Shown here piece by piece: positions 1 to 48,875 of a stretch of DNA of 48,875 nucleotides. The stretch comes from Acidimicrobiia bacterium (GTDB lineage Bacteria > Actinomycetota > Acidimicrobiia > Acidimicrobiales > MedAcidi-G1). The number at the start of each line of letters is the position of its first letter. Within the stretch, counting starts at the first letter, position 1. The stretch covers positions 1 to 48,875 of the forward strand of contig DQOF01000143.1 in NCBI GenBank assembly GCA_015658775.1, in the 5' to 3' direction. Position numbers and translations under genes: made by a program. The notes below the pieces were generated by a model. That model made no database searches. It was not told the origin of the DNA and was given only the letters and a program-made list of their open reading frames with translations.

Positions 1-58
1 CCGCGATGAGGGTGAACCCCAGCATCAGCGCGATGATCACACGCAGTCGATTTGCCAT
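1..58 (-). CDS. N-terminus of an exported or membrane protein (cut by window start)
   Basis: Reading leftwards from an ATG at 58 gives about 19 residues beginning MANRLRVIIALMLG. This is a short positively charged start followed by a hydrophobic stretch, typical of a signal peptide or first membrane helix. A clear GGAGG ribosome site lies 10 bases upstream of the ATG. The rest of the gene is outside the window, so no function can be assigned. The 267 bases between this start and the end of the formate dehydrogenase operon (59-325) contain no further gene that I can support and no convincing terminator. Confidence 0.6.
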   Translation of the reverse strand, partial: MANRLRVIIALMLGFTLIA

Positions 59-325
59 ATCGGAATGTCCTCCATCCATAACCTGCCGACACCATGTCGA
101 CGCCACATCCCTCCAACCACGGCCAGCCACCTGTGCGCAAACGCCCGCGCGGTGCCCCCGGTCCTGAGACGTGACGCGGGGCACTCTACCTACCACCACA
201 GCCAATGGGAAGGGCTCGGACCGATTTGCCACCATCCGGGAAATACTGGTACCGCGCGGTCCTGATGCGGCAAGCATCCGACCCGAGACCCCGGCCACCG
301 GTACAGGTTCCCCGGGACCGGCGCC

Positions 326-1189
326 CTAGGACTGGGCGTGCTGCCAGCCGAACCGGCCCTTGATACAGAGATGTCCGTGTGTGACCGAATGGTCGGCAGG
401 CGACGTCACCTTCACGATGCGGTCGTCCTGGGTGTGCAACTCCAGGTTGCAACCCACGCCGCAGAACCCACACACAGTGGTGGTCACCTCCTGTGCGCTC
501 TCGTCCCAGGTCCCCTCCTCGCGCATGTCGTGTTCGGTCTTGAACACCAGGGCGCCGGTCGGACACACGCCTATGCAGTTCCCGCAGTAGACGCACGCCG
601 AGTCGGGCAGGGTGACATCGAACTCCGTCGAGATGTGCGCATCGAAGCCCCGGCCGGCCGTGGCTATCGCATATGTGTGCTGGGCGTCGTCGCCGCACGC
701 CTCGACGCACTTGTAGCAGAGGATGCAGCGCTCGTAGTCGCGGACGTAGAGGTCGTCCTGGACCTTGACGGGCTGGGCGACGGTGGCGATCTCGTCCCGT
801 GCCCCCATCCGCTCCGGCCGGGCACCGTAGTGGTCCATCCAGTCCAGGACGTCGGCATCGGAACGGTCCATCCGGACCGACGAGGCCAGCAGTTCGAACA
901 CCATCCGTCGGCTCGTGCGGACACGCTCGGTGTCCGTACCGACGACCATGCCCTCCTCCACCGGTCGGGAGCACGACGGCACGAGTACCCGGGAGCCCTC
1001 CACCTCGACCACGCACACCCGGCACACGTTGACCGGGGTGAGGTTCTCGGCCCAGCAGAGCGTGGGCGTGTCGACGCCCTCCCGGCGACAGGCATCCAGG
1101 ATCGTGGACCCCTCGGGGACCTTCACCGCCTTCCCGTCGAGGGTGATCCCGACCAGGGGGCGGGGTGTCCCCACCGGTGTCCCGTTCAT
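326..1189 (-). CDS. Formate dehydrogenase, detached N-terminal iron-sulfur lobe of the alpha subunit
   Basis: A 287-residue electron-transfer protein matching the N-terminal third of FdsA/FdhA-type NAD-dependent formate dehydrogenases. Order of domains: a [2Fe-2S] NuoG-like domain (Cys in TLCWAEN, VCRVC, VPSC), two [4Fe-4S] ferredoxin motifs (CILCYKCVEAC and CVYCGNCIGVCP), and the four-Cys motif that opens the bis-MGD oxidoreductase fold (CGFCGVGC, then LCIKG). It stops right after GRFGW, exactly where the full-length family would continue into RLTTP. That continuation starts the separate catalytic gene at 4867. The ATG at 1189 overlaps the stop of the NuoE/NuoF-like subunit by four bases. 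It probably assembles with that subunit and the catalytic subunit in the cytoplasm and passes electrons to the FMN/NAD site. Confidence 0.88.
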   Translation of the reverse strand: MNGTPVGTPRPLVGITLDGKAVKVPEGSTILDACRREGVDTPTLCWAENLTPVNVCRVCVVEVEGSRVLVPSCSRPVEEGMVVGTDTERVRTSRRMVFELLASSVRMDRSDADVLDWMDHYGARPERMGARDEIATVAQPVKVQDDLYVRDYERCILCYKCVEACGDDAQHTYAIATAGRGFDAHISTEFDVTLPDSACVYCGNCIGVCPTGALVFKTEHDMREEGTWDESAQEVTTTVCGFCGVGCNLELHTQDDRIVKVTSPADHSVTHGHLCIKGRFGWQHAQS

Positions 1190-2976
1190 CGTGCTCCCTC
1201 CAACAGACCCAGGTCCAGGGCCGATCGAACGGCTCCGGCAGCCGTCTGGCCCAGGCCGCAGATCGAGGCGTCCCTCATCACCGCACCCAGGTCGTCGAGC
1301 AGCTCGCGTTCGTCGTCCAGGGTCGCCCCCCGCCTGAGGCGCACGAGTACCTCCTCCTGACGGACGGTGCCGACCCGACATGGCACGCACTGGCCACACG
1401 ATTCGTCGCGGAAGAACTCGGCGATGCGACGGACCGTGTCGACCATGTCATCCTCGTGGCCAAAGACCATGACCACCCCCGATCCCAGGGAGAGGCCCGC
1501 CTCGCGTGTGTCCTCGAGGGTGAGTGGCAGGTCGAGACGGTCAGGGCCGACGAACGAGCCGGCCGCTCCACCCAGCAGCACCGACCGCACCTCGGTGCCG
1601 TCGGTGACCCCGCCGGCAGCCTCGATGACACCGCCGAGGGTGATGCCGAACTCGTGCTCGTAGATGCCGGGGGCGTTGACGCGGCCGCTCACGCAGAACA
1701 GCCGGGTGCCGGACGACCGCTCGGTGCCGAGAGCGGTGTAGGCGGCCCCACCGTCGAGCATGATGGGCAGCACGTTGACCAGCGTCTCCACGTTGTTGAT
1801 GGCCGTGGGCTCACCGAACAGGCCGTGGGTGGTCGGGAACGGCGGCTTGTTGCGGGGTTCGCCGCGGTAGCCCTCGATGGAGTTGAACAGCGCCGTCTCC
1901 TCGCCGCATATGTAGGCGCCTGCACCGATGCGTAGCAGGATGTCGAACCTGGCGCCGGAACCGGCCACGTCGTCACCCAGAAACCCTGCAGAGCGGGCTG
2001 CTGCGATCGCGTTGGCGAGGCGGGCAGTGGTCACCGGGTACTCGCCGCGGATGTAGAGCCAGCCCTGCTCCGCGCCTATCGCCGTGCCCGCCACGGTCAT
2101 CGCCTCGATGAGGGAGAACGGGTCACCCTCCATGACGACACGGTCCTTGAACGTTCCCGGTTCCGACTCGTCGGCGTTGCAGACCATGTGGCGTGGACGC
2201 CCGAGCTGGTCGGCGACCGCCTGCCACTTCACGCCGGTCGGAAAGGCCGCCCCGCCGCGACCCGAGAGCCCCGAGGCCGCGACCTCCTCGATGACCCTGT
2301 CACCACCCATTGCCAACGCGGCCTCCAGAGCCCGATAGCCCCCGTGGGCCAGGTAGTCGTCGAGGCTGGTGGGATCCACGACACCGATCCGGGCCAGCAG
2401 GCAGAGGTCGGTCGAGCCCGCCTGCGGTAGGACGACAGACGCGGTGGAGGTGCCACGGTCGATGGCGACGGAGACTTCCGCAACCCCTGCCGATGTGACC
2501 GTGAGGTCGTCGCCGCCGGTGCGCTGGACCAGGACCGCCGGTCCCCGTTCACACTGGCCGAGGCAGGGACTGGGCCTGACGTGGTGGCCAGCTGCCCTGA
2601 GGTCGGCCATCAGGTCGACTGCGCCCAGGGGGCGACAGGCGATGTCGTCGCAGACGTGGACCACGTCGGCGGCCTCCGGGGGCTCGTGCGTGAACAGGTG
2701 GTAGAAGGTCGCCACGCCGTACGCCTCGGCCGGCGGCACCTCGAGAACGCGACAGGCGTGGTCCAGGCCACCGGGGCTGATCCAGCCGGCGGCCCTCTGC
2801 AGGGCGTGGAGCGCAGGCAGCAGGAGATGCCTTCGTTCGACGGCCCGGGTCCGGCCGGCGTACACGAGGCGCTCGGTCATCTCGACGATCGCCGGTCCGA
2901 CGTCGGCGACCACGGCGTCGACCGCGGCACGTTCGGCGACGGTGGGCTCAGCACCGCCGAAATGGAGGTCAGGCAT
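1186..2976 (-). CDS. NAD-dependent formate dehydrogenase, fused gamma/beta (NuoE-NuoF-like) subunit
   Basis: A 596-residue fusion. Residues about 1-160 form a NuoE/FdsG-type thioredoxin-like [2Fe-2S] domain with CDDIAC and CLGQC ligand pairs. The rest is NuoF/FdsB-like: the NADH/FMN-binding segments GRGGAAFPTG and CNADESEPGTFKDR, GAGAYICGEETAL, and the C-terminal [4Fe-4S] motif CGQCVPCR with a later Cys in SICGLGQ. It should transfer electrons from the formate site to NAD+. FdsG and FdsB are separate proteins in the well-studied Cupriavidus enzyme; fusions are known in other lineages. The ATG at 2976 overlaps the 3' end of the catalytic subunit gene by eight bases, so the two are translationally coupled. 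Confidence 0.9.
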   Translation of the reverse strand: MPDLHFGGAEPTVAERAAVDAVVADVGPAIVEMTERLVYAGRTRAVERRHLLLPALHALQRAAGWISPGGLDHACRVLEVPPAEAYGVATFYHLFTHEPPEAADVVHVCDDIACRPLGAVDLMADLRAAGHHVRPSPCLGQCERGPAVLVQRTGGDDLTVTSAGVAEVSVAIDRGTSTASVVLPQAGSTDLCLLARIGVVDPTSLDDYLAHGGYRALEAALAMGGDRVIEEVAASGLSGRGGAAFPTGVKWQAVADQLGRPRHMVCNADESEPGTFKDRVVMEGDPFSLIEAMTVAGTAIGAEQGWLYIRGEYPVTTARLANAIAAARSAGFLGDDVAGSGARFDILLRIGAGAYICGEETALFNSIEGYRGEPRNKPPFPTTHGLFGEPTAINNVETLVNVLPIMLDGGAAYTALGTERSSGTRLFCVSGRVNAPGIYEHEFGITLGGVIEAAGGVTDGTEVRSVLLGGAAGSFVGPDRLDLPLTLEDTREAGLSLGSGVVMVFGHEDDMVDTVRRIAEFFRDESCGQCVPCRVGTVRQEEVLVRLRRGATLDDERELLDDLGAVMRDASICGLGQTAAGAVRSALDLGLLEGAR

Positions 2977-4867
2977 GGACCTGCGCCGACAACTTCTGTA
3001 CCCGGATGGCGGCCGCCTTGAACTCGGACGTCCCCGACTTGGGATCCCAGGCGTCGCAGGTCAACTGGTTGACGTCTGCCTGTTCCGGGAAGTGGAAGGT
3101 GGTGAAGGCGAGGCCCACCGGCAGGTCCGGATCCACTGCCACGGTCATCTCGATCGATCCGCGCCGGGACGACACCATCACCCGCTCGCCGTGGGTGATC
3201 CCGAGTGAGTCGGCATCGGCCGCCGAGAGGTCGATGGCCTCGCCGGACCGGATCGGAGAGTTGTACTGCCCGGTCTGGACGCCCGTGTTGAAGGAATCCA
3301 GCGCCCTCCCGGTGGTGAGGCGGAGCGGGAATTCCTCGGTCAGCCCGTCGACCGGCGGCCGGTCGTCCACGCACGAGAACGGTGCCCTGCGGCCCCCTAC
3401 CGGTCGCTCCCAGAGGCGACCGTGCAGGAACGGCGTGCCAGGGTGGTCCTCGTCGGGGCAGGGCCACTGGATACCGCCCTCGGACTCGAGCCGCTCCCAG
3501 GACATGCCACCGTGCATCGGCGACAGCGACCGGAGCTCGTCCCACAGTTCCTCGGCGGACGGTCGCCCCCAGTCGGCCCCCATCCGGTCGGCCAGGTCGG
3601 CGATGATGTCGATCTCCTTGCGGGCCTGGCCCGGGGGTCTCACCGCGGCGCGGGTCCTCTGCACCCGGCGCTCGCTGGAGGTGACCGTGCCGTCCGTCTC
3701 GGCCCAGCCCAGGGCGGCGGGAAGCACCACGTCGGCCATCTGCGCCGTCCGGGTCATGAGGACGTCCTGCACGACGAGGTGGTCGAGGCGGCCGAGCATC
3801 GCCCTGGCGTGGTTGATGTCGGCTTCGGAGTCGGCCGGGTTTTCGCCGATGACCCAGACCGCCTTGAGTTCGTCGCGCTCCATGGCCTCGAACATCTCGG
3901 TGAGGTGCCAGCCCGGCCGGGCCGGGATCGTGTGCCCCCAGGCGGCCTCGAACCTGGCGCGTATCTCGTCGTCGGCCACATCCTGGAAGCCCGGTAACTT
4001 GTTGGGCAGGGCCCCCATGTCGCCACCGCCCTGCACGTTGTTCTGACCCCGTAGCGGCACCAGGCCCGATCCCCAGCGGCCGACATGTCCCGTTAGCAGG
4101 GCCAGGTTGCACAGGGACAGCACGTTGTCGACAGCCGTGTGGTGTTCGGTGATGCCGAGAGTCCACATGAGTTGTGCGGTCGGGGCGGTCGCATAGCCGT
4201 GGGCCAGGTCCCGGATCGCCTCGACGGGCACGCCGGTGACCTCGGCGGTGCGCTCCAAGGTCCAGGGCTCGACGTGGGCAGCGAAGGCGTCGAAGCCCTC
4301 TGTGGCGTGCTCGACGAACTCGTCGTCGACGAGGCCGGCGTCGATGATCTCACGTGCCACCCCGTTGGCCAGGGCGATGTCGGTGCCCACGTCGAGGCCC
4401 AACCACACGTCTGCGAACCGGGCCGACGTGGTGCGCCGTGGATCGACCACCCACATGCGGGCACCGTTGTCGACGCCCTTCAGAAGGTGGTGGAAGAAGA
4501 TCGGGTGTGCTGCACGGGCGTTGGACCCCCACAGGACGATGGCGTCGGCCTCCTCGATCTCCCGGTACGAGGAAGTTCCACCGCCTGCTCCGAAGACCGT
4601 CGCCAGACCGACGACGCTGGGCGCGTGTCAAGTTCGATTGCAGCTGTCGATGTTGTTCGAGCCGATGACCGTGCGGGCGAACTTCTGCGCGGCGTAGTTC
4701 ACCTCGTTGGTCGTCTTGGAACAACTGAACATGCCGAAGGCCGTCGGCCCATGCTCGTCGAGCACCGACCGGAACCCGGCCGCGGCCCGGTCCAGGGCCT
4801 CGTCCCATGTGGCCTCGCGCAACTCGCCGTCCCGGCGCACCATCGGCGTTGTCAGACGCTGGCTCAT
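2969..4867 (-). CDS. fdhA: Formate dehydrogenase catalytic subunit, selenocysteine at in-frame UGA (Sec80)
   Basis: Oxidises formate to CO2 on a Mo or W bis-MGD cofactor. The frame runs from ATG 4867 (GGGAG ribosome site) to 2969 with one TGA at 4630-4628. Upstream it reads NNIDSCNRT; downstream it continues HAPSVVGLATVFGAGGG, so the TGA falls exactly at the catalytic Sec/Cys position preceding the conserved His. Further family signatures follow: VVDPRR, TLGITEHH, QNNVQGGGDMG, IGENPA, a C-terminal molybdopterin-dinucleotide domain with RLTTGR, and FKAAAIRVQKL. Read through, it is 632 residues. It lacks the N-terminal iron-sulfur lobe, which is the separate gene at 326-1189. A hairpin directly after the UGA matches a bacterial SECIS. 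Ordinary tools would miscall this as two ORFs or a pseudogene. SelA, SelB, SelD and tRNA-Sec are not in the window. Confidence 0.9.
4598..4616 (-). promoter_or_regulatory. Bacterial SECIS element (selenocysteine insertion hairpin) in fdhA
   Basis: Counting the UGA as mRNA positions 1-3, positions 15-21 (CGUCGUC) pair with 27-33 (GGCGACG). This gives seven pairs including one U-G, closing a loop GGUCU at 22-26. As I recall the E. coli fdhF sequence, its SECIS loop carries the same GGUCU at the same positions from its UGA. This hairpin is what SelB would recognise. The structure was folded by hand only. Confidence 0.8.
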
Positions 4868-4997
4868 TTGCTCTCCCTGACTCCTGTGGGCCGACTCCTA
4901 AGGGGCCGGATCTGGCTGTCGGCTCGGCCGGAGAACGGGCGCCCTGCCGTTGCGGTGCCTCCTCCCGGCGCCAGCACGCTACCCGACCATCACCGGC

Positions 4998-6242
4998 TCA
5001 GGGACCCTGCCCGGCCACCACCTTCCGGGCCCGCCTCCTCCGCTCCAGCATGTTCAACCGCGACCGCAGCTCGTCGCGATCCATGTAGCAGCCGCGCAGG
5101 TGGCGGCGGCCGGCTCCCGGGCCCAGGGAGGTCCGTCCGTGGAGAAGGCGGCGGTTGTCGAATATGAGGCAGTCGCCCGGCTCCAACCTGAACCGGATCT
5201 GGAAACGCGCCTGGTGGCTGAGGCCCTCGAATGCCCGATAGGCCTCATAGAGCTCCTCGACGAGGTCGAAGGGGGCGTCCAGCGGTCCCCGCAGCCAGTT
5301 GCCGACGCGGACGCCGGTCCAGTTGCCGTCGGAATCCACCCCGATCATCGGTGCCCGCCACCGGTAGTCGCTCGTGCGGCTGCGATTGGCGAAGTCCCAC
5401 GGATGGGTCGTGAGCAACTCGTAGAAGCGCGGGCTCCGGTCGCGCAACTCGGCGGCGACACGGTAACCGTCGACCAGAAGGCTGAGCCCACCGGCCACGT
5501 CGTTCACGAGGCAGTGCAGCAACTGCAGGCCGGGCTGGTACTCGCGTGTCGGCAGGTCGGTATGGGGAGGCAGCTCCAGGCCCGTGTTGGAGTTGCTCAC
5601 CGGATCGGTATCGACACGAACGTCGAAGAGACGACCGAAGTTGGTCTCGCGTAGTACTCCGATCCGGCCGGCGATCTCACCTACGGCATCATCGGTGAGT
5701 GGTGCACCGTGGATGACTGCGCATCCGGTGTCCCTGATCGACGACAACCACTCCAACTCGACTTCTTCGTCGGCGACGACGGCCCCCCAGTCGAAGCCAT
5801 CCGGACGAGCACGCGTAGAGGCGTCCCAGAGCACCGGAGCCAAGAGGCGCTCGCGCCGCGACCCCTCGGAGTAGCAGTGCTCCCTCAGCCAACCGGGGTG
5901 GTACCTGCTCGCGTGCCCGTCGCCGGACCAGCGCACCTCGAGGGCACCCACATCGGACACGAGGACGTCCTCGGGCCTGATCTCGTGGACCGCCGCCGCC
6001 AGCTCGAAGACCTGCTCCTGGGTATAGGGATGGACACAGCACGGACAGTTGTCCCTGAGCCACGGAAAGTGGAACCGGCTCACGTGGCCGTCATCCCACT
6101 CGACCCGCACCGTCCGGTCCTCTAGGGCGGCGGCCACCATCGCGTGGTCGATCGGATAGAGGGAGAAGTCGCCCGTACCCAGGTCGTGGGGTGGAACCAG
6201 GTCCGCACGGTCGACCGGCTCCGTCAGGTCGCTCATCTTCAC
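4998..6242 (-). CDS. Gamma-butyrobetaine dioxygenase (TauD/TfdA family)
   Basis: A 414-residue Fe(II)/2-oxoglutarate dioxygenase that hydroxylates gamma-butyrobetaine to L-carnitine with O2. The N-terminal part (about 30-115) is the Cys-rich DUF971/GBBH-like domain with RDNCPCCVHP, the zinc-ligand region of this family. The catalytic part has the facial triad His227-x-Asp229 (HTDLP) and distal His368 (LLHGRT), with a downstream Arg-rich 2-oxoglutarate-binding stretch. The start is either GTG 6242, overlapping the previous stop as GTGA, or ATG 6236. It is the last gene of a trio with carnitine dehydrogenase and a BKACE enzyme, which supports a carnitine-route role over trimethyllysine hydroxylation. 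The 130 bases to the next gene contain no clear promoter or terminator. Confidence 0.85.
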   Translation of the reverse strand: MKMSDLTEPVDRADLVPPHDLGTGDFSLYPIDHAMVAAALEDRTVRVEWDDGHVSRFHFPWLRDNCPCCVHPYTQEQVFELAAAVHEIRPEDVLVSDVGALEVRWSGDGHASRYHPGWLREHCYSEGSRRERLLAPVLWDASTRARPDGFDWGAVVADEEVELEWLSSIRDTGCAVIHGAPLTDDAVGEIAGRIGVLRETNFGRLFDVRVDTDPVSNSNTGLELPPHTDLPTREYQPGLQLLHCLVNDVAGGLSLLVDGYRVAAELRDRSPRFYELLTTHPWDFANRSRTSDYRWRAPMIGVDSDGNWTGVRVGNWLRGPLDAPFDLVEELYEAYRAFEGLSHQARFQIRFRLEPGDCLIFDNRRLLHGRTSLGPGAGRRHLRGCYMDRDELRSRLNMLERRRRARKVVAGQGP

Positions 6243-7213
6243 CCCGGGGTTCCCACACCCACCGACCGGAGGGCCTTGATGACCGCAACCAGTCCACGGT
6301 CGCGCTCACGGACCAGGTCGGCCACCGACCTGCCGGCGGCCTCGAGCTCACAGCCCTCCACGACAGCGTCACGCAACTCCTGTGTCATCTCCGGCGCCGC
6401 CAGACGGCTCCACGGCGACTCGAGGGAAGGCCCGAAGTGATCCAGCATGTGTGCCATCCCGCCGTCACCGCCGGCAAGGTGGAAGGTGAGCATCGGGCCC
6501 ATCAGCGACCAGCGCAGTCCCGGACCGGCCGTCACGGCAAGGTCCAGTTGCCCGACAGTCGCCTCGCCATTAGCCACCATGTGGAGCGCCTCGCGCCACA
6601 TCGCCTCCTGGAGGCGGTCCGACACGAAGCCATCCACCTCCGTGTCAAGTCGCAGGACCGTCTTGCCGGTCGCCGCGTAGATCGCCTCGGCCCTGTCCAT
6701 CGCCTCGACCGAGGTGCCGGGCCCTGCTACGACCTCGACCAGCGGAAGCAGGTACACCGGGTTGAAGGGATGGCCGACAAGGACCCGTTCCGGAGCCGTG
6801 TCGCACGACCTCGTCATGTCGCTGACCAGGTAGCCGGACGTGGACGAGGCGATCACCACATCCGGTCCACATGCATGGTCCAACTCGGCCAGTAGGCCCG
6901 CCTTCAGGTCGAGCCGCTCGGGTGCGCTCTCCTGTACCAGGGCCGCGCCCTTTGCCGCTTCGCTCGGCGACCCGCAGAAGACAACCCGGCCCGGATCGGC
7001 ACCCTCGGCCATTCCCAGGGCGTCCATGGCCGGCCAGGCAAGGCCGAGGACCCGGTCGAGCCTCTCCCTGATGCCGTCGGCCGGGTCCCAGACCCTCACT
7101 GTGTAGCCGCTCCCGAGGAAGTGCGCTGCCCAGCCGCAGCCGATGACGCCCATCCCGATGCAGGCGACCACCATCCGGTCCGACACACCGGTCGACCCGG
7201 GAGGATCGACCAT
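6239..7213 (-). CDS. L-carnitine 3-dehydrogenase (3-hydroxyacyl-CoA dehydrogenase family)
   Basis: A 324-residue NAD-dependent dehydrogenase predicted to oxidise L-carnitine to 3-dehydrocarnitine. It has an N-terminal Rossmann fold (IGMGVIGCGWAAHF, then VWDP), the SSTSGYLVSDM and VGHPFNPVYLLPLVEVV segments characteristic of the 3-hydroxyacyl-CoA and carnitine dehydrogenase family, and a helical C-terminal domain. Its ATG at 7213 overlaps the BKACE stop as ATGA, and its stop overlaps the butyrobetaine dioxygenase start. The pairing with those two genes is what favours carnitine over an acyl-CoA substrate. Sequence alone cannot settle this. Confidence 0.82.
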   Translation of the reverse strand: MVDPPGSTGVSDRMVVACIGMGVIGCGWAAHFLGSGYTVRVWDPADGIRERLDRVLGLAWPAMDALGMAEGADPGRVVFCGSPSEAAKGAALVQESAPERLDLKAGLLAELDHACGPDVVIASSTSGYLVSDMTRSCDTAPERVLVGHPFNPVYLLPLVEVVAGPGTSVEAMDRAEAIYAATGKTVLRLDTEVDGFVSDRLQEAMWREALHMVANGEATVGQLDLAVTAGPGLRWSLMGPMLTFHLAGGDGGMAHMLDHFGPSLESPWSRLAAPEMTQELRDAVVEGCELEAAGRSVADLVRERDRGLVAVIKALRSVGVGTPG

Positions 7214-8109
7214 CAGCCCAGACCAAGGGTCTGACGGGCCTCGGCCGGCGACTGCACCGAGACACCCGTCAACTCCAGGATCCTGACGGCCTTCTCCACC
7301 AGTTGGGCATTGGTGGCGAACACACCGCGCTCCAGGTAGAGGTTGTCCTCGAGGCCGACCCGGACATGACCTCCGAGCATCACGGACTGGACGACCATCG
7401 GCATCTGCATGGCTCCCAGGCCGAACGAGGTGAACTCGGCCTCCGGCGGCAACCTGTGGACCATCGCCTGGAGTATGCCGACGTCCATCGGCGTGCCGTA
7501 GGGGATCGAGAGGCACAACTGAAGCCAGTACGGAGGGTCGACGAGGCCCTCGGCGATCAGTGTCTCGGCGAACCACAGGTTTCCCGTGTCGAATATCTCG
7601 AGTTCGGGGCGCACCCCCAGTTCCCTGACATGCTCGGCCATGATCCGCAGCATCGACGGTGTCGACACATAGACCTCGTTGGCGTTGCCGAAGTTGAGCG
7701 ACCCGCAGTCCAGTGAACAGATGTCCGGCCTGATCGCCTTCACGTGGGCCAGTCGCTCCAGACCTCCGACCAGGTCGGTGCCCGCCTGCCAGTCCATCGG
7801 GTCGTCGTCGGGGCCGACGTTCAGGTCGCCACCCATGCCGGCGGTCAGGTTGATGACCACGTCGGCGTTCTGGTCCCGGATGCGCTCGACGACCTCCTCG
7901 TAGAGGGCAACGGTCCTGGTACCCCTGCCCGTCTCCGGGTCGCGTACATGGCAGTGGACGATGGTCGCTCCCGCACTGGCGGCGTCCAGGGCCGAGGAGG
8001 CGATCTGCGCCGGCGTCACCGGAACCTCGGGGCTCCTGCCCGTCGTGTCCCCCGCGCCGGTGACGGCACACGTGATGATGGCGTTCCTGTTCATCCCACG
8101 GCGGTTCAT
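7213..8109 (-). CDS. BKACE-family beta-keto acid cleavage enzyme, probable 3-dehydrocarnitine cleavage
   Basis: A 298-residue DUF849/BKACE protein (3-keto-5-aminohexanoate cleavage enzyme family). Members condense a beta-keto acid with acetyl-CoA and cleave it to acetoacetate plus a new CoA ester. Visible signatures are ITCAVTGAGDT, the metal-binding HCHVRDP, NLTAGMGG, SLDCGSLNFGN, and AGAMQMP-like FGLGAMQMP near the end. With 3-dehydrocarnitine the product would be betainyl-CoA, giving glycine betaine after hydrolysis, as described for Pseudomonas CdhC. Start chosen at ATG 8109 because GGGGAG lies just upstream; ATG 8094 is an alternative. It is first in the carnitine trio. No thioesterase (CdhB) is adjacent, so another enzyme would be needed to free betaine. 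Confidence 0.82.
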   Translation of the reverse strand: MNRRGMNRNAIITCAVTGAGDTTGRSPEVPVTPAQIASSALDAASAGATIVHCHVRDPETGRGTRTVALYEEVVERIRDQNADVVINLTAGMGGDLNVGPDDDPMDWQAGTDLVGGLERLAHVKAIRPDICSLDCGSLNFGNANEVYVSTPSMLRIMAEHVRELGVRPELEIFDTGNLWFAETLIAEGLVDPPYWLQLCLSIPYGTPMDVGILQAMVHRLPPEAEFTSFGLGAMQMPMVVQSVMLGGHVRVGLEDNLYLERGVFATNAQLVEKAVRILELTGVSVQSPAEARQTLGLG

Positions 8110-8200
8110 CACACTCCCCTGGTACTCCCCGGGGCACCACAGCCCGGGAACGACCCCCACAGGCATCCAACGGTGCCCCTACGACGTGCCCCTTACTACA

Positions 8201-8229
8201 TTGTGCTTGTCAGAAGCGCTGCGTAGGCT
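8201..8229 (+). promoter_or_regulatory. Candidate promoter of the serA operon
   Basis: TTGTGC (8201-8206) and TAGGCT (8224-8229) are separated by exactly 17 bases in the 198-base divergent gap between the BKACE gene and serA. The serA ribosome site AGGAGAGG follows at 8299. The same TAGGCT hexamer recurs upstream of the corrinoid operon and fhs. Confidence 0.5.
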
Positions 8230-8307
8230 GCAGGCGATTCTGGTCCGCCGAGGCTACCCCGATGTCCGCACTGCTGGTGCCGGCGTCTGCGTGCCATAGG
8301 AGAGGTC

Positions 8308-9519
8308 ATGAAAATCCTGTTCGCTGATGCGCTTCCCGACGCGTTCGTCGACATCCTGCGGGCGCGTGGCGACGAATGCGTCGTCCGCCCCGATCTGGAT
8401 ACCGACAACCTGCCCGATTCGGTCGAGGACGCCGACGTGCTGGTCGTCCGCAGCACCGAGGTCACCGGCGAGGTGATCGACCGGGCCCAACGCCTGGGCC
8501 TCATCGTCCGATCGGGTGCAGGCACCAACACCATCGACTGTCAGGCCGCCGCCGACGCCGGCGTCTACGTCTGCAACGTGCCCGGCACGAACTCGGTCGC
8601 CGTCGCCGAACTCACGATCGGCCTGCTGCTGGCGATCGACCGCCACATCGCCGACGCAGCAGGAGACCTTCGCAACGGTGTCTGGAACAAGGAGCGGTAC
8701 AGCAGGGCCGAAGGCCTGCTGGGCAAGACGTTCGGGGTCATCGGCGTCGGCGAGATCGGCCTGGCCGTCGCCGATCGGGCACGCGCCTTCGGCATGGCCG
8801 TGATCGCTGAGCGAAAGCCCGGCCGGCGCCCGGACACCGAGGCACGAATCCGGGCGGCAGGCATCCGCCTGGTCGATGACATGGAAGACCTGCTGGAGCA
8901 GTCCGACATCGTGTCGATCCACGTTCCCGGCGGCTCTGCCACCACCGGCCTGGTCGACGCATCGTTCCTGGAGAAGATGAAGGACGGTGCCGTCCTGTTG
9001 AACACCAGCCGAGGAGAGGTGATCGACGAGGCCGCCCTTCTCCACGCCATCGAGACCAAGGGGATCAGGGCCGGACTGGACGTCTTTCGCGACGAACCCG
9101 GCAGCGGCAGCGACAGCTTCGCCTCTGAGCTGGCTACCAACCCCAACGTCGTCGGAACCCACCACGTCGGTGCATCCACACAGCAGGCACAGGACGCAAC
9201 CTCGGCCGGGACCATCGAGGTGATAGAGGCGTACCGGACCGGCGACCTCGTCAACTGCGTGAACATGGCCCGCCCCCGTGTGGGCGCTTCGACGATAACC
9301 ATTAGGCACTACGACCGGGTCGGCGTCCTGGCAGCGGTGTTCGAGGTCCTGCGCGTCGCCAAGATCAACGTACAGACCATGCAGAACAAGGTCTTCGAGG
9401 GCGCAAACGCAGCCGTGGCAATCATCGACATCGCGGGGAAGGTGTCAGAGAAGCTCACCGGCGAACTCAGCTCCCTGGACAACGTCATCCTCGTGCGAGT
9501 CACGGACCAGGACCAGTGA
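8308..9519 (+). CDS. serA: D-3-phosphoglycerate dehydrogenase
   Basis: A 403-residue D-2-hydroxyacid dehydrogenase for the first step of serine synthesis, 3-phosphoglycerate to 3-phosphohydroxypyruvate with NAD+. The NAD-binding motif is GVIGVGEIGLAVA. Catalytic segments NTSRGEVIDE (Arg), the Glu region DVFRDEPG and the His in VGTHHVGAS are present. The C-terminal 80 residues (from about MARPRVGAST) look like an ACT-type regulatory domain, so this is the shorter ACT-containing type rather than the long mycobacterial type. AGGAGAGG precedes the ATG. It leads an operon with DUF1015 and pabB-pabC and could supply serine/glycine as one-carbon carriers. Confidence 0.88.
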   Translation: MKILFADALPDAFVDILRARGDECVVRPDLDTDNLPDSVEDADVLVVRSTEVTGEVIDRAQRLGLIVRSGAGTNTIDCQAAADAGVYVCNVPGTNSVAVAELTIGLLLAIDRHIADAAGDLRNGVWNKERYSRAEGLLGKTFGVIGVGEIGLAVADRARAFGMAVIAERKPGRRPDTEARIRAAGIRLVDDMEDLLEQSDIVSIHVPGGSATTGLVDASFLEKMKDGAVLLNTSRGEVIDEAALLHAIETKGIRAGLDVFRDEPGSGSDSFASELATNPNVVGTHHVGASTQQAQDATSAGTIEVIEAYRTGDLVNCVNMARPRVGASTITIRHYDRVGVLAAVFEVLRVAKINVQTMQNKVFEGANAAVAIIDIAGKVSEKLTGELSSLDNVILVRVTDQDQ

Positions 9520-10790
9520 CCCTGCTGCGCCCCTTCCCGGGCCTGGTCGTCGACCCCGACTGGGCAGACCGCGTCACCACCGGCCCCTACGACGCCTATT
9601 CACCGATCCAGCGGGCGGCGATCGCCGCCGCCAACATCTACAGCTTCCTCCACGTCACGCGCTCGCAGGAAGATGTGGCACCAGAGTTGCGTGACGACGT
9701 CGAGGGTCTACTGGCCGGATGCAGCGCCGCCATGCAGCGGCTCTACGACGCCGGTGCCTACGTGGCCCACGATGAGCCGACCCTCTTCCTCTACCGCCTC
9801 ACAGTCGACCGGCCCGACGGCGGGGGCACAGGCCGGCACCGCCAGACCGGGATCATGGGCCTGGTCCCGGTGACCGAGGAGGACGACCGGCGGATTCTCC
9901 GGCACGAGGCGGTCCGGCCCGGCCGGACCGACCTGCTGGCGCGCCACCTCACAACCGTAGGGGCGTCGTCCAGTCCCGTCTCACTCACCTACCGCGCCAC
10001 CGGCGAACTCACAGCCGAGGTGGCACGCCTGTGTGCAGCGGAGCCGGTGCTCGAATCCAACAGCGAAGGGGTCGACCAGACCGTCTGGGCCGTCACCGGC
10101 GACGACGCCAGACGCCTGGTCGAACTGCTTGGCGACCGCGCCCTTTACGTGACGGACGGCCACCACCGACTCGCTGCAGCGGCCACAGCGAGGAGGCGTT
10201 CCACGGATCCCGACGGTCCGCTGGGCTGGGTCCAGGCCGTGCTGTACCCCGATACCGAGATGCTGGTGCTGCCGTTCCACCGGTGTGTCAGGGACCGCGC
10301 CGGACGCAGCGCAACCCAGCTCCTGGAGGCCCTCTCAGCCACCGGACATCTCGAGGACCGCTCCGATGCCGAGGACGCACGCCCTGACGCTCCCGGTCGT
10401 GTGGGCCTGTACCTGGACGGATCCTGGTACTCGCTCACCCTCGCAGGGGCCACGGGCGACCGGGCCGTCGACCAACTCGACGTGTCCCGTCTACAGGCTT
10501 CGGTACTAACACCGGTCTTCGGCATATCCGATGCCGGTAGCGACCCGGGAATCAGCTACATCCCGGACCCGCTGGGCCTGGATGTCCTGGTCGAGCGATG
10601 CGATGCCGACGGCCGCGTGGGCTTCGTCCTCCACCCCACATCGGTGGAGGAGTTGATGGCCGTCGCGGACGCCGACGAGAGGATGCCCCCCAAGTCCTCC
10701 TACTTCGAACCCAAGCCCCGGTCCGGGGTGTTCGTCCGACGCCTCGACCGGGAACACGGCCACACACCCGGTGAGGGCACCTTGCGGTGA
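9516..10790 (+). CDS. DUF1015 family protein
   Basis: A 424-residue protein of the DUF1015 family: N-terminal LLRPFPGL, then GPYDAYSP, NIYSFLHVTR, GLVPVTEEDDRRILRHE, and the conserved LYVTDGHHRLAAAATAR segment. The family often sits beside serA in bacteria and archaea, but I know of no settled biochemical function. The GTG start overlaps the serA stop as GTGA, and its own stop overlaps the next gene the same way. It is therefore coupled to serine and pABA synthesis. Confidence 0.85.
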   Translation: MTLLRPFPGLVVDPDWADRVTTGPYDAYSPIQRAAIAAANIYSFLHVTRSQEDVAPELRDDVEGLLAGCSAAMQRLYDAGAYVAHDEPTLFLYRLTVDRPDGGGTGRHRQTGIMGLVPVTEEDDRRILRHEAVRPGRTDLLARHLTTVGASSSPVSLTYRATGELTAEVARLCAAEPVLESNSEGVDQTVWAVTGDDARRLVELLGDRALYVTDGHHRLAAAATARRRSTDPDGPLGWVQAVLYPDTEMLVLPFHRCVRDRAGRSATQLLEALSATGHLEDRSDAEDARPDAPGRVGLYLDGSWYSLTLAGATGDRAVDQLDVSRLQASVLTPVFGISDAGSDPGISYIPDPLGLDVLVERCDADGRVGFVLHPTSVEELMAVADADERMPPKSSYFEPKPRSGVFVRRLDREHGHTPGEGTLR

Positions 10791-12571
10791 CCGCACCGAC
10801 GGTGCGCAGCGCTCTCCTGCAGTATCCCCTGGATGGAGAACGACGATGGCTGGCGTTCGACTCTCCCGTCGACACGATCGTCGCCGACGAACTGTGCGAC
10901 GTACCTGCTGCCATGGCGGAGGCGGCGCGGGCCGCCAGGGCCGGCCACTGGGTTGTAGGGATGGTGTCCTACGACGCCGGACCGGCATTCGATGACGCCG
11001 TGCGGGCCGCCAGGATGCGCCGGGTACCGCTGGTGTCGTTCGGCGTGTTCAGCGCACCGGGACTGGCCTCCAGGCCGACGACGAGCGGCGGCTACCACGT
11101 CGGCCCCTGGGTACCCAACAGGTCACGACCCGCCTACCTGACAGCCGTTCGCACCATCCGTGAGCTGATCGGCGCCGGCGAGACCTACCAGGTCAACTAC
11201 ACGATCCGGCTGCGTTCACCGTTCAGCGGAGAACCGCTCGGCCTCTTCGCCGACCTGGTGCGGGCCCAGCAGGCGGACCACGCCGCATACCTGGACATGG
11301 GCGACCGGGCCGTGTGCTCGGCATCGCCCGAGCTGTTCATCCGTAAGACCGGAAGCCGGCTCCTCTCCAGGCCGATGAAGGGCACCATCGGCCGCCACCC
11401 CGACCCCGAGTGGGACGCCATGGCGGCCGCCCACCTGGCCCGCTCCGAGAAGGACCTGGCCGAGAACACGATGATCGTCGACATGGTCCGCAACGACCTC
11501 AGCCGCATCGCCGATCCGGGGACGGTGAGGGTGCCATCCCTCTACAGCGTCGAGACCTACCCGACTCTGCACACCATGACCTCCACCGTGGTGGCCGAAT
11601 CCGCAGCCGGACCGGCCGAGATCTTCGCCGCCATGTTCCCCGCCGCCTCGATCACCGGGGCACCCAAGGTCCGGACGACAGAGATAATCGAGGCGCTCGA
11701 GGGCGACGGCCGGGGCATCTACACCGGTGCGGTGGGCGCCATCGCCCCCGACGGCACGATGGAGTTCAACATCGCCATCCGCACCGTCTGGATCGACCTG
11801 GCACGCGGCACCGCCGAATACGGCGTGGGCGGCGGAATCGTGTGGGACTCGGACCCGGCCGAGGAACTGCGTGAGGTGGAGCACAAGAGCCGTGTGCTGG
11901 GCCGGGCCCGTTCCGACTTCCGACTGCTGGAGACCATGGCGTGGACCCCCACAGACGGCGTGGCCCTACGTGGACGACACCTCGCACGCCTGACTGCTTC
12001 GGCCGCCCACTTCGACTTCGACGTGGACCTCCCGCTCGTCAACGGCCTGCTGGATGCCGTGTCGGCCGACGGTCCCCGTCGACTGCGGCTGCTGAGCGCA
12101 CCCGACGGAACCGTGGACCTCGAGGTTCTGGCCGCCCCGGATTCGGGACCGGAGCCGTGGAGGGTGCCACTCGACGTCCAGCCGATATCCAGCGAGCACG
12201 AGTTCCTGTTCCACAAGACCACGCTGCGGGAGGTCTACGACGCCGCAAGGGCCCGGTTCGCCGATTTCCCCGACGTGCTGCTCTGGAACGAGCGGGGCGA
12301 GATGACCGAGACCACCACAGGCAACCTGGTCGTCGAACTCGACGGTCGTCTGGTCACCCCGCCGGTCTCCTGCGGGCTGCTCCCAGGCACGTTCCGTGGC
12401 CAACTGCTCGACGACGGAGCGGTGACCGAGCAGGTGCTGCACCGCACGGATGTCGAGCGGGTGACGGCAGCGTGGATGGTCAACTCGGTCCGCGGCTGGG
12501 TTCCCATGACCATCGATGCCACCACCTCGCCCGACCCCGTCGGCGATCGGGCTGCACAACACCAACCCTGA
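10787..12571 (+). CDS. pabB-pabC: Aminodeoxychorismate synthase component I fused to aminodeoxychorismate lyase
   Basis: A 594-residue bifunctional protein. Residues about 10-370 are a chorismate-binding (PabB) domain with GETYQVNYT, SPELFI, SRPMKGTIGR, ENTMIVDMVRNDLSRI, GAPKVRTTEIIE and YTGAVG. Residues about 380-580 are a PLP fold-IV (PabC) domain with LLWNERGEMTETTTGNLVVE and VNSVRGWVP. Together they would convert chorismate and ammonia to para-aminobenzoate, the folate precursor; the glutaminase partner PabA is not here. The gene is translationally coupled (GTGA) to DUF1015. Placing pABA synthesis beside a THF-based one-carbon pathway makes metabolic sense, but the link is inference. Confidence 0.88.
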   Translation: MTAPTVRSALLQYPLDGERRWLAFDSPVDTIVADELCDVPAAMAEAARAARAGHWVVGMVSYDAGPAFDDAVRAARMRRVPLVSFGVFSAPGLASRPTTSGGYHVGPWVPNRSRPAYLTAVRTIRELIGAGETYQVNYTIRLRSPFSGEPLGLFADLVRAQQADHAAYLDMGDRAVCSASPELFIRKTGSRLLSRPMKGTIGRHPDPEWDAMAAAHLARSEKDLAENTMIVDMVRNDLSRIADPGTVRVPSLYSVETYPTLHTMTSTVVAESAAGPAEIFAAMFPAASITGAPKVRTTEIIEALEGDGRGIYTGAVGAIAPDGTMEFNIAIRTVWIDLARGTAEYGVGGGIVWDSDPAEELREVEHKSRVLGRARSDFRLLETMAWTPTDGVALRGRHLARLTASAAHFDFDVDLPLVNGLLDAVSADGPRRLRLLSAPDGTVDLEVLAAPDSGPEPWRVPLDVQPISSEHEFLFHKTTLREVYDAARARFADFPDVLLWNERGEMTETTTGNLVVELDGRLVTPPVSCGLLPGTFRGQLLDDGAVTEQVLHRTDVERVTAAWMVNSVRGWVPMTIDATTSPDPVGDRAAQHQP

Positions 12572-12616
12572 CCCGACCGGCCACCGGCCGCCACCTCACC
12601 ATGGAACGGCGTCGGC

Positions 12617-13588
12617 TCAGCCCCTGCGGCGCCGAATCTCCTCGGTGATGGCAGGGATCACCTCGTGCAGGTCGGCGATCACCGCGTAGCCGGCCTTGGT
12701 GACCATGTTGGCCTCGGAATCGGTGTTGATGGCGAGGATGTTCTTGGACGCCATGGCCCCCACCCAGTGCTGGATGGCTCCTGAGATGCCGCTGGCGATG
12801 TAGATCTGTGGAGCGATGCGTGTCCCCGTCTGGCCGACCTGGTCCGAGTGCGGTCGCCACCCGTTGTTCGTGACGGCCCGTGAGCAACCGACCACGCCGC
12901 CCAGCTCGGCGGCCAGCTCCTCCAGCGCAGCGAACTTCTCGGCCGAGCCGACGCCGCGGCCGCCGCCCACGACCACCGGCGATGTCGCCAGGGTGATTCC
13001 CTGGGTCAGCACCACCCGGTCGGCCACGACCGTGCAGGCTGCGGAGTCGGCGAGGTCGGCCGCAAAGGGCACCAGTGTCCCGGCGTCCGGCGTGTCGGCC
13101 GGTGTCGCCTCGACAGCGTGGTGGGCAACGGTCACGAGTCGGATGCCGGCCTCGAGGGTGGCGTCCTCGAGGAGGGATCCGCCCCACTGCATCCGGGTCA
13201 TGGACCAGGTGCCGCCCGGTGTGATCTGGCGACAGTTGGCGACGAAGGGCTCGTCCAACAGGGCGGCCACGTGGGCCAGCACCTCGTTTCCCCGGTCGGT
13301 GCCGCAGGCCAGGGCCGCCTCTGCACCCGTCGACCTGATGATCTGCGCAAGGGTCTCACCCCAGGCCAGCGGACCGAAGTCCCTCAAGACGGCGTGGGAG
13401 GCCACGTGCACCGTGGCCGCGCCGTAGGCACCGAGGTCGGCAGCAGCCGTCTCGGCACCTTCTCCGATGACGACCGCCTCGCAGGCCAGGCCGGCCGCTG
13501 CAGCCAGGTCACGGCCGAAGGTCAGCGCCTCGAGGGAGGCACCGGCGAGTACACCCCGATCGTGTTCGCACAGTACGAGGAGGCTCAT
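12617..13588 (-). CDS. etfA: Electron transfer flavoprotein alpha subunit
   Basis: A 323-residue ETF alpha subunit carrying the FAD site: GQTGTRIAPQIYIASGISGAIQH, then AINTDSEANM near the C-terminus. It accepts electrons from a flavin dehydrogenase with EtfB and passes them to ETF-quinone oxidoreductase. The ATG at 13588 overlaps the etfB stop (ATGA). It is the last gene in the FAD-GcvT dehydrogenase operon, so the dedicated electron donor is probably that enzyme. It ends tail-to-tail 45 bases from pabB-pabC; a small CGGCC-ACC-GGCCG hairpin at 12578-12590 lies between them. Confidence 0.92.
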   Translation of the reverse strand: MSLLVLCEHDRGVLAGASLEALTFGRDLAAAAGLACEAVVIGEGAETAAADLGAYGAATVHVASHAVLRDFGPLAWGETLAQIIRSTGAEAALACGTDRGNEVLAHVAALLDEPFVANCRQITPGGTWSMTRMQWGGSLLEDATLEAGIRLVTVAHHAVEATPADTPDAGTLVPFAADLADSAACTVVADRVVLTQGITLATSPVVVGGGRGVGSAEKFAALEELAAELGGVVGCSRAVTNNGWRPHSDQVGQTGTRIAPQIYIASGISGAIQHWVGAMASKNILAINTDSEANMVTKAGYAVIADLHEVIPAITEEIRRRRG

Positions 13589-14352
13589 GACAGGACCCCC
13601 AGTTCCTCGAGTAGGTCGACGACCGCCGAGGCGGCCTCGGGTCCGGTTCCCAGGATCACCGTCTCGCTGACCTGCTCGACCGGCCGGTGCAGACGAACCC
13701 TCGCCTGGCCCCCGGCCGGAGCGTCGGAGGTGACCGTGGCGACCTCGGCCTTCTTGGATGCGAGCCGGCCCTTCATGGTGGGATAGCGGGGCAGGTTGAT
13801 GCCCTCCTTGACACCCAGCACGGCGGGCATCGGCACCTCGTAGACCTCGAACCCACCGTCGATCTCACGTCGGGCACTCGCCGTGCCGTCGGCCAGGTCG
13901 ATGCCCTTTATCCCGTTGACGATGGGACGGCCGAGGGCGTGTGCCACCCGTACCCCCACCTGGAATCCGCCCGAATCCGCCGACTCGTTCCCGAACAGGA
14001 TCAGGTCGAACGGTCCATCGGTCGCCTCCAACCCGGCTATCGCAGAACCCAGGGCTGCGGCGGTGCGCTGGGGGTCCCAGTCGACGTCGGTTATCGGGAT
14101 GAGCACGAAGTGGTGGGCACCGACGCTGGCGGCGTACCGCAATTGCTCCTCGGCCGCTGCGGGCCCGAGGGTCAGGACGGTCACCTCACCACCGTGTTCC
14201 TCCACGATCCGGACGGCCTCCTCCACGGCGCACTCCTCGTGGGGGCTGGTGGTGAACCCGAGGTGGGCCGCGTCCACGGCCTGGCCGTCGGACGTGATGT
14301 TGATACGGGATCCCGGTGCGGGAACACGCTTGACGCAGACGAGTATCCGCAT
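13585..14352 (-). CDS. etfB: Electron transfer flavoprotein beta subunit
   Basis: A 255-residue ETF beta subunit: N-terminal MRILVCVKRVPAPGSRI, SPHEECAVEEAVRI and FGNESADSGGFQVG, which is the AMP/structural fold of this family. It forms the heterodimer with EtfA that shuttles single electrons. The ATG at 14352 lies eight bases after the FAD-GcvT dehydrogenase stop, and its stop overlaps etfA. The arrangement is dehydrogenase-etfB-etfA, as found for dimethylglycine and sarcosine oxidation modules that use ETF rather than oxygen. Confidence 0.92.
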   Translation of the reverse strand: MRILVCVKRVPAPGSRINITSDGQAVDAAHLGFTTSPHEECAVEEAVRIVEEHGGEVTVLTLGPAAAEEQLRYAASVGAHHFVLIPITDVDWDPQRTAAALGSAIAGLEATDGPFDLILFGNESADSGGFQVGVRVAHALGRPIVNGIKGIDLADGTASARREIDGGFEVYEVPMPAVLGVKEGINLPRYPTMKGRLASKKAEVATVTSDAPAGGQARVRLHRPVEQVSETVILGTGPEAASAVVDLLEELGVLS

Positions 14353-14360
14353 GGTCCGCC

Positions 14361-16892
14361 CTACGCCTTCATGCGGGTGTCGTCGGGATCGAACACCGCA
14401 CCGGTCGAGGCCACCTTCACCGGGTACAGCTCGTTCATGTACATGACCTGCAGGTCCGTGCCCGGGTGGGCCAGCTCGAGGGGCAGGTAGGACATGAGCA
14501 GGTACCTGCCGACCGACGGTCCGAACCCCGCCGAGGTGACCAGGCTGGCGCGACCGTGGGAGTCGACGATGCGGTCACCGTCGAGGGTCAGGATCGGCTC
14601 GTTGCCGCCCTGCATGAACCTGCGACGACCCTGGCCGTCGGTGAGGTCCTCGACGGTGAGGGTGCACATCCTGACCTCTGGGTCGCCCCTGTCGCGGGCG
14701 GCCAGGTAGGCCTCCCTGCCCATGAAGTCGGCTGCCTTCACCTTCGGGCGGGCCAGGCCGGCCTCCAGCGGGTTGTACTCGCTCTCCAGTTCGGCGCCCA
14801 TGAGGCGGTAGCCCTTCTCCAGGCGGCCGGAGGTTCCGTAGACGCCACCACCCGTCGGGCGGATGCCAAGGTCGGCGCCCACCGCCATCAGGGCGTCCCA
14901 GAGGACGGGCCCGTTGTCCCAGTCGGTGTAGATCTCCCAGCCGGTGTCGCCGACGTACGAGATCCGGAACAGCGCCGCGCTGATCTCTCGCCCACCACAG
15001 GCCAGTCCTGCCGGGATGATGCTTCCGTAGGGCGAACCGTCCTGGCTGAGGTCCTGGTCGGTCAGCTGCGCCAACACCGCCGGGGCGTTGGGGCCCCACA
15101 GGCCCAGGGTCGTGGTCTGCCGGGTGATGTTGCTGAACGCCACCGATCCGTCCGTCGGCATGTGTCGGCGGACCCAGAACTCGTCGCGACCGCCGTCGAA
15201 CACGCCGGTGACGATCCTGACCCTGTCCTCGGCCATGCGCATCATGGTGAGGTCGGAATGGAAGCCACCGTCGGGCGTGAGCCACGGCGTGTAGACCGAG
15301 CGGCCGACGGGAACGTCGATCCTGTTGACCGCCAGGTGGTCGGCGTATGCGACGGCACCGGGGCCCTCCAACTCATAGACCTGGAAGGCGCTGAGGTCGA
15401 CCAGACCGCAGTTCTCCCGCAGGTTCAGGTGCTCGCCGACGGTGATCGGGCTCCACCAGCGGTTGTCCCACTCCACGGGACGCTCCTCTATGCCGTACCG
15501 CTCGACGAGGTCGGCGTTCGAGCCGAACCACTGCGGACGCTCCCACGTTCGGGCCTGGAAGAACACGGCGCCCAGATCCTCCTGGCGCGCGAAGTAGGGG
15601 CCGACCTCCAGGTTCCGGCGGTTCTCCCACTGCTCCTGGGGGTGGACGATGCCGTAGGTCTTGTTGAAGCTCTCCTCGGCACGTGCCCATATGTGGTCGT
15701 CGCCACGCTCGGCGTCATAGAAGCGGGCGATGTCGGCACCGTGGGCGTCGATCACCCGCGGATATCCGTAGGTCATCCACTCGGCCACGACCTGTGCCAT
15801 TCCCGGCCCCTCCTTGACCCACACGGCCGCAGCGGACCAGAGGTTCCGGACCTCGATGGTCTCGCCGAGGCATGGCATGCCGTCGGGGGTGAGCGAGAGA
15901 AGGCCGTTGATGGCGTACTTGATCTCGGCGTCACCAAGCATGTCCATCAACTCGATGGCCTGCTCCATCTGTTCGTCGAAGTCGTCGGGCGTGAATGGCA
16001 TCTCGGTCGGCGAGAGCGCCGCTTCCTCGTTGGACGGGATCTCGTCGGGGTGGTGCAAGATGGGCCGGTGGCCGTAGGAGCCGACCTCCATCGAGCCGGC
16101 CGACTGGCGCTCGTAGCAGAAGGTGTCCATGTCCCGGACGATCGGGTAGCCGATCTCGTTGTTCGTCTCGGCCAGGATGTCGATCGGCCCGACGTCGGCC
16201 ATCTGGTGCACTGTGGGCACCAGGGGGATGGTGGCACCGGCCATGTTGGCGATGCGGTTCGACCAGACGCCGCAGGCGATCACGACGTGCTCCGCCTGGA
16301 CCGTTCCCTTGTCCGTGACGACGGCGCTTACCCTGGTGACCCCGCCCTCGCCCTCGACGGTCAGTATGTCCTGGACCTCGGTGCTGGCGAACACCTGGCA
16401 ACCGGCCTTGTCGACAGCCTCCCTGCGCATCCTGGTGCCGGTCTCTAGGGAGTCGACCACCGACACGGTCGGGCTGTGGAAGCCGCCCAGGATCACGTCC
16501 TCGTTGACGAAGGGCACCAGGTCCTTCACCTCGGCGGGCGTGAGAAGGTGGGCCTCGATTCCCCAGGCCTTGGCGGAGGTCATCCTGCGCGTCAACTCGT
16601 GCATGCGCTCCTCGGTACGGGCCACCTCGATACCGCCCGAGTCCACCGAAAGCCCCAAGTCCCGGTACTGGTCGGCACTCTGCTCACCGAGCAGAGCCAT
16701 CTCCTTGTTGTGGTCGACGGGGAAGATGAAGTTCGAGGCGTGGCCGGTTGAACCACCCGGATTCGGTAGCGGTCCCTTGTCGAGCAACACCAGGTCGGTC
16801 CAGCCCAACCGTGCAAGGTGTCCGACCAGACAACTGCCGACTATGCCGGCTCCGATCACCACGACGTTGGCGCGTGCGGGAAACTCGCTCAT
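14361..16892 (-). CDS. Dimethylglycine/sarcosine dehydrogenase-like FAD and GcvT-domain oxidoreductase
   Basis: An 843-residue two-part enzyme. Residues 1 to about 400 are a DAO-type FAD domain: GAGIVG at 14-19 and GGSTGHASNF, in which His51 matches the covalently flavinylated His of dimethylglycine and sarcosine dehydrogenases. From about 430 to the end is a GcvT/aminomethyltransferase domain with LRENCGLVDLSAF, the AGLARPKVK region and FMGREAYLA. The family removes an N-methyl group as a formaldehyde-level unit and gives it to THF as 5,10-methylene-THF. Start chosen at ATG 16892 behind AAGGAG. With etfB and etfA downstream, it would feed the respiratory chain. Dimethylglycine is the most likely substrate from context; sarcosine or another methylamine is possible. 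Confidence 0.85.
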   Translation of the reverse strand: MSEFPARANVVVIGAGIVGSCLVGHLARLGWTDLVLLDKGPLPNPGGSTGHASNFIFPVDHNKEMALLGEQSADQYRDLGLSVDSGGIEVARTEERMHELTRRMTSAKAWGIEAHLLTPAEVKDLVPFVNEDVILGGFHSPTVSVVDSLETGTRMRREAVDKAGCQVFASTEVQDILTVEGEGGVTRVSAVVTDKGTVQAEHVVIACGVWSNRIANMAGATIPLVPTVHQMADVGPIDILAETNNEIGYPIVRDMDTFCYERQSAGSMEVGSYGHRPILHHPDEIPSNEEAALSPTEMPFTPDDFDEQMEQAIELMDMLGDAEIKYAINGLLSLTPDGMPCLGETIEVRNLWSAAAVWVKEGPGMAQVVAEWMTYGYPRVIDAHGADIARFYDAERGDDHIWARAEESFNKTYGIVHPQEQWENRRNLEVGPYFARQEDLGAVFFQARTWERPQWFGSNADLVERYGIEERPVEWDNRWWSPITVGEHLNLRENCGLVDLSAFQVYELEGPGAVAYADHLAVNRIDVPVGRSVYTPWLTPDGGFHSDLTMMRMAEDRVRIVTGVFDGGRDEFWVRRHMPTDGSVAFSNITRQTTTLGLWGPNAPAVLAQLTDQDLSQDGSPYGSIIPAGLACGGREISAALFRISYVGDTGWEIYTDWDNGPVLWDALMAVGADLGIRPTGGGVYGTSGRLEKGYRLMGAELESEYNPLEAGLARPKVKAADFMGREAYLAARDRGDPEVRMCTLTVEDLTDGQGRRRFMQGGNEPILTLDGDRIVDSHGRASLVTSAGFGPSVGRYLLMSYLPLELAHPGTDLQVMYMNELYPVKVASTGAVFDPDDTRMKA

Positions 16893-17029
16893 TGTGTGCT
16901 CCTTCGCAGCGGAGGCCGGCCGAACGGGCGACTCCGGGCGTGTGGTCGACACCATCGGCGGGGCTCCGACGGACAACGTCGATGTGTCTGGAGGGAAGAT
17001 ACTGCGCTGGGAGGCTGTCCCATTGTGGC

Positions 17030-17057
17030 ATGATAGTTCCACGAAGTGGGAAAGCAA
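17030..17057 (-). promoter_or_regulatory. Candidate promoter of the FAD-GcvT/ETF operon with operator in its spacer
   Basis: On the minus strand TTGCTT (17057-17052) and TATCAT (17035-17030) are 16 bases apart. The spacer is largely filled by the near-palindrome TTCCCACTTCGTGGAA (17052-17037). A second related half-site, CCACAATGGGA on the same strand, lies at 17018-17028. This is part of a 288-base gap shared with the divergent SDR gene. Confidence 0.5.
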
Positions 17058-17180
17058 CGTGTCGGGACCACCATGCGGCACGTGATGGCTAGGGGCGCAG
17101 AGGCTGACCAGCGGCTAGGTTGCCACACCACCGACCGGCCGGGCAGGCCGGGAACGCCTCGACCCATGCTGGGAGGCCCG

Positions 17181-17963
17181 ATGCCGGGAAGCGCCGCTCC
17201 GGGAAGCACCCGACAGCGCGTGCTGGTCACTGGAGGCGCCTCGGGAATCGGCCGGGCCATGGCCGAGGCATTCATCGCCACCGGGGCACGGGTACACGTG
17301 GCCGACCTGGTCGGTGAACCACCGGTCGGTGCCGGCTTCACAACCACCGACGTGGCCGACGAGACAGCCGTGGACGGTCTCTTCAAGGCGGTGGCCTCCG
17401 ATCTGGGCGGGCTCGACGTGCTCTGCAACAACGTCGGCATCGCCGGACCGACCGGGCCGATCGAGGACCTCGACGTCGACGACTGGGACAGGACGATGGC
17501 CGTCAACCTGAGGTCCATGTTCCTCGTGTGTCGCCGCGCCGTCCCGTTGCTACGCGAGGCGGACGGCGGTGTGATCCTGAACACCTCCTCGACCGCCGGG
17601 ATGACCGGCTACCCGATGCGATCCCCCTACGCCGCATCCAAGTGGGCGGTGGTGGGCCTCGGGGCCACGCTGGCAATGGAGCTCGGCGAGTTCGGCATCA
17701 GGGTCAACACCCTGTGCCCCGGGTCGGTCGGCGGCGACCGGATGGACCGCGTGATCGCGGCCGAGGCCACGGCCACCGGCGCCACCGCCGACGAGATCCG
17801 CACCGGGTATCAGAACCAGGTGTCCATGAGGACCTTCGTGGAAGCCGAGGACATCGCCGCCATGGCCGTGTTCCTCGCCTCCCCCGCCGCCCGCTACGTG
17901 AGTGGCCAGACCATCTCGGTCGACGGAGGGCTGGAGACCCTCAGGAACGCCTGGCGGACCTGA
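17181..17963 (+). CDS. SDR family NAD(P)-dependent oxidoreductase
   Basis: A 260-residue classical short-chain dehydrogenase/reductase: TGGASGIG (residues 17-24) for the cofactor, NNVG, the SS-x-Y150-xxx-K154 catalytic set (SPYAASK), and PGSVGGDRM after the active site. An acidic residue after the second strand (VADL) suggests NAD+ preference. Start chosen at ATG 17181 behind GGGAGG; ATG 17166 is possible. The substrate is unknown. It is divergent from the FAD-GcvT operon and convergent with the DMT transporter, and could act on an alcohol or keto product of nearby catabolism. Confidence 0.82.
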   Translation: MPGSAAPGSTRQRVLVTGGASGIGRAMAEAFIATGARVHVADLVGEPPVGAGFTTTDVADETAVDGLFKAVASDLGGLDVLCNNVGIAGPTGPIEDLDVDDWDRTMAVNLRSMFLVCRRAVPLLREADGGVILNTSSTAGMTGYPMRSPYAASKWAVVGLGATLAMELGEFGIRVNTLCPGSVGGDRMDRVIAAEATATGATADEIRTGYQNQVSMRTFVEAEDIAAMAVFLASPAARYVSGQTISVDGGLETLRNAWRT

Positions 17964-17979
17964 CCGCCCCGACAGGGGA

Positions 17980-18807
17980 TCAGCCGACGACGATCAGCGC
18001 CACGGCGGAGACGGCACCCGACAGCCCGATGGCCTGCCACCAGCGGAGACGCTCACCGCGGAACACCATCCCGCAGACCACTGTCACGGCCGCGTACTGG
18101 GATCCGGCCACCGTCACCGGGGCCAGGTCGCCGTGCTGTAGGCCGTAGACGAAGAACAGGGCCCCGATGCCCGTCCACACCGCGCCCAGCGCCGCCGTAC
18201 GGAACGCCCGACTCTCCGGAAACACCCGGTCACCGCCCCCGATGCTGATCGCCGCCAGGATCGCGAACGCCACGCCCCGCTGGCCCACGATCGGCCAGAA
18301 TCCGCCTTCAGCACTGAGCCGGTCGAGCATGATGTACATGCAGCCGTAGCAGACCCCCGCCAGGAGGCCGAACGACAGCCCGCGACGGAGGTTTCCGTAC
18401 ATGTGCGGGTTGAACGAGATGAGCAGCACGGACATCACGCCGAGGACGATTCCGGCCACCACCACGGACGACGGGACGCTGCCACCGGCGAAGTCCACCA
18501 CCACGGGAAGCGCCACCGAAACCACGGCCGCCGGTGGTCCGACGACGCCGGCGGTCGCCGACGAGTAGCCCATGTAGAGGGCGCCCAGGCCAGCGGCGGC
18601 AACCACCCCCGTCAGGCAGCCCAATATCACGTCGTCGGCCCGCCACTCGCTCCCGAAGGCAATGGCGCCTGCGGCCGCCACCGGGATACCGATGAAGAAG
18701 AACCCTGAGAGGGTCCGTCGGATTCCGCCTTGCTCGGCGGCACCGCGGGTGATGTGGTCGCCCACGCCGATGCCCACAGAGGCGACGGCACCGTAGATGG
18801 CCGACAC
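17980..18807 (-). CDS. EamA/DMT-type multi-spanning transporter
   Basis: A roughly 275-residue, very hydrophobic protein with about ten predicted membrane helices in two repeated halves, such as VILGCLTGVVAAAGLGALYMGY and IGLSGAVSAVALIVVG at the end. This fits the drug/metabolite transporter superfamily (EamA-like). Neither the substrate nor the direction of transport can be read from the sequence. The start is uncertain: I used GTG 18807 because the hydrophobic region begins immediately after it, but no good ribosome site precedes it. It lies between an SDR and a class II aldolase. Confidence 0.65.
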   Translation of the reverse strand: MSAIYGAVASVGIGVGDHITRGAAEQGGIRRTLSGFFFIGIPVAAAGAIAFGSEWRADDVILGCLTGVVAAAGLGALYMGYSSATAGVVGPPAAVVSVALPVVVDFAGGSVPSSVVVAGIVLGVMSVLLISFNPHMYGNLRRGLSFGLLAGVCYGCMYIMLDRLSAEGGFWPIVGQRGVAFAILAAISIGGGDRVFPESRAFRTAALGAVWTGIGALFFVYGLQHGDLAPVTVAGSQYAAVTVVCGMVFRGERLRWWQAIGLSGAVSAVALIVVG

Positions 18808-18938
18808 GGTCAGGTGGTGGTGGGGTCGGTCATCGCCGCGCAGTCTCTCACGGGCACCGGCGGCCGGAAACACCTCAGGGGATTGCCGGGGTGGTCCGAT
18901 ACTCCTACGCTGCGCGCACCCAGACAGGAAGAGTGGGC

Positions 18939-19700
18939 ATGAGCCTCGACACGACCAGGTCCGACACGCCACCCGCCGACCGGTCGGCCCAGGTGCGCGC
19001 CACACGGGTCGACCTGGCGGCGCTGCACCGTCTGGCAGCCAGGTTCGGCTTCGATGACCTGGTCTGGAACCACATCACGGCCCGGGTCCCGGGCACGCAG
19101 CACGCCTACCTGGTCGGTCGGTTCGGGCTGCTGCACAGCGAGGTGACGGCGTCGAACCTGCTCGTGGTCGATTCCGCCGGCACCATCATCGAGGGAGACG
19201 GCGACGTGAACGCCACGGCCCTGGTGATCCACACGGCCGTGCACAACGCACAGCCCGACGCACGGTTCGTGTTCCACTCCCACGCACCCGAGGCGCTGGC
19301 ATTCTGCGCCCTGGACTGCGAACTGGAGTTCCTTCAGCAGGACGCCGGGGCCCTGTACGACCGGGTGGGCTACCACGAGTGGGAGGGCCTGTCCCTCGAC
19401 TTGGCCGAGTGCGACCGGCTGGCGACCAACCTGGGCGACAACAAGGCCCTGATCATGCGCAACCACGGATTCCTGACCGTGGGCGCCACCGCCGGCGAGG
19501 CCTTCGTGAACATGTACTACCTGGTCAGGGCAGCGTCGGTGCACCTGCAGGCGGCTGCCAGCGGCCTGCCCCGCATTGCCCAGAACCGGGACATGTGGGA
19601 GAAGGCCCGCGACCAGTACGAGCACTTCGCTCCAGGGGTCTACGAATGGCCGGCGCTGCTCCGACTGCTGGACGCCGGGGAGCCCGGCTACCGGGACTGA
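18939..19700 (+). CDS. Class II aldolase/adducin-domain protein
   Basis: A 253-residue protein of the class II aldolase/adducin family: NHITARVPG, VNATALVIHTAVH, the metal-binding FHSHAPEA (His-x-His) and the third-His segment MRNHGFLTVG. Members are zinc-dependent aldolases, epimerases or decarboxylases acting on phosphorylated or plain sugars and hydroxy acids; this length fits a full catalytic domain. Start chosen at ATG 18939 behind AGGAAGAG; the reading frame extends further upstream. It is convergent with the IclR gene across a strong hairpin. No substrate can be assigned. Confidence 0.8.
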   Translation: MSLDTTRSDTPPADRSAQVRATRVDLAALHRLAARFGFDDLVWNHITARVPGTQHAYLVGRFGLLHSEVTASNLLVVDSAGTIIEGDGDVNATALVIHTAVHNAQPDARFVFHSHAPEALAFCALDCELEFLQQDAGALYDRVGYHEWEGLSLDLAECDRLATNLGDNKALIMRNHGFLTVGATAGEAFVNMYYLVRAASVHLQAAASGLPRIAQNRDMWEKARDQYEHFAPGVYEWPALLRLLDAGEPGYRD

Positions 19701-19714
19701 CCCCGCCGCGTGGT

Positions 19715-19736
19715 CCTGACCGGTGACCCGGTCAGG
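19715..19736. terminator. Bidirectional terminator hairpin between aldolase and IclR genes
   Basis: A perfect inverted repeat, CCTGACCGG at 19715-19723 and CCGGTCAGG at 19728-19736, with a TGAC loop, sits between the two convergent stops and overlaps the last codon of the IclR gene. There is no T-run, which is common for actinobacterial terminators. Confidence 0.6.
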
Positions 19737-20490
19737 CCGGAGCCTCGTATCCGAGTGCCGCCGAGATTTGGGCCGCGGCATCGACGACCTTCGCGGAGAT
19801 GATCCCGCGCATCGTCTCGTCGGGGAACCGGTAGCTGGGTCCGTGGACGTGCAGTGCTCCCACGACCATGCCACCTCCGTTGAACAGGGCGGCCGCCACC
19901 GAGTTGATGCCCTCGGCGAACTCCTCGTAGGTCCAGATGTACCCGTCCCGCCGAACCTGCTCCAGCCGGCGCCTGATGGCATCGGCCTTCAGGACGGTCT
20001 TCGGCGTGTAGCGGTCCAGCCGGCGGCCCAGGAACCGGTCGACGGCTTCCTCGGGCCAGTGCGCCAACACGACCAGGCCTGATGAGACAACGTGCATGGG
20101 CAGGCTCACACCGGTCCAGTCACGTACCTGGACCGGGTTGGCGCAGTCGACCTGTTCCACGTAGTGGACGTCGTACCCGGCGGTGATCGAGAGGCCGACC
20201 GCCTCGGCCAACAGATCCACCAACTCGACCATGTGGGGTTGTGCCACCGCCAGCAGGCTCTGGGTGGGGTCGACGCTGGTCGACAGGGTGACGACGGTGG
20301 GCCCGATCCGGTATCCGTGGTCGTCCGGGGTCCGCTCGATGGCGCCAAGGTGTTCGAGCGTCCCGAGAAGTCGGGCGACGGTGCTGGTCGGAAGGTCGAT
20401 CCGCCGGGCCAGGTTGGTGATGCCCCCGGGCTCGTCGGCCAACTCGTCCAGTAGCCGGAAGGCACGCTCGATGCTCTGGACTATGCGCAT
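19732..20490 (-). CDS. IclR family transcriptional regulator
   Basis: A 252-residue regulator. The N-terminal winged helix (MRIVQSIERAFRLLDELADEP, then the ITNLARRIDLPTSTVARLLGTLEHLGAIER recognition region, written here only as landmarks at residues 20-50) is followed by an IclR effector domain with DWTGVSLPMHVVSSG and FAEGINSVAAALF. Start chosen at ATG 20490, where the canonical IclR N-terminus begins; the frame stays open upstream. It is divergent from the corrinoid methyltransferase operon. Repeated TCCCACAAT sites in the shared gap and in two other promoter regions make it the likely local regulator. The ligand is unknown but could be a betaine or its product. Confidence 0.9.
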   Translation of the reverse strand: MRIVQSIERAFRLLDELADEPGGITNLARRIDLPTSTVARLLGTLEHLGAIERTPDDHGYRIGPTVVTLSTSVDPTQSLLAVAQPHMVELVDLLAEAVGLSITAGYDVHYVEQVDCANPVQVRDWTGVSLPMHVVSSGLVVLAHWPEEAVDRFLGRRLDRYTPKTVLKADAIRRRLEQVRRDGYIWTYEEFAEGINSVAAALFNGGGMVVGALHVHGPSYRFPDETMRGIISAKVVDAAAQISAALGYEAPA

Positions 20491-20569
20491 TCGGTGGATC
20501 CGCTTCGGCTGTCGGAATGGGACGGGGACGCCTGATCTCCTACCACGGCAGTTTCCAACCCTGCACCTG

Positions 20570-20588
20570 TATCCCACAATGCAGGATA
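20570..20588. promoter_or_regulatory. Candidate IclR operator 1 (TATCC-N9-GGATA)
   Basis: A perfect inverted repeat with TATCC at 20570-20574 and GGATA at 20584-20588 around CACAATGCA. It contains the string TCCCACAAT, which is repeated at 20650-20658. It lies upstream of the corrinoid operon promoter and just upstream of the IclR gene itself. Confidence 0.5.
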
Positions 20589-20602
20589 TCGATGCCAGAT
20601 AG

Positions 20603-20631
20603 TGGACGCGGCGACCTTCGGTCGGTAGGCT
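20603..20631 (+). promoter_or_regulatory. Candidate promoter of the corrinoid methyltransferase operon
   Basis: TGGACG (20603-20608) and TAGGCT (20626-20631) are 17 bases apart. The surrounding GTCGGTAG/GCTTCC string recurs before fhs at 27081-27098. Candidate operators flank it at 20570-20588 and 20648-20666. Confidence 0.45.
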
Positions 20632-20647
20632 TCCCACCCTACAGACC

Positions 20648-20666
20648 CTTCCCACAATCCGGTAAG
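20648..20666. promoter_or_regulatory. Candidate IclR operator 2 (CTTCCC-N7-GGTAAG)
   Basis: An imperfect inverted repeat with one mismatch, CTTCCC (20648-20653) and GGTAAG (20661-20666), sharing TCCCACAAT with operator 1. It lies just downstream of the predicted -10 box, a position suited to repression. Confidence 0.45.
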
Positions 20667-20726
20667 CCAACCACGATATATTCACGTGGTGCCGGAGAGC
20701 AGGCACAGCCAGGCACCGCATTGACC

Positions 20727-20744
20727 GGCCACCGATCGGTGGCC
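20727..20744. repeat. Perfect 18-base palindrome in the corrinoid operon leader
   Basis: GGCCACCGATCGGTGGCC is its own reverse complement. It lies between the predicted transcription start and the corrinoid protein ribosome site (GGAG at 20758). It could be a protein-binding site or a leader hairpin. It does not resemble a cobalamin riboswitch, for which this leader is too short. Confidence 0.6.
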
Positions 20745-20770
20745 CCTGATCCGCAGTGGAGCGAGACACC

Positions 20771-21478
20771 ATGGCAGAAGTAGAAGTCCTCGAGGACGAG
20801 ATCGACCTCTCCGCCCTGTCCGACGAGGAGTTGGTCATCCAGATGCACGACGACCTCTACGACGGCCTGGCCGACGAGATCTTCGAGGGCACCACGATCC
20901 TCCTCGGGCGCGGCTGGGGACCGTCGAAGGTCCTTGACGAGGCCCTGGTCGAGGGCATGCGCATAGTGGGCATCGACTTTCGCGACGGGATCCTGTTCGT
21001 CCCCGAGGTACTGCTGTCGGCCAACGCCATGAAGGCCGGAATGGGCATCCTGCGCCCGCTCCTGGCCGAGACCGGAGCCCTGCCCGTCGGCAAGGTGGTC
21101 ATAGGCACCGTCAAGGGCGACATCCACGACATCGGCAAGAACCTCGTCGGCATGATGCTCGAGGGTGCAGGCTTCGAGGTCATAGACCTCGGCATCAACA
21201 CCGACGTCGAGGAGTTCCTGGGCGCGCTTGACGAGCACAAGCCCGACATCCTCGGGATGTCGGCCCTGCTGACCACCACCATGCCCTACATGAAGGTCGT
21301 CATCGACACCCTCGAGGCCAAGAGCCTCAGGTCCGAGTACATGGTGATCGTCGGAGGCGCACCGCTGAACCTGGAGTTCGCCGAGGCGATCGGGGCCGAC
21401 GCCTACTGTCGGGACGCCGCCGTGGCGGCCGAGACGGCGAAGCGCCTCATCGCCGAGCGCCGGGCGCTAGCGGCATAG
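20771..21478 (+). CDS. Corrinoid protein for methyl transfer (MtgC/MttC-like)
   Basis: A 235-residue cobalamin-binding protein that carries the methyl group on cobalt between two methyltransferases. Residues about 15-110 form the four-helix cap (methionine-synthase B12-binding module 1). The B12-binding Rossmann domain follows with D117-x-H119-xx-G (GDIHDIGKN), the lower-ligand His motif, and further conserved segments GMSALLTTTM and VGGAPL. ATG 20771 is preceded by GGAG with 9-base spacing; a GTG at 20756 is in frame but less likely. It opens a six-gene operon ending with the MttB-family methyltransferase and stops three bases before the DUF1638 gene. Confidence 0.92.
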   Translation: MAEVEVLEDEIDLSALSDEELVIQMHDDLYDGLADEIFEGTTILLGRGWGPSKVLDEALVEGMRIVGIDFRDGILFVPEVLLSANAMKAGMGILRPLLAETGALPVGKVVIGTVKGDIHDIGKNLVGMMLEGAGFEVIDLGINTDVEEFLGALDEHKPDILGMSALLTTTMPYMKVVIDTLEAKSLRSEYMVIVGGAPLNLEFAEAIGADAYCRDAAVAAETAKRLIAERRALAA

Positions 21479-21481
21479 ACA

Positions 21482-22144
21482 ATGTCCGACCGGACCGGCG
21501 CCTCCGTGGCCGCCGGTGGGCGGACCCTCGTCGTCGCCTGTGGAGCGCTCGCCCGCGAGTTGCTGGCCATAGTCGAGGCCAACGGCCTCGACCGGATCGA
21601 CGTCGAGTACCTGCCCGCCCGGTACCACAACACCCCGGACAAGATTCCCGACGCCGTCGCCGAACGCGTCCGCGCAGCCAGCGACAGGTACGACCACATC
21701 TACGTGGGATACGCCGACTGCGGCACCGGGGGTCGTCTCGACGCCGTGTGCGAGGAACTGGGAGTCGAACACCTGCCGGGCGCCCACTGCTACCAGTTCT
21801 TCACAGGGTCCGAGGCATTCCACGAGATGCAGGACGCCGAGATCGGCACCTTCTACCTGACCGACTACCTGGTCAGGCACTTCGACCGCCTCGTCATCAC
21901 GGGGCTGGGACTGGACCGCCACCCGCAACTTCTGTCCGAGTACTTCGGCAACTACACGAGGTTGATGTACCTGACCCAGGTCCACGACCCCGTCCTGATA
22001 GAGAAGGGGCGAGCAGCCGCCGAACGCCTCGGCCTCAGGTACGAGGTGAGGCAGACCGGATACGGTGATCTGGAGACCAGCATCGTCGGAATCAGCCTCT
22101 CGGGCGGCCGACAGACGGCAGACCTCGACGAAGGAGCCGCCTGA
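21482..22144 (+). CDS. DUF1638 protein, methyltransferase-cluster accessory
   Basis: A 220-residue DUF1638 protein (LVVACGALARELLAIV, VEYLPARYHNTPDKIPDAV, VGYADCGTGGRLD, GAHCYQFF, GLGLDRHPQL). The family is repeatedly found with MttB-type corrinoid methyltransferases in methanogens and proteobacteria, but I know of no established activity. The Cys and His residues in YADCGTGG and AHCYQ could bind a metal or cofactor; this is inference. It sits directly between the corrinoid protein and a 99-aa protein with gaps of only a few bases. Confidence 0.88.
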   Translation: MSDRTGASVAAGGRTLVVACGALARELLAIVEANGLDRIDVEYLPARYHNTPDKIPDAVAERVRAASDRYDHIYVGYADCGTGGRLDAVCEELGVEHLPGAHCYQFFTGSEAFHEMQDAEIGTFYLTDYLVRHFDRLVITGLGLDRHPQLLSEYFGNYTRLMYLTQVHDPVLIEKGRAAAERLGLRYEVRQTGYGDLETSIVGISLSGGRQTADLDEGAA

Positions 22145-22148
22145 ACCC

Positions 22149-22448
22149 ATGGCTGCAAAGCTCGTAACCATCTACTGGCGAGACATCCCGGCGCAGGTCA
22201 CCGCCCAGAACGGCCGCAACCGCGAGAGGGCCCTGCTGGGGGCGCGCTTCCAACACGCCATCGACAGGGCCGCAACGGTGGCCGGCCTGACGAGCACCGA
22301 CGAATACGTAGCCGAATGGCGGCGCGTGACGGCCGCCTGTGGCGCCGACATGCCGGCGGCTGTCGCTGCCGAGTCGGCTCGACTCGACGAGGAATATCCA
22401 CCGGACCGGCTCGAGCGCCTCGTTCGCTCGGGCGGGGCCGAGGACTGA
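22149..22448 (+). CDS. Small PF13769-like ('virulence factor' family) protein of the methyltransferase cluster
   Basis: A 99-residue, charged, mostly helical protein starting MAAKLVTIYWRDIPAQVTAQ, then NRERALLGARFQHAID and DEYVAEWRR. The YWRDIPAQV signature is one I recognise from a small family misleadingly labelled 'virulence factor' that travels with DUF1638 and MttB-like genes in alphaproteobacteria. Function unknown. It starts four bases after the DUF1638 stop, so the ATG at 22149 fits the operon. Conservation of this position suggests a role in corrinoid protein assembly or methyl transfer, but this is a guess. Confidence 0.75.
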   Translation: MAAKLVTIYWRDIPAQVTAQNGRNRERALLGARFQHAIDRAATVAGLTSTDEYVAEWRRVTAACGADMPAAVAAESARLDEEYPPDRLERLVRSGGAED

Positions 22449-22499
22449 ACCGACCAACCACTCGCGGGCTACCGCCCCGATTCCCACAGGAGAACACCG

Positions 22500-23423
22500 A
22501 TGACCGACACCGTGCTGAGTTCCGCCACCCGTGAAGTGGCAATCGGCTTCGGCCGACCATTCGTGATGATCGGTGAACGCATCAACCCAACCGGCCGCAA
22601 GTTGCTGGCCGAGGAGATGAAGGCCGGAGACTTCAGCAGGGTCGAGGCCGACGCCATCGCCCAGGTCGAGGCCGGCGCCCAGATGCTGGACGTGAACGCC
22701 GGCATCCCACTGGCCGACGAGCCGGCACTGCTGGCCAGGGCGATCCAACTCGTCCAGTCGGTGACCGACGTGCCGCTGTCGATCGACTCGTCGATCGTCG
22801 CCGCCCTCGAAGCCGGCCTGGCCGTCTACCAGGGCAAGCCGTTGGTCAACTCGGTCACCGGCGAGGACGAGGTTCTCGAGCGGGTCCTGCCCCTGGTCGC
22901 CAGGCACGGGGCCGCAGTGGTCGCCATATCCAACGACGACACCGGAATCTCCGAGGATCCCGACGTGCGCTTCGAGGTGGCCAGGAAGATCGTCGAGCGG
23001 GCAGCGGACCACGGCATCCCGGCCGCCGACGTGGTCGTCGACCCGCTTGTCATGCCCATAGGTGCCATGGGTACGGCCGGCCAGCAGGTGTTCGCCCTGG
23101 TGCGCCGGCTACGGGAGGAACTCAAGGTGAACACGACATGCGGCGCCTCGAACGTCAGCTTCGGCCTCCCCAACCGGCATGCGGTGACCGGAACCTTCAT
23201 CTCCATGGCGATCGCCCATGGAATGACCTCGGCAATCATGAGCCCCCTCCACGCCGAGGTGAAGACCGCCGTCCAGGCGGCCGATGTGCTGGCAGGTCAT
23301 GACGGCGACTGCGCCGCCTGGATCCGGGCACACCGCGACCCCGAGTCCGCCGCCGGCCGTGAATGCCGTACCGCTGGGCGACGCCGGCGGCTCCCGGCGC
23401 GACACACACCACCCAACCCGTGA
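22500..23423 (+). CDS. Methylcorrinoid:tetrahydrofolate methyltransferase (pterin-binding)
   Basis: A 307-residue TIM-barrel methyltransferase of the pterin-binding family (MtgA/AcsE/MetH-module type). Visible motifs: IGERINPTGRK, LDVNAG, SIDSS, NSVTGE, VVDPLVMPIG and the pterin-site segment CGASNVSFGLPNR. It should move the methyl group from the methylated corrinoid protein to THF, giving 5-methyl-THF, which MetF downstream can oxidise. AGGAGA lies at 22488-22493 before the ATG. The Arg-rich tail after residue about 275 is unlike the core; similar basic tails occur in relatives from MttB clusters, as I recall. The stop overlaps the RACE start as GTGA. Confidence 0.9.
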   Translation: MTDTVLSSATREVAIGFGRPFVMIGERINPTGRKLLAEEMKAGDFSRVEADAIAQVEAGAQMLDVNAGIPLADEPALLARAIQLVQSVTDVPLSIDSSIVAALEAGLAVYQGKPLVNSVTGEDEVLERVLPLVARHGAAVVAISNDDTGISEDPDVRFEVARKIVERAADHGIPAADVVVDPLVMPIGAMGTAGQQVFALVRRLREELKVNTTCGASNVSFGLPNRHAVTGTFISMAIAHGMTSAIMSPLHAEVKTAVQAADVLAGHDGDCAAWIRAHRDPESAAGRECRTAGRRRRLPARHTPPNP

Positions 23424-25465
23424 CCACACCCGCCGAAGACCACCTCGTAGTCTTCACACCCTCAGGCCACCGGGGGCGCCTCGCCGCGGGCACCACGGTG
23501 CTGGACGCCGCCCGGAAGCTCGGGGTCGACCTCGACTCGGTATGTGGCGGTCGGGGAATATGCGGCCGGTGCCAAGTCGAGCCCACGTTCGGCGAGTTCG
23601 CCAAGCACGGCATAACGGTCACTCCCGACCACATCTCCCCCCGGGGAGCCGTCGAGGACGACTACAGGGGGCGACGGCCCCTCACCGAAGACCGACGGCT
23701 CGGCTGTGCCGCCGAGGTCCGCGGGGACCTCGTGATCGATGTACCCGCCGAGAGCCAGGTCCATCAGCAGGTGGTCCGCAAGGAAGTCGACCTGGGCGAC
23801 CTGGTACTCGACCCGGTGCTCGTTCTTCGACTCGTCGAGGTGCCCGAACCTACCCTCGACGAGTCGATCGGAGAAGCCCGCCGGGTGCTGGACGCCCTCA
23901 GCGACCAGTGGGGCGTCGACGGCCTCCGGTTCGACGGCCGGACGATCACCGACCTCCAAGCATCCCTCGCCGACGGGTCACGAACCGTGACCGTGGCGGT
24001 CCGCGACGGCGACGAGGTGGTCGCCATCTGGCCCGGCCTGCGCGACAGGGCACTGGGCATCGCAATCGACGTCGGCTCCACGACCATCGCCGGACACCTC
24101 TGCGACCTCGCCACCGGTGCGGTGCTGGCCACCGCGGGCACCATGAATCCACAGATCAGGTTCGGCGAGGACCTGATGAGCCGGGTCTCCTACGTGATGA
24201 TGAACCCAGGTGGAGAGGTCGAGCTCACGGTGGCCGTGCGCACCGCACTCGACGGCCTGGTCGGCACGCTCTGCGAGCAGGCTGGAGCCGACCGGGACGA
24301 GGTCATCGAACTGGTGCTCGTCGGCAACCCGATAATGCACCACCTCTTCCTCGGGTTCGACCCGACACCCCTGGGCGGCGCGCCGTTCGCCCTTGCCGTC
24401 GACGATGCCATAGACCTCCCCGCCACATGGCTGGACCTGGTGGCACACCCTGCCGCCCGGGTCCACGTGCTGCCGTGCATAGCAGGGCATGTGGGTGCCG
24501 ACACCGCCGCCGTCGTGCTCGCCACCCGCCCTCATCTGGGTGAAGGAGTGCGGCTGGTCGTCGACGTGGGCACCAACGCCGAGATCGTGCTGGCAGGCGA
24601 CGGTCGGGTGCTCGCCGCCTCCAGCCCCACCGGGCCCGCCTTCGAGGGCGCACAGATCAGCGCAGGCCAGCGGGCCACCGCAGGGGCCATCGAGCGGATC
24701 CGGATCGACCGCGAGACGGGGGAGCCGCGCTTCCGTGTGATCGGTGTCGAGCCCTGGTCCGACGAGCCGGGCTACGACGAGGCGGTCGCAGCCACAGGCG
24801 TCACCGGCATCTGCGGCTCTGGGATAATCGACGTGGTGGCCGAGTTGTGGCTGGCCGGCCTCATGGACGCCGATGGAGTGATCGGCGGTGCCGGAACCAT
24901 TACGTCGCCCCGCATCGTCGCCGACGGTCGCACGTTCTCCTACGTCCTCCACGACCCCGGCACCGACGAGGGGTCACGGATCATGGTGACCCAGAACGAC
25001 GTCCGTGCCATCCAGTTGGGAAAGTCGGCGCTGTACGCGGGTATCCGCCTACTCATGGACCACCTCGGAGTCGAGGAGGTCGACCAGATCGGCCTGGCGG
25101 GGGCGTTCGGAAGCCACATAGACACGATCCGCGCAACTGTCCTGGGGTTGATCCCCGACTGTGACCCCGACCGGGTCGCCTCTGTCGGCAACGCTGCGGG
25201 CGCGGGCGCCGTCATAGCCCTGCTGTCCGGCACGGCGCGCACGGAAATCCAGGAAGTCGTGCGCCGGATCGAGAAGATCGAGACGGCCCTCGAGCCCTCG
25301 TTCCAGCAGCACTTCGTCGACGCCATGGCCATTCCCCACCGCACCGCCGACTACCCGAAGCTCTCTAGCCGTATAACGCTCCCCGACCGGCCGCGCCGGT
25401 CGGCCGATACAGAGCGTCCCGCCCGTCGTCGCCGTCGGACGACCATAGAGAAGGAAGCACCATGA
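23420..25465 (+). CDS. Corrinoid activation/reductive reactivation protein (RACE, DUF4445)
   Basis: A 681-residue protein that re-reduces cobalamin from inactive Co(II) to Co(I) using ATP. It has an N-terminal plant-type [2Fe-2S] domain (CGGRGICGRC at about 41-50, a later Cys in LGCAAEV), a linker, and a C-terminal ASKHA ATPase domain from about residue 212 (IDVGSTTIAG, VLVGNPIMHHLF, VDVGTNAEIVL, GICGSGIIDVV, LAGAFG). The GTG start at 23420 overlaps the preceding stop, which fits operon style better than an upstream ATG in frame. The tail after about 655 is highly basic. Its own stop overlaps the MttB start as ATGA. Confidence 0.9.
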   Translation: MTTPAEDHLVVFTPSGHRGRLAAGTTVLDAARKLGVDLDSVCGGRGICGRCQVEPTFGEFAKHGITVTPDHISPRGAVEDDYRGRRPLTEDRRLGCAAEVRGDLVIDVPAESQVHQQVVRKEVDLGDLVLDPVLVLRLVEVPEPTLDESIGEARRVLDALSDQWGVDGLRFDGRTITDLQASLADGSRTVTVAVRDGDEVVAIWPGLRDRALGIAIDVGSTTIAGHLCDLATGAVLATAGTMNPQIRFGEDLMSRVSYVMMNPGGEVELTVAVRTALDGLVGTLCEQAGADRDEVIELVLVGNPIMHHLFLGFDPTPLGGAPFALAVDDAIDLPATWLDLVAHPAARVHVLPCIAGHVGADTAAVVLATRPHLGEGVRLVVDVGTNAEIVLAGDGRVLAASSPTGPAFEGAQISAGQRATAGAIERIRIDRETGEPRFRVIGVEPWSDEPGYDEAVAATGVTGICGSGIIDVVAELWLAGLMDADGVIGGAGTITSPRIVADGRTFSYVLHDPGTDEGSRIMVTQNDVRAIQLGKSALYAGIRLLMDHLGVEEVDQIGLAGAFGSHIDTIRATVLGLIPDCDPDRVASVGNAAGAGAVIALLSGTARTEIQEVVRRIEKIETALEPSFQQHFVDAMAIPHRTADYPKLSSRITLPDRPRRSADTERPARRRRRTTIEKEAP

Positions 25466-27003
25466 ACGAAAAGGCACGAGGTCGCCGCAGCGGCGGCCGC
25501 GCAGCACGACAGGCCGCGAGATCCTCGGTCGTCGTCGAGGCCGAGCCGTACCTGACCAGGACCATGGCGCCCGTGGAGATCGTCTCCGAGGAGGGCCTTG
25601 CACTGATCGAGCGCAACGCCGACACCATCCTCGAGGAGATCGGCATCGATTTTCGCGACTACCCGTCAGCCCTCGCGCTACTCGCCGACGCCGGCGCCGA
25701 CGTGGAAGGTGAGCGGGTGCGGTTCCCCCGCGGCATGTGCAGGGAGATCGTGCAGGCCACGGCGCCAGCCGTCTACACCCACCACGCCAGGAACCCGGCC
25801 AACAGCGTCCAGGTCGGCGGTGACGCCACCGTGTTCGTGCCGGCCTACGGCTCGCCGTTCGTCTTCGACCTGGACGAGGGTCGGCGCTACGCGACCATCG
25901 GAGACTTCGTGAACTTCGTGAAGTTGGCGTACGTCAGCCCTCACATGCACCTGTCGGGCGGAACGGTCGTCGAACCTGTCGACATCCCGGTGTCCAAGCG
26001 GCACCTCGACATGGTGTACTCCCACCTGAAGTACAGCGACAAGCCCTTCATGGGTTCGGTGACCGCGGCAGAGCGCGCGCAGGACTCGATCGACTTGGCC
26101 GGGCTGGCGTTCGGGGATGGGTTCGTAGCGCAGAACACCGTGATGACGAGCCTCATCAACGCCTCGTCGCCCATGGCGTGGGACGCCACGATGCTCGGCG
26201 CAGCCGAGGCCTACGCCCGCTCGATGCAGGCCACGATGCTCAGCCCGTTCATCCTGGCGGGTGCAATGGCGCCGGTGACCGTGGCCGGAGTGGCGACCCA
26301 GACCCTGGCCGAGGCCCTGGCAGGCATGACCTTCGTGCAGCTGGTCAACCCCGGCGCCCCAGTGGTGTTCGGGTCGTTCGCCAGTTCGATGTCGATGCAG
26401 ACCGGTGCGCCGACGTTCGGAACCCCCGAGCCGGCCCTTGTCCTGTACACAGTCGCCGCCCTGGCCCGGCGCCTGGGTGTGCCCTTCCGGTCGGGCGGCA
26501 ACCTCTGCGCCTCGAAGGTCCCCGATGCCCAGGCGGCGGCGGAGAGCATGGCGACCTTCATACCGGCGCTGATGGCGGGCGTGAACTTCATGCTCCACGC
26601 CGCCGGCTGGCTCGAGGGCGGCTTGGCCATGGGTTACGAGAAGTTCGTGATAGACGCCGACCAGTGCGGCCTCGCGTCCAGGTTCGTGGCGGGCGTTGAC
26701 CTCTCGGAGAACGGCCAGGCCATGGATGCGATACGCGAGGTCGGTCCCGGCCAGCACTTCCTCGGCACGGCGCACACCCTGGCCAACTTCGAGACTGCCT
26801 TCGCCCGCTCGGAGGTCGCCAACAACGACTCCTTCGAGCAGTGGGAGGAGGACGGCAGCCTCGACGCCGCTCAGCGGGCGAACGGCATCTGGAAGCAGAT
26901 GCTCGCCGACTACGAGGCGCCCGCCCTGGACGAGGCGGCCGACGAGGCCATGCTCGACTTCATGGAGCGCCGCAAGGCTGAACTCCCCGACACGTTCGCC
27001 TAG
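25462..27003 (+). CDS. MttB-family (non-pyrrolysine) quaternary amine methyltransferase, probable glycine betaine:corrinoid
   Basis: A 513-residue trimethylamine-methyltransferase superfamily protein of usual length. It starts with a basic segment (RRSGGRAARQAARSS) typical of the non-methanogen branch, then LLADAGADVEGERVRFP, GGTVVEPVDIPV, GAMAPVTVAGV, FGTPEPALVLYT and SGGNLCASKVPDAQAAAES. There is no in-frame TAG inside the gene, so it is the pyrrolysine-free type that includes MtgB, MtpB, MtcB and MtyB (glycine betaine, proline betaine, carnitine, butyrobetaine). It would demethylate its substrate onto the corrinoid protein encoded upstream. Glycine betaine is favoured because the carnitine trio makes it and a dimethylglycine-type dehydrogenase is nearby, but the substrate is not determined. 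Confidence 0.88.
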   Translation: MNEKARGRRSGGRAARQAARSSVVVEAEPYLTRTMAPVEIVSEEGLALIERNADTILEEIGIDFRDYPSALALLADAGADVEGERVRFPRGMCREIVQATAPAVYTHHARNPANSVQVGGDATVFVPAYGSPFVFDLDEGRRYATIGDFVNFVKLAYVSPHMHLSGGTVVEPVDIPVSKRHLDMVYSHLKYSDKPFMGSVTAAERAQDSIDLAGLAFGDGFVAQNTVMTSLINASSPMAWDATMLGAAEAYARSMQATMLSPFILAGAMAPVTVAGVATQTLAEALAGMTFVQLVNPGAPVVFGSFASSMSMQTGAPTFGTPEPALVLYTVAALARRLGVPFRSGGNLCASKVPDAQAAAESMATFIPALMAGVNFMLHAAGWLEGGLAMGYEKFVIDADQCGLASRFVAGVDLSENGQAMDAIREVGPGQHFLGTAHTLANFETAFARSEVANNDSFEQWEEDGSLDAAQRANGIWKQMLADYEAPALDEAADEAMLDFMERRKAELPDTFA

Positions 27004-27034
27004 GCCCCCGCAGCAGGCCCGCCGACCCGATTGA

Positions 27035-27135
27035 ATCCCACATCGCGGCCCCTCGTCCCGAACAATGGGAAATCCGGGTTGTCGGTAGTTAGGCTTCCGG
27101 CAGAGTTGCGCACGGGCGGTAGTCGGTTCCCACAA
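27035..27135 (+). promoter_or_regulatory. Upstream region of fhs with candidate promoter and TCCCAC-type sites
   Basis: The 158-base gap before fhs holds TAGGCT at 27090-27095 as a possible -10 box, with a weak TGGGAA near -35. Related operator half-sites occur: ATCCCACAT (27035-27043), CAATGGGAAA around 27064, and TTCCCACAA (27127-27135). GTCGGTAG and GGCTTCC around 27081-27098 match the corrinoid operon promoter. This suggests common control with that operon. Confidence 0.4.
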
Positions 27136-27161
27136 CCTCATACACAAGGAGTGCGAAAACG

Positions 27162-28859
27162 ATGGCGTTCCCGTCTGATTTGGAGATTGCCCGCGGTGCG
27201 GTTCTGCGTCCGTTGGCTGATATTGCGGCTGAGGCGGGTATTCCGTCTGAGTTCCTGGAGCCTTACGGGGTGGGGGTTGCCAAGGTCGGTCTGGGTGCGG
27301 TTGAGGCCATGTCTGGTCTTTCGAGGGCGAGGTATGTGGTGGTGTCGGCTATTACGCCGACTCCGCTGGGTGAGGGTAAGACGACGACGACTGTTGGTCT
27401 GGGGCAGGGGTTTGCGCATGTGGGGAAGCGGGCGACGATCTGTATCCGTCAGCCGTCGATGGGTCCGACGTTCGGGATCAAGGGTGGTGCGGCTGGTGGC
27501 GGGTATTCCCAGGTTGTGCCGATGGAGTTGTTCAATCTGCATCTGACTGGGGACATGCATGCGGTGACTGCTGCGCACAACATGTGTTCGGCGATGTTGG
27601 ATGCTCATTTGTTCCACGGCAACGGCCTGGGTCTGGATCTGCACAACATTTCGTGGCGTCGGGTGATGGATGTCAACGAGCGGGCGTTGCGCAACATCGT
27701 GGTGGGTCTGGGTGGTCGCCTGGACGGGGTGCCTCGTGAGACGGGGTTCGACATCACGGCGGCGTCCGAGGTGATGGCTGCTTTGTCGCTGTGCACGTCG
27801 CTTTCGGATCTGCGGGTTCGGATGGGTCGCATCGTTGTGGGTTACGACGGGGGTGGTTCGCCTGTGACTGCTGAGGATCTCGAGGTGGCCGGGGCGATGA
27901 CGGTGATACTCAAGGAGGCGATCAAGCCGAACCTGATGCAGACCCTGGAGGGGACTGCGGCTCTGGTGCATTGCGGGCCGTTCGGGAACATCGCTACGGG
28001 CAACTCGTCGATCATCGCCGATCAGATAGGCGTCCACTGCGGCGACTATCTGCTCACCGAGGCGGGGTTCGGCGCCGACATGGGTGCTGAGCGGTTCTTC
28101 AACATCAAGTGCCGTGTGTCGGGTCTGGCTCCGGACGCGGCGGTGTTGGTGGCGACGGTGAGGGGTCTCAAGGCGCATTCGGGCAGGCATCGCATCGTGG
28201 CTGGGCGGCCTCTGCCCGAGGCGTTGCTGGCCGAGAATCCCGACGAGGTGCACGAGGGGGGAGACAACCTGCGCAAGCAGTTGGAGAACATGGAGGTGCA
28301 CGGCGTGTCTGCGGTCGTGGCCGTCAACGTGTTCCCCGGCGATCACGAAGCCGACATCGCCGCCATCCATGAGATAGCAGCCGAGTACGGCGCCAGGGCC
28401 GCTGCGACGACGCATTTCACAGACGGCGGGGCGGGCGCCGCGGAGTTGGCCGACGCCGTGGCCGACGCGTGTGAGGAACCCAGCGACTTCAAGTTCCTGT
28501 ACCCCGACGACATGGGGTTGCGCGACAAGATCCGTGTCGTGGCCGACAAGGTGTACGGCGCCGACGGCGTCGACTTCTCGCCCCTGGCGGACAGGCAACT
28601 CGATTCCTACGAAGCCAACGGGTTCGGGCACCTGCCGGTGTGCATAGCCAAGACACACCTGTCGATCTCACACGACCCGGCACTCAAAGGCGCCCCGACG
28701 GGGTGGACGCTTCCCGTGCGCGAGGTACGCGCCTCGGTCGGAGCAGGGTTCGTGTACCCCATATGCGGAGACATGCGCACCATGCCCGGCCTGGGCAAGA
28801 CCCCCGCCGCAGCAGGCATCGACATCGACGCCGACGGCAACATCATCGGCCTCAGCTGA
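27162..28859 (+). CDS. fhs: Formate-tetrahydrofolate ligase
   Basis: A 565-residue formyl-THF synthetase interconverting formate, THF and ATP with 10-formyl-THF. Signature segments: TPTPLGEGKTTTTVGL-like ITPTPLGEGKTTT (ATP site), RQPSMGPTFGIKGGAAGGGYSQV, LTGDMHAVTAAHNM, FSCD-region LCTSLSDL, and CGDMRTMPGLGKTP at the end. In this setting it probably runs toward formate, making ATP, with the formate going to the formate dehydrogenase. AAGGAG precedes the ATG by 10 bases. Codon use is odd: the first two thirds use many GCT, GTT, ATT, TCT and GGT codons unlike all neighbours, while the last third (from roughly 28310) is GCC/GGC/ATC-rich like the rest of the window. Confidence 0.95.
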   Translation: MAFPSDLEIARGAVLRPLADIAAEAGIPSEFLEPYGVGVAKVGLGAVEAMSGLSRARYVVVSAITPTPLGEGKTTTTVGLGQGFAHVGKRATICIRQPSMGPTFGIKGGAAGGGYSQVVPMELFNLHLTGDMHAVTAAHNMCSAMLDAHLFHGNGLGLDLHNISWRRVMDVNERALRNIVVGLGGRLDGVPRETGFDITAASEVMAALSLCTSLSDLRVRMGRIVVGYDGGGSPVTAEDLEVAGAMTVILKEAIKPNLMQTLEGTAALVHCGPFGNIATGNSSIIADQIGVHCGDYLLTEAGFGADMGAERFFNIKCRVSGLAPDAAVLVATVRGLKAHSGRHRIVAGRPLPEALLAENPDEVHEGGDNLRKQLENMEVHGVSAVVAVNVFPGDHEADIAAIHEIAAEYGARAAATTHFTDGGAGAAELADAVADACEEPSDFKFLYPDDMGLRDKIRVVADKVYGADGVDFSPLADRQLDSYEANGFGHLPVCIAKTHLSISHDPALKGAPTGWTLPVREVRASVGAGFVYPICGDMRTMPGLGKTPAAAGIDIDADGNIIGLS

Positions 28860-28867
28860 CCAGACAC

Positions 28868-29764
28868 ATGCCCACCACCAACCACCCCAACGGCAGACGT
28901 CGGCCGTCCGTCCTCGCCAGGGGCGACAAGGCCGTCCACAGGCGACTCCTGGAGGGCATGACCTACGAGCTCATCCCGCTCAGGAACATCCACGACCAGT
29001 CGAAGTTCCTGCCGCCCGGAGCCACCATCTCGGTGACCTGCTCGCCCGCCAAGACGATCGACGACACGCTCGACCTCTGCGAGCAGTTCGGCGACGACGG
29101 ATTCACGACGATCCCCCACTTCGCAGCCCGCATGGTCGAGGGCGAGGACCACGTGGACCGGATCGCCGCACGGGTCGCCGGCCTCGGCATACGCAGGGTG
29201 TTCGTCATCGGTGGTGATGCCGACCCCCGGGGACCGTTCACAGACGCCGCAGGCTTCCTCCGGTCGTTCCTGGACCGGGGCCCCGACATCGACACGGTGG
29301 GCATCGGCTCGTATCCGGACGGCCACAGCACCATCCCGGAGCAGGCCCTCGTGGACGCCCTGCTGGAGAAGCAGGAGATGATCGCCGCCGCCGGCCTGGA
29401 GGGCTACATGTCCACCCAGATGTGCTTCGACGCCGGGACGATCGGCGAATGGCTTGCCCTGCGACGCTCCGCAGGCGTGACCCTGCCATGCCATCTCGGC
29501 GTGCCGGGCGCGGTAGACCGGACCAAGTTGCTCACCATCTCCATCCGACTGGGCATCGGCCACTCGGCCAGGTACCTGAAGAAGAACAGGACATCGGTAA
29601 TCCGCCTCCTGTCCCCCGGCGGGTTCAACCCCAACAAGCTCATCGCACCGCTGTCCAGGCGGGCCGACGACCTCGACATCGCCGGCCTCCACTGCTTCAC
29701 CTTCAATGCGGTGGACACCACCGAGGACTGGCGACAGAAGAGCCTGCGCGACCTGAAGCGCTGA
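28868..29764 (+). CDS. metF: Methylenetetrahydrofolate reductase family protein
   Basis: A 298-residue MTHFR-fold protein: YELIPLRNI, the Cys-containing VTCSPAKTIDDTLDL, TTIPHFAARMVEG, VFVIGGDADPRGPF, GIGSYPDGH and FNPNKL near the end. It should interconvert 5-methyl-THF and 5,10-methylene-THF; next to a methyltransferase that makes 5-methyl-THF, the oxidative direction is likely. ATG 28868 lies eight bases after the fhs stop with no strong ribosome site, fitting translational coupling. Methylene-THF from here and from the FAD-GcvT enzyme would meet at FolD, which is not in the window. Confidence 0.85.
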   Translation: MPTTNHPNGRRRPSVLARGDKAVHRRLLEGMTYELIPLRNIHDQSKFLPPGATISVTCSPAKTIDDTLDLCEQFGDDGFTTIPHFAARMVEGEDHVDRIAARVAGLGIRRVFVIGGDADPRGPFTDAAGFLRSFLDRGPDIDTVGIGSYPDGHSTIPEQALVDALLEKQEMIAAAGLEGYMSTQMCFDAGTIGEWLALRRSAGVTLPCHLGVPGAVDRTKLLTISIRLGIGHSARYLKKNRTSVIRLLSPGGFNPNKLIAPLSRRADDLDIAGLHCFTFNAVDTTEDWRQKSLRDLKR

Positions 29765-29825
29765 CCGGCTACGGGCCGAGCGACCCGGACAGCGCAGTTG
29801 GCCTCCCGGCCGGAGGTCCGACAGG

Positions 29826-31952
29826 ATGGCCTGCGTGCCAGACCAGTTCCAGCACCTGCTGTCGCCCGGACGGATCGGATCCGTCGCGATACGGAACCGG
29901 ATAGTCCTGCCTGCCATGGACCAGAACAACTGCGACGACGGCCTCGTCACCGACCGGACGATCGCCCACTACGAGGCCAGGGCACGTGGCGGCGCCGGCC
30001 TGCTCATCCTGGAGACCTCTGCAGTCGCCTATCCGTACGGCTCCACCTCCCGGCACCAACCCGCCCTGTCCCACGATGGGGTGGTCGACGGCCTGCGCCG
30101 TCTGGCCGACGCCGTGCACGCCCACGGAGCGCGCATGGTCGTCCAAGCCTGCCACCACGGGAAGGTGTCCAGCCTCGACACCGCCGAGGGGAGGCCTGTG
30201 CTCGTGCCCTCGGTGCCTATTCCGCCGATCGACCGGCAGGCGATGCTGCTGGACACGACCGTGGACGAGCTCATGGCGATGGCCACGATGACCGGTGGGA
30301 AGTTCCCAGAGCACGAGGAGGCATCGGTAGAGAGGCTGGAACGGGTGGTGTCCTGCTTCACCGACGCAGCAGCCCGGATCCAGGCAGCCGGCATGGACGG
30401 CATCGAGGTACACGCGGCCCACGGCTACCTCATCTCGACCTTCCTGTCACCTGCATGGAATCGACGGACCGACGCCTACGGAGGCACGACCGTGGGCCGG
30501 GCGAAGCTGCTGGTCGACGTGGTGGCCTCCATCCGGAAGCGCTGCGGACCCGACTTCGCACTCATCGTCCGACTGGACGGCAACGAGTACGGCGTGCAGG
30601 ACGGCACGACGCCGGAGCTGGCCGCCGAATACGCACGCCTGGCCGTCGCCGCAGGCGCCGACGCCATCCACGTCTCCGCCCACTCCTCAGCCGGAAGCGG
30701 GGTCGGCTTCACCGACGGTCCGCTGCCGTGGCAGTCCTGCCAGTACGAGGGGTTCGCCCGGACCGTGAAGGCAGCCGTGGACGTGCCCGTCATCGCGGTG
30801 GGTCGGATCCAGCCGGCCGACGCAGAGCGGATCATCGGCAGCGGCGGCAGCGACTTCGTGTCGATGGGCCGACAGTTGCTGGCCGACCCGGACATGGCCG
30901 CGCGCCTCACCGTGGGACGGCCCGACCTCGTCCGCCCGTGCATCAACTGCTTTGTCTGCGTAGCCCAGAACTTCTGGAACGGGAGGCCGGTCTGCGCTGT
31001 CAACGCACAGCTCGGCAGCGACCTCCCCGAACCGGAGACTGCCGACAGGCAGCGTCACCTGGTGGTCGTCGGCGGCGGACCAGCGGGCCTGGAGTGCGCC
31101 CGGACCGCTGCCGGCCGGGGCCATCGGGTCACCCTTCTGGAGAAGGAGTCCAGGCTCGGCGGCACAGCCTGGTTCTCCTCGCTCACCACACCCCTCAACG
31201 GCGATCTGGTCAGCTATCTGGAGGCATCGCTCCACGAACTGGGCGTGGACGTCCGCTGCGGCGTGACCGCCGACGAGGCGACCGTCGCCGACCTAGAGCC
31301 GGACGTCCTGGTGGTTGCCACGGGTGCCAGGCGGATCCGACCCGACGTGCCCGGGTCCGACATGCCGCATGTGCTCTCGGGAGACGACCTGAGGTCGCTG
31401 CTCACGGGTGGGGGCAACCGGGAAGAACGGACACCGGGTCCGGGTACACGGATCCTGTTGGCCGCGGGCCGGGCCCTGGGGCTGACGTCGGACATGGGCA
31501 GGATCCGTTCGCTGTCACGCATCTGGATGCCGGTGGGGCGATCGGTCGTGGTCATCGGCGGTGGCCTCGTAGGCACCGAGCTGGCCGAGTTCCTGGCCGA
31601 GAGGGGGCGGTCGGTGACCGTGTTGGAGGAGGGGCAGGACCTGGCGCCCGAGATGGCCCACCCCCGGCGGTGGCGGGCGCTGCACGAGGCACGACGACAC
31701 GGTGTCGCGTTCCACACCGGTGCCGTTCCCACCTCGATCACCGAGCGTCGTGTCACGTACAGGGTCGGCACGGTCGACCACGAGGTGGCTGCCGACACGG
31801 TGCTCCTCGCGGCAGGAGTACACACCGACCGCTCGCTCGCCGAACGGCTCCGCGGAACGTGTGGCGAAATTCATGTGATCGGCGACGCCGACAAGGTCGG
31901 CTACATCGAGGGCGCGGTACGGTCCGGCCACCTCGTCGGACGGACGATCTGA
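29826..31952 (+). CDS. Old Yellow Enzyme-type FMN/[4Fe-4S]/FAD oxidoreductase (2,4-dienoyl-CoA reductase/TMADH family)
   Basis: A 708-residue three-part flavoprotein. Residues about 10-350 form an FMN-binding TIM barrel (LPAMDQNN, ACHHGK, HAAHGYLISTFLSP with the active-site Tyr, GRIQPADAE). The [4Fe-4S] ligands follow in CINCFVCV with a later Cys (RPVCAVN). The C-terminal half has two nucleotide-binding folds (VVGGGPAGLECA and VIGGGLVGTELAEF). The family includes 2,4-dienoyl-CoA reductase, trimethylamine and histamine dehydrogenases and reductases of unknown role. A demethylase or an enoate or pyrimidine reductase function is possible, but none is shown by sequence. GGAGG lies 9 bases before the ATG. 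It is followed 15 bases later by a P450. Confidence 0.82.
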   Translation: MACVPDQFQHLLSPGRIGSVAIRNRIVLPAMDQNNCDDGLVTDRTIAHYEARARGGAGLLILETSAVAYPYGSTSRHQPALSHDGVVDGLRRLADAVHAHGARMVVQACHHGKVSSLDTAEGRPVLVPSVPIPPIDRQAMLLDTTVDELMAMATMTGGKFPEHEEASVERLERVVSCFTDAAARIQAAGMDGIEVHAAHGYLISTFLSPAWNRRTDAYGGTTVGRAKLLVDVVASIRKRCGPDFALIVRLDGNEYGVQDGTTPELAAEYARLAVAAGADAIHVSAHSSAGSGVGFTDGPLPWQSCQYEGFARTVKAAVDVPVIAVGRIQPADAERIIGSGGSDFVSMGRQLLADPDMAARLTVGRPDLVRPCINCFVCVAQNFWNGRPVCAVNAQLGSDLPEPETADRQRHLVVVGGGPAGLECARTAAGRGHRVTLLEKESRLGGTAWFSSLTTPLNGDLVSYLEASLHELGVDVRCGVTADEATVADLEPDVLVVATGARRIRPDVPGSDMPHVLSGDDLRSLLTGGGNREERTPGPGTRILLAAGRALGLTSDMGRIRSLSRIWMPVGRSVVVIGGGLVGTELAEFLAERGRSVTVLEEGQDLAPEMAHPRRWRALHEARRHGVAFHTGAVPTSITERRVTYRVGTVDHEVAADTVLLAAGVHTDRSLAERLRGTCGEIHVIGDADKVGYIEGAVRSGHLVGRTI

Positions 31953-31967
31953 CCGGGAAGGCCCGAC

Positions 31968-33185
31968 ATGCCAACAGACGCACCATCCTGGAACCCGTTC
32001 GACCCGGAGTTCCTCATAGACCCGTACCCCCACTATGCGCGCCTCCGCGAGGAGGATCCCGTCCACCGCACACCGCTGGGCCCGCTCATCGTCACCCGCT
32101 ACGACGACGCCAACCAGGTGCTGCGCGACCCGACCACCTCGGTCCGGCGCTTCGAGACCCACGAGGAGGCCCCCGTGCACATGCGGGAACTCCAGCAGCG
32201 GAGAGAGGAGAGGCCGCCGTCGATCCTGGGCCTGGACCCACCCGACCACACGAGGCTCCGCAGGCTGGTCCAGCGCACGTTCACTCCCCGTGCCATCGGG
32301 CGCATGCGCGAGCAGACCGTGTCGATCGTTGAGTCTCTGCTCGACGACCTGTCCGGTCGGGACCGGATCGACCTGATAGCCGACTATGCATTCGTGGTCC
32401 CGTTCACGGTGATCCACAGAATGCTCGGGCTGCCCGACGCCGACATGGCAAAGGTGCGCGAATGGTCAGGGGCCCTCACCCAGACACTCGAACCATTCCT
32501 CAGCCCCGAGCAGGTGGCCGCAGCCATGCACGCAGGCGAGAAGATGGACACCTACCTGACCGACGCAATCGAGTGGAAGAGGCACCGGCCCGGCGAAGAC
32601 CTCCTCACGGCCCTCACAGAGGCCGAGGAGGAGGGAGACCGGCTGGACAGCGGCGAGTTGCTCTCGATGGTCTCGCTCCTGTTCATCGCCGGCCACGAAA
32701 CCACCGTCAACCTGATCGGGAACGGAACCCACGCCCTGCTGCGCCACCCCGAGCAGATGGAACTGGTCAGGAGCGGCCTCTCGGACGACGAGACCATGAC
32801 CGACGAGTTGCTCCGCTATGACAGCCCCGTGCAGACCTCGGGCCGGCGGCTGACCAGGGACACCGTCATAGGCGGAGTCGAGGTAGCCGCGGACGAGATG
32901 GTCCTGACGGCGCTCGGCAGCGCCAACCGGGACCCTGCCTTCTGGGGCGACGCCGCGGACACCCTCGATGTCACCAGGGCCGGCGCGGCGCGACACCTCT
33001 CGTTCGGCAGCGGGGTCCACCACTGCCTCGGCGCCGCCCTGGCACGCATGGAGGGCGAGATCGGAATCACCCGACTTGTCCGCAGGTTCCCCGACCTGGC
33101 CCTGGCCGACGAGCCGACCTACAACGCCAGGATCATCCTCCGCGGCCGCGAGACCTTCCCGCTCATCCTGGGCTCGGCGGCCTGA
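31968..33185 (+). CDS. Cytochrome P450
   Basis: A 405-residue soluble bacterial P450. It has the DPPDHTRLRRLV-type N-terminal segment (LDPPDHTRLRRLVQR), the I-helix oxygen-activation motif GHETTVN, the ExxR-region segment near DELLRYDSPVQ, and the haem-binding FGSGVHHCLG with Cys353 as axial ligand. The substrate is unknown. It needs a ferredoxin and reductase encoded elsewhere, unless the Fe-S flavoprotein immediately upstream serves. GGGAAGG precedes the ATG. Its last 23 bases overlap the end of the convergent MFS gene. Confidence 0.92.
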   Translation: MPTDAPSWNPFDPEFLIDPYPHYARLREEDPVHRTPLGPLIVTRYDDANQVLRDPTTSVRRFETHEEAPVHMRELQQRREERPPSILGLDPPDHTRLRRLVQRTFTPRAIGRMREQTVSIVESLLDDLSGRDRIDLIADYAFVVPFTVIHRMLGLPDADMAKVREWSGALTQTLEPFLSPEQVAAAMHAGEKMDTYLTDAIEWKRHRPGEDLLTALTEAEEEGDRLDSGELLSMVSLLFIAGHETTVNLIGNGTHALLRHPEQMELVRSGLSDDETMTDELLRYDSPVQTSGRRLTRDTVIGGVEVAADEMVLTALGSANRDPAFWGDAADTLDVTRAGAARHLSFGSGVHHCLGAALARMEGEIGITRLVRRFPDLALADEPTYNARIILRGRETFPLILGSAA

Positions 33186-34527
33186 CCGGGCTCCGCCCGG
33201 GACATGCAACCGCGCAGAACAGGGCGCAGGCCACGAACACGACGGCCATGAAGGTCCAGGCCCGGTCGAAGGCGACCAGCGGACCGCTGGCCGCCGACGA
33301 GCTGAAGACGGCTATCGCGATCGACACTCCCGAGGCCATCCCGAGCGACGACCCCATCCGCAACGACGCGCTGGCCGTCCCGAACCGGGCCGGGGGAACC
33401 TCACTGAGTCCCAGGGACGAGAAAGTGGCAAACGAACAGGCCACCCCGATCCCCAGGAACATCTGTGCGGGGAGAACGGTGACCAGGTAGGGCGAGTCCA
33501 TGGTTACCCGCCAGAGCAGCCAGGCCGGACAGCAGGCCGCGGACAGGCTGCCGACCACCAACAGGTTCCTGTGCCCGACACGGTCGGCGATCGAGCCGAC
33601 CGGACCACCCATAAGGGCGGCCAGGGCCGGACCGGGCACGACGCCGAATCCGGCAGCCAGCACCGACCACCCCCACAGCTCCTGGAGCAGCAGGGTGTTG
33701 AACAGGATCGTGGCTATGAACGCCGTGGAGAAGAAGGTCTGGCCGCCGGCAGCGGACCAGAACGAGCGGATCCTGAAGAGCGAGAGGTCCAACAGGGGGC
33801 TGGGGTGTGTGGTCGACCGGACGAACAGCAGGATGACCAGGAGCAGTCCCGCTGCGGCGGTGCCGAGCGTGGGACCTGACAGGTATCCCCACTGCTCGCC
33901 CTGGACCACGGCCAACAGGACCAACGCCACGCCGACCGTTCCCGCCGGCACACCTATCAGGTCGAAGCCGCCGGTCGCGTCGGGGTCCCTGCTCTCGTGC
34001 ACGAACCTGGGGGTGATCGCCAGGATGAGGATCCCGATCGGGACGTTGATCAGGAACACCCACCGCCAGGAGAGCACGTCGATGAGGACGGCTCCGATCG
34101 ACGGCCCGATGGCCGCCCCCAGGGCCGCCGACGCCCCCCAGATGCCGATGACCATCGAGCGGCGCTCCTTTGGGAACACCGGCAGGACCATGGACAACGA
34201 TGCAGGGCTCAGGATCGAGCCACCTATCCCCTGGAGCACGCGAGCGCTGATCAACCAGGCCGGTCCGGTTGCCAGCCCCGAGAGGAGCGAGCCGACCATG
34301 AACACTGCGACGCCGATCATGAACAGGCGCCTGCGGCCCTTCTGGTCGGCCAGCCGGCCGGCCAGGAGCAGGAACGCCCCGACGGCGATGGAGTAGCCGG
34401 AGAGGATCCACGAGAGTCCCGATGCCGAAGCGCCCAGGTCCCGCCTGATCGAGGGGAAGGCGACGTTCACGACCGAGACGTCGATGACGGTCAGGAGGGC
34501 CGCCAGGGTGGACACGGCCAAGGCCAT
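33163..34527 (-). CDS. MFS transporter, DHA2 (14-helix drug/H+ antiporter) type
   Basis: A 454-residue integral membrane protein with many hydrophobic helices and classic DHA2 features: VIDVSVVNVAFPSIRRDLG in the first helix, GRLADQKGRRRLFMIG (loop 2-3 motif A), RVLQGIGGSILSPAS (motif B) and WRWVFLINVPIG (motif C region). It is probably a proton-driven exporter, of unknown substrate. The start may lie slightly upstream; ATG 34527 begins inside the first helix region. It overlaps the P450 gene tail-to-tail, which may be coincidence. Confidence 0.88.
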   Translation of the reverse strand: MALAVSTLAALLTVIDVSVVNVAFPSIRRDLGASASGLSWILSGYSIAVGAFLLLAGRLADQKGRRRLFMIGVAVFMVGSLLSGLATGPAWLISARVLQGIGGSILSPASLSMVLPVFPKERRSMVIGIWGASAALGAAIGPSIGAVLIDVLSWRWVFLINVPIGILILAITPRFVHESRDPDATGGFDLIGVPAGTVGVALVLLAVVQGEQWGYLSGPTLGTAAAGLLLVILLFVRSTTHPSPLLDLSLFRIRSFWSAAGGQTFFSTAFIATILFNTLLLQELWGWSVLAAGFGVVPGPALAALMGGPVGSIADRVGHRNLLVVGSLSAACCPAWLLWRVTMDSPYLVTVLPAQMFLGIGVACSFATFSSLGLSEVPPARFGTASASLRMGSSLGMASGVSIAIAVFSSSAASGPLVAFDRAWTFMAVVFVACALFCAVACPGRSPVRPPSPG

Positions 34528-34653
34528 CCAGGCCCGTCGGTCAACCCGGAGGTCCTCCCGCCGGTGAGCCTCGGTGCTGTAGTCCGTACTAATCAGCCCA
34601 CGCTAGGGGGGCGTGCCCCGGCAGGCCCACTGGGGCGGTCGGGAGGCCGGAGG

Positions 34654-34693
34654 CCGGGCGGCCCGAACCCGTAGGACAGGTCGGACCGCCCGG
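34654..34693 (-). terminator. Hairpin after the pyrimidine-catabolism/ABC operon
   Basis: CCGGGCGG (34654-34661) and CCGCCCGG (34686-34693) form an eight-pair GC stem around a 24-base loop, just downstream of the last gene of the long minus-strand operon. There is no T-run, so intrinsic termination is unproven. Confidence 0.4.
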
Positions 34694-34714
34694 TTCACCC
34701 GGAGAGGTCGGCTG

Positions 34715-35839
34715 CTACTCGCCGCCGGGGTTCAACTTGACGGTGGTGGCCCGCCAGTTCTGGCCGGTGGTGTCCATGCCCCGGCCGTTCAGGATGTCGA
34801 GGGCCGCCGCAGCGTAGGTGGTTGTGTACGCCCCGCTGTCCGGAGCCGCCGCCAGGATCGACTCGCTGGTCGACACGTCGATGGTCTGGTCCCAGAGGCC
34901 GGTGGCCATCATGCCCACGCCGTCGGGTGACGGCCAGATGAGGCCGTTGATCTCGTTCATCTGCCAGGTCTGGTGCGACTCACCCAGCGCAGAACCGTTG
35001 GCGAGGACGATGTCGACGCAACTGGCGCTGTTGTCGCGGCAGTACGCCCAACCCTCGAGCGAACCGGCGACGAAACGGGTCGTGACGTCGGCGTAGTCGT
35101 CGTCACCGGCCAGCCTGGCTCCGTCAGCCCAGATGGCGTCCTGGAGCATCGCCGTTCCCACGTCGTTCCAGTCGATGACCGAGAGGTCGGAGGCCTGGTA
35201 GAGCGCACCCGTTGCCGGGTTGGTCGCCTCCAGGACCTGTGCGTACTCGTTGTAGATCATCGCCTGGGCTGCGTCGATCTCTCCAGTCAGCAGGGCCAGC
35301 ATGTCGAAGCTCTGCTGGACCAGCGTGTAGTCGGAGCTCGGGTCGAGGCCCGCCTGGCGGGAGCCGGCGAGGAGCTCGAACTCGTTGCCCCAGCCCCAGT
35401 TGCCCACCACCTTGCCTGCAAGGTCGGCTGGGCTGTTGATGCCTGAATCGGCCCAGGAGACCTGGAGCGTTCCGGACCGCTGGAATATCTGGGCCACGTT
35501 GACGATGTCCATGCCACCCTCGCGTGACACGAGTGCCTTCGGCACCCAGGACACGGCAAAGTCCGTAGCACCCGATGCCAACTGCTGCTGTGGAACGATG
35601 TCGACGCCACCCTCACGGATCGTCACGTCCAGGCAGAACCTGTTGTAGATCCCCTGGTCGACCGCCGCGAAGTAGCCCGCGAACTGGGCCTGGGTGACCC
35701 ACTGCAACTGCAGGCTGACGGCGTCGACCGAATCACAGTCGCCGGTTCCCACCGCAGCGTCTTCAGACCCGCAGGCTGCGGTGACGAGGGTCATCGCCAT
35801 CACCAGCCCCAGGATCCGGGTTGTCCATGGTCTGTTCAT
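34715..35839 (-). CDS. ABC transporter substrate-binding lipoprotein, THI5/NMT1 family
   Basis: A 374-residue exported binding protein with a lipoprotein signal peptide (MNRPWTTRILGLVMAMTL, lipobox LVTAAC with Cys at 23). The mature part is NMT1/THI5-like: LQLQWVTQAQFAGYFAAVDQGIY, IVPQQQLASGATDFAVSW, GKVVGNWGWGNEFE and AMIYNEYAQV. The family binds pyrimidines, thiamine precursors, riboflavin or related compounds and aromatic sulfonates. Here, in an operon with dihydropyrimidinase and beta-ureidopropionase, a pyrimidine-like ligand is most likely. GGGAGG precedes the ATG, which overlaps the permease stop (ATGA). Confidence 0.88.
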   Translation of the reverse strand: MNRPWTTRILGLVMAMTLVTAACGSEDAAVGTGDCDSVDAVSLQLQWVTQAQFAGYFAAVDQGIYNRFCLDVTIREGGVDIVPQQQLASGATDFAVSWVPKALVSREGGMDIVNVAQIFQRSGTLQVSWADSGINSPADLAGKVVGNWGWGNEFELLAGSRQAGLDPSSDYTLVQQSFDMLALLTGEIDAAQAMIYNEYAQVLEATNPATGALYQASDLSVIDWNDVGTAMLQDAIWADGARLAGDDDYADVTTRFVAGSLEGWAYCRDNSASCVDIVLANGSALGESHQTWQMNEINGLIWPSPDGVGMMATGLWDQTIDVSTSESILAAAPDSGAYTTTYAAAALDILNGRGMDTTGQNWRATTVKLNPGGE

Positions 35840-36651
35840 TGTTCCCTCCCGGGTGTGTTGTTGTGGTCACTGCCCCCCACGGCGAGGCGCCAGGGCATGC
35901 TGACACGCTCGACCAGCAGGGCTGCAGCGAACAGGGCCAGGCCGACAACCGACGCTACCGCAATTGCGGCCCAGGCGACGTCGTACCTCGCGAATGCGGC
36001 GTTCGATGTGATCACGTTGCCGATGCGGTCCTGGGGGCCGCCGAAGTACTCGGCGACGATGGCTGCGATAACCGACAGCGGAGCCACGACCCTGAGGGCG
36101 TTGGCGAAGAACGGCAGGGCGTTGGGAATCCGGACCTCGCGCATAATGGTCCACTCCCCGGAGGCGTAGGAGCGCATCAGCTCGATCTCGTCGGGATGAA
36201 CCTCTGTCAGCCCCCTGGCCGTGTTGATGAACACGGGGAAGAACACCACAGCCATCACGACGGCCTGGTTGCTGAGCGTGCCGGTGATGCCGAACCAGGC
36301 GTTGAAGATTGGAGCCAGGGCCACTATCGGCGTGGCGTTCACGGCGACGGCCATAGGGGTCAGGCCCTCGTTCAGCATCCGGAACCGGGTCGTGAAGAAC
36401 GCCATCACCACACCCACCAGGACCCCGACCAGCAGGCCGCTCACCGCTATCCGGCCGGTCTCCCAGCCGGCGTGGCGAAGAACCGGCCACTCCCTGGTCA
36501 GCTCGGCCCAGATCGAGGTGGGTTTCGGCAGCAGGAACTCGCTGATGCCCAACACCCGCACCGCGCCCTCCCAGAGCACGAAGCCCGAGACCCCGACGAC
36601 CAGCGCAGGACCGAGGGCCCGGAGGCGCCTGACGGTGTCGCCGAGGTTCAT
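35836..36651 (-). CDS. ABC transporter permease (BPD type), copy 1
   Basis: A 271-residue inner membrane permease with about six helices and the EAA-like loop (ELMRSYASGEWTIMREVRIPNALPFFANALRV, seen at about 155-190). This is the TauC/SsuC/ThiX-type fold that pairs with NMT1-like binding proteins. It is translationally coupled on both sides: its ATG overlaps the ATPase stop, and its stop overlaps the binding-protein start. It probably forms a heterodimer with the second permease at 37448-38314. Confidence 0.9.
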   Translation of the reverse strand: MNLGDTVRRLRALGPALVVGVSGFVLWEGAVRVLGISEFLLPKPTSIWAELTREWPVLRHAGWETGRIAVSGLLVGVLVGVVMAFFTTRFRMLNEGLTPMAVAVNATPIVALAPIFNAWFGITGTLSNQAVVMAVVFFPVFINTARGLTEVHPDEIELMRSYASGEWTIMREVRIPNALPFFANALRVVAPLSVIAAIVAEYFGGPQDRIGNVITSNAAFARYDVAWAAIAVASVVGLALFAAALLVERVSMPWRLAVGGSDHNNTPGREQ

Positions 36652-37451
36652 TCAGTGCCCCCGACAGACCGCAACGCCTCCCGGATGACGGTGGCCATCG
36701 CGAAGAACTCCGGGTCCTCCCTGGTGTCGGGAGTCCGCTCACCGAGGTCTATGTCGATGACCGAGTGGATCCGACCCGGCCGCGGCGACAGCACCACGAC
36801 CCGGTTGGAGAGGAACGCAGCCTCGGAGATCGAGTGGGTGACGAACACGACGGTGGTGTCGGTCTCGCCCCAGATACGCAGCAACTCACCCTGCATGTAC
36901 TCCCGGGTCATCTCGTCCAGCGCACCGAACGGCTCGTCCATCAGCAGCAATCGGGGTTCGAAGGACAGGGCGCGGGCTATCGACACCCTCTGCTGCATTC
37001 CCCCCGAGAGCTGGCGAGGGTAGTGGTCGCCGAACCCGTCCAACTCGACCAGGTCCAGCATCTCGGCGGAACGGGCCGACCTGTCGGCCCTGGACCACCC
37101 GCGCAACTCCAGCGGGAGCTCGATGTTGGCCCTCACCCTGCGCCAGTCGAACAACCCGGCGTGCTGGAAGACCATCCCGTAGTCCTGGTCCATCCGGGCC
37201 TCGTGGGCCGACTTGCCGAAGACCGACACGGTGCCGACCGTAGGCGTCAACAGGTCGCCGATGAGCCGGAGCAGGGTCGACTTGCCGCAGCCGGACGGCC
37301 CGATCAGGGTCACGAACTCGCCGGCCCGGATCGTGAGGTCGATGCCCGTCAGGGCGGCCACCTCGCCGGCACTACCAGCGTTGAACACCATTGCGACCCC
37401 GTCGATGACCGCCGCAGCGTCGTCGGCCTGCCTGGCGGCGTCTGCGCTCAC
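36648..37451 (-). CDS. ABC transporter ATP-binding protein (nitrate/taurine/pyrimidine type)
   Basis: A 267-residue ATPase with Walker A GPSGCGKST (residues 51-59), Q-loop VFQHAGLF, signature LSGGMQQR, Walker B LLLMDEPFGALD and switch His in FVTHS. This is the SsuB/TauB subfamily that serves NMT1-type importers. Start taken at GTG 37451, overlapping the second permease stop as GTGA; the longer open frame upstream is noncoding in character and lies inside that permease. Confidence 0.92.
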   Translation of the reverse strand: MSADAARQADDAAAVIDGVAMVFNAGSAGEVAALTGIDLTIRAGEFVTLIGPSGCGKSTLLRLIGDLLTPTVGTVSVFGKSAHEARMDQDYGMVFQHAGLFDWRRVRANIELPLELRGWSRADRSARSAEMLDLVELDGFGDHYPRQLSGGMQQRVSIARALSFEPRLLLMDEPFGALDEMTREYMQGELLRIWGETDTTVVFVTHSISEAAFLSNRVVVLSPRPGRIHSVIDIDLGERTPDTREDPEFFAMATVIREALRSVGGTE

Positions 37452-38314
37452 ACCGCCGCCTCTCCGGTCCGACGAAGGACCAGCCGTTCGACCAGGCTGA
37501 TCAGGCCGAAGACGGCCAGGCCCAGGAACGCTGCTCCTATGACCGAGGCGTAGAGCCGCTCTGGCCATACGGCATACCGCTGGGCGAACTCCAGGATGGC
37601 GCGACCCAGACCGGTCTTGGTACCGATCGAGATCTCTCCGACGATCGCGCCCACCACGCTCAGCGTGGCTGCGATCTTGAACGCCGGAAACAGGTAAGGG
37701 CGAGCGGCCGGCAGCCGCAACTTCACGAGGGTGGAACTCCACGGTGCCGCATAGGACCGCATGAGCTCGACGTGCGCTGCGTCGGGAGACTGCAGACCGC
37801 GCAGGGCGCTGACTGCCACCGGGAAGAAGGTGAGGTAGGTGGATATGAGCGAGATGCTGACTATGTCAGGCAGGTCCTGTTGACGCCCCCAGGTGACCAC
37901 GATGGGAGCCAGGGCGATGAGGGGCACGGTCTGCGACACGTTGATCCACGGGAGCAGGCCCCGTTCGGCGACGCGCCATCGCAACATCAGCACAGCCAGG
38001 GCCAGGCCAATGGACGATCCCAGGAAGAACCCGATGGACGCCTCCTGGAACGTGAACCAGGCCTTTTTGAGGAGGAAGACGCTGAGCGGAAGGGTGGAAC
38101 GGCCGTCCCGGATGTCCGAGAACAACTCGCCCACGATGTCGGCGGCCGGGGGCATGATGATGTCATCGGTGGAGACCGGCAACTCGATGCCCGTACCGGG
38201 CCAGCGGTTGTCGGTCTGCCGGCCCATCCACCTGTAGCCCTCCCAGAGGATGACGAGGAGAACAACCGCGGCAACCACGGTCAACGCCATGCGAAGCGCC
38301 CTGCCGACGTTCAC
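37448..38314 (-). CDS. ABC transporter permease (BPD type), copy 2
   Basis: A 288-residue permease with a first helix at about 10-25, a periplasmic segment (IELPVSTDDIIMPP) and the permease core including FFLGSSIGLALAVLM and the EAA-like loop VELMRSYAAPWSSTLVKLRLP. Start taken at GTG 38314, which overlaps the dehydrogenase stop (GTGA). It is the second, divergent permease of the same importer, so the transmembrane unit is probably a heterodimer. Confidence 0.88.
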   Translation of the reverse strand: MNVGRALRMALTVVAAVVLLVILWEGYRWMGRQTDNRWPGTGIELPVSTDDIIMPPAADIVGELFSDIRDGRSTLPLSVFLLKKAWFTFQEASIGFFLGSSIGLALAVLMLRWRVAERGLLPWINVSQTVPLIALAPIVVTWGRQQDLPDIVSISLISTYLTFFPVAVSALRGLQSPDAAHVELMRSYAAPWSSTLVKLRLPAARPYLFPAFKIAATLSVVGAIVGEISIGTKTGLGRAILEFAQRYAVWPERLYASVIGAAFLGLAVFGLISLVERLVLRRTGEAAV

Positions 38315-39240
38315 CGCTGGGCACCCCCATCGGGCTCGTGGACCGCGGCCTGTCCACCTTTCCCCGAAGTCCCCGGTGCGAACCGGCGCTGTCTCTCCAT
38401 CAGGCTGCACCAGTCCCACCCGGCTCCCCCCATTGCGTCGACGTCGGCCAGGAACTGGCCGACGAGCGCGGTGACCGGAAGGGAGACGCCCATCGCGGAC
38501 GCCTCGTCCAGAACAAGCCCGATGTCTTTTCGCATCAGGGCGGTCGAGAACCCGAAGTCGTAGTCACCCTCGTGCATCTTGTCGGCCCGGTTCTCCATCT
38601 GCCACGAGGTGGATGATCCCTGGAGCATCGCCTGAACCACGTCCTCTACATCCAGCCCAGCCCTGGCGGCGAAGTCGAGACCCTCGGCAAGCGCCTGGCA
38701 GAGTCCGACGACACAGATCTGGTTCGTCATCTTGGTCAGCTGGCCCGCACCCGACACGCCCATGTGCCGCACCCGTGATGCGTAGGCCTCGACCAGCGGC
38801 TCGGCCCTGGCGAACGCACCTTCATCGCCTCCGACCATCACCGTGAGCGCTCCCCTACGGGCACCATCGACACCGCCTGAGACCGGCGCATCCAGGAAGT
38901 GTGCGCCGACCGCTGACACCCGGTCTCCGATCTCCCGCGCGATCCGGGCAGAAGTGGTCGAGTGGTCGACCCATATCGCCTGATCCGCGATCACAGGCAC
39001 CAGGTCGTCGGCTACCGCCAGCAACTCCCGGTCCGACGGGAGCGAGGTGACGACGAAGTCTGCGTCAGCGACCGCTGTCGTCACCGAGTCGGCCGCCCCG
39101 GCTCCGTGTTCAGCCACCCACCGACGCCCGAGGTCCTCGACGATGTCGAAGACGACAAGATCATGGGAATCGTCGTGAGCCGCCAGATGCCCGGCGATAT
39201 GCCAGCCCATGCGTCCGAGGCCGAGACAAGCGATCCTCAT
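38311..39240 (-). CDS. 3-hydroxyisobutyrate dehydrogenase-like NAD(P) oxidoreductase
   Basis: A 309-residue beta-hydroxyacid dehydrogenase: GLGRMGWHIAGHL for the cofactor, the substrate motif FLDAPVSGG, the catalytic-Lys segment GQLTKMTNQI, and a helical C-terminal domain with KDIGLVLDEA. In this operon it could interconvert malonate semialdehyde with 3-hydroxypropionate, or methylmalonate semialdehyde with 3-hydroxyisobutyrate, the carbon skeletons left from uracil and thymine. It lies between the DUF1185 gene and the importer genes. Confidence 0.85.
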   Translation of the reverse strand: MRIACLGLGRMGWHIAGHLAAHDDSHDLVVFDIVEDLGRRWVAEHGAGAADSVTTAVADADFVVTSLPSDRELLAVADDLVPVIADQAIWVDHSTTSARIAREIGDRVSAVGAHFLDAPVSGGVDGARRGALTVMVGGDEGAFARAEPLVEAYASRVRHMGVSGAGQLTKMTNQICVVGLCQALAEGLDFAARAGLDVEDVVQAMLQGSSTSWQMENRADKMHEGDYDFGFSTALMRKDIGLVLDEASAMGVSLPVTALVGQFLADVDAMGGAGWDWCSLMERQRRFAPGTSGKGGQAAVHEPDGGAQR

Positions 39241-39833
39241 GCCGGGACTCCGGGCTGACCACGGTCACCGAGGTCGAAGCCCCCGGCCAGGCGGGCGTTG
39301 ACCCGCCCTCCGATGGACATGGCCAGTATGAGCACCAACTCGTCTGCGCGCGGTGCGTCGTGTACCCCCACCTCGATGGCGTCGTAGTGACTCCCCACAT
39401 AGGACCATTCGAGGTGCGTCAGAGGCACGTCGAGCCTTGCTCCAGGTGGCCCGACCTTCTTGGTGGACGGGACGATGGCTTCGCCTCTGCCGAGAGCGAC
39501 CCGCATCCCGCCGCCCCCGGGGATGTGCCACATGGCGCCGTGTTCGATCTCACCAGCCGCTCCGACGATCGCCCCCTTGCCGTAGCCGTCGATGACATCA
39601 GGACCACCGCCCATGTGGCTGATGAGCAGCTCGCCGAGTTGCTCGCCCAACCTGCGGAGTTCCTCCGCGGCCGGGCTGAGGTCCTCGACGTAGCAGCCCA
39701 CGAACGGATTGTTCACAACGGCGGCAACGGCACCCCTCACCCGGGGTCCGTCCGGTGTGGGGCCGAACTCATGGTGGGTGTCCTCGACCGACACACAGAC
39801 CTTCCGTGTCGTGAACAACGGGGCGGCGTCCAT
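39237..39833 (-). CDS. DUF1185 ('amino acid synthesis') family protein
   Basis: A 198-residue protein of the PF06684/DUF1185 family: VNNPFVGCYVEDL, GKGAIVGAAGEIEHGAMWH, GRGEAIVPSTKKVGPPGARLDVPL. The fold is known from structural genomics, but the function is not established. Start chosen at ATG 39833, four bases after the LLM gene stop; the upstream frame lies inside that gene. Its fixed place in a pyrimidine-type operon suggests a hydrolase, isomerase or tautomerase step, which is inference. Confidence 0.85.
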   Translation of the reverse strand: MDAAPLFTTRKVCVSVEDTHHEFGPTPDGPRVRGAVAAVVNNPFVGCYVEDLSPAAEELRRLGEQLGELLISHMGGGPDVIDGYGKGAIVGAAGEIEHGAMWHIPGGGGMRVALGRGEAIVPSTKKVGPPGARLDVPLTHLEWSYVGSHYDAIEVGVHDAPRADELVLILAMSIGGRVNARLAGGFDLGDRGQPGVPA

Positions 39834-39837
39834 GCCC

Positions 39838-40842
39838 CTAACCGCCCACCAGGACCGGGATGATCCCCAGGCCGTAGGCATCCAGCGTCTCGTCCTTCTG
39901 ATCGTGCATCAGGTAGATGGCGAACTGGTCGACACCGAGGGCACGCAGTTCCTCAAGGCGTTCGACGTGGGCCGACTCGGGGCCGAGGATGCAGAACCTG
40001 TCGATGATCTCGTCCGGCACGAAGTCGGTGTGCTCGGCTCCCGCACGACCGTGGTCGCTGTAGTCGTATCCCCTGCGGCCCTCGATGTAGTCGGTGAGGG
40101 CTGCCGGAACGGAGACGCCGTCCGTGCCGTAACGGGTGACAAGGTCGGCCACGTGGTTGCCGACCATGCCACCGAACCACCTGACCTGGTCGCGCTGGTG
40201 GGCGATGTCGTCGCCCACGTACGCCGGGGCGACGACGCAGATGTAGAGGTCGTCGGGGTCGCGCCCCGCCTCCTCGGCCGCCGAACGCACCGCCCCGATG
40301 GTCCACGCTGCGATCTGCGGGTCGGCCAGCTGCAGGATGAACCCGTCGGCGACCCGGCCGCAGAGGGCCAGTGCCTTCGGTCCGTACCCGGCCATCCAGA
40401 TCGGCAGGGAACCACCGGTGCGCCATGGGAACGTCTGGCGGGTGCCGTTGTAGTCGACCTCACCGCCCTCGGCGAGGCCCTTGATGACGCCCATGGCCTC
40501 CTCGAGGGTGGCCAGGTTGCACGGCGAACGGCCGATCACCCGCATGGCCGAGTCGCCCCGACCGATTCCACAGACCGTGCGCTCGCCGTACATGTCGTTG
40601 AGGGTGGCGAACACCGACGCAGTCACGGTCCAGTCGCGGGTACCCGGGTTGGTGACCATCGTGCCAACGGTCATGTGGTCAGTGGTCGCCAGCATCTGGC
40701 TGTGGATGACGTACGGCTCCTGCCAGAGCACATGGCTGTCGAACGTGTAGGCGTACGTGAAGCCGAGGGCCTCGGCCCGCCTGGTCAGGTCCAGGACCCG
40801 CGAAGCCGGCGGATCGGTCTGCAGCACCACCCCGAAGTCCAT
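39838..40842 (-). CDS. LLM-class flavin-dependent oxidoreductase (F420_CPS_4-like)
   Basis: A 334-residue luciferase-like TIM-barrel protein: MDFGVVLQTDPP, RAEALGFTYAYTFDSHVLW, GTMVTNPGTRDWTVTASVFATLND, CGIGRGDSAMR and PIWMAGYGPKALAL. It resembles the CPS_4043-type family of putative F420- or FMN-dependent oxidoreductases that I associate with hydantoinase-type operons. RutA, which opens the uracil ring oxidatively, is also an LLM enzyme, but this operon otherwise encodes the reductive route. It could be the redox step that replaces the missing dihydropyrimidine dehydrogenase. Start chosen at ATG 40842, where the family N-terminus begins. Confidence 0.82.
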   Translation of the reverse strand: MDFGVVLQTDPPASRVLDLTRRAEALGFTYAYTFDSHVLWQEPYVIHSQMLATTDHMTVGTMVTNPGTRDWTVTASVFATLNDMYGERTVCGIGRGDSAMRVIGRSPCNLATLEEAMGVIKGLAEGGEVDYNGTRQTFPWRTGGSLPIWMAGYGPKALALCGRVADGFILQLADPQIAAWTIGAVRSAAEEAGRDPDDLYICVVAPAYVGDDIAHQRDQVRWFGGMVGNHVADLVTRYGTDGVSVPAALTDYIEGRRGYDYSDHGRAGAEHTDFVPDEIIDRFCILGPESAHVERLEELRALGVDQFAIYLMHDQKDETLDAYGLGIIPVLVGG

Positions 40843-40874
40843 CGTCTGGCCCTGTCTCCCGCCTGTCCGACCGG

Positions 40875-42362
40875 TCAGTCGTTCCTGGGGAAGCCCAGGT
40901 CGACGCTGCTGGTGGAGGGATCGGGCCACCGGCTGGTGATCACCTTGGGACGGGTGTAGAAGCGAATGCCCTCAGGCCCGTACATGGTCGTGTCGCCGAA
41001 GAACGAGTCGTTCCATCCGCCGAACGAGTGGTAGCCGACGGGCACGGGAATGGGAACGTTTATGCCCACCATGCCGGCCTCGGCATCCTGCTGGAACCGT
41101 CTGGCCGCCCCACCGTCACGGGTGAAGATCGCCGCTCCGTTGCCGTACGGGTTGTCGGCGATCATCCTTACCCCCTCCTCGTAGGTGTCGACGCGCACCA
41201 CGGAGAGCACCGGACCGAACACCTCGTCGCGGTACACCGCCATGTCGGTGGTCACCCGGTCGAGGAGCGACACGCCGAGGAAGAAGCCGTCGTTGTCGAA
41301 CACCTGATCACGGCCGTCGACCACCACCGTGGCGCCCTGTGCCGCACCGGACTCCACGTAGCCAGCCACCCGGTCGCGGTGCTCGGCCGTGATCAGAGGC
41401 CCCATCTCGGAGGCCGGATCGTCGCCGGGACCCACTACCAACTTCTCCATCCGGACCTTGATCGCGTCGACCAGCGGATCGGCGATCCCCCCGACGGCCA
41501 CTACCACGGAGACGGCCATGCAGCGCTCGCCTGCCGAGCCGTAGGCAGCGGAGACCGCTGCGTCGGCCGCGAGGCCCAGGTCGGCATCCGGTAGGACGAC
41601 CATGTGGTTCTTGGCGCCGCCGAGCGCCTGGATCCGCTTGCCGCTCGCCGTCCCGGTCGAGTACACGTACCGGGCTATCGGGGTGGACCCCACGAAGCTG
41701 ACTGCCCCCACGTCGGGGTGCTCGAGCAGGCGGTCGACGGCCACCTTGTCGCCGTTCACGAGGTTGACCACACCGGGTGGGAAGCCGGCCTCCTGGGCCA
41801 ACTCGACGATGAGCCGCGGGGCCGATGGATCCCGCTCGGACGGCTTCAGAATGAAGGTGTTGCCGCAGGCCACGGCATTGGGGAGCATCCACAGCGGAAC
41901 CATGGCCGGGAAGTTGAATGGCGTGATCCCGACGCACACCCCGATCGGCTGGCGCACGGTGTAGACGTCGACACCGGCGGAGGCCTGCTCGCTGTAGCGG
42001 CCCTCGAGAGCTTGGGCGAAGCCGCAGGCGAACTCGATGTTCTCGATGCCGCGGGCCACCTCGCCCCTGGCGTCGTCGGTGACCTTGCCGTGCTCCGCGG
42101 TGAGCCGGTCGGCTATATCGTCGGCGTGGTCCGACACCAGGTTGCGGAACTCGTAGAGCAGCTTCGTGCGCCGGGCGATCGACACGGTGCGCCACTCGCC
42201 GAACGCCGCCTTCGACGAGGCCACGGCGGCATCCACCTCCGCGACCGAGGCCAGGTCGACCCGGCCGGTCTGCTCGGCGGTGGCCGGGTTGAAGACCGCG
42301 CCGGTACAGCCCGAGGTGGACGCCAAGGCCCCACCGTCGATCAGGTGCTGGATCTGCTGCAT
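40875..42362 (-). CDS. mmsA: CoA-acylating methylmalonate-semialdehyde dehydrogenase
   Basis: A 495-residue aldehyde dehydrogenase of the MMSDH type: GVCVGITPFNFPAMVPLWMLP, ILKPSERDPSAP, FVGSTPIARYVY, GGAKNHMVVLPDADL, and catalytic Cys281 in AGERCMAVS, followed by INVPIPVPVGYHSFGG. It converts methylmalonate semialdehyde to propionyl-CoA or malonate semialdehyde to acetyl-CoA, releasing CO2. AGGAG precedes the ATG. In the operon it would finish thymine- or uracil-derived beta-amino acid breakdown after the aminotransferase. Confidence 0.9.
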   Translation of the reverse strand: MQQIQHLIDGGALASTSGCTGAVFNPATAEQTGRVDLASVAEVDAAVASSKAAFGEWRTVSIARRTKLLYEFRNLVSDHADDIADRLTAEHGKVTDDARGEVARGIENIEFACGFAQALEGRYSEQASAGVDVYTVRQPIGVCVGITPFNFPAMVPLWMLPNAVACGNTFILKPSERDPSAPRLIVELAQEAGFPPGVVNLVNGDKVAVDRLLEHPDVGAVSFVGSTPIARYVYSTGTASGKRIQALGGAKNHMVVLPDADLGLAADAAVSAAYGSAGERCMAVSVVVAVGGIADPLVDAIKVRMEKLVVGPGDDPASEMGPLITAEHRDRVAGYVESGAAQGATVVVDGRDQVFDNDGFFLGVSLLDRVTTDMAVYRDEVFGPVLSVVRVDTYEEGVRMIADNPYGNGAAIFTRDGGAARRFQQDAEAGMVGINVPIPVPVGYHSFGGWNDSFFGDTTMYGPEGIRFYTRPKVITSRWPDPSTSSVDLGFPRND

Positions 42363-42424
42363 GCCCACTCCTGGAGTTGGGGAAGGGAAGTAGGTGAAGG
42401 TGGCCGTCGGCGGTCCGGCGGCTG

Positions 42425-43837
42425 TCAGAGGAGGTACGAGGAGAGGCCACGCCGGAGGTAACTGCCGTCGCCCCTGGCGCCGTGGTAGGTGTCGTCGGAG
42501 ATGAGCACCCGGCCCTTCGACATCACCGTGTCGACCCTGCCGTCGATCTGTACCCCCTCGTAGGCCGAGTAGTCCATGCTCATGTGGTGGGTGTCGACCG
42601 AGATGGTGGTCGAGCCGTCGGGGTCGTAGAGCACGATGTCCGCGTCGGAGCCCGGGGCGATCACGCCCTTCTTCGGGTAGAGGCCGAACATGCGGGCCGG
42701 GGTGGTCGAACAGGTCTCCACCCAGCGCTCGAGCGACAACTCTCCCATCACCACGCCCTGGTAGATGAGGTCCATCCGGTGTTCGACGCCGCCGATGCCG
42801 TTCGGTATGGCCCTGAAGTCCTCGAGGCCCAGTTCCTTCTGATCCTTCATGCAGAACGGGCAGTGGTCGGTGGAGACCACGGCCAGGTCGTTGGTGCGCA
42901 GGCCGCGCCAGAGGTCCCTGTGGTGGGTGTGCTCCTTGGTGCGCAGCGGAGGAGAACACACGTAGCCGGCACCGGCGAAGCCGGGGAGGCCGAGGTGGTC
43001 CTCGAGGTTCAGGTAGAGGTACTGGGGGCATGTCTCGGCGAACACGTTGTAGCCCTCGTTGCGGGCCGCCGCGACTGCCGCCAGTGCCTCGCTGGCCGAG
43101 AGGTGCACGAAGTAGACCGGTGCCCCGGCCACCAGGGCCAGCTGGATGGCGCGGTTGGTGGCCTCTCCCTCGAGGGCCGGGGGTCGGGTGATGCCGTGGT
43201 AGACGGGACCAGTCTGGCCCCGCGCCGCCGCCTGTTCGGCCAGCACGTCGATGGCGATGCCGTTCTCGGCATGCATGCAGATCAACCCGCCATTGTCGGC
43301 GGCCTTCTGCATTGCCCGCAGGATCTGCCCGTCGTCACTGTAGAACACGCCCGGGTAGGCCATGAACAACTTGAAGCTGGTGATGCCCTCTGCGACCAGG
43401 CTGTCCATCTCCTTCAGCGCAGCGTCGTTGACGTCGCCCAGGATCATGTGGAACCCGTAGTCGATGGCGCACTCGCCCTCGGCCTTGGCGAACCAGGAAT
43501 CGAGGCACTCACGCACGTTCTCGCCATCTCGCTGTACGGCGAAGTCGATGATGGTCGTGGTGCCACCCCAGGCCGCGGCCCGGGTTCCGATCTCGAACGT
43601 GTCCGAGGCGAAGGTGCCCCCGAACGGCAACTCCATGTGGGTGTGGCCGTCGATGCCACCAGGCACGACGTACTTTCCCGTTGCGTCGATCACGAGGTCG
43701 GCGCCGGTCTCCGCCGACGCCGCCGCATCGCTGCCCGGCTGGAGCAGCGCCGCGATCGTCTGGCCGTCGACCAGCACCTCGATCCTGTGGCTCCCGGTGG
43801 CGCTGACCACCGTGCCGTTCCTGATGAGCGTCGTCAT
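42425..43837 (-). CDS. hydA: Dihydropyrimidinase (D-hydantoinase)
   Basis: A 470-residue cyclic amidohydrolase: metal ligands GHTHME, the carbamylated Lys in FKLFMAYPG, CMHAENG, the Ser-bearing GYVCSPPLR, and Asp in STDHCPF. It opens 5,6-dihydrouracil, 5,6-dihydrothymine or hydantoins to N-carbamoyl amino acids, which the downstream-acting beta-ureidopropionase hydrolyses. AGGAGG lies six bases before the ATG. Substrate preference between pyrimidine and hydantoin cannot be read from sequence. Confidence 0.93.
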   Translation of the reverse strand: MTTLIRNGTVVSATGSHRIEVLVDGQTIAALLQPGSDAAASAETGADLVIDATGKYVVPGGIDGHTHMELPFGGTFASDTFEIGTRAAAWGGTTTIIDFAVQRDGENVRECLDSWFAKAEGECAIDYGFHMILGDVNDAALKEMDSLVAEGITSFKLFMAYPGVFYSDDGQILRAMQKAADNGGLICMHAENGIAIDVLAEQAAARGQTGPVYHGITRPPALEGEATNRAIQLALVAGAPVYFVHLSASEALAAVAAARNEGYNVFAETCPQYLYLNLEDHLGLPGFAGAGYVCSPPLRTKEHTHHRDLWRGLRTNDLAVVSTDHCPFCMKDQKELGLEDFRAIPNGIGGVEHRMDLIYQGVVMGELSLERWVETCSTTPARMFGLYPKKGVIAPGSDADIVLYDPDGSTTISVDTHHMSMDYSAYEGVQIDGRVDTVMSKGRVLISDDTYHGARGDGSYLRRGLSSYLL

Positions 43838-43882
43838 GACCTGCCTCCTGTCCGTCTCACCCGTGGGTCCTGTTGTCGCATC

Positions 43883-45187
43883 TCACCCTGTGCCCTGACA
43901 GGTCGCCACCTGTAGCGAGGCGACGATGATCTCCGCCGCCTCGTCGATCTCGTCGGCGGTCACCGTCATCGCCGGCGCTATCCGGAGCACGTTTCCGTAG
44001 AGCCCACCCTTGCCGATCAGGAGGCCCCGTGCACGTGTCGCCTCCATGAGGCGGGCCGCTGCGTCGGCGTCGGGCTCGATGGTCCCCGGCCGGACCATCT
44101 CCAGGGCGAGCATCAGGCCGCGACCGCGCAGCTCGGCTGTTCCCTCGGAGGCCTCGACCGCCGGTCCGAGGTGCCCAGCCAGGCGGGCGCCCATCCGCTT
44201 CGAGTTGCCCTGCAGGTCGTGGTCCAGCATGTACCGGATCGTCGCCAGGGCCCCCGCGCTGCTGAGCGGATTCCCTCCGAACGTGGATATCGAGTTGCCC
44301 GGGAGCGAGTTCATGAGCTCCGCACCGGCCACCACGCCGCCGAGGGCCAGGCCGTTGCCCACGCCCTTGGCGAAGGTGAGGATGTCGGGGGTTATGCCGT
44401 GGGCCTGGTAGCCCCAGAAATGGTCTCCGGTACGGCCCCAGCCGGTCTGCACCTCGTCTGAGATGAAGAGCACGCCGCGGTTGTCGAGTTCCTTCTTCAT
44501 CGCGCCGAAGAACCCGTCGGGGGGTGTGGCGAAGCCGCCCACCCCCTGGATCGGCTCTGCGATCATTGCCGCCACGTCACCGGAGGTCATCATGTCGAAG
44601 ACCTGCACCAGGTCCTCGACACAGGCTTCGGTGTAGGCGTCGTCGTCGAGGGCCCGGAACGGGCTGCGCAGGCGATAGCCGCCGTGGACGTAGTTGACGG
44701 ACAGCCCGCTGACGCTGGTGGGCGACCATGCCCGCTGGGCCGTGATGGCGATCGTGGTGAACGACCGACCGTGGTAGCTGTTGCGCAGGGCCAGGACCTG
44801 GTTGGAACGCCGGTAGGTGGTGGCCAGCAGGAGCGCCGCGTCGTTGGCCTCGGTGCCGGAGGTGGTGAAGAAGACCCTGGCATCGGGTATCCCGGACAGG
44901 TCCGCCACCAGCTCGGCCAACTCGATCATCGGCTCCGACAGGTACAGGGTCGAGGAGTGCAGGACGCTCGACGCCTGGTCCCGGATCGCCCGGGTCACCT
45001 CCGGGACGTCGTGGCCGATGCTCGTGGTGAGGATGCCGCCGAAGAAGTCCAGGTAGCGGTTGCCCTCGACATCGACGACGTGTCGTCCCTCGCCGTGGTG
45101 GATCGAGATGGGAGGGTCGTAGTAGAGCGCCAGCCACGAGGGCAGCACGGCCCTGTGGCGGTCGAGGAGTTCGGCGTTGGTCGTCAT
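43883..45187 (-). CDS. Class III aminotransferase (beta-alanine/3-aminoisobutyrate-pyruvate type)
   Basis: A 434-residue PLP-dependent transaminase: FFTTSGTEANDAALLLA, NSYHGRSFTTIAIT, FISDEVQTGWGRTG and the Schiff-base Lys in TFAKGVGNG. It is close in pattern to AGXT2-like and omega-amino acid transaminases. With the neighbours, the likely substrates are beta-alanine and 3-aminoisobutyrate, giving malonate and methylmalonate semialdehydes for MmsA. It sits between the dihydropyrimidinase and beta-ureidopropionase genes in the same operon. Confidence 0.9.
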   Translation of the reverse strand: MTTNAELLDRHRAVLPSWLALYYDPPISIHHGEGRHVVDVEGNRYLDFFGGILTTSIGHDVPEVTRAIRDQASSVLHSSTLYLSEPMIELAELVADLSGIPDARVFFTTSGTEANDAALLLATTYRRSNQVLALRNSYHGRSFTTIAITAQRAWSPTSVSGLSVNYVHGGYRLRSPFRALDDDAYTEACVEDLVQVFDMMTSGDVAAMIAEPIQGVGGFATPPDGFFGAMKKELDNRGVLFISDEVQTGWGRTGDHFWGYQAHGITPDILTFAKGVGNGLALGGVVAGAELMNSLPGNSISTFGGNPLSSAGALATIRYMLDHDLQGNSKRMGARLAGHLGPAVEASEGTAELRGRGLMLALEMVRPGTIEPDADAAARLMEATRARGLLIGKGGLYGNVLRIAPAMTVTADEIDEAAEIIVASLQVATCQGTG

Positions 45188-45211
45188 GGTGGAAGGGTCC
45201 CCGGGGCCGGA

Positions 45212-46054
45212 TCAGGGACTGACGAGGCCGTCGTACATGTCGGGCCTGCGGTCCCGGTAGAAGGCCCACTGGTTCCGGACCTCGTCGACCTGGTCCAAGT
45301 CGAGGTCACGCACGATCAGTTCGGCGTCCTGGTCTGAGCACACGTCGCCGACGAACAGTCCACGGGGATCCACGAAGTAGGAGGTGCCGTAGAAGTCGTT
45401 GTCGCCGAGTTCCTCGATGCCTACCCGGTTGATGGCACCCACGAAGTACATGTTTGCCACGGCCGATGCCGGCTGCTCCAGTTGCCACAGGTGCGAGGAC
45501 AGGCCGCGGCTGGTGGCCGACGGGTTGAACACGATCTGTGCGCCGTTCAGGCCCAGCGCCCGCCAGCCCTCGGGGAAGTGCCGGTCATAGCAGATGTACA
45601 CGCCGATCCTCCCGACCGCCGTGTCGAACACCGGGTACCCGAGGTTGCCCGGCCGGAAGTAGAACTTCTCCAGGAAGCCCTTCAACTGGGGGATGTGCGT
45701 CTTGCGGTACTTGCCCAGGTAGGTGCCGTCGGCGTCGATGACCGCGGCGGTGTTGTAGAGCAGGCCCTCCTGCTCCTTCTCATACACGGGGAGCACCAGC
45801 ACCATCCCCAGTTCGGCTGCCAACTCCTGGAACCGCTTCGTCGTGGGACCGTCCGGAACGGCCTCGGCGTAGTCGTAGTACCGCGCCTCCTGGACCTGGC
45901 AGAAGTAGGGGCCGTAGAAGAGTTCCTGGAAGCACATCACCCGGGCGCCGGCAGCCGCCGCCTCGCGCATGTGCTTCTCGTGGAGGTTGATCATCGACTC
46001 CTTGTCACCGGTCCACGCCGTCTGGACCATCGCCGCCCGCACCTCGTTCGCCAT
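45212..46054 (-). CDS. Beta-ureidopropionase (N-carbamoyl-beta-alanine amidohydrolase, nitrilase fold)
   Basis: A 280-residue carbon-nitrogen hydrolase with the Glu-Lys-Cys triad: Glu44 in CFQELF, Lys in YRKTHIPQLKGF, Cys in YICYDRHFPEGWR. It hydrolyses N-carbamoyl-beta-alanine or N-carbamoyl-3-aminoisobutyrate to the beta-amino acid, CO2 and ammonia. N-carbamoylputrescine amidase is a close relative, but the dihydropyrimidinase context favours the pyrimidine role. Start chosen at ATG 46054 behind AGGGAG. It is the first gene of the 11-gene minus-strand operon. Confidence 0.88.
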   Translation of the reverse strand: MANEVRAAMVQTAWTGDKESMINLHEKHMREAAAAGARVMCFQELFYGPYFCQVQEARYYDYAEAVPDGPTTKRFQELAAELGMVLVLPVYEKEQEGLLYNTAAVIDADGTYLGKYRKTHIPQLKGFLEKFYFRPGNLGYPVFDTAVGRIGVYICYDRHFPEGWRALGLNGAQIVFNPSATSRGLSSHLWQLEQPASAVANMYFVGAINRVGIEELGDNDFYGTSYFVDPRGLFVGDVCSDQDAELIVRDLDLDQVDEVRNQWAFYRDRRPDMYDGLVSP

Positions 46055-46174
46055 CGCCGTCTCCCTGTCGGTCGTGATCGTCCCGGACACCTGACCATGA
46101 TGTGACCGGTGGGGTGGTCCGCTGTGGCGGGTACCAGACCCGGCCGTGGCAGTTGCCCTGCCCCGTCAGGTGCG

Positions 46175-46203
46175 ACAGTATGTGTTTACGGTTGTGCAGA
46201 CAA
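46175..46203 (-). promoter_or_regulatory. Candidate promoter of the pyrimidine-catabolism operon
   Basis: On the minus strand TTGTCT (46203-46198) and TACTGT (46180-46175) are 17 bases apart, about 120 bases before the beta-ureidopropionase start. The -35 box overlaps the TTGT-GCAG-ACAA palindrome, so a bound MocR protein would contact or block it. Confidence 0.45.
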
Positions 46204-46225
46204 TACCAACTTTGTTTCAAACAAA
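46192..46225. promoter_or_regulatory. Tandem palindromic operators in the mocR intergenic region
   Basis: TTGT-GCAG-ACAA (46192-46203) and the perfect TTTGTTT-C-AAACAAA (46211-46225) share the pattern TTGT-N4/5-ACAA. Their centres are about 20.5 bases apart, two helical turns, so they face the same side of DNA. ATACCA, the motif I recall for the Bacillus GabR operator, lies between them at 46203-46208. Confidence 0.55.
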
Positions 46226-46260
46226 ATATTTCCGATACTTCCCGAACTCGGCTCCACCCG

Positions 46261-47619
46261 ATGCCCATGAACCACATCCAGACGATCGCCGACACCACCG
46301 GTGCGGATCGCAGCGCAGCCGGAATCGCCACGACCATCGGCCGCCTGATCAACCACGGCACCCTCGAGGGCGGTGACCGCCTGCCCACGGTTCGCGCCCT
46401 GGCCCGCAGCCTCGACGTCAGCCCGTCGATCGTCGCCGACGCCTGGCGACGGCTCCAACACGCCGGGCTCCTCGACACCGCCGGCCGGCGCGGCAGCTTC
46501 GTGCGGGCACGGCGCCGGCCCAACGAACCGGGGCGCTTCTGGCAGGTGCCGGTCCATCCCCACACCTACCGGCTGGACCTCAGCACGGGCACACCCGATC
46601 CCGCCCTCCTGCCACCACTGGGTCCGGCCCTCGCAGCGCTCCACGACCAGCCACCGGTCTCCAGCTATCTGGACCAGCCGATGCTGCCGGCACTGGCCGA
46701 GGTACTGGACGAGCGCTGGCCCTTCGAGCCCGAGGCCCTGACCATCGTGAACGGCGCCATAGACGCCCTGGACCGCGTCATCAGCACCGTCGTCGGCTAC
46801 GGCGACCGCGTGCTCGTGGAGGACCCGGGGTTCCCGCCGATACTGGACATGCTGGAGTTGGCGGGCGCCGAGCTGATCCCGGTTCCGTTCGTGGACGGCG
46901 GCCTCGACCCCGACGCCCTGGCCGCAGGCCTCGCAGCCGAGCCCAGCCTGCTGATCCTCCAGCCACGCGCCCACAACCCGACGGGCTGGAGCCACGACGC
47001 CGGCAGGATGGAACGGCTGGCGGACCTGCTTGACGGCACGGAGGTGTTCGTCATCGAGGACGACCACTCCGGCGAGGTGTCAGGGGCGCCGCTGTACAGC
47101 CTGGGCACCCGGATGCCCGACAGGGTCGTCCACATCCGCAGCTTCTCGAAGGCCTACGGACCGGACCTCCGGCTTGCCGCCATCGGCGGGGCCGCTCCGG
47201 TCGTCGACGCAGTGGTGCACCGCCGCCAGCTGGGACCGGCCTGGAGCAGCCGGCTCCTCCAGAACGTGCTACTGAACCTCCTGACGGACCCGGCCACCAC
47301 CGAGATCGTCGCCCGGGCGGAAGCGGCCTATGCGGAACGCCGGTCTACGCTCGTCGACTGCCTCGCAGACCATGGCATCGCGGTCCCCGGACGGTCGGGA
47401 TTCAACCTCTGGCTGGAGGTCGAGGACGAGACGAACGCCCTGATCGCCCTCTCGGCAGGGGGCATCGGTGCGGCCCCGGGAAGCCCGTTCGTCGTGGGCA
47501 ACGGCGGCGGGTCCCACCTCCGGCTGACGGTTGCCACGGTCGCAGGCGACTTCGGGGAACTGGCCGCCGTCATCGCCCAGGCTGCCTCGATCCCGCCGGG
47601 TCGGAGGGTCGGCGCATGA
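46261..47619 (+). CDS. MocR/GabR-type GntR-family regulator with aminotransferase domain
   Basis: A 452-residue regulator. Residues about 10-75 are a GntR winged helix (DRLPTVRALARSLDVSPSIVADAW-region, RRGSFVRA). After a linker comes a fold-I aminotransferase-like domain with NGAIDALDRV, the AHNPTG segment, and the PLP-binding Lys in RSFSKAYGPDLRL. MocR proteins sense an amino acid through PLP and often activate the divergent operon. Beta-alanine or 3-aminoisobutyrate would be a natural ligand here. Start at ATG 46261 or 46267; no ribosome site is visible, so the message may be nearly leaderless. Confidence 0.88.
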   Translation: MPMNHIQTIADTTGADRSAAGIATTIGRLINHGTLEGGDRLPTVRALARSLDVSPSIVADAWRRLQHAGLLDTAGRRGSFVRARRRPNEPGRFWQVPVHPHTYRLDLSTGTPDPALLPPLGPALAALHDQPPVSSYLDQPMLPALAEVLDERWPFEPEALTIVNGAIDALDRVISTVVGYGDRVLVEDPGFPPILDMLELAGAELIPVPFVDGGLDPDALAAGLAAEPSLLILQPRAHNPTGWSHDAGRMERLADLLDGTEVFVIEDDHSGEVSGAPLYSLGTRMPDRVVHIRSFSKAYGPDLRLAAIGGAAPVVDAVVHRRQLGPAWSSRLLQNVLLNLLTDPATTEIVARAEAAYAERRSTLVDCLADHGIAVPGRSGFNLWLEVEDETNALIALSAGGIGAAPGSPFVVGNGGGSHLRLTVATVAGDFGELAAVIAQAASIPPGRRVGA

Positions 47620-47677
47620 CGGGTGGACGACCGGATATGACTCCCGGGCCACCCGTCACCTGGGGCATGCTGGGCCC

Positions 47678-48541
47678 GTGAGCCCGCCCCCGCCGACGCC
47701 CGACATGCCCCTGACCGACATGCCCCTGACCGGTTGGCGCATCGGGGTGACCGCGGACCGTCGGGCGGACCCGCAGATCGATGTGCTCCGGCGCCGCGGC
47801 GCCGAGGTGCTCCACGGGTGCACGATGCGCACCCTAAACCTGACCGAGGACCCCCGCCTCGTCGAGGTGTCCCGGGCGTTGGCGGCCGACCCCCCGGACA
47901 CCCTCGTGCTCCAGACCGGCATGGGGCTGACCATGTGGCTCGAGGCCATGGACGAGATCGGCATCGGAGGCGGACTGCGGGACGCGCTGGGCGGTGCCGA
48001 GATCCTGGCCCGCGGTCCCAAGGCGGTGAGTGCAGCACGCCGGGCCGGCCTCACCGTCGCCTGGTCGGCCCCCGACGAGCTCTTCGCCCAGATCGCCGAT
48101 CACGTGGCGGCGACCGGAGGCCGGGTTCGTCTCGCCCTGCAGCTGGACGGGACAGACGAGGAGGTCCTGGTGGCACCGCTGGCGACATCCTGCACCGAGG
48201 TGGTGGCAGTCCCCGTCTACCGGTGGGCCTGGCCGGTCGATGTGGGCCCGGCTGAGGAGCTGGTCCGTGCCGTGTGTGCCGACGAGCTCCATGCGGTGAC
48301 GTTCACGACCAAGCAGGCGGCCGTCCACCTCGTGGCCATCGCCGAGGGCATGGGCCGGCGGGACGAACTGGTCTCGGCCCTCGACGGTGTCAGTGTCGTG
48401 CCGGTATCGGTCGGGCCCGTGTGCACTGCGACCATGGAGGCACTGGGCATGACGGGCCTCGTTGAACCCGAGCGACCCCGGCTGGTGGCCATGATTGACG
48501 CCCTCTGCGACCGTGCGACCGGCGCCGATCGGGCGAAATGA
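47678..48541 (+). CDS. Uroporphyrinogen-III synthase-like (HemD family) protein
   Basis: A roughly 287-residue protein with the bilobed HemD pattern: WRIGVTADRRADPQIDVLRRRGAEVL, VLQTGMGLTMWLEAM, ARGPKAVSAARRAGL, VPVYRWAWP, VTFTTKQAAVHLV, VSVGPVCTATMEALGM. It would cyclise hydroxymethylbilane on the way to haem, sirohaem and cobalamin. HemD sequences are very divergent, and this one stands alone rather than in a hem operon, so the activity is likely but unproven. The start is uncertain: GTG 47678 or ATG 47705. Confidence 0.75.
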   Translation: MSPPPPTPDMPLTDMPLTGWRIGVTADRRADPQIDVLRRRGAEVLHGCTMRTLNLTEDPRLVEVSRALAADPPDTLVLQTGMGLTMWLEAMDEIGIGGGLRDALGGAEILARGPKAVSAARRAGLTVAWSAPDELFAQIADHVAATGGRVRLALQLDGTDEEVLVAPLATSCTEVVAVPVYRWAWPVDVGPAEELVRAVCADELHAVTFTTKQAAVHLVAIAEGMGRRDELVSALDGVSVVPVSVGPVCTATMEALGMTGLVEPERPRLVAMIDALCDRATGADRAK

Positions 48542-48550
48542 GCCGGCCGG

Positions 48551-48577
48551 CCTGACGGTGGGAACGACCCTCTCAGG
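48551..48577. terminator. Weak hairpin between convergent hemD-like and rmuC genes
   Basis: CCTGA (48551-48555) pairs with TCAGG (48573-48577), and GGT pairs with ACC inside the loop. It lies between the two convergent stops and overlaps the rmuC stop codon. The stem is short, so this is tentative. Confidence 0.3.
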
Positions 48578-48875
48578 CGCCGTTACCGGTGTCGGGGTCC
48601 GCGATGGCGTCGGGCGGCGAATCGGCCGGGGAGTCGGTCGACAACTCCTCGGCCTGGACGCGACGGGGTAGGGCTTCGACCTCGTTAGCGGCGACTAGGT
48701 CACCCGACCCGGCTCCCAGGTCGGGGAATTTGCGCATGGTCACCAGCAGCCTTCCGTCGACCGAGCCGACCAGGTCGTTGTAGGCCCTGACCGCGGTCGC
48801 CAGCCCCCGGCCGGTCCTGTCGACATGGCCCAGCACCGTACCGACGCGGTCGTAGAGCTCTTCGCCCAGTTCGGC
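48573..48875 (-). CDS. rmuC: DNA recombination protein RmuC, C-terminal end (cut by window end)
   Basis: Reading in from the right edge, about 100 residues begin AELGEELYDRVGTVLGHV and continue with GLATAVRAYNDLVGSVDGRLLVTMRKF and PDLGA. This matches the conserved C-terminal core of RmuC (the AYN-x-x-VGS and RKF-x-x-LG motifs). RmuC has a nuclease-like domain and limits inversions at short repeats in E. coli. The tail after PDLGAG is acidic and variable, as usual. The start and coiled-coil part lie beyond the window. Confidence 0.8.
   Translation of the reverse strand, partial: AELGEELYDRVGTVLGHVDRTGRGLATAVRAYNDLVGSVDGRLLVTMRKFPDLGAGSGDLVAANEVEALPRRVQAEELSTDSPADSPPDAIADPDTGNGA

Follow-up and report, generated by a model that had tools for sequence, protein, structure and literature searches.

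Whether a reading frame interrupted by an in-frame UGA encodes a working selenocysteine (Sec) enzyme or is a damaged gene is the question raised by fdhA of an Acidimicrobiia bacterium. The gene lies on the minus strand of contig DQOF01000143.1, of which a stretch of 48,875 nt (hereafter the window) was analysed. Translation of the window showed that the fdhA frame has 632 codons and that the TGA is its sole internal stop, which agrees with the initial annotation of a single TGA between SCNRT and HAPSV in an otherwise open frame. A simple gene finder splits the frame into 79 codons and a 495-aa remainder without the active site. To this extent the gene is hidden, as the initial annotation held, but the claim was overstated, since the literature already describes such an enzyme from another actinobacterium (PMC7176365). 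The coordinates of the features are listed in Table 1.

Table 1. Features of the fdhA locus in the window.
Feature	Coordinates	Strand	Details
fdhA, catalytic part	2969..4867	-	632 aa; Sec at residue 80, TGA read as Sec (predicted)
UGA codon predicted to be read as Sec (SCNRT-U-HAPSV)	4628..4630	-	catalytic column; TGA in homologues
SECIS-like hairpin, GGUCU loop	4598..4616	-	six inner pairs (4615-4599) conserved
Fused NuoE-NuoF-like (FdsG-FdsB) diaphorase subunit	1186..2976	-	596 aa; PF01257, PF01512, SLBB, PF10589; nuoE/nuoF models
Iron-sulphur subunit	326..1189	-	287 aa; PF13510, PF22117, PF04879

The UGA is directly established, and its counterpart in FdhF-type enzymes is the catalytic Sec/Cys column (RLCHAP and RICHGP in the alignments to solved chains). 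The same column is Cys in the split homologues L220-L223. Both alignments, the second of them proposed as a check in the initial annotation, confirmed the catalytic position assigned there. As in bacterial selenoproteins, the UGA stands in a column otherwise occupied by a redox-active Cys, and coding continues past it. A sequencing or assembly error for TGT or TGC, or a decaying pseudogene, might be suspected in a window from a fragmented draft assembly, all the more as functional Cys-type homologues exist. We consider this vanishingly improbable. TGA occupied the site in all 58 close homologues (63% identity or more, site included) found among 198 genomes of the same order (Acidimicrobiales), and in 80 of the 80 nearest homologues kept from a scan of named bacterial genomes; these come from many assemblies, several of them single-contig. 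The error for TGT or TGC that the initial annotation had allowed for is excluded by these counts. The remaining frame is intact, and the codons of the hairpin behind the UGA are exceptionally constrained. The UGA-interrupted frame is almost certainly a functional enzyme, as predicted from the sequence comparison, and not a defect.

The 80 named homologues share some genomes with the order set. They are mostly labelled Acidimicrobiales, Acidimicrobiaceae or Acidimicrobiia, and Ilumatobacter nonamiensis is among them. Phylum-wide sampling yielded 27 loci at 63% identity or more, two of them already in the other homologue sets, and all 27 have TGA. The Cys-type split relatives L220-L223 (61–63% identity) have TGT or TGC at the site and the same operon order. 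They come from four large-genome actinobacteria of one genus (g167), so that a Sec/Cys switch is seen within one family. Distant homologues L078-L081 had been flagged with one TGA and were rejected; their aligned column is TGC and the TGA lies elsewhere in the match. Relatives on plasmid records were all below 60% identity, with none closer.

The Sec machinery was found directly in the source genome (2.0 Mb, 90.5% complete, 216 contigs). A tRNA-Sec with the anticodon tca (UCA) scored 66 bits, selA (386 bits) and selB (270 bits) overlap on one contig, and selD scored 355 bits; fdhD is also present. The SelA, SelB, SelD and tRNA-Sec of a bacterial selenoprotein producer are all there. The initial annotation had concluded that the organism makes selenoproteins unless this machinery was absent; the conclusion is supported, and every check named there that was run spoke for it. 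Because the assembly consists of 216 contigs and is 90.5% complete, it is binning that ties the sel contigs to this genome. Mis-binning is unlikely because the same pattern is found in many relatives, single-contig genomes included. In the order sample, selA or tRNA-Sec was present in 57/58 genomes with fdhA versus 66/140 without it (Fisher p 8e-14). The exception is G170, which has fdhA without selA or tRNA-Sec in a genome that is 83% complete. The 66 genomes with selA or tRNA-Sec have no close fdhA with the UGA site in their assemblies, and many of them should therefore hold other selenoproteins.

Two further TGAs were noted in the source genome. The selD gene has a UGA of its own (GAG-U-GCK) at L017:1077-1079 (minus strand of the locus; G000:C60), which is conserved in relatives. 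Two of three selD copies folded into an 8-pair hairpin with a 3-base loop (CCC, CCG) approximately 7 nt behind the UGA, with a matched CUC/GAG to UUC/GAA change; unlike the fdhA hairpin, it has no GGUCU loop. The TGA within the fdhD match was considered as a further selenoprotein and rejected, as it is the ordinary FdhD stop codon.

Since the read-through product is predicted, the UGA could also be read in another way, by near-cognate decoding, tRNA-Trp suppression or a reassigned UGA, with an amino acid other than Sec. This is highly improbable. UGA is also a plain stop in the same genome, at the end of fdhA (2971-2969) and of fdhD. The complete Sec machinery co-occurs with fdhA, and the split relatives without the hairpin have Cys in the column. 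The comparative evidence indicates that fdhA is almost certainly a real selenoprotein into which Sec would be inserted at the UGA.

The hairpin and its conservation were observed directly. The 19-mer 4616-4598 (CGUCGUCGGUCUGGCGACG) folds with seven pairs around GGUCU at −9.2 kcal/mol, an energy equalled by 6 of 200 shuffles. The seven-pair stem of the initial annotation does form in this fold, but only its inner six pairs are conserved and the seventh, outer pair is not. In longer context, within 43 or 81 nt, the hairpin is not the minimum-energy fold and other folds win. Support for the hairpin therefore comes from comparison and not from folding energy. An Rfam search of the whole window and of 4540-4680 gave no match to a SECIS family. 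The window has 130 GGTCT words on both strands, and only the one in fdhA is flanked by a stem of more than three pairs (seven pairs). The spacing from the UGA to GGUCU is 18 nt in fdhA and identical in the E. coli K-12 fdhF record, in accordance with the distance given in the initial annotation.

Among 109 distinct sequences, the loop was always GGUCU, and standard pairs made up 99.7% of the cells in the six inner pairs. When the 3′ side was slid by 1 to 3 bases, 16–84% of the cells were paired, and the observed value was reached by 0/500 shuffles. Pair 4 is C-G in 95 sequences and G-C in 14, and mixed in none. This compensatory double change alters no amino acid (GTC to GTG, GCG to GCC). On a tree built from the 58 homologous proteins it must have arisen twice, and each origin is enforced by well-supported branches. 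Variation is lowest in codons 85-89, which encode the hairpin: among 154 conserved codons that have at least four synonyms, these five rank at the bottom, with a mean entropy of 0.18 bits versus 1.63 bits. Distant Sec forms (50–51% identity) keep the loop and have A-U at pair 3 where the others have G-C. In the Cys-type relatives L220-L223 the loop is GGGCU or GGACU instead of GGUCU (4/4). The element has the properties of a bacterial SECIS, namely a position just behind the UGA, a loop that starts with G, and conservation with covariation. The hairpin set and its Cys-type counterparts offer a clean natural experiment on the requirements of SelB.

What the initial annotation had missed is that the alpha subunit is split and that fdhA encodes no more than its catalytic part. 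This split is established directly. The fdhA product has a molybdopterin oxidoreductase domain (PF00384, Molybdopterin, 246 bits) and a dinucleotide-binding domain (PF01568, Molydop_binding, 83 bits) and no other Pfam domains. It has no N-terminal Fe4S4 domain, and the gene begins where that domain ends in other FdhA proteins. The TIGR01591 model matched fdhA at positions 51-672 of 672 (642 bits; curated cut-off 666 bits), and its positions 1-49 matched residues 238-286 of the third gene, so that it takes both proteins to cover the model. In the third gene, the Molybdop_Fe4S4 domain sits behind 2Fe-2S and 4Fe-4S domains. A Fe4S4 domain directly before the catalytic part is the usual arrangement. 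Because the more distant Sec relatives L224-L227 have it, the split alpha subunit is probably the derived state.

The NuoE-NuoF start overlaps the fdhA end by 8 bases, and the iron-sulphur start overlaps the NuoE-NuoF stop by 4 bases (ATGA); the three genes are therefore probably translated together. The same gene order (catalytic part, NuoEF fusion, iron-sulphur subunit) recurs in every named contig that extends 3 kb or more downstream (65 of 65). This three-gene build agrees with the FDH3 type of split actinobacterial Sec formate dehydrogenase. Upstream on the same strand (window 8170-4998) lie a gamma-butyrobetaine-hydroxylase-like TauD dioxygenase gene (6242-4998) and a 3-hydroxyacyl-CoA dehydrogenase-like gene within 8170-6239. 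This pair possibly belongs to carnitine or related catabolism and has no obvious link to formate.

The best solved relatives of fdhA by sequence are FdhF of the hydrogen-dependent CO2 reductase, other formate dehydrogenases and E. coli formate dehydrogenase H. The substrate is assigned from these similarities, and with the CO2 reductase subunit as the best match, the protein might be a real selenoprotein with another substrate or acceptor, or a CO2 reductase. The TIGR01591 score below the cut-off points the same way, although the missing 49 positions can explain the shortfall. We regard this as unlikely: throughout, the nearest matches of the catalytic part are formate dehydrogenases, its partner is a flavoprotein of the NADH-dehydrogenase type, and formate removal by the published counterpart depends on selenium (PMC7176365). 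With great confidence, we interpret the fdhA product as the Sec-containing catalytic part of a molybdenum (or tungsten) formate dehydrogenase that is cytoplasmic, of the NAD type, and has two partner subunits. The protein families and the Actinomycetospora chiangmaiensis enzyme suggest Sec insertion, assembly of the three subunits, formate as the substrate and NAD as the acceptor. The FMN- and NADH-dehydrogenase-type domains point to the NAD linkage.

Binding of SelB to the hairpin and Sec as a ligand of the metal are general knowledge of E. coli FdhF. By analogy, SelB with Sec-tRNA-Sec would bind the GGUCU hairpin behind the UGA, and Sec would be placed at residue 80 as the metal ligand. The iron-sulphur protein may provide the proximal 4Fe-4S domain that is normally fused to FdhA, and the NuoEF-like flavoprotein may hand the electrons to NAD.

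The main interest of the gene lies in its wide distribution within the order. Selenium-dependent formate oxidation appears to be common among bacteria of the Acidimicrobiales type, which are mostly uncultured and in many cases marine; their one-carbon metabolism would thereby be tied to the supply of selenium. The chances seem about even that the Sec formate dehydrogenase whose iron-sulphur domain is transposed is ancient in the order (58/198 genomes, 22 families), that selenium use is far commoner there than the literature shows, and that the SelB of these bacteria reads a stem without the bulged U of the E. coli fdhF hairpin. A literature search, with most subscription papers outside its coverage, found no paper describing a Sec formate dehydrogenase in the order. 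Its frequency in the order seems to be unreported, while the kind of enzyme itself is already known.

In E. coli FdhF, the Fe4S4 domain is in the same chain, and the enzyme is part of formate hydrogenlyase. The protein described here resembles it in the catalytic domain (1aa6, E 1e-129) and the Sec column, and the gene in the 18-nt spacing and GGUCU. Unlike the E. coli fdhF hairpin, which is folded with a bulged U, the fdhA stem has no bulge. The NAD-dependent formate dehydrogenases of the FdsABG type (6tg9, 7e5z, 7vw6) likewise have a Mo/W subunit, a 2Fe-2S/4Fe-4S region and NuoE- and NuoF-like subunits. In those enzymes the alpha chain includes the iron-sulphur region, and the match to fdhA starts at residue 308-372 of the chains; here this region is encoded by a third gene of its own, and NuoE and NuoF form one chain. 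The alpha subunit of formate dehydrogenase is the most widespread bacterial selenoprotein, found in 822 organisms (PMC5029168). The closest likeness is to FDH3 of A. chiangmaiensis DSM 45062, a cytoplasmic three-subunit Sec formate dehydrogenase from another actinobacterial lineage (PMC7176365). That strain has SelA, SelB, SelD and FdhD and removes formate in a selenium-dependent manner, and the subunits of the enzyme were detected in its proteome (PMC7176365). Its subunits of 640, 614 and 316 aa compare with 632, 596 and 287 aa here, and these lengths together with the published description suggest the same architecture (PMC7176365).
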